Shown: one piece after another, positions 1 through 64,000 of the stretch
How positions within the stretch are numbered: the stretch's first letter is position 1
Layout: each line of letters opens with the position of its first letter
Assembly: GCF_002916655.1 (NCBI RefSeq)
Contig: NZ_PPSM01000066.1
Location: 62,001-126,000, forward strand
DNA: 64,000 nt
Source: Novosphingobium sp. HII-3
Lineage (GTDB): Bacteria; Pseudomonadota; Alphaproteobacteria; Sphingomonadales; Sphingomonadaceae
Reading direction: 5' to 3'
The notes under the pieces: generated by a model
Database searches by the model: none
Told to the model about the DNA's origin: nothing
What the model saw: the letters and a program-made list of their open reading frames with translations, nothing else
Translations under genes and position numbers: made by a program

Positions 1-876
1 TTAGAGCGCTTCCGCGCCCGCGATGATTTCGACGAGTTCGGTGGTAATCGCGGCCTGGCGGCTGCGGTTGTACTGGATGGTCAGCTTCTGGATGAGTTCA
101 CCGGCGTTGCGGGTGGCGTTGTCCATCGCGGTCATCGAGGCGCCCTGTTCAGACGCGGCGTTCTCCAGCAGCGCGCCGAAGAGCTGTGTCTTCAGGTAGC
201 GCGGCAGCAGCGCGGCGAGGATTTCCTCCTCGTCGGGTTCGTATTCAGTGACGGCATCCGCGGTGATGGCGGCTGCCTTGGGAGCGGGAACCGGGATGAT
301 CTGCTGATCGGTCGGTTCCTGCAGCAGGGCAGAGCGGAATTTCGAATAGAACAGGTGCGCGACGTCGAACTTGCCCGCCTCGTACATGGCGACGAGTTCG
401 TCTGCGATCCGCTCCGCTTCGTTGAAGCCGGGATCCCGCACGTCCGTGGTGTCGAACATGTGCGCGATCTGGTTGGGGTATTCGCGGCGAATGACCGCGC
501 GACCCTTGCGGCCGATCAGGTAGAACAGGACAGTCTTGCCCTGTGCTTCCAGTTCCTGCGCCTTGACGCGGGCGGCCTTGACGATGTTCGAGTTGAAGGC
601 GCCCGCCAGACCCTTGTCCGAGTTTGCGACGACCAGGAGGTGAATCTTGTCGCTGCCGGTGCCGGCGAGGAGCTTGGGGCTGTTCTCGGAGACCGTGATC
701 TTCGAGGCCAGCGAGCCCATCACTTCGGCGAGGCGTGCGGCATAGGGGCGTGCAGCCTCGGCGGCAGCCTGCGCCTTGCGCAGCTTGGCCGCAGCGACCA
801 TCTGCTTGGCCTTGGTGATCTTCTGGGTCGACTTGACCGAGTTGATGCGGCCCTTGAGTTCTTTAAGGCTGGCCAT
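1..876 (-). CDS. atpG: ATP synthase F1 subunit gamma
   Basis: The product is the 291-residue gamma subunit, the rotating central stalk of F1 that couples proton flow to catalysis in the alpha/beta ring at the inner membrane face. The N-terminal helix (starting [20 protein letters not shown]) and the C-terminal helix ([14 protein letters not shown], then [10 protein letters not shown]) are the two conserved coiled-coil arms of the family, and the length is usual. The gene is complete: its TAA stop is at the extreme left edge. It starts one base after the stop of the upstream small gene, so translation is probably coupled. atpD and atpC would be expected just outside the window. Confidence 0.98.
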
Positions 877-877
877 G

Positions 878-1170
878 TCAGTCCTTCAGTTCCGTCACTT
901 CCACCAGCGTCGGAGCGCCCCGCAGCCAGCCTTCGTACTTGGCGAAGACGTCCTTGGTGTATTCCTGCGCATGGTGGAAATCGAACGCTGCGCGGTCGGC
1001 CCAGCGCTCGAAGATATAGAGGTTCGACGATCCATCAGCCGCCCGATAGGGCTCAAAGTGTTCGCAGCCATCCTCGGCGCGGGTCCGGGGCACGATGCCC
1101 GCCACCGCTTCCCGAGCATCTTCAAGATGCTCGGGCTTCACCGGGATGGTCGCGAAGACCGTATAGCTCA

Positions 1171-1171
<1 letters not shown>
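878..1171 (-). CDS. Small antibiotic biosynthesis monooxygenase (ABM)-fold protein in the atp operon
   Basis: The 97-residue protein reads as a single ABM/dimeric alpha-beta barrel domain. It has an N-terminal strand ([20 protein letters not shown]), a central segment ending in [17 protein letters not shown] and a C-terminal helix ([14 protein letters not shown]). Such domains bind small organic ligands or act as cofactor-free monooxygenases; the substrate here is unknown. The ATG overlaps the atpA stop by one base (TGATG), and its stop is one base before the atpG start, so it is embedded in the ATP synthase operon and probably coupled to both neighbours. Nothing in the sequence links it to ATP synthase assembly; that would be inference from position alone. 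Confidence 0.85.
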
Positions 1172-3268
<2,097 letters not shown>

Positions 3269-3351
3269 GCCTGTCCTATCCTTACATCGGGTGGGCTGGG
3301 GCACTGGGGGCATAACGCGGCAGCGTGCTCCCCCGGCCCGCAGACGGGGCG

Positions 3352-3380
3352 CGCATAGCGATGATAGGGATGCAGTGCAA
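3352..3380 (-). promoter_or_regulatory. Candidate promoter of the atp operon
   Basis: On the minus strand TTGCAC (3380-3375) and TATGCG (3357-3352) are separated by 17 bases, about 80 bases upstream of the atpH GTG. The -10 is followed by a GC-rich discriminator (CGCC). Prediction is by eye only. Confidence 0.4.
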
Positions 3381-3815
3381 GGTGCGCCTTGGGGTCTGTG
3401 GCCAATGGGTGGCTAAGCCATTTGAAAGCAAGGAACGGGATGCGCAAAGTACAGCGCCGCTTCAAGGTCGGTCCAACGGCATCCAGGCCGGCGGCGAATC
3501 GCTTCGCGGGCAGGGAGCGTGAGGATGGCGGCGGAGGTTTCCGTGCCCCGGCAACGGCGGAAAACCTTGCATCGGCCCTGTCGCGGGCAAGGGTTTGTGC
3601 CTGGGGTGAACACACCTCACGGCGTTGCGCTGGAAGGCGGCCGGGCTGAGGCACCGCGCGCCAACGCGAGTGGAGAACTGGAGCGAACCGCTGATGCGAT
3701 ATGTGACGCAATTCGAGGTCTTGAGCCGCCGCAGGAAAAAGGCCGTGCCTTTCAAATGGGGAATGGCGAATGGCGGAAGCTCGGCGCGGTGCTCACCTTC
3801 CATGAGGGCAAGGTC
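3381..3815. other. Intergenic region atpH/ada without a recognisable gene
   Basis: About 430 bases lie between the candidate atp promoter and the ada start. Reading frames exist on both strands, but none gives a conserved-looking protein; the frame that joins ada upstream (from 3519) is basic and low-complexity. I checked for the cores of SRP RNA, 6S RNA, and TPP and cobalamin riboswitches and saw none. It presumably holds the ada promoter. Confidence 0.5.
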
Positions 3816-4868
3816 ATGAATTCGGAAGCCATAGATGATGAGCGCGCATGGCGGGCGGTGCGGGAGCGTGACGGCGCCTATGACGGACGGTTCGTCACCG
3901 GGGTCCTGTCCACGGGCATATACTGCCGTCCCTCGTGCTCCGCGCGGCATCCACGACGAGAGAACGTGCGGTTCTTCACTGCCATCGAGGACGCGGAAGC
4001 GGCGGGCTTGCGCGCCTGCCTTCGCTGCCGCCCGAATGACGTCAGCCGGGAAGAGGTGGCGGTGCGCCAGGCTCTGGAATGTCTGGGCGAGATTGAGCGC
4101 AGCCCCTCATTGGCAGAGCTGGCGGCCAGAGTGGAGTACAGTCCGACTCACTTCCAGAAGGTGTTCAAGCGCGCAGTGGGGCTTTCACCCGCCGCTTACG
4201 TGCGCGCACGCCGGATAGAGCGCGCCGGCTCGCTGTTGAGCGAAGGCGAAAGGGTCACCGACGCGATTTTTGAGGCTGGTTTCGGCGCGGCATCCCGTTT
4301 CTATGAAGCGAGCAACGGTCGCCTGGGAATGACACCGTCCGCGTGGCGAAACGGGGGCCTCGGAGTCATCGTCCACTGGGCGGTCGTCTCGACGTCCTTG
4401 GGCGATATGCTGGTGGCGGCAACCGAAAAGGGTGTTTGTCGCGTGTCCTTCGGCGAAGGCCGGGATGATCTGGCCTCGCGCTTTCCGCGCGCCACGCTCG
4501 TCGAGGGAGGCGAGGCGCTTGCCGCGCTGCTTGCAGACGTCGTGGGTGCGGTCGAACAGCCCGGACGGTCCAGGACGATCCCGCTGGACGTCCGCGGTAC
4601 CGCTTTCCAGGAGGCGGTCTGGCGTGAATTGCAGCGAATCCCGCCCGGAGAGACCCGGACGTACGCGCAGATTGCAGCAGCCGTCGGCAGTCCGGGCGCG
4701 GTCCGTGCTGCGGGCTCGGCGAACGGGGCGAACACCGTCGCCGTGCTCATCCCGTGTCACCGGGTGATCCGGTCGGACGGCTCGCTGGGAGGCTATGCCT
4801 ATGGCGACCGGATCAAGCGTGAACTGCTTGAACGCGAGCGGGCAGACTGCGAGAGAAAGGCGGATTAG
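3816..4868 (+). CDS. ada: Ada: bifunctional transcriptional activator / O6-methylguanine-DNA methyltransferase
   Basis: Ada repairs methylated DNA and, once methylated, activates the adaptive response. From the ATG at 3816 (preceded by GAGGGCAAGG) the protein has 350 residues, close to the E. coli length. The N-terminal zinc site has Cys37, Cys41, Cys68 and Cys71 (YCRPSC and CLRC); Cys37 matches the phosphotriester methyl acceptor. An AraC-type helix-turn-helix domain follows (about residues 80-180), then the methyltransferase domain with the active-site PCHRVI and the GGYAYG end. The frame is open further upstream to 3519, but that extension does not resemble Ada. The stop codon is one base before the convergent priA end. 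Confidence 0.95.
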   Translation: MNSEAIDDERAWRAVRERDGAYDGRFVTGVLSTGIYCRPSCSARHPRRENVRFFTAIEDAEAAGLRACLRCRPNDVSREEVAVRQALECLGEIERSPSLAELAARVEYSPTHFQKVFKRAVGLSPAAYVRARRIERAGSLLSEGERVTDAIFEAGFGAASRFYEASNGRLGMTPSAWRNGGLGVIVHWAVVSTSLGDMLVAATEKGVCRVSFGEGRDDLASRFPRATLVEGGEALAALLADVVGAVEQPGRSRTIPLDVRGTAFQEAVWRELQRIPPGETRTYAQIAAAVGSPGAVRAAGSANGANTVAVLIPCHRVIRSDGSLGGYAYGDRIKRELLERERADCERKAD

Positions 4869-4869
4869 C

Positions 4870-7035
4870 CTACACGAAGGAGTACGGGTCGATGTCAATG
4901 TTGACGCGTACGCCTTTGGGGAAGTCGAGCGGGTCCAGCCAGGAGCGCAGCGTCTTCTGCAGTTCGGCCGAACGCCGCGCGTTGATGAGAAGGCGGAAGC
5001 GATGGCGGCCCCTCAGCAGGGCGAGTGGAGCAGGGGCCGGGCCAAGTACCAGCATGTCCGGCAGGTCTGGCGCCGTGCCGCCGATCGCGCGGGCGGCGGA
5101 CAGGGCTTCGGCCTGATCCTCGGAGCTGACAATGATCGCCGCCCAGCGTCCGAACGGGGGCGCTCCGGCATCCCGGCGTGCTTCTGTTTCCGCAGCATAG
5201 AAGGCGTCGCGGTCGCCGTTGGCGAGGGCCGCGATGACGGAAGCTTCGGGATGGCGCGTCTGGATGAGCACCTCGCCCGGCTTTTCACCGCGCCCCGCGC
5301 GCCCGGCGACCTGGGCGATCTGCTGGTACGTGCGCTCGCCTGCCCGAAGGTCGCCGCCTTCAAGACCGAGGTCGGCATCCACGACCCCTACCAGCGTGAG
5401 GTCGGGAAAGTGGTAGCCCTTTGTGACGAGCTGCGTGCCGATGATGACGTCGATGGCTTTGCTTTCGGCCATCGCCACGAATTCGCCGATGGCTTGCGGG
5501 TTGTTCATCGTGTCCGATGTGACCAGCGCGGTGCGGGCCTCCGGCAGGATCTCCGCCACCTCGTCGGCAATTCGCTCGACTCCCGGGCCGCACGCGACGA
5601 GGCAGTCGCCGGTGCCGCACTCGGGGCAGGCATCGGGAACAGGCGCCTCGTGCCCGCAGTGGTGGCAAGCCAGCCGGCGGCTGAAGCGATGCTCGACCAG
5701 CCACGCGGTGCAGTTCGGGCACTGAAAGCGATAGCCGCAGTTTCGGCAGAGCGTCAGCGGAGCATAGCCCCGGCGGTTGAGGAACAGCAGCGACTGTTCG
5801 CCCTTGGCCAGTCGATCCCGCAAGGCCTCCACGAGGGGCGGAGCGAGCCATCGCCCCCGTTCGGGCGCCTGCTCGCGCAGGTCGAGTACCTGGATATCCG
5901 GCAACTGCGCGCCGCCGAAGCGAGAAGGAAGGTCGATCTTGCGATAGACGCCCGCTTCGGCCAGTTGCATCGTTTCCAGCGCGGGGGTGGCGCTGGCCAG
6001 GATGATCGGCAGGCCCTCGAACTTCGCGCGCATGACCGCAACGTCGCGTGCGTTGTAGCGCACGCCGTCATCCTGCTTGAAGGAAATCTCGTGCGCTTCG
6101 TCGACCACGATGAGGCCGAGGTTCGCGTAAGGCAGGAAAAGGGCGCTTCTGGCGCCGACGATCACCTGCGCATTGCCCTGCACGATCGCGCGCCAGGCGC
6201 GCCTTCGCTCGCTTGACTTCAGGGAGGAATGCCAGAGGATCGGTGTAACGCCGAAACGGTGCTCGAAGCGCCGCAGGAAGTTCTCCGTCAGCGCGATTTC
6301 CGGCAGCAGGACCAGAACCTGCCGGTCCAGCCGCAGGGCCTCGGCCACGGCTTCGAAGTAGCACTCTGTCTTGCCAGATCCGGTCACTCCGTCCAACAGG
6401 AAGGGAGCGAACCTGGCGTCTTGCACGGCGTGGACGAAGACGTCCGCGGCGCTGCGCTGCAAGTCGCTGAGCACCGGCTGGGCGAAGCCGGGCGCCGCCC
6501 GGGGATAGGGCCGGTCCAGATCGACCGTGACCGCCTCCAGCAGGCCTGCGCCAACCATCCCGCGCAGCACGCCCTCGGACACTCCGGCAAGCTCCGCAAG
6601 TTCGCGGATCGAGGCCTGCTCGCCCTGAAGTGCGTCCAGAGCTGCGGAGCGCTGCGGTGTGAGGCGGGCCGGCTCGGCCCCCGTGAGGCGGTACTCGGTG
6701 CTCGTCCCGCCGCCCCGCAGCGCCGCCGTGCTGCCGAGCGCCATCCGAGCCACAGCGGACAAGGGCGCGCAATAATAATCCGCAGTCCATTCGATAAGCC
6801 GTCGCAACCGCTCCGACATGGGAGGCACGGGCATCACCTCAAGCAGCGGGCGCAATTTGGCGTCCGGCACTTCCTGCGCGCTCAGGCGTTCCGCCTCCCA
6901 TACGATGCCCAGTATCTGACGGGGACCAAGAGGGGCCACGACGATTGATCCGAATGGGATCGTCACTCCTTGCGGCACGCGATAGTCAAGGACGCCCAGT
7001 GCGGCGTTGAAGACGAGGAGTCGGACACGTTGCAT
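4870..7035 (-). CDS. priA: Primosomal protein N' (replication restart helicase PriA)
   Basis: PriA recognises stalled or collapsed forks and reloads the replicative helicase. The 721-residue protein has an N-terminal DNA-binding domain (RVRLLVFNAALGVLDYRVP), a Walker A TGSGKT near residue 216, and DEAH in VVDEAHEISFKQDD. A cysteine-rich zinc insertion runs CRNCGYRFQCPNC, then CHHCG, then CPECGTGDC. Helicase motifs V and VI follow (GTQLVTKGYHFPDL, QVAGRAGRG). I place the start at the ATG at 7035 (MQRVRLLVF); an upstream in-frame ATG at 7119 would add 28 proline-rich residues and overlap the divergent gene. Confidence 0.97.
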   Translation of the reverse strand: MQRVRLLVFNAALGVLDYRVPQGVTIPFGSIVVAPLGPRQILGIVWEAERLSAQEVPDAKLRPLLEVMPVPPMSERLRRLIEWTADYYCAPLSAVARMALGSTAALRGGGTSTEYRLTGAEPARLTPQRSAALDALQGEQASIRELAELAGVSEGVLRGMVGAGLLEAVTVDLDRPYPRAAPGFAQPVLSDLQRSAADVFVHAVQDARFAPFLLDGVTGSGKTECYFEAVAEALRLDRQVLVLLPEIALTENFLRRFEHRFGVTPILWHSSLKSSERRRAWRAIVQGNAQVIVGARSALFLPYANLGLIVVDEAHEISFKQDDGVRYNARDVAVMRAKFEGLPIILASATPALETMQLAEAGVYRKIDLPSRFGGAQLPDIQVLDLREQAPERGRWLAPPLVEALRDRLAKGEQSLLFLNRRGYAPLTLCRNCGYRFQCPNCTAWLVEHRFSRRLACHHCGHEAPVPDACPECGTGDCLVACGPGVERIADEVAEILPEARTALVTSDTMNNPQAIGEFVAMAESKAIDVIIGTQLVTKGYHFPDLTLVGVVDADLGLEGGDLRAGERTYQQIAQVAGRAGRGEKPGEVLIQTRHPEASVIAALANGDRDAFYAAETEARRDAGAPPFGRWAAIIVSSEDQAEALSAARAIGGTAPDLPDMLVLGPAPAPLALLRGRHRFRLLINARRSAELQKTLRSWLDPLDFPKGVRVNIDIDPYSFV

Positions 7036-7082
7036 CTGCGCCCATATAGGCGCGGGTAGTCTGTGTCGTGAAGGAGGTGCGG

Positions 7083-7790
7083 ATGGATTATCAGGGGCAG
7101 GATCAGGTCGCGGCACCATCCGGCTACTCGCGCAGGGTTATTCTTGGGGGACTCCTCGCTGCCGGTTTCGCGGTCTCGGGCTGTGCGACCATGAGGCGGG
7201 CGGAATACACCGATCAGATCGAAGACCTGCTCGTGCTTTCCAGCCGCCGCGCCTTCGCCCGCCTCACGCAGCCCGGAGGCTTTTGGGACAGTTCGGTCGC
7301 GCGGATCAATCTGCCGGTGCTGTTCGGGCGCCCCGGCAGCGTCACTCAGAAGGTGCTCAATTCCCCGTACTTCAAGGACAAGCTGCAGCAAGAGCTGAAC
7401 CGCATCGCCGAGGATGGTGCCCGCGTTGCTGCGCCGGTCGTCTACGACGCCATACGCACTCTTTCCGTACCGGATGCGCTGGCTCTGCTACGCGGCGGCA
7501 GTACGGCCGCTACCACGTTCCTGAGGCAGTCCATGGGGTCCGCACTGGTCAACGTGATGATCCCCGAACTGGAACAGGTCATGCGTGTCGCCGAGGATCC
7601 CATCCTCAACACCGCCGTGAACGCTCTTGCAGGCGTCGATCTTGCCGATGCCGCTCACGCTCTGGCGCTGGAGGCGGACAATGCCATCTGGTATGAAATC
7701 GGCGCTCAGGAAGCCGAGATACGGGATAACCCGGAGGCGACGCATAACCCCGGCTTGATCGCGGCCCTGCGGCGAACGGTCTGGCCCTAG
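7083..7790 (+). CDS. DUF4197 family protein, probable exported lipoprotein
   Basis: The 235-residue protein resembles the DUF4197 family, whose function is unknown. The start at 7083 follows a near-perfect Shine-Dalgarno (AAGGAGG). Its N-terminus reads SRRVILGGLLAAGFAVSGC, a twin-arginine-looking signal ending in a lipobox-like cysteine, so it is probably exported and perhaps lipidated. The mature part is helical, with the family-like stretches VLNSPYFKDKLQQELN and SALVNVMIPELEQVM. It is divergent from priA, with 47 bases between the two starts. Confidence 0.8.
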   Translation: MDYQGQDQVAAPSGYSRRVILGGLLAAGFAVSGCATMRRAEYTDQIEDLLVLSSRRAFARLTQPGGFWDSSVARINLPVLFGRPGSVTQKVLNSPYFKDKLQQELNRIAEDGARVAAPVVYDAIRTLSVPDALALLRGGSTAATTFLRQSMGSALVNVMIPELEQVMRVAEDPILNTAVNALAGVDLADAAHALALEADNAIWYEIGAQEAEIRDNPEATHNPGLIAALRRTVWP

Positions 7791-7876
7791 GCACGTGGTG
7801 GCAACCGGCGCTGGCCCCCCGGTACACCATCCCCTATAGGCGCGGCCAGAATCGCCCGCCCAAGTAGGACATCGCC

Positions 7877-8527
7877 ATGAAATTCTTCGCAGACACCGCA
7901 GAAATCGCCGACATCAAGGAACTGGCCGAGACCGGTCTGCTGGACGGCGTAACGACCAACCCTTCCTTGATCGCCAAGTCCGGCCGCAACTTCATGGAAG
8001 TCACCGCCGAGATATGCAAGCTGACCGACGGCCCCGTAAGCGCCGAGGTCGTCGCGCTCGATCATGCCGGCATGATGCGTGAGGCGGAAATCCTGCGTAA
8101 GATCGCGGACAACGTGTGCATCAAGGTTCCGCTGACCATCGACGGGCTCAAGACCTGCAAGGCCCTCACCGGCGAAGGCACAATGGTCAACGTGACGCTG
8201 TGCTTCTCGGCCAACCAGGCCCTGCTTGCCGCGAAGGCGGGCGCCACGTTTGTATCGCCTTTTGTCGGGCGCCACGACGACAACGGCTTCGACGGCATGG
8301 GCCTCATCAGCGACATCCGCCTGATCTACGACAACTATGCGTTCGAGACGGAAATCCTCGTCGCTTCGGTGCGTCACGGCGTCCACGTCCTTGAAGCGGC
8401 GCGGATCGGCGCGGACGTGATGACCGCGCCTCCCGCAGTGATCAAGGGCCTGTTCAAGCATGTCCTGACCGAAAAGGGCATCGAAGGCTTCCTGGCTGAC
8501 TGGGCCAAGACCGGCCAGTCGATCTAA
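7877..8527 (+). CDS. fsa: Transaldolase-like protein (fructose-6-phosphate aldolase subfamily)
   Basis: The short 216-residue form of transaldolase starts [16 protein letters not shown], typical of the subfamily that includes fructose-6-phosphate aldolase. The Schiff-base lysine lies in [10 protein letters not shown], and the barrel segments [13 protein letters not shown] and [11 protein letters not shown] are conserved. It acts in the cytosol on C3-C7 sugar phosphates. Sequence alone does not separate transaldolase from aldolase activity in this subfamily. A TAGGAC ribosome site precedes the ATG, and a TATAGGCGCG element lies 33 bases upstream. Confidence 0.92.
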
Positions 8528-8675
8528 GGCTCTCTCTTCCACGCCTTGGACAGGTCCGGGGGGCTCGGTGCAGGTTCCGCTTGCTCCGAGCCGCGCTGGG
8601 CCTGTTCCACGTCAGGCGTGCCCGATTGCGCATCCTGTTTGAGCCGGCAGCGGCGATGCGCTACGCGTTCTCACG

Positions 8676-10490
8676 ATGTCCGACGAATCTCCCGCAGACC
8701 GCTTCAAGTCCGTCCTCGCAGGCGCCTCCCGCGCCATCGCCCAGGAGGCGGAAATCGAGGTGAACTGGACCGCCGACGCCCCCAGTTCAACCGGTGGAAC
8801 ATTCCGCGTGCCGATGCCGGGGCGCAGTCTCCCGCGGGCCGCAGCCATGCAGGCGCGGGGCTTCGCCGATAGCTTCGCACTCAAGCTGAGGCACCACGAC
8901 GACAAGCTGCACTTGCGCAACGCGCCGTCAGAGCCAACGGCGCGGGCTGCCTTCGACGCAGTGGAAACCGTTCGTTATGAAGCGCTTGGCGCGAACTCCT
9001 ACGAAGGCATGCGCGATAACCTCGACGCCGCCCTGCTGACCCGCATCGGCTCCGATCCGATCACCCGCGCCGAAACGCCGGATGCCGTGCCGGTGCCGGC
9101 GGCTCTTGCGCTTCTCCTGCGTGAGCGCCTGACGGGACAGGAAATCCCTGAAGCGGCTCGCGCCGGCGTGGAGATGGTGCGTAACTGGATCGAGCATAAG
9201 GCCGGCGCCGATTTCGACGCGCTTGCCGGGTCTCTGGCGGATCAGAAGGCCTTCCAGTCCCTTTCGCTGGACATGCTTCAGCATCTCGAACTGACGCGCG
9301 CCGAAGAAATCCCCCAGGAACCCAACGAAGCCGACGATATGGACGGCGAGGAGGAGACCGAGGAACAGGAAGACGGAGGCGAGCAGGGGCAGGACCAGCA
9401 ACCCGCCGAAATGGCTTCCGAACCGTCGCAGGGCGATGACGAGGGGGAAAGCGAGGCCGAAGGCGATACCTCCGACGACATGGAGGAAGGCGACGAGGGC
9501 CAGGAGGGCGACGAGGGCATGCTTCCCGTCCGCCCGAACCGCCCTTGGACGGACATACCCGAGAGCTTCGACTACAAGGTGTTCACCGAGGCCTTCGACG
9601 AGGTGGTCGGTGCATCCGACTTGTGCGACGAAGAGGAACTGACTCGCCTTCGCGCCTATCTCGACGCGCAGCTCAAGGGATTGCAAGGCGTCGTCACGCG
9701 TCTTGCAAACAGGCTGCAGCGCCGCCTTATGGCGCAGCAGAACCGTTCGTGGGACTTCGATCAGGAGGAGGGTCTGCTGGATGCGGCCCGTCTCGCCCGG
9801 GTGGTCGTCTCGCCGGGACAATCGCTATCCTACAAGATCGAACGCGACGTGGAGTTCAAGGACACCGTCGTCACCCTTCTCCTCGACAATTCCGGCTCGA
9901 TGCGCGGACGCCCGATCTCCATCGCAGCAATCAGCGCCGACGTTCTCGCACGCACTCTGGAGCGGTGCGGCGTAAAGGTGGAGATTCTGGGCTTTACCAC
10001 CCGGGCCTGGAAGGGGGGGCAGAGCCGGGAGGCGTGGCTGGCGAACGGGAAGCCGCAGCACCCGGGACGTTTGAACGATCTGCGGCATATCGTGTACAAG
10101 AAGGCGGACGAACCCTGGCGCCGCGCCAAGAAGAACCTCGGCCTGATGATGCGCGAAGGGCTTCTGAAGGAAAACATCGACGGCGAGGCCCTGCTCTGGG
10201 CGCACAATCGCCTTCTGGCGCGGCAGGAGGATCGCCGTATCCTGATGGTCATTTCCGATGGAGCCCCGGTCGACGATTCCACCCTTTCGGTGAACTCGGC
10301 GGGATACCTCGAAGCGCATCTGCGGCGCGTGATCGAATGGATCGAAGGCAAGAGTCCGGTGCAACTGGTGGCGATCGGTATCGGTCACGACGTGACCCGT
10401 TACTACCGCCGCGCGGTCACAATCATGGACGCGGAGCAGCTTGGCGGCACAATGATCGAGCAACTGGCAGGGCTGTTCGAAGAAGAATGA
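8676..10490 (+). CDS. cobT: Aerobic cobaltochelatase subunit CobT
   Basis: CobT (604 residues) is the von Willebrand A-type subunit of the CobNST complex that inserts cobalt into hydrogenobyrinate diamide in aerobic cobalamin synthesis. Residues about 215-285 are strongly acidic (runs of E, D and Q), as usual for the family. A MIDAS motif DNSGSM lies near residue 405, and the C-terminal part ([26 protein letters not shown]) matches CobT. Its AAA+ partner CobS and the large CobN are not in the window. No clear Shine-Dalgarno precedes the ATG. Confidence 0.95.
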
Positions 10491-10574
10491 TCGGTGTCGT
10501 AACCGGCGGCATTGAATTTCCCGATTGAAGCGACAGCTTAGGCATCACGCCAGGAACGTCTTTCGAGGTAATTC

Positions 10575-11240
10575 ATGAACGTAGCAGAAGCCGTTGCCAC
10601 CCGCCGCTCCATCCGTGCCTTCAAGTCCGATCCGGTTAGTCTGGAAACGCTGCGGCGGGTTCTGGACCGGGCGCGGATGGCGCCTTCGGGATGCAATTTC
10701 CAGCCATGGGAAGCGACGGTCCTGACGGGCGAGCCTCTGGCGGCCTTGCAGGACAAGATGCGCCGGGCGGCGCCGCAGGATCCTCTCGAGTACAGCTTTT
10801 CCGAACCCGAACAATCCCCGCGCCACCTCGCTCGCCTGAAGGACCTGGGCGCGACGATGTACGGGGCGATGGGTATCCGGCGCGATGACGCGGACGCGCG
10901 CAGCGACTTCTCGAACGCTAACATCGTGTCGTTCGGCGCGCCGGCTCTCCTGCTCTGCCATTTCGAGCGTTTCATGGGGCCGCCGCAGTGGTCGGATGTT
11001 GGTATGTGGCTGCAGACGATCATGCTTCTGCTTCGGGAGGAGGGGCTGGATTCCTGCCCACAGGAGTGGATGTCGCTCTACGCCCGGCTGATCAAGGAAC
11101 ACATCGGTGTATCCGACGAAACCCACATTCTCTTCTGTGGTATCGCCATCGGATATCGTGATCCCGACGCGGCGGTGAACACGTTCGAACGGCCGCGCGT
11201 GCCGCTTAACGAGCAGGTCCGGTTCATCGGTTTCGACTGA
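10575..11240 (+). CDS. Nitroreductase family FMN oxidoreductase
   Basis: The 221-residue protein has the nitroreductase start MNVAEAVATRRSIRAF, with the RRSIR phosphate-binding arginines, and the FMN-contact segment APSGCNFQPWE. The end of the fold reads FCGIAIGYRDPDAAVN. These enzymes are dimeric FMN proteins reducing nitro groups, quinones or enones with NAD(P)H. It follows cobT, but it lacks the look of BluB (DMB synthase), so a role in cobalamin synthesis is not supported. The natural substrate is unknown. Confidence 0.88.
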   Translation: MNVAEAVATRRSIRAFKSDPVSLETLRRVLDRARMAPSGCNFQPWEATVLTGEPLAALQDKMRRAAPQDPLEYSFSEPEQSPRHLARLKDLGATMYGAMGIRRDDADARSDFSNANIVSFGAPALLLCHFERFMGPPQWSDVGMWLQTIMLLLREEGLDSCPQEWMSLYARLIKEHIGVSDETHILFCGIAIGYRDPDAAVNTFERPRVPLNEQVRFIGFD

Positions 11241-11260
11241 GCCGCCTTCGCCGGCGTGGC

Positions 11261-11288
11261 TTGACTGCGCCGGCATGCCGCTTATGCC
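11261..11288 (+). promoter_or_regulatory. Candidate promoter of cysS, placing transcription start at the ATG
   Basis: TTGACT (11261-11266), a 16-base spacer and TATGCC (11283-11288) lie directly before the ATG at 11296. The predicted transcription start falls on or next to the initiation codon, which has no Shine-Dalgarno. Prediction by eye. Confidence 0.4.
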
Positions 11289-11295
11289 CCCGCGC

Positions 11296-12747
11296 ATGAC
11301 CGACGCACCCACACTCACGCTCTTCAACAGCCTGACCCGCAAGCTCGAGCCGTTCGTGCCTGTCCACCCGGGCGAGGCGCGTGTCTACACCTGCGGTCCG
11401 ACGGTCTACAACTACCCGCACATCGGCAACATGCGTGCCTACGTCTTCGCTGACGTGCTCGGCCGGACGCTGAGCTACAAGGGGTACCGGCTCACCCACG
11501 TGATCAACATCACCGATGTCGGCCATCTGACCGACGACGCCGACGCGGGCGAGGACAAGATGGAGAAGATGGCGCGCGCACAGGCGCAGTCCATCTGGGA
11601 TATCGCCGCGCATTATACGCAGGCGTACTGGGCCGATATCGCCGCCCTCAACATCCGCCAGCCCGCGAAGTGGTCGATCGCGACCGACTACGTCCCGCAG
11701 ATGATCGCCTTCGCGGAGAAGATCGCCGACCGGCACTGCTACGAACTGGAAAGCGGCCTCTACTTCGATGTCTCCACCGTGGCGGATTACGGCCGGCTTG
11801 CGCGTGCGGTGACGGAAGAGGGTGAGAGCCGGATCGACGCGGTCGAGGGCAAGCGCAACGCGGCCGACTTCGCCATCTGGCGCAAGACTCCGTCTGGTGA
11901 GAAGCGCCAGATGGAGTGGGATTCGCCCTGGGGCCGAGGGGCTCCGGGGTGGCATCTTGAATGCTCCGTCATGAGCGGTGACCTCCTGGGCTTCCCGTTC
12001 GACATTCACACCGGCGGCATCGATCATCGTGAGATCCATCATCCCAACGAGATTGCGCAGAACCAGGCATTCTGCTGCACCAACGGGCTCGACATACCGG
12101 CAAACTCCGGAGCCAAGGTGTGGATGCACAACAATTTTCTGGTTGAGCGATCCGGCAAGATGAGCAAGTCCTCGGGTGAATTCCTGCGGTTGCAACTGCT
12201 CATCGACAAGGGCTACCACCCGCTCGGCTATCGTATGATGTGCCTCCAGGCGCACTACCGAAGCGAGCTCGAGTTTTCATGGGAGGGGCTCGCCGCAGCT
12301 CTCGTGCGTCTCAAGCGCATGATCATGGCGGCCGAACGTCTCGCGGGCGTGGAGGCAGGCGATGCAGGACACCCCAAACTCGCTCCGATGCTGGAGGCGT
12401 TTGACACGGCTATCGGCGAAGACCTGAACACTGCCGTCGCGCTGACGGCGCTGGAAGATGCGCTGGCTGCCAAGAAGGTAGACGCTGGTGCCAAGCGCGC
12501 CGTCGTCGAACGCATGGATGCGGTGCTCGGTCTGGGCCTGTTCGCAACCAGCCGCACCACGTTGCGCCTGCGCCCGAAGGCGGCGGTGATCACCGAAGCG
12601 GAAATCGAGGATGTGCTGCTGCGGCGCAAGGATGCGCGGGCGCAGAAGGACTTCGCGACCTCCGATGCGCTGCGCGACGAACTTGCCGCCAAGGGGGTCG
12701 AAGTCATGGACGGCGATCCGCTCGGTTGGGAATGGAAGCTCGGTTGA
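11296..12747 (+). CDS. cysS: Cysteinyl-tRNA synthetase
   Basis: This class I synthetase (483 residues from the ATG at 11296) charges tRNA-Cys. It shows the zinc cysteine of YTCGPTVYNYPHIGNMRAY with the HIGH-type HIGN, the second zinc region near CSVMSGDLLGFPFDIHTGG, and the KMSKS loop as SGKMSKSSGEF. The anticodon-binding tail includes the DALRDELAAKGVEVMDG region typical of the family. An earlier ATG at 11275 would add seven residues; I prefer 11296 because conservation starts there. Confidence 0.96.
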   Translation: MTDAPTLTLFNSLTRKLEPFVPVHPGEARVYTCGPTVYNYPHIGNMRAYVFADVLGRTLSYKGYRLTHVINITDVGHLTDDADAGEDKMEKMARAQAQSIWDIAAHYTQAYWADIAALNIRQPAKWSIATDYVPQMIAFAEKIADRHCYELESGLYFDVSTVADYGRLARAVTEEGESRIDAVEGKRNAADFAIWRKTPSGEKRQMEWDSPWGRGAPGWHLECSVMSGDLLGFPFDIHTGGIDHREIHHPNEIAQNQAFCCTNGLDIPANSGAKVWMHNNFLVERSGKMSKSSGEFLRLQLLIDKGYHPLGYRMMCLQAHYRSELEFSWEGLAAALVRLKRMIMAAERLAGVEAGDAGHPKLAPMLEAFDTAIGEDLNTAVALTALEDALAAKKVDAGAKRAVVERMDAVLGLGLFATSRTTLRLRPKAAVITEAEIEDVLLRRKDARAQKDFATSDALRDELAAKGVEVMDGDPLGWEWKLG

Positions 12748-12917
12748 GCGTCGCCCGCGATTGCTGCCGGACTAGCTGTCCTTTTGCCGTGGTGATAATT
12801 TCTTCGGACGGGCTGGCGGAATCGTCAGAGACGAGGGCGATGTAACACGGGTATCCAGCCAGTCCGGCAAAAGCGGACGCCACAGCCCGCATCCGGTGCA
12901 GAGGGGATCAGAGGATC

Positions 12918-14591
12918 ATGGCTGAAGGTGACAAGCGCAAGGCATCGGATCTGTTCGTGGAATGCCTTGAGCAGGAAGGCGTCGAGTACATCTTCGGCGT
13001 TCCGGGTGAAGAAAACCTGGATTTCCTCGATTCCCTGTCGCGATCCAGGCAGATCAAGCTGATCCTCACCCGGCACGAGCAGGGTGCCGGTTTCATGGCG
13101 GCCACATATGGTCGTCATACCGGCAAGGCGGGGGTCTGCCTTTCCACGCTCGGGCCGGGCGCCACGAACTTCGTGACGGCCGCCGCCTACGCCACGCTCG
13201 GCGGCATGCCGATGCTGATGATCACCGGCCAGAAGCCGATCAAGAAGTCAAAGCAGGGGCGGTTTCAGATCCTCGACGTCGTGTCGATGATGCAACCGAT
13301 CACCAAGTATGCCCACCAGGTAGCCTCTTCCGACAACATTCCGAGCCGTGTGCGCGAAGCGTTCCGGATCGCCGAGGAAGAAAAGCCGGGTGCAACGCAC
13401 ATCGAGCTTCCTGAGGACATCGCCGACGAGCACACCGATTCTCGTCCGGTCCCCCGCTCCATCGTGCGGCGGCCAACTGCGGATGAGAAGTCGATCGCTC
13501 AGGCCGTGGAGGCTTTGCAGAACGCCCGGCGACCCCTGCTTGTCATCGGCGCCGGCGCAAACCGCAAGATGACCAGCAAGATGCTCGGCGAGTTCGTGGC
13601 GAAGACGGGCATTCCGTTTCTCACGACTCAGCTCGGCAAGGGCGTTATCGACGAGCGTCACCCGAAGTTTATCGGCTGCGCCGCGCTTTCGGCCGGTGAC
13701 TTTGTCCACCGCGCGATCGAAGATGCCGACTGCATCGTCAACATCGGTCATGACGTGATCGAGAAACCGCCGTTCTTCATGCACAACGACGGCACGCGGG
13801 ACAGCCGGGTCGTCATTCACGTGTCGACCAAGACGGCGGAAGTGGACCCGGTCTATTTCCCGCACATCGAGGTCATAGGCGATATCGCCAATGCCGTGTG
13901 GCAGATCAAGGAAGCCATCGCCCCCTCGCCGAAATGGAATTTCGAGGCGATGCTGCGGTATCGCGCGGCGGAAATCGCGCACACGGCGCGGCTTGCGGCA
14001 GACGAGCGCTTTCCGATCTTCCCGCCACACGCGGTTCAGCAGATCCGCGATTGTCTGCCGGACGATGCGATCGTCTGCCTCGACAACGGCATCTACAAGC
14101 TGTGGTTCGCGCGCGGCTACTGTGCGACGAAGCCGAACACGGTTCTTCTGGACAATGCGCTTGCCACGATGGGCGCCGGGCTTCCCTCCGCCATGGCCAG
14201 TGCGATGGTTTATCCCAACCGCAAGATCCTGGCCGTGTGTGGTGACGGTGGATTCATGATGAACAGCCAGGAACTCGAGACGGCGGTGCGCCTGGGCTTG
14301 AACCTGACGGTACTGATCCTCAACGACAATGCCTACGGCATGATCCGCTGGAAGCAGGCGAACATGGGTTTTGCGGATTTCGGGCTCTCCTACGGCAACC
14401 CTGATTTCGTCAAATATGCCCAGAGCTACGGCGCGAATGGATACCGGGTGGAAAGCGCGGCGCACCTGAAGGAGCTGCTTGCGCACTGCCGCGACACGCC
14501 CGGTGTCCACCTGATCGATTGCCCGGTGGACTACTCGGAAAACGACCTTATCCTGAATACGGAGATCAAGGAGCTTTCCCGGGCGCTGTAA
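12918..14591 (+). CDS. Thiamine diphosphate enzyme, acetolactate synthase large-subunit-like
   Basis: The 557-residue protein has the three-domain architecture of the acetohydroxyacid synthase/pyruvate oxidase family. The catalytic glutamate lies in TRHEQGAGFMAA near residue 53, and the ThDP motif begins GDGGFMMNSQELE near residue 442. The QPITKYA stretch and the overall look are closer to catabolic AlsS-type enzymes than to IlvB. No regulatory small subunit is adjacent, which fits a catabolic or stand-alone enzyme that would condense two pyruvates to 2-acetolactate. The start has a GGGGATCAGAGGATC leader. Confidence 0.8.
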   Translation: MAEGDKRKASDLFVECLEQEGVEYIFGVPGEENLDFLDSLSRSRQIKLILTRHEQGAGFMAATYGRHTGKAGVCLSTLGPGATNFVTAAAYATLGGMPMLMITGQKPIKKSKQGRFQILDVVSMMQPITKYAHQVASSDNIPSRVREAFRIAEEEKPGATHIELPEDIADEHTDSRPVPRSIVRRPTADEKSIAQAVEALQNARRPLLVIGAGANRKMTSKMLGEFVAKTGIPFLTTQLGKGVIDERHPKFIGCAALSAGDFVHRAIEDADCIVNIGHDVIEKPPFFMHNDGTRDSRVVIHVSTKTAEVDPVYFPHIEVIGDIANAVWQIKEAIAPSPKWNFEAMLRYRAAEIAHTARLAADERFPIFPPHAVQQIRDCLPDDAIVCLDNGIYKLWFARGYCATKPNTVLLDNALATMGAGLPSAMASAMVYPNRKILAVCGDGGFMMNSQELETAVRLGLNLTVLILNDNAYGMIRWKQANMGFADFGLSYGNPDFVKYAQSYGANGYRVESAAHLKELLAHCRDTPGVHLIDCPVDYSENDLILNTEIKELSRAL

Positions 14592-14593
14592 GG

Positions 14594-14623
14594 CCCCTCC
14601 GGTCGTTTGAAGGACAGGAGGGG
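14594..14623. terminator. Hairpin between convergent genes
   Basis: CCCCTCC (14594-14600-side arm) and GGAGGGG (14617-14623) form an inverted repeat with a 16-base loop, between the stop of the acetolactate-synthase-like gene and the end of the convergent small gene. No T-tract is present, so termination is only suggested. Confidence 0.35.
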
Positions 14624-14633
14624 ATGGCGTCAT

Positions 14634-14999
14634 TTAGCAGTCCTCGAGGAGCAGAAGTTCCACCTCGATCGCGAGGCGGGGTGGGGCCTGCCGATGTTCG
14701 ACCGCGACGACGGCGGCATCGGCGACAAGGTGGCGTGGTATGGTGAATTCGTGATCGGGCAGGGCGGCGATAAACGCCTCTCCACGCTCGATGGCTTCAC
14801 CTTCGAACACCAGAGCTATCGTGTGACGCGCGCCGGAGAAGGTGGCGCTGGCCCAGGGCCGTTCCGCCTGGTGCAGCAGCTCCGCTCCCGGTCCCGCCAG
14901 CCGAAGTACGTCGGACAGCAAACGCGCCCACGGTTCGTTCGTGGAATGCCGATGGCGAGTCGGGCGGCGGAATGTTTGCTGGAGCGGCTCAGCGGACAC
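14634..14999 (-). CDS. Conserved-looking hypothetical protein
   Basis: I do not recognise a named family. From the GTG at 14999 (VSAEPLQQTFRRPTRHRHS) the product is 121 residues, ending in an acidic/hydrophobic stretch (RLAIEVELLLLEDC). The GTG lies 11 bases inside the end of the upstream gene, suggesting translational coupling; an ATG at 15026 would overlap more. The fold looks mixed alpha/beta with no signal peptide or membrane segment. Its pairing with a small helix-turn-helix-like protein and a divergent S24 repressor suggests a shared regulatory unit. Confidence 0.6.
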   Translation of the reverse strand: MSAEPLQQTFRRPTRHRHSTNEPWARLLSDVLRLAGPGAELLHQAERPWASATFSGARHTIALVFEGEAIERGEAFIAALPDHEFTIPRHLVADAAVVAVEHRQAPPRLAIEVELLLLEDC

Positions 15000-15189
15000 G
15001 GGCGTTCTCCCTCGTCTGGGCGTCATAGGTGGCCATGAACTGCTGCACGCGCGCGGCGAGCTCCTCCCGGGGCGCGCGGCCGTTCCGCAGGTCGGCTACG
15101 AATCGCGGATCCTGCGCCGCCAGTCGGCCGAACTTCGTCCAAGGCATGTCGGTCTGGCGTAGGAAGCGCTCAATCTGGCGCAGTAGCAT
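14989..15189 (-). CDS. Small helix-turn-helix-like protein
   Basis: The 66-residue basic protein contains FLRQTDMPWTKFGRLAAQDP then RFVADLRNGR, which reads like a compact helix-turn-helix (turn around AAQDP, recognition helix FVADLRNG). It could be a small DNA-binding regulator, but no family is certain. It is the first gene of a two-gene minus-strand unit, overlaps the next gene by 11 bases, and diverges from the S24 repressor across a 98-base region holding two inverted repeats. Confidence 0.65.
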   Translation of the reverse strand: MLLRQIERFLRQTDMPWTKFGRLAAQDPRFVADLRNGRAPREELAARVQQFMATYDAQTRENARVR

Positions 15190-15201
15190 CCGGTCTTGTC
15201 C

Positions 15202-15215
15202 TTTCCTGTAGGATT
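15202..15215. promoter_or_regulatory. Candidate operator, imperfect inverted repeat
   Basis: TTTCCTG (15202-15208) and TAGGATT (15209-15215) are inverted half-sites related to the TAGGAAA arms of the perfect palindrome 45 bases away. It lies 13 bases upstream of the minus-strand gene start. Confidence 0.4.
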
Positions 15216-15219
15216 CTTC

Positions 15220-15249
15220 TTGCTGTTCCGCATTTGTTCCTCTTAAAAT
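15220..15249 (+). promoter_or_regulatory. Candidate promoter of the S24 repressor gene
   Basis: TTGCTG (15220-15225), an 18-base spacer and TAAAAT (15244-15249) are found upstream of the ATG at 15288. The predicted start would lie just before the 14-base palindrome. Confidence 0.4.
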
Positions 15250-15259
15250 CCAACATGTC

Positions 15260-15273
15260 TAGGAAATTTCCTA
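15260..15273. promoter_or_regulatory. Candidate operator, perfect 14-base palindrome
   Basis: TAGGAAATTTCCTA is perfectly self-complementary. It sits about 10 bases after the candidate -10 and 14 bases before the ATG of the S24 repressor, a typical place for autorepression. The target protein is inferred, not shown. Confidence 0.6.
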
Positions 15274-15287
15274 CGGGTGCGAATTCC

Positions 15288-15938
15288 ATGGTTTCGAACG
15301 ATGATGCCCGCGCGCGCTTGCTGGAACTTGCCGATCGCAGGCAGATCAGCCTGTCGAAGTTGTCGCTCATGCTCGGCAAGAACCCGAGTTATCTCCAGCA
15401 GTTCGTCAGAAAGGGGAGCCCGCGGAAGCTGGAAGAGGAGGATCGCGGCATGCTCGCGCGGTTCTTCGGCGTCGAGGAGGAGGAGCTCGGCCGTTCGAAG
15501 GAAAATTCCTACGGCGGGGACGGGCGCTCTGGCGGCGAATGGGTGCTTGTGCCGCGCCTCAGCATCGGCGCTTCGGCCGGACCCGGCGCGATGGCGAATG
15601 GAGAGCTTGTTTTCGATACGATGCGCTTTTCAGACCGCTGGCTGCGTTCACTCGGCCTGCAGCCCGGCAATCTCTCCACGATCGCGGTCAGAGGCGATTC
15701 GATGGAACCGACATTGCGTCATGGCGATGAAATACTTGTCGACCGCACGCTGCGGAGCCTGCGCGATGGCATCCATGTTTTGCGACTGGATGACACTCTG
15801 CTGGTGAAGCGCGTCGATACATCCCGGTCCGGAGTTCTGGTGCTCCTCAGCGACAACCCGGCCTATCCGCCTCTCGAATGCAACCTCAAGGATGTCGAAC
15901 TCGTCGGCCGCGTGGTGTGGAAGGGCGGTCCCATCTAG
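15288..15938 (+). CDS. S24-family LexA/CI-like repressor
   Basis: The protein (216 residues from the ATG at 15288) has an N-terminal helix-turn-helix (about residues 5-60, LLELADRRQISLSKLSLMLG) and a C-terminal S24 peptidase domain. The catalytic serine is in VRGDSMEPT near residue 137, and the general-base lysine is in LLVKRVD near residue 175, as in LexA, CI and UmuD. Members repress promoters as dimers and may self-cleave on RecA activation; that is not visible here. It is not LexA itself. In-frame upstream ATGs at 15234 and 15255 would run through the palindrome and are less likely starts. Confidence 0.85.
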   Translation: MVSNDDARARLLELADRRQISLSKLSLMLGKNPSYLQQFVRKGSPRKLEEEDRGMLARFFGVEEEELGRSKENSYGGDGRSGGEWVLVPRLSIGASAGPGAMANGELVFDTMRFSDRWLRSLGLQPGNLSTIAVRGDSMEPTLRHGDEILVDRTLRSLRDGIHVLRLDDTLLVKRVDTSRSGVLVLLSDNPAYPPLECNLKDVELVGRVVWKGGPI

Positions 15939-15988
15939 GCGGCTCTGGCCGGTTGCATTCCGGCGGCGCAGTCGCCATTCCCTCACGC

Positions 15989-16681
15989 ATGACGCAAGCC
16001 CCAGACCAGCCGCGCACGCCGCCCATGCGTGTGGCCATCATTCCCGTGACTCCCCTGCAGCAGAACTGCTCGCTCCTCTGGTGCACGGCCACGATGAAGG
16101 GCGCGCTCGTTGATCCGGGCGGGGACCTCGACAAGCTCAAGGGCGCTGTCGCGAAGGCCGGGGTAGCGCTGGAAAAGATCCTGATCACCCATGGCCATCT
16201 GGACCATTGCGGCCAGGCGGGTGTGCTCGCGCGGGAACTCGATATTCCGATCGAGGGGCCTCATGAAGAGGACCGCTTCTGGATCGCGCAGCTGAGCGAT
16301 GACGGTCCGCGCTGGAACATGGAGGCGCACACCTTTGAACCTGACCGTTGGCTGCAGGACGGGGACAAGGTTACCGTGGGAAATCTGGAGCTCGATGTGG
16401 TGCACTGTCCGGGCCATACACCGGGGCACGTTGTGTTCGTGCATGAGCCCAGCCGCTTCGCCATGGTGGGCGATGTTCTGTTCCAGAACGGTATCGGCCG
16501 CTGGGACTTCCCGCGCGGCAATCTGGACGACCTGCTCCATTCCATCACGCAGAAGCTCTGGCGGTGGGGCGACGATGTCACCTTCGTGCCGGGCCACGGG
16601 CCTGTAAGCACTTTCGGCCAGGAGCGGCGGACAAACCCCTATGTCAGCGATCAGGCGGTAAAGCAGCGTGCACCCGCCTGA
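15989..16681 (+). CDS. MBL-fold metallohydrolase (glyoxalase II-like)
   Basis: The product is 230 residues from the ATG at 15989, or 218 from the ATG at 16025 (MRVAIIPVTPLQQNCS), which is where similarity starts. The metal motif THGHLDHCGQ lies near residue 67, with a further histidine in HCPGHTPGH, the bridging aspartate in VGDVLFQNGIGRWD and the last histidine in PGHGP, so the binuclear site looks intact. This resembles the small YcbL-like branch of glyoxalase II proteins, which hydrolyse thioesters. The real substrate is unknown. Confidence 0.88.
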   Translation: MTQAPDQPRTPPMRVAIIPVTPLQQNCSLLWCTATMKGALVDPGGDLDKLKGAVAKAGVALEKILITHGHLDHCGQAGVLARELDIPIEGPHEEDRFWIAQLSDDGPRWNMEAHTFEPDRWLQDGDKVTVGNLELDVVHCPGHTPGHVVFVHEPSRFAMVGDVLFQNGIGRWDFPRGNLDDLLHSITQKLWRWGDDVTFVPGHGPVSTFGQERRTNPYVSDQAVKQRAPA

Positions 16682-16721
16682 GGTGGCGGTTGGCGACGGC
16701 GTATCCATCCCGAGTAACGGG

Positions 16722-16749
16722 TTGCAACTCGCGTCAAATCGGTTATAGG
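16722..16749 (+). promoter_or_regulatory. Candidate promoter of rpmF-plsX-fabH
   Basis: TTGCAA (16722-16727), a 16-base spacer and TATAGG (16744-16749) are followed by a GC-rich discriminator (CGCGCC). The predicted start is near 16756, about 77 bases before rpmF. Confidence 0.5.
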
Positions 16750-16762
16750 CGCGCCTTCGCAA

Positions 16763-16799
16763 GCCGCCGTGTCCCGAGACGGTCACCGGCGGCCTTTTT
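16763..16799 (+). terminator. Terminator-like hairpin in the rpmF leader (possible attenuator)
   Basis: GCCGCCG (16763-16769) pairs with CGGCGGC (16787-16793) around a loop that itself contains GTC/GAC, and CTTTTTG follows immediately. It lies downstream of the candidate promoter and 33 bases before the rpmF start, so it could attenuate rpmF, or end readthrough from the upstream gene. Confidence 0.55.
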
Positions 16800-16832
16800 G
16801 ACAGAAACGTATTTGCAGGAACAGGTGCCGAA

Positions 16833-17012
16833 ATGGCTGTCCCTAAAAGAAAGACGACTCCCTCCCGCCGGGGCATGCGCCGCAGCCATGACGCGCTGAA
16901 GGTCGATGCATTCCATGAATGTGGAAATTGCGGCGAACTGAAGCGTCCGCACAACCTGTGCACGTCCTGCGGCCACTACAACGGCCGTGAAATCGTTGCG
17001 GTTGAAGCCTAA
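16833..17012 (+). CDS. rpmF: Large ribosomal subunit protein bL32
   Basis: The 59-residue protein starts [20 protein letters not shown] and carries the four-cysteine zinc ribbon (CGNCGE, then CTSCGHY). This is the bL32 of the alphaproteobacterial, cysteine-containing type. It sits upstream of plsX, the classic rpmF-plsX-fabH arrangement linking ribosome and lipid synthesis. Confidence 0.98.
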
Positions 17013-17042
17013 GATACTCTGGCGAGTTTCGGAGAAAGCCCC

Positions 17043-18116
17043 ATGAGTTTGCCGCGTATCGCCATAGATGCGATGGGCGGCGACGAGGGCGTGCGCGTCA
17101 TGATCGAAGGCGCCGCGCTTGCGCGCCGTCAGCATGACCGTTTCAAGTTCCTGCTTGTGGGTGATGAGGCGCGGATCAAGGCTGCGCTCGAAAAGCATCC
17201 CAACCTGCGGGCAAGCTCCGAGATTCTTCATACCGAAGGCATCATCAGCGGCGAGGACAAGCCCAGCCAGGCTCTTCGTCGTGCCAAGGGTACGTCGATG
17301 GGGCGTGCCATCGAAGCTGTGAAGCTTGGGCATGCCGGGGCTGCCGTCAGTGGCGGCAACACCGGTGCGCTGATGGCTATTGCCAAGCTGACCCTTCGTA
17401 CGATGCCGGGCATCGATCGCCCTGCGCTGGCAGCTCTGCTGCCGACGCTGGGTGACAACGACGTCATCATGCTCGATCTTGGCGCGAATACTGAGTGCGA
17501 CAGCCGCAATCTCGTGCAATTCGCGATCATGGGCGCCGCTTATGCGCGAGTCGCCACCAGTCGCGATGAGCCGCGCGTTCGCCTTCTTAACATCGGTACG
17601 GAAGAGACCAAGGGGACGGAGGAACTGCGCGATGCAGCCGCTGTGCTCAAGGGAGCGGCCGAACACCTGTCCATGTCATTCGACGGCTTTACCGAGGCGG
17701 ACAAGATCTGCCGCGGCGATGTCGACGTTGTAGTGACCGATGGTTTTTCAGGAAACGTCGCCCTGAAGGCGGTGGAAGGCACGGCACGCTTTGTCGCCGA
17801 TCTGCTGCGCCGCGGCTTCACCAGCTCGCTCAGGTCGAAGATCGGGTTCCTGATCTCGCGACCCGCGACTGAGCTGCTCAAGCATCATCTTGACCCCAAC
17901 AACCACAACGGTGCCGTCTTTCTTGGGCTGAACGGTATCGTCGTGAAGAGCCACGGCAGCGCCAACGCTGCAGGCGTGGCCAATGCGGTGGCGGTTACCG
18001 CGCGGCTTCTGGAGGAAAACGTGACCGAGCGTATCTCTGCGGATCTCGCCCGTCTTGGCGGGTCGGCCTGGCGTATGCCGAAGGGCGTTCCCGGCGTCCA
18101 GGAAGAGCGCGCCTGA
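17043..18116 (+). CDS. plsX: Phosphate acyltransferase PlsX
   Basis: PlsX (357 residues) converts acyl-ACP to acyl-phosphate for PlsY in phospholipid synthesis. It begins [14 protein letters not shown] and carries the family segments [35 protein letters not shown] and [13 protein letters not shown]. It follows rpmF by 30 bases and overlaps fabH by one base (TGATG), so the two are probably coupled. Confidence 0.98.
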
Positions 18117-19087
18117 TGCTTCGGTCCGTTCTTCTCGGCACTGGGTCTGCGCTTCCGCGCACGGCCGTCAGCAACGCCCAGCTTGCAGAGCGAGTCGATA
18201 CCAGCGACGAGTGGATCGTCGAGCGGACCGGAATCTCGAATCGTCATGTGGCCGAGCCGGACGAGACGACATCCAGTCTGGCGACGGACGCCGGCCGGAG
18301 AGCGCTGGATGCCGCCGGCATCGATGCGTCCTCCATTGACCTGATCGTGCTTGCCACCGCGACCCCCGACCAGACGTTCCCCGCAAGCGCGACGATCGTG
18401 CAGAGCCGCCTGGGATGCCGTCCCGGCGGGATCGCCTTCGATGTGGCAGCGGTCTGCTCCGGCTTCCTCTATGCGGTGGGCGTGGCCGATTCGATGCTGC
18501 GGGCGGGAATGGCGAAGCGCGCGCTGGTCATCGGCTCTGAGACCTTCAGCCGTATCCTCGACTGGGAAGACCGCACGACCTGCGTCCTCTTCGGCGACGG
18601 AGCGGGCGCCGTCGTGCTTGAAGCGCAGGAGCAGGACGGCGACAGCCCGCGCGGTATCCTTTCGACCCGGCTGCATTCCGACGGTGCGCACAACCAGTTG
18701 CTCTACGTCGATGGCGGCCCTTCGACCACCGGGACCGTCGGCAAGCTTCGGATGAAGGGGCGGGAAGTCTTCCGCCATGCCGTAGTGAACCTGTCGGATG
18801 TTCTACGCGAAGTGGTTGAAGATGCAGGGATAACTGCCTCCGACATCGATTGGCTTGTGCCTCATCAGGCTAACGCGCGCATTCTGGAAGCCACGGCCAA
18901 GAAGCTCGATCTTCCGCGGGAGAAGGTCGTCATGACCGTCGGCCAGCACGCCAATACCTCTGCCGCTTCGGTGCCTCTTGCGCTGGATCAGGCGGTGCGT
19001 GACGGTCGGATCAAGCCGGGCGATCTCGTCATGCTAGAAGCTATGGGCGGCGGGTTCACCTGGGGTGCCAGCCTCATTCGGATCTGA
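18116..19087 (+). CDS. fabH: Beta-ketoacyl-ACP synthase III
   Basis: FabH (323 residues) condenses acetyl-CoA with malonyl-ACP to start fatty acid synthesis. The catalytic triad is visible: cysteine in [10 protein letters not shown] near residue 113, histidine in VPHQANARI near residue 250 and asparagine in [10 protein letters not shown] near residue 279. The N-terminal [12 protein letters not shown] and the C-terminal [12 protein letters not shown]-like end ([14 protein letters not shown]) are standard. It is transcribed with plsX. Confidence 0.98.
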
Positions 19088-19132
19088 CTTTCTGCAATAA
19101 CGGTCAAACTGCCTTCAATATTGGGCGTACCG

Positions 19133-19160
19133 TTGCTTTTCCCCGTGTTTGTAATATTAT
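19133..19160 (+). promoter_or_regulatory. Candidate promoter of ihfA
   Basis: TTGCTT (19133-19138), a 16-base spacer and TATTAT (19155-19160) lie in a locally AT-rich stretch, 35 bases before the ihfA ATG. Prediction by eye. Confidence 0.45.
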
Positions 19161-19195
19161 CGGGCTGTCGGCGCAGTATGGGGATGCGGGCTTTG

Positions 19196-19492
19196 ATGCG
19201 CTCTACGGATACTTTGACCAGGGCCGAAATCGCTGAGGCCATTCATCGCAAACTGGGCATATCGCGTGCCGAGTCTCTTGCAATGGTGGAATCGATCCTC
19301 CAGCACATGTGTACGGCTCTTGGCGATGGCGAGAACGTCAAGATTTCCGGCTTCGGCACGTTCCTTTTGCGGGACAAAGGTGAGCGGATCGGCCGTAATC
19401 CCAAGACCGGGGTTGAGGTACCGATCACGCCGCGCCGGGTCATGACGTTTCGCGCCAGTCAGATGCTGAAGGACCGTATCGCCGCGGAATGA
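19196..19492 (+). CDS. ihfA: Integration host factor subunit alpha
   Basis: From the ATG at 19196 the product has 98 residues, the normal length. It shows the HU/IHF fold with [15 protein letters not shown], the beta-arm segment [20 protein letters not shown] with the conserved RNP, and the tip [14 protein letters not shown] bends DNA as a heterodimer with IhfB, encoded elsewhere. The alpha assignment rests on similarity and on the fabH-ihfA-merR neighbourhood. The frame is open upstream to 19121, but that leader runs across the promoter. Confidence 0.93.
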
Positions 19493-19520
19493 CGGTATCG
19501 TCCATTCTAAAGGGGCAGGT

Positions 19521-19964
19521 ATGGTTTTCTCAGAAGCGGCTCTAGAAACGTCGGTCCAGACCGGCGAGCAAAGCCCGTTTTCGGATGGGAAGGATCCCCA
19601 GGCGCTGCGCACCATTGGCGAAGTTGCCAGTGCGCTCGACATCCGAACGCATGTGCTGCGCTACTGGGAAGAGCAGTTTCCGGCGCTGAAACCTATCAAG
19701 CGCAGCGGCAACCGCCGCTATTACCGTCCTGAAGATGTGGCGCTGATCGTCGAGATCAACCGACTGGTTCATCGCGAAGGGTACACGCTCAAGGGGGCCG
19801 CAAAGGCCATTCAGGACAGGCCGGCTCTGCCCGCACCGAGCGGTACTGAGGCTTCGGCGCCAACGGCGGAGACGATGACCGGCCCCGGCCCTATCGAGCC
19901 CTGGATCTTCGACCAGCTGGCCGTCATTCGGAGGGAACTCGCCGAGGCCCTGGAACGGGCCTGA
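19521..19964 (+). CDS. MerR family transcriptional regulator
   Basis: The 147-residue protein has a winged-helix MerR domain at about residues 28-100 ([20 protein letters not shown], then [11 protein letters not shown]). No metal-binding cysteines follow, so it is not a metal sensor of the MerR/CueR type. The C-terminal part (ending [16 protein letters not shown]) is short and helical. Proteins of this kind commonly follow ihfA in sphingomonads; the effector is unknown. It converges with the XrtA hydrolase gene 4 bases away. Confidence 0.92.
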
Positions 19965-19968
19965 TCCC

Positions 19969-20754
19969 TCACCGCGGCAGGTGATCGAGGACCTGCAGGA
20001 CTTCGTTCAGCAGCCATTCCTGAGCTTCGGGCTCCACGTAGCTGTGGGATGCCTGGGAACAGATGCGGATTCGTTCGTCTGTTCGGCTCCAGCGCGCAAG
20101 GAACGCAAGCCCGGTCCGATCCCGCTCGGCAACGAGGATGCGGACAAGGCCCGGAAAGGCGGCAAGCCCTTGCTGTAGCTCGGCCGTCAGGCCGCCCGCC
20201 GGAACCGGGACACGACGAATCGAGAGCAGAAGGCTTCGCGCAAGCTCTGGCATCGACACCTTGCCGGTAAGCAGCCTTCGAAACGCAGAGAGATCCTTCA
20301 GCCGTTTCAGATAGTGAGCGCGCACGACTTCGGGCGGCGAGGAGACGCTTTCTTCGTCAAACGTCCACGGGTTCGAGAGAATCAGGTCGTCCAGACCTCC
20401 GCCTCGGGCAAGCATCAGTGCGCTGGCGGCATCGCAGTTGCCGAAGCCGACGACGCGGTCGACCTGAGGGCAGTCCGCACGAAGCGCGGCGCATGCGGCC
20501 GCGATATCGGGCGCACTGCCACGAAAACCACTGTTATGGCCTTCACTGTCGCCAACACCGCGACGGTCGTACCGGAACACGGGATACCCTCGTGCGGCGA
20601 CACGGGCGGCGAACAGGGCCTGTCCGTTCCACGCGCCGGCGCGCACCTCGTTGCCGCCGGAGACGATGAGGAGTGCGGTTCGTCCAGGGGCGCTGTCGAG
20701 GGTGCCGATCAGTCGATCGCCTTCACAGGTGAACGTGATGTGGCGCCTCGTCAC
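19969..20754 (-). CDS. Exosortase A system-associated hydrolase 1 (TIGR03100-like)
   Basis: This alpha/beta-hydrolase (261 residues) has the FRYDRRGVGDSEG segment of the hydrolase 1 family linked to XrtA. The nucleophile elbow reads GFGNCDAASAL, with cysteine or asparagine where serine is expected, which is usual in this family. It starts with GTG at 20754, overlapping the hydrolase 2 stop (GTGA). Its substrate is unknown; a role in making or trimming an acyl or polysaccharide product is inferred from the locus. Confidence 0.88.
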   Translation of the reverse strand: MTRRHITFTCEGDRLIGTLDSAPGRTALLIVSGGNEVRAGAWNGQALFAARVAARGYPVFRYDRRGVGDSEGHNSGFRGSAPDIAAACAALRADCPQVDRVVGFGNCDAASALMLARGGGLDDLILSNPWTFDEESVSSPPEVVRAHYLKRLKDLSAFRRLLTGKVSMPELARSLLLSIRRVPVPAGGLTAELQQGLAAFPGLVRILVAERDRTGLAFLARWSRTDERIRICSQASHSYVEPEAQEWLLNEVLQVLDHLPR

Positions 20755-21443
20755 TGGCTGAGCGCCTGTACGATCCGGCTCGCGAGAGTGGCAGCCTGCG
20801 CAGGGCTGTCGTCAGGCTCTGCCCGCAACCACAATCCGCTGCCGCCGATGTCCTCCTGAGGGATCCGTGCTCCACCGGGCGTAGGTGCCATCGTGCCGAA
20901 GTGGCGGCAGAAGTCCGCGCCGAGGGAATAGCCGGAGAGGGTGATCCCCTGCGTCATCGCGATCTCGGCAAGCGCCTCACGCGTTTCGTCACGCCCTGCC
21001 TCGCGAGCGGAGAGAACCCGTGCGCGATACATCTGGCGCATGATGGTCTCCGCCTTGGCAGGCGCGTAGTGGAGGGCAGGCAGGTTGCGGGGCGTGAACA
21101 TGCAGCCGCCGCGAATGCCGAGTGCGTGCGTTGCTCCGAAGTGGCGGGCTGCGGCCATCGCGGCGTCGAGCCAGTCAGCCGGCTCCTGCTGCGCCAGATC
21201 CTGAAGGCTTTCGTTGCAGCCGGGAAGATCGGGAAGGAACGTGTCGATGCCAGCGTCGGCAAGGTTGCGCATCACGCGAACCGTCAGGCGGCGCAGCTTG
21301 TTTCCCTCTTCGAACAGCGCCGGCACGATGAGCAGTCGTACCGGACCCGACGCATCGCAGCAGATCGCGAATTCCTCTCTGATCCCGCCTGCGGGAAGCG
21401 GGTAGGACCAGCTTGCCGGGGTGATGATGCCCCGGACTTCCAT
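20751..21443 (-). CDS. Exosortase A system-associated hydrolase 2 (TIGR03101-like)
   Basis: The 230-residue protein has an alpha/beta-hydrolase-like core (LLIVPALFEEGNKLRRLT, then DTFLPDLPGCNESL). At the nucleophile position it reads ALGIRGGCMF, so a classical GxSxG serine is missing and activity is doubtful. It overlaps the acyl carrier protein gene by one base and hydrolase 1 by four, giving a tightly coupled ACP-hydrolase 2-hydrolase 1 unit typical of XrtA loci. Confidence 0.86.
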   Translation of the reverse strand: MEVRGIITPASWSYPLPAGGIREEFAICCDASGPVRLLIVPALFEEGNKLRRLTVRVMRNLADAGIDTFLPDLPGCNESLQDLAQQEPADWLDAAMAAARHFGATHALGIRGGCMFTPRNLPALHYAPAKAETIMRQMYRARVLSAREAGRDETREALAEIAMTQGITLSGYSLGADFCRHFGTMAPTPGGARIPQEDIGGSGLWLRAEPDDSPAQAATLASRIVQALSQ

Positions 21444-21700
21444 CAGCCGCGCTTGGCCCGGACGAAGGCCAGAAGGGCGCCGTATGTTTCCAGCATTTCG
21501 CCTTCCAGTTCGTCGTCCTCGATAATGATGTCCAGGCGATCTTCCAATTCGGTCAGCAGTCCAGCGACAGCCATCGAATCAAGTTCGGGAAGATGGCCAA
21601 AAAGGCCGGTATCGTCGTCGAAGGCCTCCGCCTGACCGGGCTTCAGGCCAAGCACGTCCGTCAGGATCTGGCGGAGCAGCTGGTCGGTATCGTCTGGCAT
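21443..21700 (-). CDS. Acyl carrier protein, XrtA locus
   Basis: The 85-residue ACP (ATG at 21700) carries the phosphopantetheine serine in the LPELDSMAVAGLL motif, and acidic helices follow (EDRLDIIIEDDELEGEM). It probably carries an acyl or amino-acyl group activated by the divergent ligase and handled by the two hydrolases. An upstream in-frame start at 21826 would add 42 unconserved residues. Confidence 0.92.
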   Translation of the reverse strand: MPDDTDQLLRQILTDVLGLKPGQAEAFDDDTGLFGHLPELDSMAVAGLLTELEDRLDIIIEDDELEGEMLETYGALLAFVRAKRG

Positions 21701-21734
21701 GGCCCCTCGGCGCGCTGTTTTCAACGGCCGCCCT

Positions 21735-22745
21735 CTAGCGACGCTTCGCACTTGCGGCAAGTGACCGCAGGCGCCTGCCAAGGAGTGGGCGCCAGTTCCT
21801 CGGATGGTGGGGAACGAACATTTCAAGTAGCCATCGATCCTGCTGCTGCTCCATCCAGTCCCGTTTGTAAGGGTCGTCTCCGGTGCCGAAGTCGACCAGC
21901 GTCACGCGGTCCTGGTCAATCACGTGCTGCATCAATCGCGCTGTAAGGACGGAACCGGGCGAGAGGGCCCTGGCATCTTCCCGATGAGCCAGCTTGTGGA
22001 TGAAGGCTGTACCCCCTTCCACGGTCCAGAACTGTGCCGCGACGGCGGGAGCGTCCGGCTCGTGCGCGGGGAAAGCGAGGGCAAGCCGCAGGCGTCCCGC
22101 CAACCCTTCCGCCTGAGCGAACGCGCGAAGGAAGGGCAGGGACCCTTCCTCCGGTTTCCAGCTCCGGGCGTAGATGGTCTCGTACTGATCCCAGGCATGC
22201 GGATTGAAATGGTCGAACACGCGCGTGATAAGCTTGCCGGACTTGCGCCGAATGGTGCTGCGCAGGGTTCCCGGACGGCTTGCGAGGTACGCTTCGTAAG
22301 AACGTCCGCAGACCGGCAGGATATGGTTGGTATCGCAGATCGAGCGATGGACGCGCCATCCGGCGTCGTGGAAGGCGGTCTGCAGCCGGGTTGCGCTGCC
22401 ATCTTCGTCCGGCACTCCGCGCAAGGTGATCCGGTGTGCACAGTTCCGGAGATCCCGGGCAAGCGCCGACAGCGCCATGCCGTCCGTCACGACGGGACGG
22501 AAGCGGAACGTGTACCAATTGGCGAGACTGGACAGATGTCCCCGGCCTCCGGTCAGAGGCAGAACCGCAAGGCCGCTCCCCGTCCGCGCTACGGCAAGCA
22601 ACGGGGAGATGCCGCAATGGATCGCCAGGCCTTGCCACCAGGAGAGGCGGTCGAACGGCGCCTGTGCAAGGGGTGCGGACAGAAGCGATCCAAGCGCCTC
22701 GTCGGATTGCACTTCGTTAAGATCAGAGTGATAGTCGATCTGCAA
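21735..22745 (-). CDS. GNAT/FemAB-like acyltransferase, XrtA locus
   Basis: The protein (336 residues) resembles FemAB-type GNAT proteins. The core includes SYEAYLASRPGTLRSTIRRK and the C-terminal DFGTGDDPYKRDWM, a region typical of cellulose-biosynthesis CelD-like GNAT enzymes. I chose the TTG at 22745 (reading LQIDYHSD), with GGAAGGG eight bases upstream; an ATG at 22820 would reach into the divergent ligase. It likely transfers an acyl or aminoacyl group in the pathway, but the donor and acceptor are unknown. Confidence 0.75.
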   Translation of the reverse strand: MQIDYHSDLNEVQSDEALGSLLSAPLAQAPFDRLSWWQGLAIHCGISPLLAVARTGSGLAVLPLTGGRGHLSSLANWYTFRFRPVVTDGMALSALARDLRNCAHRITLRGVPDEDGSATRLQTAFHDAGWRVHRSICDTNHILPVCGRSYEAYLASRPGTLRSTIRRKSGKLITRVFDHFNPHAWDQYETIYARSWKPEEGSLPFLRAFAQAEGLAGRLRLALAFPAHEPDAPAVAAQFWTVEGGTAFIHKLAHREDARALSPGSVLTARLMQHVIDQDRVTLVDFGTGDDPYKRDWMEQQQDRWLLEMFVPHHPRNWRPLLGRRLRSLAASAKRR

Positions 22746-22778
22746 TTCGTCCCTTCCCCCCGCGGAGCCTTTCCCCAG

Positions 22779-24320
22779 ATGCCGGGCCGTCCCGAATACA
22801 CGATCCTGCCGCTCGACCACCTTGTTCTGCGCGGCGCCGATGCTGATGAGGCTCTGGTGCTTCGCAAGGAGACCCTTACCTGGAAGGACTTAAGAACACG
22901 TGTGTCACGTCTCGCCGCCTGGCTTGCGCGAGAAGTGCCGGAAAAAGGCGCGCGTGTCGCCACCTGGGCAGCGAAGGGGGAGATGACCTGTCTCATGCCG
23001 TTGGCGGCGGCACGGGCAGGGCTGGTGCACGTTCCGATCAATCCCCTGCTCAAGCATGCGCAGGTGGCGCACATACTTGGCGACAGCGGGGCGGCCCTGC
23101 TGCTCGGCACGCCGGCGCGTCTTGCCACCCTGGAAGCGGTGCGGGATGTGCCGCGCGCATGCCGGGTTGTCGCCGAGGATGTCGCCATGACGGCTGCGGC
23201 CGCGTTCGAGGGACACTTAGGCGCTTCGACGGCTGATCCGAACGATCTTGCGGCCATTCTCTACACGAGCGGGTCGACGGGTCGTCCAAAGGGCGTCATG
23301 CTCAGTCATGCCAACATCTGGCTCGGCGCGGAAAGCGTGGCGGATTATCTTGGCCTTGCTTCGGATGACCGCACGCTGGCGGTACTGCCTCTTTCGTTCG
23401 ATTACGGGCAGAACCAGCTGCTTTCCACCTGGTACGCAGGCGGGTGCGTTGTTCCGATCGACTATCTGGTGCCGCGCGATCTGCTGAAGGCGGTTGAGCG
23501 CCATGGCATCACCACGCTTGCCGCAGTGCCCCCCCTGTGGGTGCAGGTAACGGAGCTCGACTGGCCGCCAGAAGTCGCCGGCAGGCTGAGGCGCCTGACG
23601 AACAGTGGCGGTGCGCTGACAGTGGACCTCGTGCGCAAGCTGCGATCGACGTTTCCTTCAGCCCGGCTCTTTCCCATGTACGGCCTGACCGAAGCCTTCC
23701 GCTCCACGTACCTTGATCCGGCGCTCGTGGACGTGCATCCGACATCGATGGGCAAGGCTATTCCACATGCAGAAGTGCTTGTTATCAATGACATGGGGCG
23801 CATCGCTGAGGATGATGAAGAAGGGGAGCTGGTTCACTGCGGGCCGCTTGTCGCGCAAGGCTACTGGCAGGATCCCGAACGCACAGCAGAACGCTACAGG
23901 CCAGCCCCGCCGGCGTCGCGCTATGGCGGGACAGCCGTCTGGTCCGGTGACCGTGTTCGCCGGGCTCACGATGGCCTGCTCTACTTCGTCGGTCGGCGCG
24001 ACGCGATGATCAAAAGTGCAGGCAACAGGATTTCGCCGCAGGAGATCGAGGAGGCTGCGCTCGCCACGGGTCTGGTCGCGGAGGCCGTGGCTCTTGGCGT
24101 TCCGGACGACCGCCTGGGACAGGCTGTTCACCTTGTGGTTCGCGCGGCTGCGGATGCTTCAGATGCTGCTTCAGAACTTCCACGTAAACTGATGCAGGAC
24201 TTACCGAACTTTATGCAGCCCAAGATTATTCACTGGCGAGAGCGACTGCCGACAGGCCCGAACGGAAAGCTGGACCGGGTCGTTCTTGCTGCAGAACTGG
24301 ATGGGGGGCTGAAGGCATGA
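22779..24320 (+). CDS. Acyl-CoA/ACP ligase (AMP-forming), exosortase A system-associated (TIGR03098-like)
   Basis: The ligase (513 residues from the ATG at 22779) has the AMP-binding P-loop YTSGSTGRPKG near residue 162, FPMYGLTEAFRS, the GDRVRRAHDGLLYFVGRRD hinge and the catalytic lysine in LPTGPNGKLDR. It should activate a carboxylic acid for loading on the ACP across the divergent gap. The frame is open far upstream (to 21924), but that is the shadow of the opposite gene. The stop overlaps the decarboxylase start as ATGA. Confidence 0.92.
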   Translation: MPGRPEYTILPLDHLVLRGADADEALVLRKETLTWKDLRTRVSRLAAWLAREVPEKGARVATWAAKGEMTCLMPLAAARAGLVHVPINPLLKHAQVAHILGDSGAALLLGTPARLATLEAVRDVPRACRVVAEDVAMTAAAAFEGHLGASTADPNDLAAILYTSGSTGRPKGVMLSHANIWLGAESVADYLGLASDDRTLAVLPLSFDYGQNQLLSTWYAGGCVVPIDYLVPRDLLKAVERHGITTLAAVPPLWVQVTELDWPPEVAGRLRRLTNSGGALTVDLVRKLRSTFPSARLFPMYGLTEAFRSTYLDPALVDVHPTSMGKAIPHAEVLVINDMGRIAEDDEEGELVHCGPLVAQGYWQDPERTAERYRPAPPASRYGGTAVWSGDRVRRAHDGLLYFVGRRDAMIKSAGNRISPQEIEEAALATGLVAEAVALGVPDDRLGQAVHLVVRAAADASDAASELPRKLMQDLPNFMQPKIIHWRERLPTGPNGKLDRVVLAAELDGGLKA

Positions 24321-25543
24321 AGGCGCTGGGTCCCATACCGGCAGGCTTCGACGCGGCGGGCGGTATTCTGGCGATTGACGGTCGGTCCGTCACGGAACTG
24401 ATCGCGGAGGCGGGAGCGACCCCGCTGTTCGTCTACAGCGGTGATCGCATTCGCCAGCGGGTGACTGCCCTGCGCGCCGCTCTCCCTGAGCGCGTGGCAA
24501 TACATTATGCTTTGAAGGCCAATCCTTTCCTTCCTGTTGTTGAGTTGATGTCGAGCCTGGTCGATGGTTTCGACATCGCTTCGGGCGGCGAACTCGAGCT
24601 CGTGCGTGCCGCCGGTGTCCCGCTTGAGCGCGTCAGCTTCGCCGGTCCCGGCAAGCGGAACGCTGAACTGGAAGCGGCGATCAGGGGCGGCGTGACGCTC
24701 AACCTGGAATCCGAGGGCGAAGCGCGCCGGGCATTCGCCATAGCGGAAAAGTTCGGGATCACGCCGCGCATGGCCATCAGGGTCAATCCAGACTTCGACC
24801 TCAAGGGGTCGGGCATGAAGATGGGCGGCGGGGCTAAGCCATTCGGCATCGATGCGGAGCGCGTTCCGGCCCTGGTCCGCGAAGTGGTGGCCAGTGGAGC
24901 GACGTGGCGCGGCTTCCACATCTTCGCGGGCAGTCAGGCGCTGGACGCCGAAGCGGTTGCCGATACGCAAAGGCAGACAATTGCTCTTGCCGGGCGACTT
25001 GCCGAGGAAAGCGGCGTGGACCTGCCGCACTGCAACCTGGGTGGTGGCTTCGGCATTCCCTACTTCCCCGGCGACACACCGCTTGACCTCGCGTTCGTGG
25101 GGGAGCAGCTGACGGCTAGTCTGCGCGACCTGCCGGACGTGCTCGCCGAGACCGAGTTCTGCGTGGAACTGGGACGCTATCTGGTGGGTGAAGCCGGGGT
25201 CTATCTTGCCGAGGTGATCGACCGCAAGGTGAGCCACGGAGAGGTTTTCCTGGTTACGGATGGTGGTCTTCACCATCAGCTTGCCGCTTCGGGCAACTTC
25301 GGCACCGTGGTCCGGCGGAACTATCCTTCGGCCATAGCCACGCGCTTCGGCGCGCCAGTCGAGGAAGAGGCGACCATCGTCGGCTGCCTCTGCACACCGC
25401 TTGACAAGCTGGCGGACAGGGGGGGCTTTCCGCGGGCCGATGTTGGTGATCTCGTCGCCATCTTCTGCGCGGGCGCTTATGGTGCGAGCGCAAGCCCTGC
25501 CACCTTCCTGGGCCAGGGGCCGGCCAGGGAAGTGCTGGTCTGA
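24317..25543 (+). CDS. PLP-dependent decarboxylase, exosortase A system-associated (TIGR03099-like)
   Basis: A fold-type III PLP enzyme (408 residues) of the diaminopimelate/ornithine decarboxylase family. The PLP lysine is in HYALKANPF near residue 66. The phosphate-binding GGGFGIPYF, the ELGRYLVGEAGVY segment and the active-site cysteine loop CLCTPLDKLADRG are present. The gene overlaps the ligase by four bases. Known XrtA loci carry this pair; the real substrate is unknown. Confidence 0.92.
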   Translation: MKALGPIPAGFDAAGGILAIDGRSVTELIAEAGATPLFVYSGDRIRQRVTALRAALPERVAIHYALKANPFLPVVELMSSLVDGFDIASGGELELVRAAGVPLERVSFAGPGKRNAELEAAIRGGVTLNLESEGEARRAFAIAEKFGITPRMAIRVNPDFDLKGSGMKMGGGAKPFGIDAERVPALVREVVASGATWRGFHIFAGSQALDAEAVADTQRQTIALAGRLAEESGVDLPHCNLGGGFGIPYFPGDTPLDLAFVGEQLTASLRDLPDVLAETEFCVELGRYLVGEAGVYLAEVIDRKVSHGEVFLVTDGGLHHQLAASGNFGTVVRRNYPSAIATRFGAPVEEEATIVGCLCTPLDKLADRGGFPRADVGDLVAIFCAGAYGASASPATFLGQGPAREVLV

Positions 25544-25546
25544 CCG

Positions 25547-25558
25547 AGCCGGCCGGCT
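25547..25558. repeat. Perfect 12-base palindrome after the decarboxylase gene
   Basis: AGCCGGCCGGCT is self-complementary and is followed by TTTC. It may contribute to termination or be chance in GC-rich DNA. Confidence 0.25.
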
Positions 25559-25714
25559 TTCAGGTCCGTCCCGAAATGGCACCGGCAGGAGATTAGTCTC
25601 GTTCAGCTAACGCAAAATTCACCGTTTCGGGTGATAGCGGGGCTGATTTTGCCGGTCGTTCCGTGCGCCTGCGGGCGGAGGGAGAAAACCCGGCGCAAGA
25701 CGAGGATATTTTCC

Positions 25715-26359
25715 ATGCCGCAACTCCCCGCTCGATCCGTCGCCCTGGCAGCGCTCGCGAGCACTGCTCTGGCCGGGTGCAGCGGCGCTGCTCGCCCCGC
25801 TGCGGAGTTGCCGGCTGCATCGTTCGTGGCGATGGAAGAGGGCCCGGGCGAGGAGTACATCATCGGGCCTCTCGACCAGCTGACGGTGTTCGTCTGGCGC
25901 AACCCGGAACTCGGCGCCAAGGTGCAGGTGCGGCCTGACGGTCGAATCACCACTCCGCTGATCAGCGACATGCCGGCTGTGGGCAAAACTCCGTCGGCGC
26001 TCGCACAGGACATCCGCCTGCAGCTTTCGAAGTACATTGAGGATCCGCTGGTGTCTGTCATCGTGGACGGGTTTTCCGGCACCTTCAGCCAGCAGATCCG
26101 CATTGTGGGCGCGACGGAGAAGCCGGCCTCGCTGCCTTACCGCGCCAACATGACCGTGCTGGACGCCATAATCGCGGTGGGCGGGCTGTCGGAGTATGCT
26201 GCGGGCAACAGCGCCCGTCTGATCCGCTTCGACAAGGCGACTGGGAAGCAGCAGGAATACAAGCTGCGGCTGGGCGACCTCCTGCGCAAGGGCGACAGCA
26301 AGGCCAACGTGATGCTCAGCCCCGGCGACGTGATAATCATTCCCGAAAGCTTCTTCTGA
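25715..26359 (+). CDS. Polysaccharide export lipoprotein, Wza-like, XrtA locus
   Basis: From the ATG at 25715, after GAGGATATTTTCC, the 214-residue protein has a lipoprotein signal ending LAGC. It then has the Poly_export domain (EEYIIGPLDQLTVFVWRNPE and VRPDGRITTPLI) and a SLBB-like repeat (IRIVGATEKPASLPYRANMTVLDAI). It is expected to form the outer-membrane or periplasmic export ring for the exopolysaccharide. The next gene begins one base after its stop. Confidence 0.94.
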   Translation: MPQLPARSVALAALASTALAGCSGAARPAAELPAASFVAMEEGPGEEYIIGPLDQLTVFVWRNPELGAKVQVRPDGRITTPLISDMPAVGKTPSALAQDIRLQLSKYIEDPLVSVIVDGFSGTFSQQIRIVGATEKPASLPYRANMTVLDAIIAVGGLSEYAAGNSARLIRFDKATGKQQEYKLRLGDLLRKGDSKANVMLSPGDVIIIPESFF

Positions 26360-26360
26360 C

Positions 26361-27884
26361 ATGGAGTCGCTCTACGAAGAGCTGCTGGCCGGGTTGCACA
26401 GCATATGGCATCGTCGCTGGATAGCGCTCGGCATTGCCTGGGCAGTCTGTCTGGTCGGCTGGTTGGCCGTCGCGCTCATTCCGAACAGTTACGAATCGCG
26501 GGCGCGCATCTTCATCCAGCTGGATGACGCCCTGGCGGAACAGGTCGGCATCGGGGTGGCGGATAAGAAGCGCGACATCGAACGTATCCGTCAGACCCTT
26601 ACCAGCGCCGTCAATCTGGAGAAGGTTGTGCGCTCCACCCGTCTGGGCGACACGATCGACAACCCCAAGGCGATGGAAGCGGCGGTGCTGAGACTGGCCA
26701 AGAACGTCAAGGTGGTGACACAGGAGGACAATCTCTTCGAGATCACCGCAACTGCTAACGATTCTTCCTTCTCCGATGCCGAGAATGCCAAGCTGGCGCA
26801 GAACGTGGCCCAGAAGCTGATTGACCTGTTCCGGGAAGAAAACCTTTCCGGAAACCGTGGCGACATGGTGGAGACGCTGGAGTTCGTGAACCAGCAGCTG
26901 CGCCAGCGCGAGCGGGAGCTTGAGGCCGCGGAAACCAAGCGGGTGGCGTTCGAGGCCCAACATCCCGAGATGGCTCTGGGCGGTGCCGCCCTGGCGCAAC
27001 GTCTGGAGACGTCACGTGCGAGCCTGCGGGACATCGATGCGGATCTCTCGGCGGCGCGCAGCGCCCTTGCTGCCATCGAAGGGCAGCTTGCCGGTACGCC
27101 GCGCACGATCTCGGGGGGCGCTGCGGACGGCGGCGCTCAGTCCGCGTTCGCACGCGCGCAGGCCGATCTTTCGGCCATGCGGGCCAGGGGCCTTACCGAA
27201 AACCATCCCGATGTGATCGCGGCGCGTAATCAGGCGGCAGCCTTGCGCGCTGCGGCTGCTCAGGAGGCGGCGAGCGGCGGGGGAACACCCAACCCGGCTT
27301 ACACCTCGCTCCAGTCGATCCGGGCTGAACGCCAGGCTTCCGTGCAGGCCCTGCAATCCCGCAAGGCAGCCGCGCAGTCCGATATCGCATCGCTCACCGC
27401 GTCCGCGATCTCCGACCCCGAACTGGCGACGGAGGCGCAGCGCATCAACCGCGACTACGATGTTCTTCGCCAGCAATACGACAAGCTTCTGCAGGATCGC
27501 GAGGAATTGCGCCTGCGCGGCGAAGTGAAGACGGAGCGTGAAGCGGTGAAGTTCCAGGTGGTAGACCCTCCGACGACTCCGCGCACACCCGTCGCCCCCA
27601 ACCGTCCTTTGCTGCTGCTGGGCGTGCTGATGGCCGGTGTTGCGGGTGGCTGCGCGGGAGCCTTCGTCCTCAGCCGCGTCCGTTCTGTCTTCGCGACAAC
27701 CTCAGGCCTGGAGAAAGCCACCGGGTTGCCGGTCCTGGGAGCCATTTCGCATAACCTGACGGACGCGGCCCGCGCCTTGCAGGCCAAGCGTCTGAAGTAC
27801 TTCTTCGCAGGCACGGCTGCGCTTGGCGGCTTCTTCGTGGTGCTGTTGGCCGCCGAGTTCATCCAGCGCGGCATGGTGGCGTGA
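26361..27884 (+). CDS. Polysaccharide chain-length determinant, Wzz-like, XrtA locus
   Basis: The 507-residue inner-membrane co-polymerase has a first membrane helix at about residues 17-37 (WIALGIAWAVCLVGWLAVAL). A long periplasmic coiled-coil part follows (QQLRQRERELEAAETKRVAF). The proline-rich PPTTPRTPVAPNRP precedes the second helix (LLLLGVLMAGVAGGCAGAFV), and a third hydrophobic segment closes the protein. It lacks its own kinase domain; the kinase is the next gene. Confidence 0.93.
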   Translation: MESLYEELLAGLHSIWHRRWIALGIAWAVCLVGWLAVALIPNSYESRARIFIQLDDALAEQVGIGVADKKRDIERIRQTLTSAVNLEKVVRSTRLGDTIDNPKAMEAAVLRLAKNVKVVTQEDNLFEITATANDSSFSDAENAKLAQNVAQKLIDLFREENLSGNRGDMVETLEFVNQQLRQRERELEAAETKRVAFEAQHPEMALGGAALAQRLETSRASLRDIDADLSAARSALAAIEGQLAGTPRTISGGAADGGAQSAFARAQADLSAMRARGLTENHPDVIAARNQAAALRAAAAQEAASGGGTPNPAYTSLQSIRAERQASVQALQSRKAAAQSDIASLTASAISDPELATEAQRINRDYDVLRQQYDKLLQDREELRLRGEVKTEREAVKFQVVDPPTTPRTPVAPNRPLLLLGVLMAGVAGGCAGAFVLSRVRSVFATTSGLEKATGLPVLGAISHNLTDAARALQAKRLKYFFAGTAALGGFFVVLLAAEFIQRGMVA

Positions 27885-27894
27885 GGAGGCAGGC

Positions 27895-28914
27895 ATGACC
27901 GATCATCACCGCAGACCGCAGGCTGAGCACGAGGATGCAGAGGACGGGAAGTCGCTCCTGGAGCGGGCGGACGGCCGCTTTGACTTCAACAGCCTCATGG
28001 GGCGGCCAATCCCCGCAGCCGAAACATCAGCTTCGGCAGCCTCCCGGCGGGAAGGCCAGCGCGTGGCAGCGGGGGCGAGGCAGCCGGTGTCCGACGCGGC
28101 ACAGGCGCGAAGTGCGGCCGGAACAACCCCGCCGTCAGTGCCGCGCCAGGAGGAGGAGGGGGCAGTGGCCACCTTCACCGGTGAGGTCCACGCCGTCGAC
28201 AGGGAGCACCTGCGCGAGCAAGGCCTGATCGTGCCGGAAGGCGCCGTCACCACGCTTCTGGAGGAGTTCCGGATCGTCAAGCGCCAACTCCTCGTGCAGG
28301 CGGCCGACCTACGGCGTCAGAACGCCGGGCCTATGGCGCAGCGCGTGCTCATTTCCTCGCCTCATCCCGGTGAAGGCAAGACCTATTGCGCGCTCAACCT
28401 GGCGCTCTCGATCGCGGCGGAAAAGGAAAGCGAAGTCCTTCTCGTCGATGCGGATTTCGCCAAGCCGTCGATCCTGTCCGCTCTCGGGCTGCCGGGCGGA
28501 CCGGGGCTCATGGACGCGCTGATCGACAGCACGATCGACGTCGCCGACTGCGTCCTTCGCACAGACATTCCGGGACTGCACGTGTTGCCTGCTGGTGAAG
28601 CCACCAGCACGGACAGCGAGTATCTGTCGAGTTCGCGCACGTCGCGCGTGCTGGACAGGCTGACGCAGGGTGCGCCGCACCGTATCGTGATTTTCGATTC
28701 GCCGCCTGCACTCGCGGCATCGCCGGCCGCGGAGCTGGCGAAATACGTCGGGCAGGTGCTCGTGATCGTACGGGCGGACAGGACGGGACGCGGCGCCCTC
28801 GATGATGCGATCACGCTGCTGAATGCATGCCCCAACGTCCAGCTGCTGCTCAACGCGGCGCAGTTCAGCCCCAGCGGCCGGCGTTTCGGTTCCTACTACG
28901 GATATAAGGGATGA
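27895..28914 (+). CDS. XrtA-associated tyrosine autokinase (BY-kinase)
   Basis: The 339-residue cytoplasmic kinase has a disordered N-terminal part (about 100 residues), then Walker A HPGEGKT near residue 160, Walker A' LLVDADFAKPS and Walker B RIVIFDSPPAL. It ends in a tyrosine cluster (GSYYGYKG), the usual autophosphorylation site. It would pair with the upstream chain-length protein to control polymer length. Its start follows GAGGAGG, and its end overlaps the next gene (ATGA). Confidence 0.93.
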   Translation: MTDHHRRPQAEHEDAEDGKSLLERADGRFDFNSLMGRPIPAAETSASAASRREGQRVAAGARQPVSDAAQARSAAGTTPPSVPRQEEEGAVATFTGEVHAVDREHLREQGLIVPEGAVTTLLEEFRIVKRQLLVQAADLRRQNAGPMAQRVLISSPHPGEGKTYCALNLALSIAAEKESEVLLVDADFAKPSILSALGLPGGPGLMDALIDSTIDVADCVLRTDIPGLHVLPAGEATSTDSEYLSSSRTSRVLDRLTQGAPHRIVIFDSPPALAASPAAELAKYVGQVLVIVRADRTGRGALDDAITLLNACPNVQLLLNAAQFSPSGRRFGSYYGYKG

Positions 28915-30638
28915 GGCGCGTCAGGGAGGCTTCCACCAGCTTTGCCGTGCTGACGACACTTGCGCTCCTGCTCGTCCCTGCGGCCGGCCATGCGCAGGCC
29001 GGCGGCCAAAGCGGCATGGGCGCGAGCGCGAGTTCCGCCTCCGCCTCGTCGGACGGGACCTCTCGTCGCAGCGAGCGGGGGAATCGCCGTGGGAAGGGTA
29101 CGAAGCGGCTCGAAGTGGCGCCCTATATCGAGATCGACCAGATCGTGACGGCGGAGCTGTCTCCGGGCGATGATCTGCTGACTTACACGCAGATCGCCGC
29201 GGGCGTGGATGCGTCGGTTCAGGGGCGCAACAATGGTGCGTCCGCATCGATCCGCTACCAGCGCCAGTTCGGCTGGGGGCGGAAAGCGGGCGACGGCGAT
29301 GCGGTGAGCGGCGTCGCCCGCGGCTATGCCACCGTCACGCGCGGTCTCACGTTGGAGGCTGGAGCGCTGGCGTCGCAGGTCGACGTCGAGAATGGCGGAT
29401 CGGCCCTGGTCGCAGGTCCGCTTTCGGGTGATGGCACGTCGACCATCTATTCTGTCTACGCCGGCCCATCGCTCGCGACGCGCGCGGGAGATCTCGACGT
29501 GTCTGCAAACTATCGCGCCGGCTTCACCAGGGTCGAACAGTCGGATGGCGCGCGCGATGCACAGACAGCCGCTGCGGCAGACGTGTTCGACAAGAGCGTG
29601 ACGCAATCGGCGGACGCTCAGGCAGGCTTCGCTCCCGGCACGGTCCTGCCCGTGGGTCTGGGCGTGGCGGGAAGCTTCAACCGCGAAGACATCTCGAATC
29701 TGGATCAGCGCACGCAGGACATGCAGGTGCGTGCCATGGTGACGGTGCCTGTCAGCCGAACGGTCCGCCTTGTGGGCAGCGTCGGCTATGAGGATGTGGA
29801 GATTTCCAGTCGCGACGTCCTGCTGGATGAGAACGGCCTCCCTGTCATCGGCTCCGACGGCCGCTACGTCACGGACAAGTCCGCGCCGCGCGAACTCGCC
29901 TACGACGTCAGCGGGCTGACCTGGGACGTGGCCGTCATGTGGCGACCAAGTCGCCGGACCTCGCTTTCGGCACATTTCGGGCGGCGTTATGGCTCCACCA
30001 GCTTCGGCGGTACGCTGGCCTACGCGCCAAGCGATCGGCACCAGTTCAACGTGACGGTCTACGACAACATATCCGGCTTCGGCGGCCAGCTGGGGCGGGC
30101 TTTGGAGCAGCTGCCGGACGACTTCGAGGTCGTCCGCGATCCGATTACCGGGGAATTGCGCGGCTGCGTTGCCTCTCTTGAAGGCGGGAACTGCCTTACC
30201 GGTGTCCTTGGCACCGTCCGTTCGTCCACTTTCCGCGCACGGGGCGTCTCCGCCAGCTACTCGCTTGAGTTCGGTCGGCTTTCGGCGGGTCTTGGAGCGG
30301 GATACGACCGGCGCAGATACATCGCCGCAGAGGGCACCATCCTTGCCGCGGCGAACGGGGTGATCGACGAGAACTGGTGGCTTGCGGCCTACATGGGCGG
30401 TAGCCTCGGACCGGATGCAGGCTGGTCAGCGAACCTCTACGCCAACTGGATCAGCAGCAACGATCCCTTCACGGGCGATCTGGCCGGGTATGGGGCCTCG
30501 GCCGGTTACTACAAGTTGTTGGCGCCGCGCCTGCGTGGCACGGTCGCCCTCGGCCTCGACGGGGTAAGCTATGGCGCGCCCTCCATCGACGATCTGTGGA
30601 CCGCTTCGGCGCTCGCAGGTCTGCGCTACACGTTCTGA
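28911..30638 (+). CDS. Outer-membrane beta-barrel protein, PEP-CTERM/XrtA system-associated (TIGR03016-like)
   Basis: The 575-residue protein has an N-terminal signal (VLTTLALLLVPAAGHAQA), then a Ser/Gly/Ala-rich linker. It continues with alternating beta-strand segments and ends LAGLRYTF, the aromatic terminus used by outer-membrane barrels. The family sits in XrtA/EPS loci and probably helps the polymer leave the cell. Family assignment is by overall pattern and position. Confidence 0.85.
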   Translation: MRRVREASTSFAVLTTLALLLVPAAGHAQAGGQSGMGASASSASASSDGTSRRSERGNRRGKGTKRLEVAPYIEIDQIVTAELSPGDDLLTYTQIAAGVDASVQGRNNGASASIRYQRQFGWGRKAGDGDAVSGVARGYATVTRGLTLEAGALASQVDVENGGSALVAGPLSGDGTSTIYSVYAGPSLATRAGDLDVSANYRAGFTRVEQSDGARDAQTAAAADVFDKSVTQSADAQAGFAPGTVLPVGLGVAGSFNREDISNLDQRTQDMQVRAMVTVPVSRTVRLVGSVGYEDVEISSRDVLLDENGLPVIGSDGRYVTDKSAPRELAYDVSGLTWDVAVMWRPSRRTSLSAHFGRRYGSTSFGGTLAYAPSDRHQFNVTVYDNISGFGGQLGRALEQLPDDFEVVRDPITGELRGCVASLEGGNCLTGVLGTVRSSTFRARGVSASYSLEFGRLSAGLGAGYDRRRYIAAEGTILAAANGVIDENWWLAAYMGGSLGPDAGWSANLYANWISSNDPFTGDLAGYGASAGYYKLLAPRLRGTVALGLDGVSYGAPSIDDLWTASALAGLRYTF

Positions 30639-30650
30639 GAGGACAACCTG

Positions 30651-31871
30651 ATGTTCGATGATTTCTACGGGCTCGACGGAAGGCCTTTCCAGCTCACCCC
30701 CGACCCGGCCTTCTACTTCGAAAGCAGCACGCATCGAAAGGCGCTGTCGTATCTTGGCTACGGCCTGGCGCAGGGAGAGGGCTTCGTGGTCATCACCGGC
30801 GAGGTCGGGGCCGGCAAGTCCACTCTTGTCGCGCACCTGATGGCGACGATCGACCCCAGCCGCATGACGGCTGCCAACGTCGTGACGAGCGCCCTGGACG
30901 GCGAAGAGATCGTCCACGTCGTGGCGCAGTCGTTCGGTCTGCCCGTCGCGGGGCATGACAAGGCGTCCGCCCTCGGAACACTGGAAGCCTTCTTCCATGA
31001 CGAGGCACGAGCGGGCCGCCGGTGCCTGCTCATCGTCGACGAAGCGCAGAACCTGTCGATCGGCGCGCTGGAGGAGCTGCGCATGCTCTCCAACTTCCAG
31101 CTCGGCTCGCATCCCTTGCTGCAGACTCTCCTGCTGGGTCAGCCGGAATTTCGCCAGACGCTGCTGGAGAGCAATCAGCTCGAGCAGTTGCGCCAGCGCG
31201 TGATCGCGACGCATCATCTGGGCCCGATGGAAGTTCGGGAGGTGCAGCCCTACATCGAGCATCGGCTCTCCCGGGTCGGCTGGCATGGAAATCCGGGCTT
31301 CGAACCCGATCTGTTCCCCGCCATCCACGAGGCGACCGGAGGCATTCCCCGTCGGATCAACCAGCTGGTGAACCGCTTGCTTCTTCTGGGAGCGGTCGAT
31401 CAGCAGGAACGCATCGATGTCGCCATGCTCAAGCAGGTCCTTGACGAGATGGCTGAAGACGGCGCCCTGTCCGTGGTGACTGCGGCTTCACAGGACAACG
31501 AGCAGCACGCGCTAGGCGGGCCGCACATCCCTGTCGGTGTGGCGCAGGGGCCTGCTTTCTCGGAACCCGGGCTTGATGCTACGCACGTACGCAGGATCCT
31601 CGCGGCGGAGCTCGCCGACCGCGATTCACAGATTGCGGACCTGCGCGACGCGCTGACCGAGCTTTCCGCAACGACGCAGGAGCAGGGCGGCGCGGCTTCG
31701 CAGGATCTTGTGGAACGTGTTGCGGCTTTGGAAAGCCGGTTGGCCGAAGCCGATGCCCGGACGGAAAGCCTTACTGCGCGGCTGGCGGAAACGGATCGCA
31801 CGCTTCGTCATACCCTCACCATGCTGATCGAATGGATCGAGAGCGGCGACAGAGAGCGCAAGGTAGCCTGA
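30651..31871 (+). CDS. XrtA-associated ATPase (ExeA/GspA-like AAA, TIGR03015-like)
   Basis: The 406-residue protein begins MFDDFYGLDGRPFQLTPDP, typical of ExeA-like ATPases. It has Walker A GEVGAGKST near residue 48 and Walker B CLLIVDEAQN. A sensor-2-like arginine region follows (GIPRRINQLVNRLLLLGA). The C-terminal 90 residues form a coiled coil (from HVRRILAAELADRDSQIADL). It sits between the outer-membrane protein and the deacetylase. Confidence 0.93.
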   Translation: MFDDFYGLDGRPFQLTPDPAFYFESSTHRKALSYLGYGLAQGEGFVVITGEVGAGKSTLVAHLMATIDPSRMTAANVVTSALDGEEIVHVVAQSFGLPVAGHDKASALGTLEAFFHDEARAGRRCLLIVDEAQNLSIGALEELRMLSNFQLGSHPLLQTLLLGQPEFRQTLLESNQLEQLRQRVIATHHLGPMEVREVQPYIEHRLSRVGWHGNPGFEPDLFPAIHEATGGIPRRINQLVNRLLLLGAVDQQERIDVAMLKQVLDEMAEDGALSVVTAASQDNEQHALGGPHIPVGVAQGPAFSEPGLDATHVRRILAAELADRDSQIADLRDALTELSATTQEQGGAASQDLVERVAALESRLAEADARTESLTARLAETDRTLRHTLTMLIEWIESGDRERKVA

Positions 31872-31903
31872 CCCTGTCCCCTTCACGCGAAAGTCTACGT
31901 TCC

Positions 31904-32782
31904 ATGTCCGCGCCGATCAACGGCCTCTCTGTCGATGTGGAGGACTGGTTCCAGGTCGGCGCCTTTGAAAAGGTGATCGACCGGGACAGCTGGTCCTCGC
32001 TGCCCTGCCGCGTCGAACGCAATTGCGACGAGATCCTGCGCCTTTTCTCGGAGGCCGAGGTCAAGGCGACATTCTTCACGCTCGGCTGGATAGCGGAGCG
32101 CTATCCCGCGATGCTTCGCAGGATTTCGGATGAGGGGCATGAGATCGCCAGCCATGGCTGGGACCACGAACGCGTGTTCCGGCTGGGGCGGCAGGCTTTC
32201 GCATCCGACATCGATCGTACCCGCAAGGTGCTGGAAGATGCCTCGGGCCGGCTCGTCACCGGCTACCGCGCGCCCAGCTTCTCCATAGACGCCCGCACAC
32301 CGTGGGCGTTCGAGGTGCTGGCAGAGCAGGGCTATGTCTACAGTTCCAGCGTCGCGCCGATCGCGCACGACCACTACGGCTGGCGGGCAGCCCCGCGTTT
32401 CGCATTCAGGCCGCTCGAAGACAGCGCCCTGATCGAAATCCCGGTGACGACCGCCCATGCCTTCGGGCGGCGGCTGGCGGCCGGCGGCGGCGGTTTCTTC
32501 CGCGTCCTGCCCTATGGCTTCACCCGCTGGGCTGTGAGCCAGGTGAACCGCAGCGATCGGCGCCCGGCGGTGTTCTACTTCCATCCGTGGGAGGTGGACC
32601 CGGACCAGCCCCGGGTCGAAGGGGCGTCCCTGCGATCCCGGTTCAGGCACTACACCAATCTTTCCGTCATGGCCGCGAAGCTCAGGCGCCTTGTCGATGA
32701 GTTCGCGTGGGGCCGGATGGACGAACTGGCCGCTCGGGAAGCAGCGCGCGCCGCTCCGTTGAAGCGGGCCGTGGAGGCATGA
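31904..32782 (+). CDS. Polysaccharide deacetylase, XrtA locus (DUF3473)
   Basis: The 292-residue NodB-fold enzyme starts NGLSVDVEDWFQV, with the metal-binding acidic residue in DVED. It has the SHGWDH histidine motif and RAPSFSID, then the C-terminal DUF3473 stretch (FYFHPWEVDPDQPRV). No signal peptide is obvious. It should remove acetyl groups from the polysaccharide or a precursor. The start at 31904 is within the run of XrtA genes; the stop overlaps the next start (ATGA). Confidence 0.92.
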   Translation: MSAPINGLSVDVEDWFQVGAFEKVIDRDSWSSLPCRVERNCDEILRLFSEAEVKATFFTLGWIAERYPAMLRRISDEGHEIASHGWDHERVFRLGRQAFASDIDRTRKVLEDASGRLVTGYRAPSFSIDARTPWAFEVLAEQGYVYSSSVAPIAHDHYGWRAAPRFAFRPLEDSALIEIPVTTAHAFGRRLAAGGGGFFRVLPYGFTRWAVSQVNRSDRRPAVFYFHPWEVDPDQPRVEGASLRSRFRHYTNLSVMAAKLRRLVDEFAWGRMDELAAREAARAAPLKRAVEA

Positions 32783-33855
32783 ACCTCAATGTGGGCCATC
32801 TGCGCGACGGCGTGCGGCTTGTCGATCTGGATGCGCCTGAGGAGGTCGCGCGGCTGGAAGACTTCGTCGCCCTGCACCCGCTGGGCACACCCTTTCACAG
32901 GCCCGCCTGGTTCCTCGCTGTTGCCCGATCGACCGGCAACCGGGCCATTGCGCTTGTCCAGGAACGCGGCGGCGAAATCGCGGCGTTTCTACCGCTCAAC
33001 CTCATCCATTCGCCCGTTTTCGGACGGATCCTGGCCTCTACGGGATTTGCCGTCGGGGGAGGGTTGCTGACTACGGATGAGGCGGACCGAGAACCGGTGT
33101 TCAGGGCGGTAGAGGAACTGGCGCTCCGCTTGTCCTGCCCTGCCATAGAGTTGCGCGGGGGAGACCTGCCTCCCACCGGTTCCGGCTGGGTTCTGAAGAC
33201 CCAGTCGCACTGCAACTTCGCGCGCCGTCTGGCCGGAGACGATGAAGCGCAGCTCGCCGCGATCCCGCGCAAGCAACGGGCCGAGGTGCGCCGCTCGCTC
33301 GGCATGGACCTGACCATCGAGGTCGGCAGATCGGAGCGCGACCGGGCCGCCCATTATGCGGTGTTCCGTGAAAGCTACCGCAATCTCGGCACTCCGGTGT
33401 TCTCCCGCGCCTTGTTGGACGCGGTGGTCGATGCCTTCGGTGAGGGAGCGGATATCCTCACGGTGCGTCACGCTGGTCTGCCTGTCGCCAGCGTCATCAG
33501 CCTCTACCATAACGGCGCGGTGATGCCGTATTGGGGCGGGGGAACATGGGGTGCTCGCCGCCTGAGAGCCAACGATCGCATGTACTTCGAACTGATGTGC
33601 CATGCCCGGCGCCGCGGCTGTTCGGTCTTCGACTTCGGCCGCTCCAAGACCGGCAGCGGTGCCTATCACTTCAAGCGGAACTGGGGGTTCGAGCCCGAGC
33701 CGCTGTCCTATGCAGGCTGGACGGCGCCCGGTCACCCACCTCGTGACGCAGACCCCACCAGCAGCAAGCTCGCGTTGCAGATCAAGCTCTGGCAGCGGCT
33801 GCCTTTGCCGATCGCCAATCGGCTGGGTCCGCTCATCGCACGTGGCCTCGGCTGA
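32779..33855 (+). CDS. FemAB family protein, XrtA/PEP-CTERM system-associated (TIGR03019-like)
   Basis: The 358-residue protein shows a double-GNAT FemAB core. Segments include IAAFLPLNLIHSPVFGRILAS, then KQRAEVRRSLGMDLTIEV, and near the end FDFGRSKTGSGAYHFKRNWG. The family is tied to XrtA loci and presumably adds an amino acid or acyl group to the polysaccharide or a precursor. A GTGGAGGC ribosome site precedes the ATG. A second FemAB-like gene lies in the leftward arm. Confidence 0.9.
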   Translation: MNLNVGHLRDGVRLVDLDAPEEVARLEDFVALHPLGTPFHRPAWFLAVARSTGNRAIALVQERGGEIAAFLPLNLIHSPVFGRILASTGFAVGGGLLTTDEADREPVFRAVEELALRLSCPAIELRGGDLPPTGSGWVLKTQSHCNFARRLAGDDEAQLAAIPRKQRAEVRRSLGMDLTIEVGRSERDRAAHYAVFRESYRNLGTPVFSRALLDAVVDAFGEGADILTVRHAGLPVASVISLYHNGAVMPYWGGGTWGARRLRANDRMYFELMCHARRRGCSVFDFGRSKTGSGAYHFKRNWGFEPEPLSYAGWTAPGHPPRDADPTSSKLALQIKLWQRLPLPIANRLGPLIARGLG

Positions 33856-35084
33856 TGGGCGATATTCTGTTTCTGTCGCACCGCATCCCGTTTCCGCCGG
33901 ATCGCGGGGACAAGATACGCTCCCATCATGTGCTGAAGGCGCTGGCACAGCTGGGCCCGGTTCACGTCGGCACCTTCTATGACGATGCCCGTGACCAGCA
34001 GTGGGAGCGGCAGCTGGCGCAGGTGAGTGCCACCTATCGTCTCGTGCGACGCCGAAAGCCTCTTGCCATCGCAGGCCTGCAGGCAATCGGGTCCGGACGG
34101 GCGCTGAGCCTGGCAGCGTTCGACGACCGGCGGCTTCACTCTTACGTCCGGCAGGTTCTGGCGCGGCATGACGTCACGGCGATCTATGTGTTTTCCGGAC
34201 AGATGGCGCAGTACGTACCCACCGACTTCGGCGGCCGGGTTGTCGCCGATCTGGTCGACGTGGATTCCGCGAAGTTCGAGGCTTATGCTGCTCGCGGCCC
34301 GCGGAGTGCGCGCGGTTGGCTGGAGCGGCGGGAAGGGCGCCTGCTGCGGCGGGAAGAGGCACGCATATGCTCCGCCTCGGCGTTGACCCTGCTCATCAGC
34401 GATGCGGAAGCCGACCTGCTGCGGTCCCGTGTTGCGCCTGTGAGTGGCGCCATCGCCACCATGGGCAATGGCATCGATGCTGTCGAGTTCGATCCGGGCG
34501 GTGTGGACCCGGAGCCGCGGCTGCTCGAGCAGGGAAGTCCGCGCATCGTCTTCACGGGTCAGATGGACTACGCGCCCAACATCCAGGCGGCAATGCGCGC
34601 GATCGATCGCATCCTGCCGATGGTGCGCCAGGCGTTGCCCTCCGCCACCCTGCACGTCGTCGGCCGCAACCCGCCCCAAGCGCTGACCGCTCGTTCGGGA
34701 CGCGAAGGTGTGACAGTCTGGGGCCGTGTCGACGACATCCGTCCCTGGCTTGCTGGGAGCGATATCGCGCTCGTTCCGCTCGATATCGCGCGAGGCGTCC
34801 AGAACAAGGTTTTGGAGGCCATGTCGATGGCTCTCCCCGTGGTTCTTACGAAAGGTGCGGCGACAGGTATCGATGCCGTCGACGGAAGGGACTTCATCAT
34901 CCGCGATGACGATGTGTCGATAGTCAAAGCAGTGATCGACCTGGCGCAATCGCCCGACGAGGCGCGGCGGGTAGGCAACTGCGCGCGGGACTGGATCGTA
35001 CGTAACGCCAGCTGGGAGGCCGCCCTCGCCGGACTTCCTTCGCACGTCGGGACGAATGCCCGGAGACCTCTCGATGCGGCCTGA
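33855..35084 (+). CDS. Glycosyltransferase, PEP-CTERM/XrtA system-associated (TIGR03087-like)
   Basis: A GT-B fold, family 4-like glycosyltransferase (409 residues). The N-terminal RIPFPPDRGDKIRSHHVLKA and the C-terminal nucleotide-sugar segment (NKVLEAMSMALPVVLT, then GAATGI) match the TIGR03087 type. It overlaps the preceding gene by one base. It would add a sugar to the polysaccharide repeat unit on the cytoplasmic side. Confidence 0.92.
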   Translation: MGDILFLSHRIPFPPDRGDKIRSHHVLKALAQLGPVHVGTFYDDARDQQWERQLAQVSATYRLVRRRKPLAIAGLQAIGSGRALSLAAFDDRRLHSYVRQVLARHDVTAIYVFSGQMAQYVPTDFGGRVVADLVDVDSAKFEAYAARGPRSARGWLERREGRLLRREEARICSASALTLLISDAEADLLRSRVAPVSGAIATMGNGIDAVEFDPGGVDPEPRLLEQGSPRIVFTGQMDYAPNIQAAMRAIDRILPMVRQALPSATLHVVGRNPPQALTARSGREGVTVWGRVDDIRPWLAGSDIALVPLDIARGVQNKVLEAMSMALPVVLTKGAATGIDAVDGRDFIIRDDDVSIVKAVIDLAQSPDEARRVGNCARDWIVRNASWEAALAGLPSHVGTNARRPLDAA

Positions 35085-36636
35085 GGCGGCAGGGAGACCC
35101 GCGTCGCCTCCCTCTCTCCGACACACCCTTTCGCAGCCGTGGCGAACGGCGGCGGCGCGGCTGGGTGCTGCCTGGCTGCTCCTGCTCGCTTCCTTTGCCG
35201 GGGACTGGCTCGCCATGGCCCGGCAGTGGTGGGATATCTCGACCTACAACCACATCCTGCTGGTCCCGCCGATCGTAGGCTGGCTCGTGTGGCAGCGTTG
35301 GCCCAGCCTTCAGCTTCTGACGCCAAGAGCCTGGGCGCCCGGATTGGTCCTCCTCTTCGGTGCGGCGTTCCTGTGGCTGCTGGGTGCTGTCTCGGGTCTC
35401 GATCTTGCCAGACAGGCAGGCGTGGTCGGCATGGCCGGCGCCTGCGTGCCGTTGATGCTCGGCGTTCGGGCCACCGCAGGTGTCGCCTTTCCGCTGTTCT
35501 ATTTGGCCTTCCTGATCCCGGCCGGAGAGGAACTGGTGCCGGCGCTCCAGATGATAACGGCCGACATCACCATCGGGCTGACGCACCTCAGCGGCATACC
35601 GGCCAGGATCGACGGAGTGTTCATCGACACCCCCGCCGGCCTTTTCGAGGTCGCTGAAGCCTGTTCAGGCGTCAAGTTCCTGATTGCGATGACCGCGTTC
35701 GGAGCTTTGACCGCCAACGTCTGCTTCCTGGGTCTTGTGCGGCGGGCCATCCTGCTGCTGGCCTGCATCGTCGTGCCCATTCTCGCCAATGGCGTGCGGG
35801 CCTGGGGCACGATCTATGCCGCTCAGTTCTTCGGGGTGGAAGCGGCAGCGGGCTTCGATCACATCGTCTACGGCTGGATATTCTTTGCTCTGGTGCTGGC
35901 CATCGTGATTGCCTGTGCCTGGCGCTTCTTCGACCGGCCCGTGAACGAGCCGGTCATCGATGCCTCCGCAATCCAGGCGTCCCGGCGCCTCGCAAGGCTG
36001 GAAGAGGCGGGCGGCAGCGCAAGAATAGCCATGATGGGCTTCGCCGCCATAGTGGCCGGTATCCACCTCTGGGCGGCTGCCGCCGGCGGCCTTTCCGCGC
36101 CTTTGCCTTTGCGGATCGCCTTGCCGGAAGTGAATGGCTGGCGCCGTGTGGATTACAACCCCTCGATCTGGTGGGAGCCCCGGGCGCAAGGCGCCGATCA
36201 TCGCCTGCTCGGAAGGTACCGCAATGCGGAAGGGCAGGTGGTTGATGTATTCGTTGCCCTCTACGCCAGTCAGGACGAAGGGAAGGAAGCCGGCGGCTTC
36301 GGGCAGGGAGCCCTTGTTCCCGCCAGCCCATGGTCGTGGCAGTCACCTGTGGCGGCGCCCGACGGCGGCAAGGGCGAGCGACTTCTCGGGAATGGTGAGG
36401 TCGTTCGCGTGGCGATGACCTGGTACCGGCTGGGTGAAGGGTTGAGCGGAAGCAATGCGCGGCTCAAGCTTGCGGTCATGGCGGACCGGCTCATGTTCCG
36501 CCGCCGGCCTACGATGATGCTCATTCTCTCGGCGGAGGATACGGCTTCCATTCCGGCTGTGACGTCCATCGCTCGCTTCCGATCCTCCACCGGGCCGCTC
36601 GGCGCGTGGATGGACGGGATCGGGCGGGTCCGTTAA
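35074..36636 (+). CDS. xrtA: Exosortase A with C-terminal EpsI domain
   Basis: XrtA (520 residues from the ATG at 35074, with GGAGA upstream) is a polytopic membrane cysteine transpeptidase that recognises PEP-CTERM tails. The catalytic cysteine is in EACSG near residue 197, the arginine in NGVRAWG near residue 241 and the histidine in FDHIVYGW near residue 263. At least seven hydrophobic segments come before that. The C-terminal part (about 330-520) is an EpsI domain. The start lies 11 bases inside the glycosyltransferase gene. Confidence 0.95.
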   Translation: MRPEAAGRPASPPSLRHTLSQPWRTAAARLGAAWLLLLASFAGDWLAMARQWWDISTYNHILLVPPIVGWLVWQRWPSLQLLTPRAWAPGLVLLFGAAFLWLLGAVSGLDLARQAGVVGMAGACVPLMLGVRATAGVAFPLFYLAFLIPAGEELVPALQMITADITIGLTHLSGIPARIDGVFIDTPAGLFEVAEACSGVKFLIAMTAFGALTANVCFLGLVRRAILLLACIVVPILANGVRAWGTIYAAQFFGVEAAAGFDHIVYGWIFFALVLAIVIACAWRFFDRPVNEPVIDASAIQASRRLARLEEAGGSARIAMMGFAAIVAGIHLWAAAAGGLSAPLPLRIALPEVNGWRRVDYNPSIWWEPRAQGADHRLLGRYRNAEGQVVDVFVALYASQDEGKEAGGFGQGALVPASPWSWQSPVAAPDGGKGERLLGNGEVVRVAMTWYRLGEGLSGSNARLKLAVMADRLMFRRRPTMMLILSAEDTASIPAVTSIARFRSSTGPLGAWMDGIGRVR

Positions 36637-36647
36637 GGGCTTCAGGC

Positions 36648-38543
36648 ATGTGCGGCATCGCCGGTATCTATCATCTGGAAACGCCCAAGCCCGTCGATGC
36701 CACCCGTGTGGAAGCGATGTGCGACGCCATCGCGCACCGGGGGCCGGACGGGCAGGGCGTCTGGACGGCTCCGGGCGTGGGGCTGGGCCACCGCCGCCTG
36801 TCCATCATAGATCTCGCCGGCTCTCCTCAGCCGATGGCCTCTTCGGACGGCCGGGCGATGCTCGTCTTCAATGGCGAGATATACAACTACCGTGAGCTGC
36901 GGCAGGAGCTGAAGCTACTGGGCGAGGTATTTCACACCGACGGCGACAGCGAGGTCATACTGGCCGCGTGGCGCAGATGGGGGCCGCAATGCGTATCCCG
37001 CCTGTTCGGGATGTTCGCCTTCGCGATCTATGATCTCGATGCACGCACTCTGTTCCTCGCGCGCGATCGCCTGGGCGTAAAGCCTCTGTTCTATGCGCCG
37101 CTCAGCGATGGCAGCCTTGTATTCGGGTCCGAACTGAAGGCCCTTACTGCCCACCCGCTGCTGCGGCGTGAGATCGACCCGCTGGCAATCGAAGACTATC
37201 TGGCTTGGGGCTACGTTCCCGATCACCGGTCCATCCTCAAGGGCGTGTGCAAGCTGCCGGCCGGGCATTTCCTCCTGCTGCGGCACGGCGCGCCGCTGCC
37301 GCGGCCCGTCCAGTGGTGGGATGTCTCGTTCGCGGAGCGGCGAACCGCCAGGCCGGCCGACCTGGAGGCGGAACTTCTCCATCTGATGCGGCAGGCGGTG
37401 ACTTCGCGCATGGTGTCCGACGTGCCGCTCGGAGCTTTCCTGTCGGGCGGCGTGGACAGCTCGAGCGTCGTCGCTCTGATGGCGGAGGCGAGCGTCGATC
37501 CGGTGCGCACCTGCTCGATCGGCTTCGATGTCGCAGCCCTGGACGAAACGGGTTACGCCACAAGGATTGCGCGGCAGTTCGGAACGGAACATGCATCGCG
37601 CACTGTCTCTCCGGATGACTTTGCGGCGATAGACGCCGTTGCGGGGATGTTCGATGAGCCTTTCGCCGATGCATCCGCTTTGCCGACCTGGCGGGTTTGC
37701 CAGCTCGCTCGTGAATCGGTGACGGTGGCGCTTTCGGGCGACGGTGCCGACGAGGCAATGGCCGGTTATCGTCGGCATGTATTCCAAAGCGCGGAAGACA
37801 AGGTCCGGACGCTGATCCCCTCCGGTCTGCGTCGGCCGGTGTTCGGCGCTCTGGGCCGTCTCTATCCAAAGGCGGACTGGGCGCCACGGCCGTTGAGGGC
37901 CAAGTCCACCCTGCTTTCCCTCGCAGGGGACTCGGCCGAGGGCTACGCGCGCTCAATGGCGTTCCTGCCGCCGGAACTGCGGGACGCGCTTTACACGGAC
38001 GAGTTCCGCCGGCTGCGGGGAGACTACAGGGCCGAAGAACCCGTTCTCGATCTAATGAGGAGCGCTCCTGCGCGGTCCGGGCTCGACAGGGCGCAGTACG
38101 CTGACCTGAAGTCATGGCTGCCGGGCGATATCCTCACCAAGGTCGACAGGACCAGCATGGCAGTGAGCCTTGAAGCGCGCGAACCGCTGCTCGATCACCG
38201 GCTCGTCGAATTCGCCGCGACGTTGCCCGAAGCGATGCGCGTCCAGCGTGGTCAGGGAAAGTGGTTGATGAAGCGCACAATGCGTCGCTACCTCCCCGAC
38301 GACATCCTGCACCGCCCCAAGCAGGGGTTTGTGACGCCGATTGCGCAATGGTTCCGGGGCCCGCTCGTCCAGGCCGCACGCGACATTGCAGGAAGCGCGG
38401 CTCTCGCCCGCACCGGATGGTTGGACCAGCGCAAGCTGCTGGGCGTGGTGGAGGCGCATGTCGCCGGCACATCGGACAATTCGCGCCTGCTGTGGCAACT
38501 GCTGATGCTGGAGAGGGCGCTCTCGGGTCTGGATGCACACTGA
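36648..38543 (+). CDS. Asparagine synthetase-like amidotransferase, XrtA locus (TIGR03108-like)
   Basis: The 631-residue protein has a class II glutamine amidotransferase domain, with Cys2 (MCGIAGIYHLE) as the nucleophile. It also has an ATP-pyrophosphatase domain with LSGGVDSSSV near residue 265. Members in XrtA loci probably amidate a sugar or polymer acid rather than make asparagine. It is the last gene of the rightward XrtA arm; a 204-base gap follows. Confidence 0.93.
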   Translation: MCGIAGIYHLETPKPVDATRVEAMCDAIAHRGPDGQGVWTAPGVGLGHRRLSIIDLAGSPQPMASSDGRAMLVFNGEIYNYRELRQELKLLGEVFHTDGDSEVILAAWRRWGPQCVSRLFGMFAFAIYDLDARTLFLARDRLGVKPLFYAPLSDGSLVFGSELKALTAHPLLRREIDPLAIEDYLAWGYVPDHRSILKGVCKLPAGHFLLLRHGAPLPRPVQWWDVSFAERRTARPADLEAELLHLMRQAVTSRMVSDVPLGAFLSGGVDSSSVVALMAEASVDPVRTCSIGFDVAALDETGYATRIARQFGTEHASRTVSPDDFAAIDAVAGMFDEPFADASALPTWRVCQLARESVTVALSGDGADEAMAGYRRHVFQSAEDKVRTLIPSGLRRPVFGALGRLYPKADWAPRPLRAKSTLLSLAGDSAEGYARSMAFLPPELRDALYTDEFRRLRGDYRAEEPVLDLMRSAPARSGLDRAQYADLKSWLPGDILTKVDRTSMAVSLEAREPLLDHRLVEFAATLPEAMRVQRGQGKWLMKRTMRRYLPDDILHRPKQGFVTPIAQWFRGPLVQAARDIAGSAALARTGWLDQRKLLGVVEAHVAGTSDNSRLLWQLLMLERALSGLDAH

Positions 38544-38747
38544 GCCAATCGGCATGCTTAGGTATAAACGCTGATCTGCGTCCACCCCCGGATTAACTAA
38601 ACAGTTTCTTAGCACCTTGTGATTAGCCCGTGCCTATCGAAGCCTCCTTCGTAGGGCATGAATGAACAGACACGGCCTTCATAACGGGACCCAACACCGG
38701 CCGCGCGCCGTCCCGATTTCCATGGCACGCTCAGCGGGGCGGGCGCC

Positions 38748-41051
38748 ATGACGCCATTCTGGGCCCAGCTCCGCTCGCTCTGGCACAATCCCCGTGCCCG
38801 GATCGTCTTCTGGGCGACGATCGTCGGCGTCGTCATGGGGCTCAGCGATCTTGGGATGCCCCTTGAGGAAGGTCTGCGCAACGTGCGCTGGTGGGCCTAC
38901 ACGCGACAGGCGGACCAGCAGATCATCGCGGTGCTCCAGGACGATCGGACCTTGGATGAACTCGGCCGGAGTGACGTCACAAGATCGAACGATGCCGATG
39001 TCCTGAAGGCTCTTTTTGCGGCCGGAGCGAAGGACGTCTATTTCGCGCGCTCGTTCTCGAAACGCGGGTTGCCAGAGGATGATCAGCGCTTTCTGGAGAT
39101 GCTGAAGAGGCATCGCGGAAAGGTTTACCTCGGGGCGACGTTGGGAGAGAGCAGCAACAGGGGTAACTTTGCCGGGGCTTTACCGCTGAAGATGTTCCGC
39201 GAGTATGCTCAACCTGTTTCCCTGCTGCTGCGTCACCGCCCACTTAACCTAAGCGTCCAAATCCCCTTTTCCTCCGATAGCCCGATCGGCCATATCCCTA
39301 CAGCCTCCGCTCAAATTGCAGGCGTCCGCCGCGGCAGCGATGAGTTGTACTACCCCGACTTTTCAATCTCCGCGAAGAGTATCCCACAACTTAGCTACAT
39401 CGATGTGCTGCGGGGCAATACTGATCCTTACCAAATACGTGGCAAGACCGTTGTCATTGCTCCCGTCGGCGCTGCCTTTAGCGATCAGCACCGGCTTCCC
39501 GGCCAGAATGTCGCTGTTCCTGGAGGAATCTTTCACATCGTCGGTGCGCAGACCTTGAAGTCTGTCATGCCGCGAGATCTGGGCTGGTCGGGTGCGCTCC
39601 TGATCACGCTTCTCGTGGTTGCATCTGGACTTCGCCGAGGGAAGGTCCTGGATTCGCGACGCCTGTGGATGCTTGTAGTTCTCTTGGGTGTTGCGCCATT
39701 TGTCCTGAGCTATTTCAGTGTTCAAGTCAGCATCGCTCCGGCCTTGGGTCTTGCGCTGGTCGCAATCGTGCGTACGCGTCATCTGGACCGGGTCGAAGAG
39801 GCCAGCGAGACAAACGCAGGGTCGGGCTTGCCGAGCGTTCAGGCGCTGAGGAATTCGCCAGACCTGTCGACCCGCATTCTGGTGGCTTTGAAGATCCGCA
39901 ATTACGGCGGAATCATCGGCAGCTTTGCCGAGCATGTCGAAGCTCAGCTCGCCAAGGAGATCGTTCGCCGGATCCGGATCAGCGACGAAAGCGTCTTGAT
40001 CTACCATGAGGGGGGGATGTTCGTCTGGCTTTCGTCCATACGGAGCACCTTCGACTTGTTCGAGAACCTGGAGGGGCTGCACCGGATCGTTCAAAACGGT
40101 ATTCAGGTGGGTGGCATAGAGATCGACCTGTCCTTCAACTGCGGCATCGATTCCGAATTCGACCGACCGCTGTCAGGACGCGTTGCAAGCGCCATGCAAG
40201 CGGCCGAAGAGGCTGTCCGCAGTGATGAACTCGTCTTTCAGCACGATGCTCGCAAACATGAGGCGCAATGGGAGATATCCCTGCTGACCTCGCTTGATCG
40301 CGCGATTGACAATGGAGAGGTCTGGGTAGCCTATCAGCCGAAGCTTGACCTCGTGTCGAACAGGATCACGGGCGCCGAGGCTCTGGTGCGGTGGACGCAT
40401 CCGGAGCGAGGCCCGATCGGCCCGGACAAGTTCATCCGAATTGCGGAAGAATTCCATCGGATCGAGCGCATTACCCGCTTCGTACTCAACGACGCAGTCC
40501 GAGCGGCAGTGGAGTTGGAGCGCGAGGGCTACGAGATGACGATGTCAGTCAACATCGCAGCTCAGCTTCTTAGAAATCCCGCGTTGCCAGGCATGATCGC
40601 GGAGATACTCGCCGCCCACGGCCTTTCCCCCAATCGCCTTATCCTCGAGATCACCGAGACAGATCGCCTCGATCGCAGTTCCAAGACCTTCCAGATGCTT
40701 CAACGTCTGGTCCAGTCAGGCCTTCGTCTTTCGATCGACGACTTTGGAACCGGCAACGCCACGATCGACTACTTGCGCTATCTCCCTGCGAGCGAGGTCA
40801 AAATCGACAAGTCCTTTATCTCCACGATGGACAGCAGCGAAGCGGACCTGCGTCTGGTGCAGTCTATTATCGAAATGGCTCACTCTCTGGACCGGGTGGT
40901 GGTGGCGGAAGGCGTTGAAACGCTCAAGAACCTGGAGGCACTCACGCGCCTCGGCTGCGATCTCGTACAAGGCTACCATATCAGCAGACCTGTCCCATAT
41001 CGGGATTTTTTGAGCTTTGTCTCGGGAAGAAGGGCGCGATTGATTAGCTAG
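38748..41051 (+). CDS. CHASE2 - degenerate GGDEF - EAL c-di-GMP signalling protein
   Basis: This 767-residue membrane protein has a first helix (about residues 18-34), a periplasmic CHASE2 sensor (to about 280) and two or three helices at about 280-345. A GGDEF-like domain follows whose signature reads EGGMF, so it should not make c-di-GMP. The EAL phosphodiesterase domain looks complete: AEALVRW, SVNIAAQLL, EITETD, IDDFGTGN, VKIDKSFI and AEGVET. It probably degrades c-di-GMP in response to an envelope signal. Lying just after the XrtA locus, it may tune polysaccharide production. Confidence 0.92.
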   Translation: MTPFWAQLRSLWHNPRARIVFWATIVGVVMGLSDLGMPLEEGLRNVRWWAYTRQADQQIIAVLQDDRTLDELGRSDVTRSNDADVLKALFAAGAKDVYFARSFSKRGLPEDDQRFLEMLKRHRGKVYLGATLGESSNRGNFAGALPLKMFREYAQPVSLLLRHRPLNLSVQIPFSSDSPIGHIPTASAQIAGVRRGSDELYYPDFSISAKSIPQLSYIDVLRGNTDPYQIRGKTVVIAPVGAAFSDQHRLPGQNVAVPGGIFHIVGAQTLKSVMPRDLGWSGALLITLLVVASGLRRGKVLDSRRLWMLVVLLGVAPFVLSYFSVQVSIAPALGLALVAIVRTRHLDRVEEASETNAGSGLPSVQALRNSPDLSTRILVALKIRNYGGIIGSFAEHVEAQLAKEIVRRIRISDESVLIYHEGGMFVWLSSIRSTFDLFENLEGLHRIVQNGIQVGGIEIDLSFNCGIDSEFDRPLSGRVASAMQAAEEAVRSDELVFQHDARKHEAQWEISLLTSLDRAIDNGEVWVAYQPKLDLVSNRITGAEALVRWTHPERGPIGPDKFIRIAEEFHRIERITRFVLNDAVRAAVELEREGYEMTMSVNIAAQLLRNPALPGMIAEILAAHGLSPNRLILEITETDRLDRSSKTFQMLQRLVQSGLRLSIDDFGTGNATIDYLRYLPASEVKIDKSFISTMDSSEADLRLVQSIIEMAHSLDRVVVAEGVETLKNLEALTRLGCDLVQGYHISRPVPYRDFLSFVSGRRARLIS

Positions 41052-41069
41052 AAAAGTCTTGTAGCCATT

Positions 41070-41085
41070 TTAACGAAATGTTAAC
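41070..41085 (+). promoter_or_regulatory. Candidate CtrA box (TTAA-N7-TTAAC)
   Basis: TTAACGAAATGTTAAC matches the CtrA consensus exactly, with the 7-base spacer. CtrA is the alphaproteobacterial cell-cycle/motility regulator. It lies 46 bases upstream of a 16-codon reading frame. Binding is inferred from the motif only. Confidence 0.55.
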
Positions 41086-41131
41086 CATCTGGGCGACCGC
41101 AGAAACGCGGTTGTTCACATGGGAAACTGTC

Positions 41132-41182
41132 ATGACCAAGAGCATCTGGGGCGGTGGCTGGTGGGGCAACGGCGGCATGTAA
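41132..41182 (+). CDS. Possible 16-residue Gly/Trp-rich microprotein
   Basis: ATG at 41132 opens a short frame reading MTKSIWGGGWWGNGGM, with GGGAAA eight bases upstream as a possible ribosome site. Three tryptophans and seven glycines in 16 residues are striking, and the frame sits between a CtrA-type box and a strong terminator, as an independent transcript would. I do not recognise a family, and such a short frame can arise by chance. A competing frame from the ATG at 41119 (37 codons, to 41232) is basic and looks less special. The transcript could also be a non-coding RNA. Confidence 0.45.
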   Translation: MTKSIWGGGWWGNGGM

Positions 41183-41236
41183 TTGCCGCACCTGCCGTAG
41201 TTCGAGCTGTTAGGCCGAACCACCGCAAGTAAAATG

Positions 41237-41284
41237 AAGCGCTTTCCAGAAGAACTCCTGTCTTTTGGAAAGCGCTTTTTCTTT
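41237..41284 (+). terminator. Strong Rho-independent terminator
   Basis: AAGCGCTTTCCA (41237-41248) pairs perfectly with TGGAAAGCGCTT (41266-41277) over a 17-base loop, and a T-rich tract TTTCTTT follows. It ends the transcript coming from the EAL gene and the micro-ORF. Confidence 0.9.
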
Positions 41285-41411
41285 GTCTGGATGATGAGAA
41301 TTGGGCGGCACGAGGCCGTCGCGTTTCTGTTCTGGTGCGCTGTCAGCGAACGCTGTACGCCATGTTTGGTCTGGTGCTGGAGAACGCACTCTCCGGCTGA
41401 GCCTTTAGCTC

Positions 41412-42527
41412 TCAGTCCTCGCCATGACCAAGTGCAAGGTAGTCTGCGCTTTGCATTTCATTGAGACGGCTGATCGTCCGGTCGAATTCGAAGCGACCGC
41501 TTCCCGCCTCATAGAGATCCTCGGGCGCCGCATCGGCTGCGGCAATCAGCTTTACCCGGTTTTCGTACAAAGCGTCGATAAGCGTGACAAAACGCGCCGC
41601 TTCATTGCGGCGGTCAGGACCCATCTTGGGGATGCCGACGAGGATTACCGTATGGTAAGCCCGTGCCAAGGCCAGGTAGTCGGCCGCGCCTCGGGGTTCA
41701 CCGCAGAGGCGTTTGAAGCTGAAAACGCCCACGCCCTTCAAGCTCTTGGGCACATGAAGGATACGGCCGCCACCCAGTTCTATGTCGGCTGAGGGAACGT
41801 GTTCGCTGTCTTCGGGAGGATAGTCGGTGAGGCGATAGAACGCCTCTCTTGCGGCGGCCGTCGCCGCGTCCCCCAAGGGCGTGTGCCACGTCGCCATGCC
41901 GCCAAGGCGTTGCATGCGGTAATCGGTAGGGCCGTTCAGCGTCAGAACATCGAGCTGCTGCTCAATGAGCGCGATGAAGGGCAGGAAGTGTTCCCGGTTG
42001 AGCCCATCCTTGTACAGGTCCCTCGGAGCGCGATTGGACGTGGTCACGATGGTGACGCCTTCGCTCTCGATGAGGTGCGTGAAGAGGCGGCTCATGATCA
42101 TGGCGTCGGCGGAGTTGTTGACGACCATCTCGTCGAAGGCAAGGCAGCGCAGGTTGCGGGCCAGGGCGGCGGCAACAGGTGGAATCGGGTCGCCCGTCTC
42201 CTTCTTGCGCTCCTCCCGCAGCAGGGCATGCACCTCCAGCATGAAGGCGTGAAAATGGACGCGACGTTTCGCCGGAATGTCCAGGGTCTGGATGAAGAGG
42301 TCCATCAGCATGGACTTGCCACGACCGACTCCGCCCCACATGTAGACGCCCCGGGGTGCGTGTGCCTTCCTGCCTAGGAGCTTACCGATAAGGCTGGTGG
42401 AGGCGTTCGCTTTGTACAGGTCGCGCTGGAGACGGCTCAGCCGCTCGGACGCTGCCGCCTGTTCAGGGTCGGAGCGCAGTTCGCCTGTAGCGACAAGCGC
42501 CTCATAGCGCTCCATCATCCCGCTCAT
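41412..42527 (-). CDS. zapE: Cell division protein ZapE (AFG1-like ATPase)
   Basis: The 371-residue ATPase has the P-loop GVGRGKSMLMDLF near residue 66, with VHFHAFMLEVH downstream. The Walker B-like LAFDEMVVNNSADAMIMSRL and the arginine segment TTSNRAPRDLYKDGLNREHF are also present. ZapE acts at the Z-ring in late division. Its ATG overlaps the thioesterase stop (ATGA), so it belongs to an sdhB-thioesterase-zapE unit read leftward. About 130 bases to the right of the terminator at 41284 hold nothing I recognise. Confidence 0.94.
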   Translation of the reverse strand: MSGMMERYEALVATGELRSDPEQAAASERLSRLQRDLYKANASTSLIGKLLGRKAHAPRGVYMWGGVGRGKSMLMDLFIQTLDIPAKRRVHFHAFMLEVHALLREERKKETGDPIPPVAAALARNLRCLAFDEMVVNNSADAMIMSRLFTHLIESEGVTIVTTSNRAPRDLYKDGLNREHFLPFIALIEQQLDVLTLNGPTDYRMQRLGGMATWHTPLGDAATAAAREAFYRLTDYPPEDSEHVPSADIELGGGRILHVPKSLKGVGVFSFKRLCGEPRGAADYLALARAYHTVILVGIPKMGPDRRNEAARFVTLIDALYENRVKLIAAADAAPEDLYEAGSGRFEFDRTISRLNEMQSADYLALGHGED

Positions 42528-42982
42528 CGGACGCTCGGTTTGCGCAGGCTGCCCATGAAGCTGGCAACGAGATGATCGCCCTGCTCAACTGTGCCGCGGA
42601 GGAACACCAGGCGCCGGGTCTCCTTCATCACTTCGGAGACGACGTCCAGCGGCTCACCGACGCGGCCCGCCCCTATGAACTGGTTCTGAAGGTCCAGCGT
42701 CACCGAGCCGGCCGCGTCAGCGCCGAGCACAGCATAGATGGTCGCGAACATGGCGACATCGATCAGGGCGAGCGTTACGCCCCCATGCACGTTGTTGTGG
42801 ATGTTGCTATGACGCTGTTCCGCTTCGATGAGGCGAAGGCGAGCGCTACGCTCTCCTTCGCAGCGGATGAGCATCCGGCCAAGGCCTTGCGTATTGAACC
42901 GCGAATTGTCGTGCAGCTGCCACGAGGCCCAACCCGGAAACTCCGGGTCGGGAGCGTGGATGAAACTTGCTGCGTCTGCCAC
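42524..42982 (-). CDS. PaaI-like hotdog-fold thioesterase
   Basis: From the GTG at 42982 (VADAASFIHAPDPEFPG) the product is 152 residues, usual for a PaaI-type enzyme. It has the hotdog-fold signature NIHNNVHGGVTLALIDVAMF, with the HGG turn, then SVTLDLQNQFIGAGRVGEPL. It probably hydrolyses small acyl- or phenylacetyl-CoA esters. The ATG at 43057 would overlap sdhB by 47 bases and adds arginine-rich sequence, so I reject it. The GTG has only a weak ribosome site. Confidence 0.82.
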   Translation of the reverse strand: MADAASFIHAPDPEFPGWASWQLHDNSRFNTQGLGRMLIRCEGERSARLRLIEAEQRHSNIHNNVHGGVTLALIDVAMFATIYAVLGADAAGSVTLDLQNQFIGAGRVGEPLDVVSEVMKETRRLVFLRGTVEQGDHLVASFMGSLRKPSVR

Positions 42983-43010
42983 GGGCCGTCTTCGTCGAAG
43001 CCGGTTGCGC

Positions 43011-43793
43011 TCAGACCTGGCGCTCGGCCTGCATCTTCTTGATTTCCGCGATGGCACGTGCGGGCGACAGGCCCTTGGGGCACACGTTGGCGCAGTTCAT
43101 GATCGTGTGGCAGCGATACAGCCGGAAAGGGTCTTCTAGTTCGTCGAGGCGCTCACCGGTCATCTCGTCGCGGCTGTCAGCCAGCCAGCGGTAGGCCTGG
43201 AGCAGGATAGCCGGCCCGAGGAACTTGTCGGAGTTCCACCAGTAGCTCGGGCACGAGGTCGAGCAGCAGGCACACAGGATGCATTCGTAGAGACCGTCCA
43301 GCTTTTCGCGCTGCTCGGGGCTCTGCAGGCGCTCCTTGCCCGAGGGCGTGGTCGATACTGTCTGCAGCCAAGGCCGGATCGAGGCGTACTGGGCATAGAA
43401 ATGCGTGAAATCCGGAACGAGATCCTTGATCACGTCCATGTGCGGCAGCGGGGTGATGCGAATGTCGCCCTTCAGGTCTTCGATCGCGGTGGTGCAGGCG
43501 AGACCGTTCTTGCCGTTCATGTTCATGGAGCACGAGCCGCAGATGCCTTCGCGGCAGGACCGGCGGAACGTCAGGGTCGCGTCCATTTCGTTCTTGATCT
43601 TGATGATCGCGTCGAGAACCATCGGGCCGCAGTTATCGAGATCAATCTCGAACGTGTCGTAGCGCGGGTTTTCACCCGAATCCGGATCGTAGCGGTAGAC
43701 GGTGAACTTTTTGACCCGGGTGGCGCCTTCGGCCTTGTGGACGTTGCCACGCTTGCTGATCTTGCTGTTCGCCGGGAGGGTGAAGGTCGCCAT
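43011..43793 (-). CDS. sdhB: Succinate dehydrogenase iron-sulfur subunit
   Basis: SdhB (260 residues from the ATG at 43793) passes electrons from SdhA to quinone in complex II. The 2Fe-2S cysteines are in [21 protein letters not shown]-type spacing. The 4Fe-4S and 3Fe-4S ligands are in [14 protein letters not shown] and [15 protein letters not shown]. The thioesterase and zapE genes follow, as in other sphingomonads. sdhA, sdhC and sdhD are not adjacent: upstream lies rne instead. Confidence 0.97.
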
Positions 43794-44130
43794 GAAAGAA
43801 TCCCCGTGATCGTGCAGTGCGGCATGAGCCGCCTTGTGGTCCCCCTCTAACGATTCGGCCGCGCAGGGCAAGAGTTGTCTCGAACACGGCCGGTCCGACC
43901 CCGGAGAGAGCAGGCGCGAGCGGGGCGCATCATGCAGATCGTGCGGCGTCCTGGTGCAGCATCGCTGAAAGGACGCATGTCATTCGTGCGCAGGAAGCAA
44001 TCAACTGGACGGAGGCAGGAGGCGCAGAAGTGCCGGGCTGCGCCGTTGGACAGGGAGAGAAGGGAGCTGCAAACGGCAGGCGCCGCGCATGACCTGTCGT
44101 CATGCGCGGCGCCCATGTCTTGTGCGGTGA
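43794..44130. other. Intergenic region between rne and sdhB
   Basis: About 340 bases hold no convincing coding sequence. The rightmost part carries a 15-base-pair hairpin (44079-44113). The rest presumably contains the sdhB promoter; I could not place it. No remnant of sdhA is visible. Confidence 0.5.
44079..44113 (-). terminator. Long hairpin after rne
   Basis: GGCGCCGCGCATGAC (44079-44093) and GTCATGCGCGGCGCC (44099-44113) pair perfectly over a 5-base loop, 17 bases beyond the rne stop. On the minus strand the following bases (TGCCGTTTGC) are not a strong T-tract, so it may stabilise the 3' end as much as terminate. Confidence 0.6.
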
Positions 44131-46923
44131 TCAGTTACCGAAGGTCCGCTGCCACCAGCCGCGGCGAGGACCCTGCAGAGTGCCGGCGTCTGCCGCTTCG
44201 ACGGCATCGCCTGCTTCACTCGCCGGCTCGTCTGTCGGCTCGGCGGCGGGAGCCGGAACTTCGGCCGCGGGTTCAGCCTTCTTGCGACGGGTCGTGCGCT
44301 TCGGCTTGGCGGCAGCCGCCTCCGCCGGTGCCTCTGCCGCCGCAGCGGATTCAGCAGTGTCGTCGGCCTTCTTGCGACGGGTACGCTTGGGCTTCGCCGG
44401 AGCTTCCTCTGCCGCAGGTGCGACATCGGTGCCTTCGTCCGCCTTCTTGCGACGCGTGCGCTTGGGCTTCGCGGGCGCTTCTTCGGCAGCCGGATCCGCT
44501 TCCGTTACGGGCTCGGCGGCCGGGGCCTCGGCAGCAACGGTTTCAGCCTTCTTGCGGCGCGTACGCTTCGGCTTGGCGGGCGCTTCCTCGCTCGCGAGTT
44601 CGACCGGCGCCTCGGCGACAGGCTCCGGAGCCGGATGCGATTCCGGTTCCGGCAGCGCGACGGTTTCGGCTTCGGCTGCTTCTACCGCATTCTCGGTTTC
44701 AGCGGTTTCCGCGCCATTATCGCCTTCGTCGCCGCGACGGCCCCGCCTGCGGCGACCACCACGACGGCGGCGCTTCTTCGGCGCACCCGGCTCATCTGCG
44801 TCGGCGGCAAAGGTTTCGGCATCATCCGCTTCTTCAGTGGCATCGGCCTCTTCGGCTTCGGGCTCATCGCCTTCGACCGCTTCGGCATCATCCGCTTCGC
44901 TGTCCGAGGTCTCAGCCTGATCGTCTCGACGATCACGGTTGCGGCTCCGGCGGCGCTTGCGGCGCTTGCGGCGACCGTTTCCTTCACCGTTCTCGCCGTC
45001 GGCATCCGCAGCTTCGCCACGTTCCGCCGCTTCCTCGCGCTCGATCTCGTCCTCTTCATCCTCTTCGATGAAGTCGTCTTCGACGTCTTCGGCAATTGGC
45101 TCGAAGCGGGGAACGAAGTCGTTGCGCGGTCCCGAGGACATGACGCGCATCTTCGCGCCTTCGTTCTCACCTTCCGGGATGACTTCGACTGTGACGCCGT
45201 AGCGGTCCTCGATGTCGGCGAGGTCGGTCCGCTTCGCGTTCAGCAGATAAACCGCTGCTTCCGTCGAGGCGAACAGCGAGATTACGATGCCCTTGCCCTT
45301 GGCGGCTTCGTCTTCGATCAGGCGAAGAGCCGCAAGACCGGCCGAGCTGGCGGTGCGAACCAGACCGGTCCCGTCGCAGTGCGGGCAGGACCGGGTTGTC
45401 GCTTCGAGAACGCCGGTACGCAGGCGCTGACGGCTCATTTCCATGAGGCCGAAGCTGGAGATGCGGCCGACCTGGATGCGCGCTCGGTCGTTCTTGAGCG
45501 CTTCCTTCATCGCCTTCTCGACCTTGCGGACGTTGGAGCCGTATTCCATGTCGATGAAGTCGATGACGACGAGGCCCGCCATGTCACGCAGGCGCAGCTG
45601 GCGTGCGATCTCCTGGGCGGCTTCGAGATTTGTGGCGACCGCCGTCTGCTCGATGCCGTGCTCCTTGGTGGCGCGGCCCGAGTTGATGTCGATCGAAACA
45701 AGAGCCTCGGTCGGGTTGATGACGATGTAGCCGCCGGACCTGAGCTGGACGACAGGGTCGTACATGGCCGTAAGCTGGTCTTCCGCGCCGAAGCGCTGGA
45801 ACAGCGGCACCGGATCGGCGTAGGGCTTAACCTTGCGGCCATGGCTCGGCATCAGGAGCTTCATGAAGTCCTTCGCCGCGCGATAACCTTCCTCACCCTC
45901 GACGATCACTTCTTCGATGTCGCGGTTGTATATGTCGCGAATGGCGCGCTTGATGAGGTCGCTGTCCGAGTGAATCAACGCAGGGGCGGCCGAGCGCAGG
46001 GTTTGCTCGCGAAGCTCGTCCCACAGGCGTGCGAGATAGTCGAAGTCGCGCTTGATTTCAGTCTTCGTGCGCTGAAGGCCCGCAGTGCGGACGATGCAGC
46101 CCATGGAGCGCGGAAGCTCCAGTTCAGCGATGATCGACTTGAGCCGCTTGCGGTCGGACGCCGAACTGATCTTGCGGCTGATGCCACCTCCGTGGCTCGA
46201 ATTCGGCATCAGGACGCAGTAGCGGCCCGCGAGGCTGAGATAGGTGGTGAGGGCAGCGCCCTTGTTTCCACGCTCCTCCTTGACGACCTGAACCAGCAGC
46301 ACCTGGCGGCGATGGATCACGTCCTGGATCTTGTAGCGGCGGCGCAGGGCCATGCGCTTTGCGCGCAGTTCATCCGCTTCCTTGGAACGGCCCGACGAGC
46401 GACCCTGGCGGCGACGGCCGCGACCGCGTCGTCCGCCGTTGGATTCGCCTTCCTCGTCGCCGGCTTCACCTTCGTCGTCGGCGTGGAACGGGTTCTCGAC
46501 CGAGCCGTCCTCGATCGTGGCGACATGGTCCTTTTCGGATGTGTCGACTTCCGTCAGGCCGCCATCGTCGTTGAAGTCCTCGTTTTCGTCCTCTTCCTCG
46601 CCCTCGGTAGCGCGCAGCGCGGCCTCTTCCTCGGCGTGAGCGGCTTCTTCGGCCAGCAGGGCCTCACGATCCTCCTTGGGGATCTGGTAGTAGTCCGGAT
46701 GGATTTCGCTGAAGGCAAGGAACCCGTGGCGGTTGCCGCCGAAGTCCACGAAAGCGGCCTGGAGCGAAGGCTCCACGCGCGTCACCTTCGCGAGATAGAT
46801 GTTACCCTTGATCTGCTTGCGTTCGGTCGACTCGAAGTCGAACTCTTCAATGCGGTTGCCCTTGAGTACCGCCACCCGCGTTTCTTCCGGGTGGCGCGCA
46901 TCGATCAGCATGCGCGTTGCCAT
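44131..46923 (-). CDS. rne: Ribonuclease E/G
   Basis: The 930-residue endonuclease starts the RNA degradosome pathway. The S1 domain is interrupted by a long acidic insertion (about residues 85-185), usual for alphaproteobacterial enzymes. The two catalytic aspartates are in SIDINSGRAT and VIDFIDM, matching E. coli D303 and D346. The zinc-link CPHC follows in CPHCDGTG. The C-terminal 300 residues are disordered, with arginine-rich and Glu/Ala-rich runs, four KPKRTRRKK-type repeats and an RRGWWQRTFG end. The start at 46923 has GGAG nine bases upstream. Confidence 0.97.
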   Translation of the reverse strand: MATRMLIDARHPEETRVAVLKGNRIEEFDFESTERKQIKGNIYLAKVTRVEPSLQAAFVDFGGNRHGFLAFSEIHPDYYQIPKEDREALLAEEAAHAEEEAALRATEGEEEDENEDFNDDGGLTEVDTSEKDHVATIEDGSVENPFHADDEGEAGDEEGESNGGRRGRGRRRQGRSSGRSKEADELRAKRMALRRRYKIQDVIHRRQVLLVQVVKEERGNKGAALTTYLSLAGRYCVLMPNSSHGGGISRKISSASDRKRLKSIIAELELPRSMGCIVRTAGLQRTKTEIKRDFDYLARLWDELREQTLRSAAPALIHSDSDLIKRAIRDIYNRDIEEVIVEGEEGYRAAKDFMKLLMPSHGRKVKPYADPVPLFQRFGAEDQLTAMYDPVVQLRSGGYIVINPTEALVSIDINSGRATKEHGIEQTAVATNLEAAQEIARQLRLRDMAGLVVIDFIDMEYGSNVRKVEKAMKEALKNDRARIQVGRISSFGLMEMSRQRLRTGVLEATTRSCPHCDGTGLVRTASSAGLAALRLIEDEAAKGKGIVISLFASTEAAVYLLNAKRTDLADIEDRYGVTVEVIPEGENEGAKMRVMSSGPRNDFVPRFEPIAEDVEDDFIEEDEEDEIEREEAAERGEAADADGENGEGNGRRKRRKRRRSRNRDRRDDQAETSDSEADDAEAVEGDEPEAEEADATEEADDAETFAADADEPGAPKKRRRRGGRRRRGRRGDEGDNGAETAETENAVEAAEAETVALPEPESHPAPEPVAEAPVELASEEAPAKPKRTRRKKAETVAAEAPAAEPVTEADPAAEEAPAKPKRTRRKKADEGTDVAPAAEEAPAKPKRTRRKKADDTAESAAAAEAPAEAAAAKPKRTTRRKKAEPAAEVPAPAAEPTDEPASEAGDAVEAADAGTLQGPRRGWWQRTFGN
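44279..44580 (-). repeat. Four KPKRTRRKK repeats in the RNase E tail
   Basis: Four copies of a basic motif (KPKRTRRKK or KPKRTTRRKK) are separated by Ala/Glu-rich spacers, at about 44279, 44368, 44443 and 44549. The arginine/lysine blocks probably bind RNA. Confidence 0.85.
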
Positions 46924-47586
46924 TTGGTATTCTCCGTACGCGTCGACGCCCGACCGGATCAGCCAGGAGGACGCGATTGTTTTCGATGTAGGCGGATGCG
47001 CCCCGGATCATCACGACGCGGCCGTTCACGGCGGCGATGTGTGTTCCCGGTGATGTCACGGGGGCGTGTTCTTGCGCAGGTTTGGAGCAATCCAGCGCTC
47101 CGTGCGCGGCGAAAGTAGTGGCTGCCGTTGCGGCAGCGGTAAGGGGGCCGTCCGTCATCAAGACAGAAGCCGAGGTCGCGAGCGAGGAACTGCGCGGCGT
47201 CGCCAAAGGCGCATGACGTTGCGACCACGCCGCCCACGCCCCTTCGGGCGTCGACTGGCAGGGCGGCAACTGGCTTCTCATGGCTCGCTTCAACCTGTAA
47301 GGTTTTCCGGAAAAACGATTTCCTCCGGCTCCTTGGGCCGGGGCTTTCTTTGCTTCATCGGTCCTGCCCGGCCGCCATATGGGAATGGAGTTGCCGGATT
47401 GCGAGGACCGAAAGCGTTTTCTCGCCCCGGTTGTCCGGGCCTAGCATCCATGGCGCACCTCGGCAAGTTGCTTGACCGACTGGACTTTCACGGCAGGCCG
47501 GGGCGGCCGCCGTGCGATCAGACTGTGGGAAAGCGCCGGGGTGCAGGATTGCAGGCAGGGCGGGAGGGTCCTAGTTCTGCGGGCCG
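46924..47586. other. Intergenic region rne/amidase, 663 bases
   Basis: No whole gene is convincing. It probably contains the long rne leader and the amidase promoter. Two open stretches on the plus strand look protein-like near their ends: one in frame ends ELRGVAKGA at 47216, and another ends GVDWQGGNWLLMARFNL at 47299. They are in different frames. A palindrome TTTTCCGGAAAA (47303-47314) and a weak CCGGC/GCCGG hairpin near 47325-47340 with T-runs follow. Confidence 0.4.
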
Positions 47587-48456
47587 ATGTCGCGGTCCAT
47601 GCAGATCATCTTCGCGTTCGTCGCGGTGCTGGCGCTACTTGCTGCGGCGATCGCGATTGGTGGCACCTTCATGGCGCGGGCCGGGGCCTACGACTACGTG
47701 GTGCGCTTCGACCTGCCCCCGGTCGGCACACCTGTAGGGCTTCCTCGCGTGGACGGTCCGGCCGATGCAAGTCGTCCGCTGGTGGTGATCGACCCCGGTC
47801 ATGGCGGGTTCGATCCGGGTGCCGGGCAGGGTGTGCTCAAGGAAAAGACGGTGGCGTTGCAGATCGCCTTGAAGCTGCGGGACGCCCTGCTTGCAGGAGG
47901 GGGGCTGCGCGTCGCGCTGACCAGGGACACGGATCGCTTCATCGCGCTCGAGGATCGGCCAGACATTGCACGGCGCCTGAACGCCGACCTCTTCATCTCC
48001 ATCCACGCGGATAGCGCCGAGGCCGAATCGGCCCGGGGCGCAAGCGTCTACGTTCTTTCGGAAAGAGGTTCGAGCCAGGCTGCCGAACGCTTCGCCGCGC
48101 GTGAGAACGGGGCCGGACGTGTCAACGGCGTGGCCCTGACGCGGACGAGCGCAGAGGTGGGCGCGATCCTCCTCGACCTTTCCCAGCGGGGAGCGCAGGC
48201 CCGCTCGGCCCAGGCTGCAACCCTGCTGCTACGGGAACTGCGCGAGGCCGGTCTTGCGATGCACCGGGAGCACCCGGAGACGGCCTCTCTCGTCGTCCTC
48301 AAGGCACCGGACATACCGTCGATCCTTTTCGAAACCGGCTACATCAACAATCCCGAGGAAGCCGCCATCCTCGCCTCGCCTGCGGGACAGGATGCACGTG
48401 CGCAAGTGGCGGCAAGGGCTGTGCGCGCATATCTCGCCCGGAATGCGGGGGCCTGA
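47587..48456 (+). CDS. N-acetylmuramoyl-L-alanine amidase (Amidase_3)
   Basis: The 289-residue zinc amidase cuts the stem peptide from murein for daughter-cell separation and turnover. An N-terminal hydrophobic helix (residues 5-28) is a signal or anchor. The zinc ligands and catalytic residues are visible in VIDPGHGGFDPGA, ISIHADS and LFETGYINNPEEA. There is no AMIN domain, so it is a short AmiC-type. An ATG at 47599 is an alternative start. The neighbour is PBP1A, a common alphaproteobacterial pairing next to rne. Confidence 0.93.
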   Translation: MSRSMQIIFAFVAVLALLAAAIAIGGTFMARAGAYDYVVRFDLPPVGTPVGLPRVDGPADASRPLVVIDPGHGGFDPGAGQGVLKEKTVALQIALKLRDALLAGGGLRVALTRDTDRFIALEDRPDIARRLNADLFISIHADSAEAESARGASVYVLSERGSSQAAERFAARENGAGRVNGVALTRTSAEVGAILLDLSQRGAQARSAQAATLLLRELREAGLAMHREHPETASLVVLKAPDIPSILFETGYINNPEEAAILASPAGQDARAQVAARAVRAYLARNAGA

Positions 48457-48528
48457 ATGCAGGCCGGGCGCGACGTGCGACGAGGGTGGTTTCCTTGGGC
48501 GGAAACGACGTGCTAGAGGGCGCCCGCA

Positions 48529-51057
48529 ATGAACGACGCGATTGATCCCGGCGAACAGCCGCCCGAAGACGCGACTTACCGCATTCGCCGCGAAAGGTCG
48601 GGACGCTTTGTCGCGCTCCGCAAGGCGTGGCGCGAGCGTAAGTGGCTCCGCCGCTTCGGCTATGTCGGCGCCGCCGGGCTGGTTGGGGCTGCCGGGTTTG
48701 TCGTGTACCTGTCCCATGACCTGCCCGATGCGAACAGGCTGCTGGAGTATCAACCGCCGCTGCCGACGATGGTGCGCGCGATGGACGGCGAGATCGTCTA
48801 TTCGTACGCTCGTGAGCGGCGCGTGCAGTTGCGATACGTCGATTTTCCCCGGCCGCTCGTGAACGCATTCCTCTCCGCCGAGGATCGCACCTTCTGGACG
48901 CACGGTGGCGTTGACATCGGTGGTCTTGCCGGTGCCGTGGTAGATTATGCCTCCAAGTACGGAAGCGGAGAGCGCGCGAAGGGCGGCTCCACGATCACGC
49001 AGCAGGTGGCAAAGAACATCCTGATCGGTGACGAATACTCCGTGACGCGCAAGCTCAAGGAAATGATCGTCGCACACCGCATCGAAGGTGTTCTTTCGAA
49101 GCAGCAGATCCTTGAGCTTTATCTTAACGAGATCCCGCTCGGGCGCCGCTCGTTCGGGGTGCAGGCTGCGGCTCGGGCCTATTTCGACCGCGACGTCGAG
49201 AACCTGACGCTGAGCCAGAGCGCTTTCCTGGCGATCCTTCCGCGGGCCCCCGAAGTCTATGGCCGCAAGAAGCACGAGGAGCGTGCGCTCGAACGCCGGA
49301 ACTGGGTTCTGGACCAGATGGTTCGCAATGGCTGGGCAAGCGCGCAAGAGGCGGCGGCTGCCAAAGCCGAGCCTCTTGGTCTCGTCACTCAACGCGCCAG
49401 TAAGTACGATCCGTCCAACGGGTACTTCCTCGAAGAGGTGCGTCGCCGCCTGATCGGGCAGTATGGCGAAAAGGCCGAAGATGGGCCCAACAGCGTCTAC
49501 GCCGGCGGTCTCTGGGTGCGCACGTCGCTGGACCCCGAGATGCAGGTTGCGGTTCGAGACGCCCTGCGCAAGGGGCTGCTGCTTTACCATGGCAATCGGG
49601 GTTTCGTGCGACCGATCGCGCACCTTAAGGATCTCGAGAACTGGCAGAGCCAGCTTGTCGTCGCGAACAAGACGATCGACTACAGGAACTGGCGTGTCGG
49701 CGTCATCCTTGAGGCTTCGGGCAGCACGGGCCGCATCGGCTTCTCCGACGGCACGGAAGGAACGCTTACCGCAGTTTCGGAGCGCGCCAGGGTGGGCGAT
49801 CTGGTAGCAGCGCAGCCGGTCGGCAGCACGACCTGGGCCTTGCGCGGCATTCCCGAAGTCTCAGGAGGCATGATCATCGAGCAGCCGGTGTCGGGCCGCA
49901 TCGTGGCGATGCAGGGCGGCTTCGATGCCGGGCTCGACTCGTTCAACCGCGCCGTGCAGGCCGAGCGCCAGCCGGGCTCGACGATCAAGCCCTTCGTCTA
50001 TGCGACGGCGCTGCAGAACGGCATGACCCCTGCCACCCAGGTGCTCGACGGGACGTTCTGCGTGTTCCAGGGCGCCGGCCTCGGCAACAAGTGCTTCCGC
50101 AATTTCGGCGGCGCGGGTGGTTCCGGCTCCCATACCATGCGGTGGGGCCTTGAGCAGTCGCGCAACCTCATGACGGTACGCATCGCCAACGACGTCGGCA
50201 TGGGGAAGGTGACGCGCACCTTCCGAAACATGGGCATCGGGGATTACCAGAAGTACCTCTCGTTCGCCCTTGGCGCCGGGGAGACGACCGTCGCACGCAT
50301 GATCAACGCCTACGCGGCTCTCGCCAACAACGGTGTGCAGTTCTCCGGTTCCGTGATTGACTACGTGCAGGACCGGAACGGCAAGGTCATCTGGCGGGCG
50401 GACAAGAGCACCTGCAACGGCTGCAACATGCCGAACTGGAACGGCAAGCCGATGCCGCGCATCCAGCGCGTCGGAAAGCAGGTCATGGATGCGCCGACAG
50501 CCTACCAGACGGTCCACATGCTCGAAGGCGTGGTGACGCGGGGTACGGCCGAACGCCTTCGTGATCTCAAGATACCGCTGTTCGGCAAGACGGGCACGAC
50601 GAATGGCCCGACCGACGTCTGGTTCATGGGCGGCAATCAGGACTACGTCGGCGGCGTGTACTTGGGATACGATTCTCCTCGCTCGCTTGGCGGTTACGCG
50701 CAGGGTGGGCGCATCGCCGCACCGATATTCAAGGATGTCGTCCTCGCCACGCGCGAACGCTGGAGCGGCAGGCCTTTCGTTGCGCCGCAGGGCATACGTA
50801 TGGTCCGGATCGACCGCGCATCCGGCAAACGGGTCATGGGCGTCGAGCCTTCCGACGAGCCCAAGGCGGCGGTGATCTGGGAGGCTTTCAAGCCGGACAC
50901 GGAACCAAGGCAGTACACGGCGGAGGACGAGTTTACCCGCCGGCGCGATGCTCTGGTGGCGTCCATCCGCAATGCGCGGGAGGCTCGCGCGGCGGCCAGC
51001 GCCAGCACTGCGGGTGACATCGGGAACTTTGCTGAACAGCAAGGCGGCGTATACTGA
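48529..51057 (+). CDS. mrcA: Penicillin-binding protein 1A (bifunctional)
   Basis: The 842-residue enzyme polymerises and cross-links murein. A cytoplasmic tail and membrane helix (about residues 42-63) precede the glycosyltransferase domain. The catalytic glutamate is in SAEDRTFWTHGG near residue 118, with KGGSTITQQVAKN downstream. The transpeptidase serine is in GSTIKPFVY near residue 484, and KTGTTNGP is near residue 687. An OB-like insert lies between the two domains. The start follows TAGAGGG. Confidence 0.96.
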   Translation: MNDAIDPGEQPPEDATYRIRRERSGRFVALRKAWRERKWLRRFGYVGAAGLVGAAGFVVYLSHDLPDANRLLEYQPPLPTMVRAMDGEIVYSYARERRVQLRYVDFPRPLVNAFLSAEDRTFWTHGGVDIGGLAGAVVDYASKYGSGERAKGGSTITQQVAKNILIGDEYSVTRKLKEMIVAHRIEGVLSKQQILELYLNEIPLGRRSFGVQAAARAYFDRDVENLTLSQSAFLAILPRAPEVYGRKKHEERALERRNWVLDQMVRNGWASAQEAAAAKAEPLGLVTQRASKYDPSNGYFLEEVRRRLIGQYGEKAEDGPNSVYAGGLWVRTSLDPEMQVAVRDALRKGLLLYHGNRGFVRPIAHLKDLENWQSQLVVANKTIDYRNWRVGVILEASGSTGRIGFSDGTEGTLTAVSERARVGDLVAAQPVGSTTWALRGIPEVSGGMIIEQPVSGRIVAMQGGFDAGLDSFNRAVQAERQPGSTIKPFVYATALQNGMTPATQVLDGTFCVFQGAGLGNKCFRNFGGAGGSGSHTMRWGLEQSRNLMTVRIANDVGMGKVTRTFRNMGIGDYQKYLSFALGAGETTVARMINAYAALANNGVQFSGSVIDYVQDRNGKVIWRADKSTCNGCNMPNWNGKPMPRIQRVGKQVMDAPTAYQTVHMLEGVVTRGTAERLRDLKIPLFGKTGTTNGPTDVWFMGGNQDYVGGVYLGYDSPRSLGGYAQGGRIAAPIFKDVVLATRERWSGRPFVAPQGIRMVRIDRASGKRVMGVEPSDEPKAAVIWEAFKPDTEPRQYTAEDEFTRRRDALVASIRNAREARAAASASTAGDIGNFAEQQGGVY

Positions 51058-51109
51058 TCTCTTGACGGGCGACGGCGATAACGCCGCGCCCCTTCAGGGA
51101 GACAGGACG

Positions 51110-52687
51110 ATGCCCGGCCACCACCCGTCCCATCATGCGCGCGCCACTCCCGAGGCGCTTGCTCTGATCGTTGCCGACACGGGAGAGGCGCTGACATACC
51201 GCGAGTTGGATGAACGATCCAACAGGGTGGCGCAGCTCCTGCGCTCCCTTGGCCTGAGGCCGGGCGACAGGATAGGCGTGATGCTTCGCAACTCGCCGGA
51301 TTTCTCGTGCATCTACTGGGGTGCAACGCGGTGCGGCTGCTTCGTCACCCTGCTGTCCACTCATCTCAAGCCCCTGGAAGCTGCCTACATCGTGCGGGAC
51401 GCGCAGGTGAGGGCGTTGTTCCTGTCCGGTTCGATCGGGGACACTCCGCGCATCCTGGCGGCTGATCGGCGCACACTCGTTCCCGAAGTCGACCATGTCT
51501 TTGCTGCGGGCGATGAGGACGGCGAGAACCTCGAAGGCGCTGCATCGCTGGGCTCTGCGCTGCAGGCGATGCCGGCTCGCCCTGTGGAGGGCGAGATATC
51601 CGGCTTCCACATGATCTACTCAAGCGGCACCACCGGCCGTCCGAAAGGCATCGTGCTGCCTTTCACGCCGGGTCCGATCGACGAGTTCAACGCCCTTGAA
51701 GGCGCCTTGCCGATCTACCGTGAACTGAGGCCTCTGGTCTCGCTCAATGCAGGGCCCTTGTACCACGGAGCGCCTCTGTCCGGTATGGTGACCGCTCAGC
51801 GGCTGGGGGGCTTGTTCGTGACGCAGCGCAAGTTCGATGCGGAAGGCGTGCTTGCGGCAATCGAACGACACAAGGTGACCGTCGCGCAGTTCGTGCCCAC
51901 CATGTTTGTTCGCCTCCTGGCTCTTCCCGATGACATACGCAGTCGGTACGCGATCTCCACCCTGCGCATGGCCATTCATGCTGCAGCGCCTTGCCCCGTG
52001 GAGATCAAGCGCCGGATGATCGAGTGGTGGGGGCCGATCCTGTTCGAGTACTATGGCAGCACCGAAGGCGTGGGAGCCACGGCCATCACATCGCGCGAGT
52101 GGCTCGAGCGGCCTGGCTCGGTGGGCAGGTCCTCGCTCGGTCCGATCCACATCTGCGACGAGGAAGGCCGCGAACTTCCGACAGGTCAGGAGGGCATTGT
52201 CTACTTCGAAGCGCCACCGGGGCGCGGAGTCACCTATCTGAACGATCGTGACAAGACGAGGCGAGCCGCTCATCCGCAGCATCAGGCATGGTTCGCTGTG
52301 GGGGATATCGGGCGAGTTGACGCAGACGGCTATCTTTACCTCACCGACCGCAAGGACTTCATGATCATCTCCGGCGGGGTGAACATCTATCCGCAGGCGG
52401 TCGAGGACTGCCTGATCGTGCATCCGCACGTCCTCGACGTCGCCGTCATAGGCGTGGCCGATCCCGAGTTCGGCGAGAAAGTAAAGGCCGTTATCCAGCT
52501 CAAGCCGGATGTTCGGCCGGGACTGGATATCGAAGCGTCCCTGCGCACATGGTGCCGCGAGCGCATTTCGCCGGTGACCGCTCCGCGTGACTACGAGTTC
52601 GTCAGCGAATTGCCACGGTTACCCTCGGGGAAGCTCGCGAAACACGAACTGCGCAAACTCTACGGAAACGCTGTCGCTGTCATGTGA
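51110..52687 (+). CDS. Acyl-CoA synthetase (AMP-forming)
   Basis: The protein (525 residues from the ATG at 51110) has the P-loop YSSGTTGRPKGI, YYGSTEGVG and GDIGRVDADGYLYLTDRKD hinge. The GGVNIYPQAVE motif and the catalytic lysine (LPSGKLAKHEL) are also present. It makes CoA esters of a carboxylic acid, probably the first step of the local catabolic route. The frame is open upstream into mrcA; the local ATG follows ACAGGACG. The substrate is not inferable from sequence. Confidence 0.9.
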   Translation: MPGHHPSHHARATPEALALIVADTGEALTYRELDERSNRVAQLLRSLGLRPGDRIGVMLRNSPDFSCIYWGATRCGCFVTLLSTHLKPLEAAYIVRDAQVRALFLSGSIGDTPRILAADRRTLVPEVDHVFAAGDEDGENLEGAASLGSALQAMPARPVEGEISGFHMIYSSGTTGRPKGIVLPFTPGPIDEFNALEGALPIYRELRPLVSLNAGPLYHGAPLSGMVTAQRLGGLFVTQRKFDAEGVLAAIERHKVTVAQFVPTMFVRLLALPDDIRSRYAISTLRMAIHAAAPCPVEIKRRMIEWWGPILFEYYGSTEGVGATAITSREWLERPGSVGRSSLGPIHICDEEGRELPTGQEGIVYFEAPPGRGVTYLNDRDKTRRAAHPQHQAWFAVGDIGRVDADGYLYLTDRKDFMIISGGVNIYPQAVEDCLIVHPHVLDVAVIGVADPEFGEKVKAVIQLKPDVRPGLDIEASLRTWCRERISPVTAPRDYEFVSELPRLPSGKLAKHELRKLYGNAVAVM

Positions 52688-52741
52688 TTGCCAAACGGGG
52701 CGGTTGGCTGCACAAGTTCGGAAAGTAAGGGGAGGATGTCC

Positions 52742-53839
52742 ATGAGACAGATCGCAAGTACAGCTCTTGCACGGTCGCTGTTCGCAATGGGAGCGGCAAC
52801 GCTCGCGTTGACAGCCGCAGTCGTGAGGGCGGAGGCACCGGCTCCCGAACCCGCCTCGGCGACCGCCAGGGCCACACAGGCAGAACCCTATGTCCGGCCT
52901 GACGTGAAGGCATTCCTGAAGGCTTACAACGCAAGGCCCCAGCCAGCCCTGACGCGGGAAATGCTGATGCAGATACACAAGATGCCGCCCTCCGCGATTG
53001 CCGGAATGGCACAGCAGGATCTCCCTGTCGGGGACATCACCACGAAGGATGTGACCATGCCGGGGCCAGCGGGGCCGATGGCGCTGCGCATGTTCGATCC
53101 CCGCGGGGAGCGCGAACCGGGGCCTGTGATCGTATTCTATCACGGCGGCGGCTATGTGCTGGGCAGCATCGATACCCACGCGGGACTTGCGGCCGAAATC
53201 GCGCGCCAGCTCGACCTGCCGGTTGTTTCGGTGGAATATCGTCTCGCGCCCGAAAACCCTTGGCCTGCAGCACCGGACGATGGTGAGGCCGCTGCCCGGT
53301 GGATCGCGGCGAACGGCGCGGCATTCGGAAGGCAGTTCAACGGCCTGATCCTCAGCGGCGACAGCGCGGGCGGGAATTTGACGCTCGTCACGGCCGCCGC
53401 GCTGCGGGACAAGCCCGCCGCTCTTCCGGTGGTTATGCAGATACCCATCTATCCGGCAACGGATTTCGCCAAGACGTACCCTTCTGCGACGACCTTCGCA
53501 TCGGGCTACCTGCTGGATGACGCCAGCATGACAAACTTCCGGAAGCACTACGCCGCGGATCCCGAAAGCTTGCGCGCGTCTCCCCTTCGCGGAAACCTTG
53601 CGGGCCTGCCCCCGACCGTGCTGGTAACGGCCGGGCTCGATCCGCTACGCGACCAGGGCAGGGCCTACGCGGCCAAGCTCGTCGACGCCGGCGTGTCCAC
53701 CGCGTATTATGAGGGGCACGGGCTGATTCACGGCTTCGCCAGCTTCCGCAAGGTGATCCCCTCGGCACAGGCTGACACCCTGGCATTCCTGCGCGTGGCA
53801 AAAGCCATGCTGGATGAGCAAGCGGCCTTGCCGAAGTGA
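52742..53839 (+). CDS. Exported alpha/beta-hydrolase (hormone-sensitive-lipase family)
   Basis: The 365-residue esterase has a signal peptide (ARSLFAMGAATLALTAAVVRAEA), so it acts outside the cytoplasm. HYHGGGYV-type oxyanion (FYHGGGYVLGS) and the nucleophile GDSAGGN near residue 206 define the HSL family. The acid and histidine appear in TAGLDPLRDQG and GLIHGF. I chose ATG 52742 because GGGGAGG precedes it by seven bases. It could release the acid activated by the upstream ligase. Confidence 0.88.
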   Translation: MRQIASTALARSLFAMGAATLALTAAVVRAEAPAPEPASATARATQAEPYVRPDVKAFLKAYNARPQPALTREMLMQIHKMPPSAIAGMAQQDLPVGDITTKDVTMPGPAGPMALRMFDPRGEREPGPVIVFYHGGGYVLGSIDTHAGLAAEIARQLDLPVVSVEYRLAPENPWPAAPDDGEAAARWIAANGAAFGRQFNGLILSGDSAGGNLTLVTAAALRDKPAALPVVMQIPIYPATDFAKTYPSATTFASGYLLDDASMTNFRKHYAADPESLRASPLRGNLAGLPPTVLVTAGLDPLRDQGRAYAAKLVDAGVSTAYYEGHGLIHGFASFRKVIPSAQADTLAFLRVAKAMLDEQAALPK

Positions 53840-53892
53840 CAAGGGTGGTAGCCCGGCGTCACACCGCGCCGTTCTAACGCTGTGCTGAGCGT

Positions 53893-54942
53893 TCAGGCAC
53901 TGGCGCGGAACTGCTGCGGGGTGAGGCCGGTCCACCGCTTGAACGCCCGTCCGAAGCTGGTCTGCTCCCCGTAGCCCAGCCGGTCGGCGATTTCATCGAG
54001 CGACAGGCGCTTTTCGGCAAGGTGGCTTTTCGCCAGACTTTCCCGCTGGCTCTCGACCAGTTCGGAGAACTTCGCCCCTTCGGCGGCAAGCCGCGACTGG
54101 AGGGTGCGTACTGACATTCCCGTTTTCTCGGCACAGCGCTCGATCGAACAGGATCCCGTAGCAAGCGCCCCGCGAATGTAGCTGCATACCCTCTCCATGA
54201 TCGAAGGGCTGTGCGCGGATTTGACCCGTTGCAGATAGGAGCCCAGCAGGCGGTACAGCAGGCGGTTGGCGCTTGGCACCGGCTGTTCGAGCGCCTGAAC
54301 CGGAAAGGCTATCGCGTTGCGGTTGGCGCGTCTGTGAATGCGGCAGCCAAGTGTCTTCTCGATCTCGGGAAGATCGGTGGCGCGCGGATCGGCTGACAGG
54401 CTCACCCAGCTCGGCTTGAACGCCGGACCTCCCATCGACTGCAGCAACTTGGCGTTGAGCAGGGCGGCTTGATAGTTGGCCTGCTCGTTGACCCCGATAT
54501 CGGTGTTTACTAGCCACGTCAGTTCAGCCGTCTCGCGCCCTTCTATGAGGACCACCTCGCAGTCCGGTGCGTGGACGACGGGAAGGAAGTCGATCAGGCA
54601 CCGAATGCCGGCACGCACCGTCGGGGCCGAGCGGCATAGGGCGGTGACGCAGCCGAAGACTTCGGGGTCCTGTGTGGCGGCGATGTGGAGGCCGAACAGC
54701 GGATCGTCGAACAGGACGCTGCAGTACTCGAGCGTGTCGGCCAGTTGCTGTGGGGCGATGAGGCTTTCGGGATCGGTGAGTACCCGCGCCTCCATCCCAT
54801 GGCGTTCGACGATCCCACGCGCGTCCCGACCCCGGCTGCGGACAAAGCCTGCAAGTCCCGAGAAGTTGGCAGCCCGCACCTGCCCACCCGCGGGCGCTAC
54901 GTCGAGTGGTCCATCCAGGCTGAAGAAGCTGTCCTGACCCAT
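53893..54942 (-). CDS. AraC family regulator with arabinose-binding-like N-terminal domain
   Basis: The 349-residue protein has an N-terminal ligand-binding-like domain (FGLHIAATQDPEVFGCVTAL, then LIDFLPVV). A C-terminal AraC helix-turn-helix pair follows (ERCAEKTGMSVRTLQSRLAA and LDEIADRLGYGEQTSFGRAF). The ATG at 54942 follows AAGGGGAGG. It is divergent from the crotonase and convergent with the esterase, so it is a likely local regulator; the ligand is unknown. Confidence 0.9.
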   Translation of the reverse strand: MGQDSFFSLDGPLDVAPAGGQVRAANFSGLAGFVRSRGRDARGIVERHGMEARVLTDPESLIAPQQLADTLEYCSVLFDDPLFGLHIAATQDPEVFGCVTALCRSAPTVRAGIRCLIDFLPVVHAPDCEVVLIEGRETAELTWLVNTDIGVNEQANYQAALLNAKLLQSMGGPAFKPSWVSLSADPRATDLPEIEKTLGCRIHRRANRNAIAFPVQALEQPVPSANRLLYRLLGSYLQRVKSAHSPSIMERVCSYIRGALATGSCSIERCAEKTGMSVRTLQSRLAAEGAKFSELVESQRESLAKSHLAEKRLSLDEIADRLGYGEQTSFGRAFKRWTGLTPQQFRASA

Positions 54943-55148
54943 GGTCCTCCCCTTGATCATTCGGGCGAATCTGCCGGCGCGCTGTCCGCCTCACGCTTGG
55001 TCGCGCCTGCACGGCAGCACCGCGCGCGTTCAATATCGAGGGCGTCGCGCGTAATGCCAATACCCCCCGGCTTGCCTGTGGCAGCAGGAGACAAAGCACA
55101 GCGCTGCCAATCGCGACGGCGCAGACCATGAGCGGGGGAGGATTATTC

Positions 55149-56120
55149 ATGACGACAATCGGCGATCACAAGAAGGCGGCGGAAGACCACATTCGCTACG
55201 AAAAGGACCCGAAGACAAAGATCGCCACGATCACCTTCAGCCGTCTGGACAAACACAACACCGCGACCATCGGCATGCGGGCGCGCTTCGGAGAGCTGGT
55301 GTTCGGCGCCAACATCGACGACGACGTCAAAGTGCTGGTCATTCGCGGCGAAGGCGACAATCTGGGCAGCGGTGGAGACCTGGACGAGCACGGCGATCTT
55401 TACCTCAACCCGAAGCCCGGTGACGGTTTCCTCGTGGACATGGAAATCGAAGATGCGGCCGTGAAGTATCCGCCGCCGGGTTCCTTTCGCTATCTTCACG
55501 GCCTCACGGACTTCTACGCAAAGGCCCGATCAGGCAACCGGCCGCTTCAGGAATTCAAGAAGATCTCGATCGTGGAAGCGAAGGGCTATTGCTACGGCTG
55601 GCATTTCTACCAGTGCGCCGATGCGGACCTGATCGTCTCGTCAGACGACGCGCTGTTCGGGCATCCCTCGTTCCGCTACGCCGGCTGGGGTCCACGCATG
55701 TGGCAGTGGCTCGAGATGGTGGGGTTGCGCCGCTTCTCGGAGATGCTGTTTACCGGGCGCCCCTTTACGGCTGACGAGATGCTGAACTGCAACTTCGTAA
55801 ACTCGGTGGTGCCGCGGGACAAGCTTGAGGCCGAAACAGCCAAGTACGCGCACGCGTGCTCGATCACCCGGCCGACCGATGTTGTGGTCGCTCAGAAAAC
55901 CTTCATCGAGGCGTACAAGCAGTACCGTGGCGAATACATGGGCAGCCTTCTCACGGGATGGCTGGAGGGCATGCTGCCGTTGATGAAGGACGATGGCGCC
56001 GACGACGTCAATCTCGGCAAGGAGGGAACCTTCCGGCAGGGGATCGGCAAGGTCGTCAAGAATCACGACCTGAACTATCCTCCCGAGTGGCGCCTGTCGA
56101 AAAAGGGCCGGGAAGGATAA
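55149..56120 (+). CDS. Crotonase-fold enoyl-CoA hydratase/isomerase family protein
   Basis: The 323-residue protein is longer than a simple crotonase (about 260). Oxyanion-hole regions are present (GSGGDLDEHGD and AKGYCYGWHFYQCAD). At the usual first glutamate position it reads FGHPSF, so serine replaces it, while a glutamate is kept in RRFSEMLFTGRP. It should act on a CoA ester, but not as an ordinary hydratase. It begins after GGGGGAGGATT and is read away from the AraC regulator. Confidence 0.85.
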   Translation: MTTIGDHKKAAEDHIRYEKDPKTKIATITFSRLDKHNTATIGMRARFGELVFGANIDDDVKVLVIRGEGDNLGSGGDLDEHGDLYLNPKPGDGFLVDMEIEDAAVKYPPPGSFRYLHGLTDFYAKARSGNRPLQEFKKISIVEAKGYCYGWHFYQCADADLIVSSDDALFGHPSFRYAGWGPRMWQWLEMVGLRRFSEMLFTGRPFTADEMLNCNFVNSVVPRDKLEAETAKYAHACSITRPTDVVVAQKTFIEAYKQYRGEYMGSLLTGWLEGMLPLMKDDGADDVNLGKEGTFRQGIGKVVKNHDLNYPPEWRLSKKGREG

Positions 56121-56299
56121 CGCCCGGGCGATGGCATCTACAACGCGCGCAATGCGGATCGATTTGCGCGCAATGTAGGGTAGCTTCGTGAACGGTTGCT
56201 ACGAAGTAGTCCGATAGGACCGACAAGAGTCGGCCAAGTCAGGTTCGGGGATCACGCCGTTAAGGAAAGCGTCTTGATTTCCGCAAATGGGAGAGAACC

Positions 56300-57334
56300 A
56301 TGGCAGAGACTCTGTTCGCTCTAGACAAGCGCAACTATCGCGATTGCCAGGCGGTGTTCCGGGGCAAGCGGGATCAGGAGTATTACCTCGGTGACTTCTG
56401 GATCGAAGATGGATCGTCCATTGACGTCCGCTCCGAGCGCAAAGGCGTTGGGGCGATCTCCATCATACGCCAGCGGTCCGCAGCGAAGCTGTTCTTCCGC
56501 CGTACGCGCCAGCACATCCGCGAAGACGCGACGGACCTTTCTGTCCTCTGGTTCGTGAAGCGTGGCGAACTCGCCTTCTCCAACCAGTGCGGCAACAAGG
56601 TGGCCGGGCCGGGTGACTTCATCATCACCCGCTCCATGTCCCCGTTCTTCATGGAGTGCCGGCCAGGCGCGGACGGCACGCATGAAGTGCTGCATGTGAC
56701 AGTACCCACTCACATTCTGCGCGGCTTCGTGTGCCAGGACTTCAGCACCGGCCTGTTCATGGCGATGGAACGTGCCGAACTGGCGCTTGCCGAGAACCTG
56801 TTGACGGAAGTGTTCTCCGACAATGGCAGCATCGGGGACACGTCCTCGCGCCTTCTGGTCGAAACAGCGTTCGGCCTGATCGGCAACGCGATCCGCGAAA
56901 CAGAGGAGATGCAGCCTGTCCGGCGGTCGATCGCTGATCGACGACTGGAGGAGGTGCTTCGCTTCATCGAGATTCACCTCTCCGATCCCCAACTCTCGAC
57001 CGCGATGGTGGCGAAAGGTTGCGGAATCAGCCCACGCTACCTCTCGTTTCTTCTGCGGCTGCGGGAAACGTCCTTTTCCGAACTCGTCTGGGAGCAGCGC
57101 TTGGCGAAGGCGAAGGCATGGCTTTCCAGTTCCGATCCCCGCGATATCTCCATCAGCGAGATCGCGTATGGTGTCGGCTTCAAGAGCCCAGCGCATTTCA
57201 GTCGTATGTTCAAGCGGGTTTTCGGTGCCAACCCCCGAGAGTATCGGGGCGACGCAGGAGCCGAGGAGCAGATGCACCTGACCGCGCCCGAACCTTACCT
57301 CGATTACGTGGGGAGCAGCAGCCTCCTGCAATGA
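56300..57334 (+). CDS. AraC family regulator (AraC-binding-like N-terminus)
   Basis: The 344-residue protein has a cupin-like N-terminal half (SVLWFVKRGELAFSNQCGN, GPGDFIITRSMSPF), followed by AraC helix-turn-helix motifs. These read MVAKGCGISPRYLSFLLRLR and ISEIAYGVGFKSPAHFSRMF. The start follows GGGAGAG. It is the second AraC regulator of this region, of a different subtype from the first (FeaR-like). Confidence 0.9.
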   Translation: MAETLFALDKRNYRDCQAVFRGKRDQEYYLGDFWIEDGSSIDVRSERKGVGAISIIRQRSAAKLFFRRTRQHIREDATDLSVLWFVKRGELAFSNQCGNKVAGPGDFIITRSMSPFFMECRPGADGTHEVLHVTVPTHILRGFVCQDFSTGLFMAMERAELALAENLLTEVFSDNGSIGDTSSRLLVETAFGLIGNAIRETEEMQPVRRSIADRRLEEVLRFIEIHLSDPQLSTAMVAKGCGISPRYLSFLLRLRETSFSELVWEQRLAKAKAWLSSSDPRDISISEIAYGVGFKSPAHFSRMFKRVFGANPREYRGDAGAEEQMHLTAPEPYLDYVGSSSLLQ

Positions 57335-57432
57335 GGACGGCCGGGCGATGCTTTGGCGCCCAGAGATAGTGCTCACTTGCATCGGCCAGAATGACGGCCA
57401 ATCCTTTCGCCCGGCAAATGACGGAGAGATGC

Positions 57433-57765
57433 ATGAAGATGAAACTCGTGGCGCTGACTCGCCCCAATCCCGGCCGCGAGGCGGAATATCACGAATGGTA
57501 CGATACGAAGCACCTTCCGGAACTGGTGAACAAGTTCGGGATGGCAGGCGCTCAGCGTTACAAGCTAGCCGCGCGCCTCATGGGCAACGACACCAACGAG
57601 TACCTCGCCATCTATGACATCGAGGCCGAAGACCCGATGGCACTGCTTGGGGCGATCGGTGCGGCCTCGCAGGCGGGGGAACTCACGCAGAGCGACGCAC
57701 AGGATTTCGGCACGTGCTACACGGCACTGTTCACCGAGCACGGCGAACGCGTGGTTCCTGCCTGA
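57433..57765 (+). CDS. Small dimeric alpha/beta-barrel protein (EthD/DUF4286-like)
   Basis: The 110-residue protein has a ferredoxin-like pattern, with MKLVALTRPNPGREAEYHEW then HLPELVNKFGMAGAQRYKLA, as in small EthD-like proteins that often accompany ring- or CoA-degradation genes. It could bind a small hydrophobic intermediate. The start at 57433 follows GGAGAG. Function unknown. Confidence 0.75.
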   Translation: MKMKLVALTRPNPGREAEYHEWYDTKHLPELVNKFGMAGAQRYKLAARLMGNDTNEYLAIYDIEAEDPMALLGAIGAASQAGELTQSDAQDFGTCYTALFTEHGERVVPA

Positions 57766-57768
57766 GGA

Positions 57769-58383
57769 TCACGCCTGCGGCGGATAAGGTGCGCCTGCCA
57801 ACAGACTGGCAAGGTGCGCCGCATTCGCCGCCACCTTCCTGGCCGTATCGGCGACCTTCTCGGGTGTCGTGTCGAGATCCTTGAAGTCGGTGGATCCCAT
57901 CGCCTCCCCGACCCAGTAGCACGCGGCGACGGCCGGTATCGTCCAGCCGACGTCATTGAGAGCCTGGAATAATTGGGCGGAGGAGAAGTGCGCTCCGTCC
58001 TCGTTCCCCACGATGGCGGCGACGGCGACTTTGCCAAAGCTGGGCATGTGGCCTTCGTCGTCCGTCTCCGACAGGAATGCGTCCATCCGCTCCAGCACGC
58101 GCTTGGCTATGCTGCCGATCTGGCCCATCCAGATTGGTCCGCCAAAGATCAGAATGTCATGTTCAAGGATTTTGCGCCGAAGGTCCGGCCAGGCGTCGCC
58201 GGCCCCTTCGTCGGATGACACGCCGGGCTTGATGTCCAGAGAGGCCACTCTGACGGTGTCGCTGACCTCCACGCCGCGTTTCACGAACGCGTCACGCAGC
58301 ACCTCGATCATTGCGTCCGTCGAGGATACTTCGGCGGTATCCGCCTTGAGGGTGCAGTTAAGCGGCAGCGCCTTGAGCGGCAT
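57769..58383 (-). CDS. Flavodoxin-fold NAD(P)H-dependent FMN reductase
   Basis: The 204-residue protein has an N-terminal phosphate-binding-like region (LNCTLKADTAEVSSTDAMIEVL) and the segments LIFGGPIWMGQIGSIAKRVLERMDAF and AAIVGNEDGAHFSSAQLFQAL of the flavodoxin/FMN-reductase family. It may supply reduced flavin or reduce quinones. It is convergent with the preceding small gene, 3 bases apart. Confidence 0.85.
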   Translation of the reverse strand: MPLKALPLNCTLKADTAEVSSTDAMIEVLRDAFVKRGVEVSDTVRVASLDIKPGVSSDEGAGDAWPDLRRKILEHDILIFGGPIWMGQIGSIAKRVLERMDAFLSETDDEGHMPSFGKVAVAAIVGNEDGAHFSSAQLFQALNDVGWTIPAVAACYWVGEAMGSTDFKDLDTTPEKVADTARKVAANAAHLASLLAGAPYPPQA

Positions 58384-58456
58384 GAACGGGTCTCCGGGAG
58401 TGGGGGTACTCGCCTCAAACCCGTGGGCACGGATTAAGTTGCTGGCAGGCTGCTCC

Positions 58457-59266
58457 TCATCGACCGATGAACCTGGGCTTGCGCTTTTCCTTCAGTGCCT
58501 GGATGCCCTCCCGGTGGTCGGCCGTACGGACGGACACGCTTTCATAAGCGATTCCTGCGTCCATCACCGCTGTCGCCAGACGCTTCAGTTCCAGATTGGT
58601 CAGGATCTTGGTGGCCCGGATCGCCACCATCGCTCCCTCCAGAAGCCTGCTGCAGAAAGCATCGACCCTCGCATCCAGTTCAGCCGCGGGCACGCACTCG
58701 TTGATCAGGCCGATCTCCGCCGCCTTTGCCGCGGTAAGCAGTTCGCCCGTCAGCAGGTATTGCTTGGCCCGGGTGAGGCCGATGCGCTGGGCCCAGATCA
58801 CAGCGCCGCCGTCTCCGGCCACAAGCCCGAGGCCGACGTGCGGATCCCCGATCTTTGCCCCTTCCGCCGCGAAGATCACATCGCATAGCAGCGCCAGGGT
58901 AGCCCCCAGGCCTACGGCATGGCCGTTCATGCGGCAGACGACCGGCTTGTCGATGTCAAGCAAAGTGGTCACGATCCGCTTCGCCACCCGCGTCTCGTGA
59001 TCGAACAGGTGCGGGTTCCTGGCGTTGTGCTCGATATGGTCGAGGTCCCCCCCGGCAGAGAAGGCGCGACCCGCGCCGGTAAGCACGATGACATCTGATC
59101 CGGTGTCCACCTGGGCGAACCACATGGCCTCGGCAAGATCGTCGTGAAGCTGGAGATTGACCGCGTTCAGCGCTTCGGCCCGGTTCAGCGTGATGCGCAG
59201 CAGCCGCCCTTCACGTTCCATGCCGATGGTCTGCAGATCGAGCAGGGCAGGCGCGGCGTCAGTCAT
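58457..59266 (-). CDS. Crotonase-fold enoyl-CoA hydratase/isomerase
   Basis: The 269-residue protein has the crotonase fold (LTGAGRAFSAGGDLDHIEHN, then NGHAVGLGATLALLCD). In place of the usual two catalytic glutamates it reads IGDPHVGLG and RAKQYLLTG, so both are replaced (H and Q), while AGDGGA suggests an aspartate may serve. It is probably an isomerase- or hydratase-like enzyme with another chemistry. The start follows AGAGGAGAG. It is divergent from the flavoprotein gene. Confidence 0.87.
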   Translation of the reverse strand: MTDAAPALLDLQTIGMEREGRLLRITLNRAEALNAVNLQLHDDLAEAMWFAQVDTGSDVIVLTGAGRAFSAGGDLDHIEHNARNPHLFDHETRVAKRIVTTLLDIDKPVVCRMNGHAVGLGATLALLCDVIFAAEGAKIGDPHVGLGLVAGDGGAVIWAQRIGLTRAKQYLLTGELLTAAKAAEIGLINECVPAAELDARVDAFCSRLLEGAMVAIRATKILTNLELKRLATAVMDAGIAYESVSVRTADHREGIQALKEKRKPRFIGR

Positions 59267-59449
59267 CGTGTCTCTCCTCTTGCATGTGTCTTAGGAGGTG
59301 CGGCGCGCTCGGGCACTTGAAACCTTCGTCAGGGCACAACCCTTCGCTCCGGCGAAACCTGCGCGGCGCGCGTTGCCAAATGGGAGGAAGTCCGATCTAC
59401 CTTGCCGGGCGCACGCGCGACAGCGCGGCTGGTGGGAGAGGGAAGGCCG

Positions 59450-61144
59450 ATGACACAGCTGTTCGACGAGACATTCGACTGGGTAGTCGTGGGCAGCGGA
59501 GCCGGCTCGATGGCATCCGCCCTGCTCATGAAGCAGGCCGGCAAGTCAGTCGTTATTCTGGAAAAGGCGGAATGGGTCGGTGGCACGACCTGCAAATCCG
59601 GCGGTGTAATGTGGATACCGGGCAACCGGTTCATGGATGCCGGCGAAGACAGTCTGGAGCAGGCTTGCCGCTATCTGGATGCCGTCGTGCCGGATGGTCC
59701 GGATTCGCCTGGCACCAGTCCGCAGCGCCGCCGCGCCTATGCGGTGGAGGCTCCCAGGATGCTGGACTTCATCATCGCCCAGGGTGTCCGGATGGAGCGT
59801 GGCTCACGGTTCTGGCCTGACTACTATGATGAGCTTCCCGGTGGGGTGAAGACCAGCCGCACCGTCACCGCAGTACCGTTCGACAAGAACGAACTGGGCA
59901 AGGAGTGGGCTGCAAAGCTGCGCAAGGGTTTCCTCGAGGTGCCGGCGCGTCTCGATGACGGCATGAAGCTGCCATTCATGAAACATTCCTGGGAGATCAA
60001 GAAGACCTTCGTCAAAATCGCGCTCAAGCTCGTCGCCGGCAAGCTGACGGGGAAACACTGGGTCACGGCTGGCGCGGCGCTCCAGGGGCGGATGCTCCAG
60101 GCCGTGCTGCAGAAGGAAGCCGCCGACATCCGCGTGAATTCACCGGTCAGCGAAGTCGTCATGGATGATGGCCGTGCTGCGGGGGTGGTTACAGTAAGAG
60201 ACGGGCGGCCCTGGCGTATCGGTGCCCGGCTGGGCATACTGATGAACGCGGGCGGCTTTTCCATGAATCAGGCAATGCGCGACAGGTACATGCCGGGCAC
60301 GCAGTCGAAGTGGTCGAACGGGATTGAAACCGACACCGGCGACATGCACCGGGAGCTTGAACGCCAAGGCGCCAGGCTTGCCCAGATGGACCAGATGGTC
60401 GGTTTCCAGATGACCGAGGCTCCGGGCTGGGACACCGACTACGTGAAGCCGGGCACGCAGAGCACGACCGCCAAGCCTCACGCCATCCAGGTCGACCAGT
60501 CGGGCGTGCGGTACATGAACGAGGGCGGATCTTACGAAGAGTTCTGCGAGACCATGCTCGTGCGCAACCACACGGTGCCGGCGATCCCGAGTTGGGCGAT
60601 CCTCGACCAGCAGTACATGGACAAGTACGCCGTTGCCGGAAAAGGCATGGCGAAGAAGAACATGGACAAATGGTTGGCGTCAGGATGGATGCGCCGGGCC
60701 GACGATGTCCGGGCGCTCGCGGAACAGATCGGCGTGCCGGCGGATGCGCTCGAGGGGACAGTCTCCCGTTGGAATGGCTTCGTCCGGGGCGGGAGGGATG
60801 AGGATTTTCAGCGCGGCGAGCGTGCTTATGACAACTTTCTGGGAGATCCGTTCTTCACTGAAGGGCCGAACAAGTCGATGGGCACGATCGAGAAGGGTCC
60901 GTTCTACGCGTTTCCGGTCTACCCAGGGGACGTCGGCACATATGGCGGCGTGGTCTGCGACTGCGACTCGCGTGTGCTGCGCGAAGACGGCTCCGTGATC
61001 GAGGGACTATACGCCTGCGGCGTCACGACGGCTTCCCCGATGGGCCGCGTGTATCCGGGTGCCGGGGCGAGCGTCGGGCCATCCATGACCTTCGGCTGGA
61101 TCGCCGCGAAACATGCCGCAGGTCTGGGAAACCAGATGCTGTAG
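59450..61144 (+). CDS. FAD-dependent dehydrogenase, 3-ketosteroid delta1-dehydrogenase-like
   Basis: The 564-residue flavoprotein has the FAD motif VVVGSGAGSMASALLMKQAG at the start, the WVGGTTCKSGGVMWIPGN stretch of KstD-like enzymes and a C-terminal FAD region (GLYACGVTTASPMGRVYPGAG). The tyrosine of YPGAG and the tyrosine of RYMNEGGSY match catalytic tyrosines of KstD by pattern. A ring ketone is a plausible substrate, but the family also includes other ketone or enone dehydrogenases. The start at 59450 follows GGGAAGG. Confidence 0.85.
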   Translation: MTQLFDETFDWVVVGSGAGSMASALLMKQAGKSVVILEKAEWVGGTTCKSGGVMWIPGNRFMDAGEDSLEQACRYLDAVVPDGPDSPGTSPQRRRAYAVEAPRMLDFIIAQGVRMERGSRFWPDYYDELPGGVKTSRTVTAVPFDKNELGKEWAAKLRKGFLEVPARLDDGMKLPFMKHSWEIKKTFVKIALKLVAGKLTGKHWVTAGAALQGRMLQAVLQKEAADIRVNSPVSEVVMDDGRAAGVVTVRDGRPWRIGARLGILMNAGGFSMNQAMRDRYMPGTQSKWSNGIETDTGDMHRELERQGARLAQMDQMVGFQMTEAPGWDTDYVKPGTQSTTAKPHAIQVDQSGVRYMNEGGSYEEFCETMLVRNHTVPAIPSWAILDQQYMDKYAVAGKGMAKKNMDKWLASGWMRRADDVRALAEQIGVPADALEGTVSRWNGFVRGGRDEDFQRGERAYDNFLGDPFFTEGPNKSMGTIEKGPFYAFPVYPGDVGTYGGVVCDCDSRVLREDGSVIEGLYACGVTTASPMGRVYPGAGASVGPSMTFGWIAAKHAAGLGNQML

Positions 61145-61373
61145 ATCGCGGAGACTGCCGTGTGCCGGTGCATAGGGCACGCCGGTGTGAGTGTCTGAAG
61201 CGTTTCGGGACGCGGCGTGACGTGAAGAGATGAAGTCAAGCCGCCGCAGTGATCGGGCGGAAGCAACCGGACGGGCGATACCGCAGGGGCGGTCCGACTT
61301 GTCCTTGCCAGCGGCCCTTCGCTTGAACCAATGTTTCGCCAGCCCAGCACCGACAGTCGCTCGGAGAGGAACC

Positions 61374-62372
61374 ATGAGCCAGACCTTAGAAAACAGGGCC
61401 AAGCCCGACGCCGCCACCCAGCTCGACATCTACCGGCGGATGATCCGCATCGAACGCAACGATGACTTCACCCGGCAGCAGATCCGCCGCGGCCGTATTA
61501 CGGCGCCGTACTACTCCGCACGCGGGCAGGAGTGCATTCCTTCCGCCATTTCCGTGCTTCTGAACGACGACGACAAGATCTGCACGATCTACCGCGGCAT
61601 CCATGACATGGTCGCCAAAGACATGCCGCTGCGTCCTCTCTGGGCGGAGATTTGCGGCCGCGTAGACGGCACGTGCAAGGGCAAGGGCGGCCCCATGCAC
61701 CTCACTCATCCGGAAACGGGCGTGATGGTCACCACAGGCATCGTCGGCTCATCGATGCCGATCGCGAATGGTTTCGGCTGGGCTTCGCTTCTGGACGGTA
61801 CCAAGCAAGTCACGGTCGCCTACTTCGGCGATGGCGCCAGCAACATCGGCGCGTTCCACGAAGCGCTGAACCTCGCCTCCGTGTGGAAGCTGCCGGTGAT
61901 CTTCGTCTGCCAGAACAACGGCTTCGCGGAACACACGCGCTATGAAAACGGTACGGCCGTCGATCTGATCTCGAAGCGGGCGATCGGGTACGGGATGCCG
62001 GGGTACACGGTCGACGGTAACGACCCGCTCGACGTCTACGCTCATGCTCACGCAGCCATCGAACGGGCACGTGCGGGTGAGGGGCCTACCCTGCTGGAGT
62101 GCAAGACCTTCCGCTTCATGGGGCACGTCTTTGGCGACAACGACGCCTACATGTCGAAGGAGGAGAAGGCTGCGGCGATGGACGCGGATCCCCTCCCGCG
62201 TTTTCGCCAGAAGCTTATCGACGATGGCATCGCTACCGCCGAGCAGCTTGATGAACTGACCACCAGAATCGAAGCCGAGGTCACTGACGCCATCGAGTTC
62301 GCCATGGCCTGTGAATACCCGTCCGACGACGAACTGCGTCGGGACGTCTTCGCCGAGGAGATACCGGCATGA
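61374..62372 (+). CDS. 2-oxoacid dehydrogenase E1 component alpha-like, acetoin dehydrogenase type
   Basis: The 332-residue protein has the ThDP motif GDGASNIGAFHEALNLASVW then VCQNNGFAEHT near residue 150, and AcoA-like features such as CTIYRGIHDM and GTCKGKGGPMHLT. The start follows GGAGAGG. It is read with the beta subunit (four-base overlap). No lipoyl E2 or E3 is adjacent. The oxo acid or acetoin-like substrate is unknown. Confidence 0.88.
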   Translation: MSQTLENRAKPDAATQLDIYRRMIRIERNDDFTRQQIRRGRITAPYYSARGQECIPSAISVLLNDDDKICTIYRGIHDMVAKDMPLRPLWAEICGRVDGTCKGKGGPMHLTHPETGVMVTTGIVGSSMPIANGFGWASLLDGTKQVTVAYFGDGASNIGAFHEALNLASVWKLPVIFVCQNNGFAEHTRYENGTAVDLISKRAIGYGMPGYTVDGNDPLDVYAHAHAAIERARAGEGPTLLECKTFRFMGHVFGDNDAYMSKEEKAAAMDADPLPRFRQKLIDDGIATAEQLDELTTRIEAEVTDAIEFAMACEYPSDDELRRDVFAEEIPA

Positions 62373-63391
62373 GCACTGAAACGCTTGAAGCTCCCGTCGT
62401 CGAGACGGTGAAGATGAATGGCCTGCAGGCCATCAACGCCGCGCTGATGGAGGCCATGGAGGCCGATCCCAAGGTGCTGGTGCTGGGTGAAGACATCGCC
62501 GACAACGAAGGCGGCGGCGTGGTGGGCGTCACTCGCGGGCTTTCAACCAGGTTTGGGACCATGCGGGTTCGCTCGACGCCGATTTCCGAGCAGGCGATCA
62601 TGGGCGCCGCGATCGGCGCCGCCATGGCCGGCTACAAGCCTGTAGCCGAAATCATGCTGATGAACTTCACGACCGTTGCCATGGACATGATCGTGAACCA
62701 TGCCGCGAAGCTTCGCTTCATGTCCGGTGGCCAGAGCCAGGTGCCACTGGTCATCCGTACCCTCACCGGTGCGGGCAACCAGACTGCCGGGCAGCACGCG
62801 GACTTCTACGAGGCATGGTTTGCCCATACTGCCGGTATCAAGGTCGTGATCCCATGGACGCCGGCCGACATGAAGGGGCTTTACCTTTCGGCCATCCAGG
62901 ATCCCGATCCGGTCATCATCGTCGAAAGCGGCAAGACGCTGTTCGTGCCGATGGACGTGCCGGTCGATCAGGGTGCCATCCCGCTCGGCAAGGCAAACGT
63001 TGTGGTGCCGGGAACGGACCTGACGATCGTATCGTATGGTCAGATGATGTTTACCGTCATGCAGGCGGTAGAGGAACTGACTGCGGCCGGCGTGTCCGTC
63101 GAAGTGGTCGACCTGCGGACCATCTCGCCCTGGGACAAACAGGCTGTCCTGGCCTCGGCAGAGAAGACCGGGCGCCTGCTGGTGGTCCACGAAGCGGGTC
63201 GCAACTTCGGCCCCGGTGCGGAAATTGCCGCCACCGTGCAGGAGGAGCTCTTTGGCAAGCTGAAGGCGCCCGTCGGCCGCCTGGGCGCGCCTTACTGCGC
63301 CGTGCCTTTCGCGAAGAAGCTGGAAGACGCCTATCTGGTCCAGCCGCCCGAGATTGTGGCGGAAGTGAAGCGCCTGCTCGCCATCGGGTAA
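62369..63391 (+). CDS. 2-oxoacid dehydrogenase E1 component beta-like
   Basis: The 340-residue protein has the E1 beta pyrimidine-domain signature VLVLGEDIADNEGGGVVG, the activating segment STPISEQAIMGAAIG and a catalytic-loop stretch AGQHADFYEAWFAHTAGIKV (where family members usually read HSQ). The C-terminal domain (VEVVDLRTISPWD, VVHEAGRNFGPGAE) is complete. It overlaps the alpha gene as ATGA, and the two form the functional heterotetramer. Confidence 0.9.
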   Translation: MSTETLEAPVVETVKMNGLQAINAALMEAMEADPKVLVLGEDIADNEGGGVVGVTRGLSTRFGTMRVRSTPISEQAIMGAAIGAAMAGYKPVAEIMLMNFTTVAMDMIVNHAAKLRFMSGGQSQVPLVIRTLTGAGNQTAGQHADFYEAWFAHTAGIKVVIPWTPADMKGLYLSAIQDPDPVIIVESGKTLFVPMDVPVDQGAIPLGKANVVVPGTDLTIVSYGQMMFTVMQAVEELTAAGVSVEVVDLRTISPWDKQAVLASAEKTGRLLVVHEAGRNFGPGAEIAATVQEELFGKLKAPVGRLGAPYCAVPFAKKLEDAYLVQPPEIVAEVKRLLAIG

Positions 63392-63396
63392 AAGCC

Positions 63397-63422
63397 CAAG
63401 GCCACAGTTCCTGCGGGCCTTG
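63397..63422 (+). terminator. Weak hairpin after the E1 genes
   Basis: CAAGGCC (63397-63403) and GGCCTTG (63416-63422) pair over a 12-base loop just after the E1 beta stop; TTCATG follows, so the T-tract is poor. It lies between convergent genes. Confidence 0.35.
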
Positions 63423-63497
63423 TTCATGACATGTGGCATTCCAGGCGCGGTCTGGGGTGCCGCATTGTCACTGTTGTGTGCTGCCGCGCCAGCGCAG

Positions 63498-64000
63498 TCA
63501 GCCGACGACGGCCTGCTCCCGCTTCTCGGGACGAATGTAGATCGATGAGATTTTGGGTGAGAGCGCTTTCATGCGCGCCTCCAGATCCTCGATCACGGTT
63601 TCGGCCTCGCCCATCGAAAGCTCGTCGACGAAATCGGCGCTAATGGCGACGAAGACGGAATTCGGCGCGGTATGAACCGTGCGGACATGATTGACGGCGG
63701 TGATGCAGGCGGTGTCATCCATCAGTGCCCGCAGACTGGCGATGAGCGCCGGGTCAGCCGCCTCGCCGATCAGAAGGCCTTTCGATTCACGTGCAAGGAG
63801 TACCGCGACTGCGGCCAGGATCAGACCGATCACGACGGAGGCCGCCCCGTCAAGGCGGGCGTCCGCGAAGTACCCGCTGGCCCAGATGCCGGCGGCAGCA
63901 ATCACAAGGCCGAGCAATGCGGCGCTGTCTTCGAAAAGGACGATGAAGCCGGCAGGATCCTTGGAACGATGTATCGCCTGCCACCAGCCCTGACCGTCGA
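63498..64000 (-). CDS. CDF cation efflux transporter, C-terminal part (truncated by the window edge)
   Basis: Only the last 166 residues or so are visible; the start is beyond position 64000. Membrane helices around FIVLFEDSAALLGLVIAAAG and ASVVIGLILAAVAVLLA are followed by a soluble domain (HVRTVHTAPNSVFVAISADF). The LFEDSAALLG motif holds an aspartate in the place where CDF transporters bind metal. Which metal is carried cannot be told from this part. Confidence 0.85.
   Translation of the reverse strand, partial: DGQGWWQAIHRSKDPAGFIVLFEDSAALLGLVIAAAGIWASGYFADARLDGAASVVIGLILAAVAVLLARESKGLLIGEAADPALIASLRALMDDTACITAVNHVRTVHTAPNSVFVAISADFVDELSMGEAETVIEDLEARMKALSPKISSIYIRPEKREQAVVG

Follow-up and report, generated by a model that had tools for sequence, protein, structure and literature searches.

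A conserved Trp-rich micro-gene with a CtrA-type box behind one clade of CHASE2-EAL genes in Novosphingobium and related sphingomonads

In the Novosphingobium DNA analyzed here (the window, i.e., the whole stretch of 64,000 nucleotides), a CtrA-type box, a 16-codon reading frame, and a transcription terminator follow one another closely in the gap between the gene of a c-di-GMP phosphodiesterase and its convergent neighbour. Is this arrangement a gene of its own, and if so, what could a peptide of such a size do beside a c-di-GMP enzyme? The analysis shows the cassette to be real and conserved as a micro-gene, and the 16-codon open reading frame (ORF) is probably a genuine, undescribed micropeptide gene that acts with the adjoining c-di-GMP phosphodiesterase.

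The cassette and its partner gene

The features of the locus are as follows, in positions of the whole window.

38748 to 41051, plus strand: CHASE2-EAL c-di-GMP phosphodiesterase gene of 767 amino acids, the partner gene (Pfam)
41059 to 41087, plus strand: promoter-like pair, putative -35 hexamer TTGTAG (41059-41064), 17 nt, putative -10 hexamer TAACCA (41082-41087) (sequence)
41070 to 41085, plus strand: CtrA-type box TTAA-CGAAATG-TTAAC, i.e., TTAA-N7-TTAAC (sequence)
41094 to 41113, plus strand: 5' hairpin CGACCGC-AGAAAC-GCGGTTG of 7 bp, just 5' of the Shine-Dalgarno sequence (sequence, consensus)
41121 to 41125, plus strand: Shine-Dalgarno sequence GGGAA within the conserved stretch TTCACATGGG (sequence)
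41132 to 41182, plus strand: micro-ORF MTKSIWGGGWWGNGGM, 16 codons (41132-41179) and stop codon TAA (41180-41182) (sequence, coding tests)
41200 to 41220, plus strand: second, small hairpin GTTCG...CGAAC, 3' of the stop codon and 5' of the terminator (predicted fold)
41237 to 41284, plus strand: intrinsic terminator with a 17-bp stem, loop ACTCCTG, and a T-rich tail at 41278-41284 (sequence, fold)
41412 to 42527, minus strand: zapE (AFG1-like ATPase), the convergent neighbour (Pfam, 1.1e-109)

The first cassette element starts 7 nt behind the stop codon of the EAL gene, and a transcript is predicted to start at about the first base of the 5' hairpin (41094). An earlier note, made from the letters of this DNA, had described a perfect TTAA-N7-TTAAC box and a 16-codon frame with a possible Shine-Dalgarno sequence beside an EAL gene and an exopolysaccharide locus, all of which we recovered; the gene cluster in question encodes an XrtA exosortase, an XrtA amidotransferase, and a PEP-CTERM/XrtA glycosyltransferase upstream of the EAL gene. 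The perfect 12-bp terminator stem with T-tract of that note holds for the first 12 bp, but the full stem is longer, pairing 41237-41253 with 41261-41277 over 17 bp with one G-U pair. The 7-bp hairpin at 41094-41113 is absent from that note.

The partner protein matches the Pfam families EAL (3.3e-66) and CHASE2 (5.2e-11). Residues E544-A545-L546, N602, E634, D664-D665, K685, E721, and Q741, which we take to be the active-site residues of the EAL domain, are invariant in 25 aligned EAL orthologues. An AlphaFold model of the protein (pTM 0.50) contains an N-terminal helix, a confident CHASE2 domain, and a mostly confident EAL domain, with further long helices that may be membrane spans; the middle is GGDEF-like and poorly modelled, and can be aligned to the GGDEF-EAL portion of DosP.

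The arrangement of box (at most one mismatch), Shine-Dalgarno sequence, and Trp-containing micro-ORF is more than chance. Elsewhere in the window, none of 298 pieces of 420 nt had it; the same rule picked out 2 of 1418 further pieces from family loci, as against 78 of the 142 stretches that follow EAL genes, whether or not these belong to the clade described below.

A small reading frame that follows one clade of EAL genes

Within the genus, a DNA search of 149 genomes returned six long matches at 74-78% identity and several partial ones; 136 genomes were counted at E <= 1, most of which are noise. A covariance model of the 5' part of the cassette (promoter, hairpin, and start of the ORF), built from the matches of the DNA search within the genus, found one copy per genome in 42 of 195 Novosphingobium genomes. 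An EAL orthologue precedes the element in all 42 of these loci, although in G444 its alignment stops about 160 nt earlier and in G458 the best EAL piece is a fragment. On the other side, zapE lies convergent in 41 of the 42 (it was not seen in G005); in 36 of these 41 loci no more than about 650 nt separate its end from the model start, and in the other five it lies 0.8-1.7 kb away. The model gave no match outside the genus, since the 298 family and 147 order genomes yielded two matches each, all of them in Novosphingobium itself. A pattern scan of named genomes found 18 loci, i.e., 16 from Novosphingobium (N. resinovorum and N. panipatense are among the named carriers), one from Sphingomonas sp. 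IC081, and one from a metagenome-assembled genome named Porphyrobacter. A degenerate pattern of the peptide matched only the window among 298 family genomes, because the peptide evolves too quickly to be caught in this way, and the terminator pattern was not found in viral contigs.

Kinship outside the genus was instead traced by following the EAL gene, the covariance model having found nothing there. EAL genes were sought with the CHASE2 part of the protein in 195 genus, 249 family, and 190 class genomes, with matches in 116, 71, and 11 of them, respectively, and we fetched the loci of 20 genus matches without a covariance-model hit together with 80 family and class matches. Behind all 20 further genus EAL genes there is a Shine-Dalgarno sequence with a micro-ORF, picked by eye among mechanical candidates (e.g., MWAWLIKGFGER and MTNKKPAARSIWDSLGNFFGTSD). 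In these 20 loci the EAL gene faces the XrtA amidotransferase in 11, zapE in four, and neither within the stretch in five. Where the XrtA amidotransferase takes the place of zapE (L128, L130, L131, L133, L135, L137, L138, L139, L141, L142, and L143), the micro-ORF stays with the EAL gene.

In a tree of the EAL proteins (141 of 142 were long enough; that of G458 was left out), all carriers of the micro-ORF fall into one monophyletic clade of 110 (support 0.914). Looking at the same spot behind the EAL genes of related genomes, as the earlier note had proposed, we found micro-ORFs of 8-41 codons behind 108 of the 110 EALs of this clade, 100 by a fixed rule (ATG, 8-45 amino acids, at least one Trp, Shine-Dalgarno sequence, start within 330 nt) and eight by eye, the latter missing the rule through a start further off, the lack of Trp, or a Shine-Dalgarno sequence outside the rule. 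Because the group outside the clade had received a less careful search by eye, a relaxed rule (start within 400 nt) was run on both groups alike. Trp-containing ORFs with a Shine-Dalgarno sequence then numbered 107 of 110 inside the clade versus 5 of 31 outside, where 30 loci are testable because L183 has no downstream sequence; dropping the Shine-Dalgarno requirement gave 108 of 110 versus 17 of 31, and adding the box gave 84 of 110 versus 0 of 31. Across the genomes compared, the micro-gene is thus tied to one clade of EAL genes.

Two loci of the clade are exceptions. Behind the EAL gene at L177 (G270), a transposase-like ORF, recognized by eye, occupies the place of the micro-gene. The other exception, L227 (G305), has no micro-ORF behind its EAL gene, and the micro-gene is found elsewhere in the same genome (L188), complete with terminator, between genes that by eye are enoyl-CoA hydratase-like and LpoA-like. 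A micro-gene away from its EAL gene implies that linkage in cis is not needed.

The peptides themselves share little more than their character. Trp is present in 107 of the 108 clade peptides; in a collection of 101 peptides it occurs in 100, and at least twice in 89. The sequence drifts, longer forms in other genera reading RGFWDWLLGGGW, and many peptides of other genera are longer and have a common motif (e.g., MAKRTKQPVRGFWDWLLGGGWSN and MKNKKPNKGFWDWLLGGGWGSTGTGG). At L084 (G447) the ORF reads MLGNIGGRPKGG, the sole case without Trp among the 42 element-positive loci, and the micro-gene is possibly decaying there. When 179 family genomes were searched with a profile built from 27 long peptides, 25 matches came out at E <= 9e-4, of which 24 were judged real by eye from start, stop, Shine-Dalgarno sequence, and terminator, while L207 was set aside as a chance match. 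All of the real matches except L188 adjoin an EAL gene (23 of 24), yet the search is not independent, because 15 of the 24 come from genomes whose peptide is itself a row of the profile; nine matches are new, and eight of these lie beside an EAL gene. The window 16-mer was not found by this long-peptide (RGFWDWL-type) profile, the best match in its own genome lying elsewhere (E 0.05). The window cassette does lie behind an EAL gene of the clade and carries the box, as belongs to the RGFWDWL-type micropeptide family, and kinship of its peptide is suggested by this place, by the promoter, and by intermediate forms such as MNKDIWGGGWWGGGL, MRKDFWGGHWGSSV, and MYSWLWGGLGR.

Whether the frame is conserved as a frame was a check put forward in the earlier note, and it came out in favour of a peptide. 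Sister pairs were picked solely from the EAL tree; the 26 pairs show 208 differences, distributed over codon positions 1, 2, and 3 as 63, 54, and 91. Synonymous changes amount to 71.2 versus 46.8 ± 5.5 at random placement (2000 trials, largest 68), and third-position changes to 91 versus 69.6 (largest 93). An earlier form of the test gave 133 versus 65 synonymous changes and is biased towards a synonymous excess, because its pairs had been picked by peptide identity. Since the substitutions favour synonymous sites, selection acts on a peptide; conservation and coding signature, as established by sequence comparison, together indicate a reading frame under purifying selection.

The earlier note knew of no family with this peptide, and for its longer relatives this was borne out. 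The window 16-mer is below the 20-residue limit of the Pfam, NCBIfam, PHROGs, and PDB searches, for which longer members were used. Seven long members had no match in Pfam or NCBIfam, the best PHROGs match of the long members had an E of 0.016 (phrog_29326, function not known), and the best PDB match, searched with one peptide, had an E of 9.6. In the open-access literature we found no paper on the micro-gene and no ribosome-occupancy or peptide-detection data for the group.

The CtrA-type box, the promoter, and the RNA folds

According to passages of PMC9437464, the published CtrA site is TTAA-N7-TTAA, and a repeat of a Sphingomonas phage contains GTTAACCAT, an extended half-site. The window has a single perfect match to the box (0.02 expected from shuffles). 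Over the whole genome, perfect TTAA-N7-TTAAC occurs three times, exactly as often as the reversed control pattern; the box pattern alone is therefore not telling, and the genome-wide count lends no support to the CtrA part of the earlier interpretation. What stands of that interpretation is a small, compact gene that carries a CtrA-type box beside an EAL gene and an XrtA/PEP-CTERM exopolysaccharide locus.

We counted TTAA-Nn-TTAA with at most one mismatch at 20-150 nt before the ATG, excluding TTGA halves. With n = 7, the box lies upstream of 37 of 42 Novosphingobium micro-ORFs and 44 of 59 others, where shuffles give 1.8 (max 6) for the former and 4.2 (max 10) for the latter; once loci with similar upstream regions had been thinned out, it was found in 45 of 59 versus 4.0 (max 11). 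Neighbouring spacings score lower (n = 6 in 9/42 and 22/59, n = 8 in 9/42 and 13/59), and other spacings reach up to 25/59 outside Novosphingobium and, at n = 17-18, 33-37/42 within it. The signal at n = 18 arises because half-sites repeat at an 11-bp pitch: in most of L082-L123 the series TTAA-N7-TTGA-N7-TTAA-N7-TTAT runs from the EAL stop codon through the -35 to the -10 region. The first TTAA of this series is missing in the window. TTAA-N7-TTGA was counted 33 times and TTGA-N7-TTAA 30 times in the 42 loci, and a count that allows TTGA halves (42/42 and 47/59) is inflated, because the TTAA of the EAL stop and the TTGA of the -35 region are also 7 nt apart in most Novosphingobium. Boxes without mismatch are few (8/42 and 7/59), the second half-site being TTAT in 25 of the 42 Novosphingobium loci. 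A promoter-like TTG-N20-TA at 55-130 nt before the ATG is present in 73 of the 101 micro-genes (base-shuffled controls: mean 7.8, max 18). A TTAA-N7-TTAA box near the promoter is thus conserved among the relatives, and CtrA may bind it. The CtrA pathway of Sphingomonas melonis is said to control motility and biofilm formation. From what is given in passages of PMC8116508, this species is among those that apparently grow unharmed without CtrA.

The RNA would be well folded on either side of the ORF. The fold of 41100-41290 has a z of -5.1 versus shuffles. Across the family, the 50 nt before the ATG reach z < -1 in all 42 Novosphingobium, where the mean z is -4.2, and in 43 of 59 others; for the 110 nt after the stop, z < -2 is reached in all 42 and in 51 of the 59, respectively. 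The 5' hairpin is part of the consensus of 37 distinct sequences, with changes on both sides that keep the pairing at two pairs. A test of this hairpin on 15 sequences was mixed, the covariation score being reached by 3 of 500 shuffles and the number of both-side pair changes by 151 of 500, while a +3 slide scored equally high. An outer pairing, CCAT with ATGG, was rejected, as its CCAT falls within the -10/box region and there is hardly any variation in its pairs. A terminator-like stem under a strict rule follows 70 of the 101 micro-ORFs (shuffles: mean 17.3, max 28). In about ten relatives (L003-L010) the terminator arms and the loop ACTCCTG (41237-41277) are almost letter-identical, which exceeds the needs of termination, whereas the same relatives are just 74-78% alike over the whole stretch. 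G110 (L009) and G459 have a paired C-to-T and G-to-A change in the terminator stem.

What the peptide may do

Taken together, we infer a promoter with a CtrA-type box that would yield a transcript of about 190 nt, whose end the 5' hairpin probably shields and in which a ribosome site and the Trp/Gly-rich 16-codon ORF are followed by a strong terminator, which probably stops the EAL mRNA as well. If it accumulates, the peptide would most likely act in trans on the adjoining phosphodiesterase, altering the activity of the enzyme by binding to it or to the surrounding membrane, and through this peptide CtrA could adjust c-di-GMP. That the cassette is such a dedicated micropeptide gene, driven by a CtrA-type promoter and tuning the paired CHASE2-EAL phosphodiesterase, we put at about an even chance. 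The great variation of the peptides between lineages counts against a modulator, since it would be odd in a ligand whose enzyme has a well conserved core.

Among published systems, the nearest working analogue is peTrpL, a Trp-rich peptide. As described in PMC7298713 and PMC10117765, rnTrpL of Sinorhizobium meliloti is likewise a short alphaproteobacterial RNA with a tiny ORF (14 codons), and its peptide peTrpL acts in trans. Unlike peTrpL, which comes from a trp attenuator, the window cassette is not followed by a trp gene, and it has a separate promoter with a CtrA-type box and a c-di-GMP enzyme beside it. HmsE is a small-protein partner of the cyclase HmsD. In that pair, with which PMC10294631 deals, a small protein is likewise functionally tied to a c-di-GMP enzyme; the likeness is one of description, and in our case the peptides have 8-41 residues, the enzyme is a phosphodiesterase, and the promoter is of the CtrA type. 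With the CtrA-controlled alphaproteobacterial genes covered in PMC9437464, the cassette shares the box and its spacing.

A membrane-active or other micropeptide without any link to the phosphodiesterase, sharing the terminator and co-inherited with the EAL gene, would also fit the Trp-rich composition with its mean net charge of +1.6, and G305 retains the micro-gene with no EAL gene beside it. We think this unlikely, given that the micro-gene is kept behind 108 of the 110 clade EALs, even where the other neighbour differs.

The peptide might instead be secreted as a ligand of the periplasmic CHASE2 domain, so that signal and receptor would lie side by side and diversify together. Per block, the CHASE2 half of the orthologues is 37-58% identical to the window protein and the rest 55-95%, the cytoplasmic part being mostly at 71-95%, and among 41 Novosphingobium the peptide distance tracks the CHASE2 distance (partial r 0.59 after controlling for the cytoplasmic part). 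The non-coding leader tracks the CHASE2 distance too (0.40), however, for which reason CHASE2 may just be a better clock, and the partial r is just 0.145 outside Novosphingobium. With the leader trending similarly and the rest of the family hardly at all, co-evolution of peptide and CHASE2 is left weak; in addition, peptides of 8-17 residues are too short for a usual signal peptide, and we hold a secreted ligand to be rather unlikely.

We assign the same low likelihood to a product that is mainly a small RNA, an alternative named in the earlier note; we take it to be made from the 3' end of the EAL unit through an internal promoter, with an ORF that is secondary or part of a dual function. Stable folds before and after the ORF would suit such an RNA, as would the near-identity of the terminator arms and the loop (ACUCCUG in the RNA) among close relatives. 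A small RNA alone is nevertheless disfavoured, because the Trp motif persists across genera and the surrounding RNA sequence does not, and the synonymous excess in the ORF also speaks for a peptide. The best Rfam 15 match of 40900-41500 lies far below the cut-off (23.5 versus 62 bits), and the sub-threshold matches, mostly animal microRNAs, were discarded.

That the Trp codons sense charged tRNA as an attenuator and control a downstream gene is hardly credible, for although three Trp codons are followed by hairpins, no co-directional gene comes next in the window, where zapE is convergent as in 41 of the 42 loci, and mostly close by.

A dedicated micropeptide gene paired with the phosphodiesterase thus remains our preferred reading. 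Its extension to the whole family, in which each CHASE2-EAL protein and its own Trp peptide of 8-41 residues (a modulator or ligand) would form an undescribed two-gene signalling unit that is switched by CtrA and in which the peptide shrinks and diversifies with the sensor domain, is plausible, though we would lean slightly against it. Genes of such a size escape annotation. A conserved gene of 8-41 codons that accompanies a single clade of c-di-GMP phosphodiesterases, in roughly a hundred genomes at species level, would link CtrA to c-di-GMP in sphingomonads, and the set of micro-genes would serve to ask what a ten-residue peptide does inside the cell.
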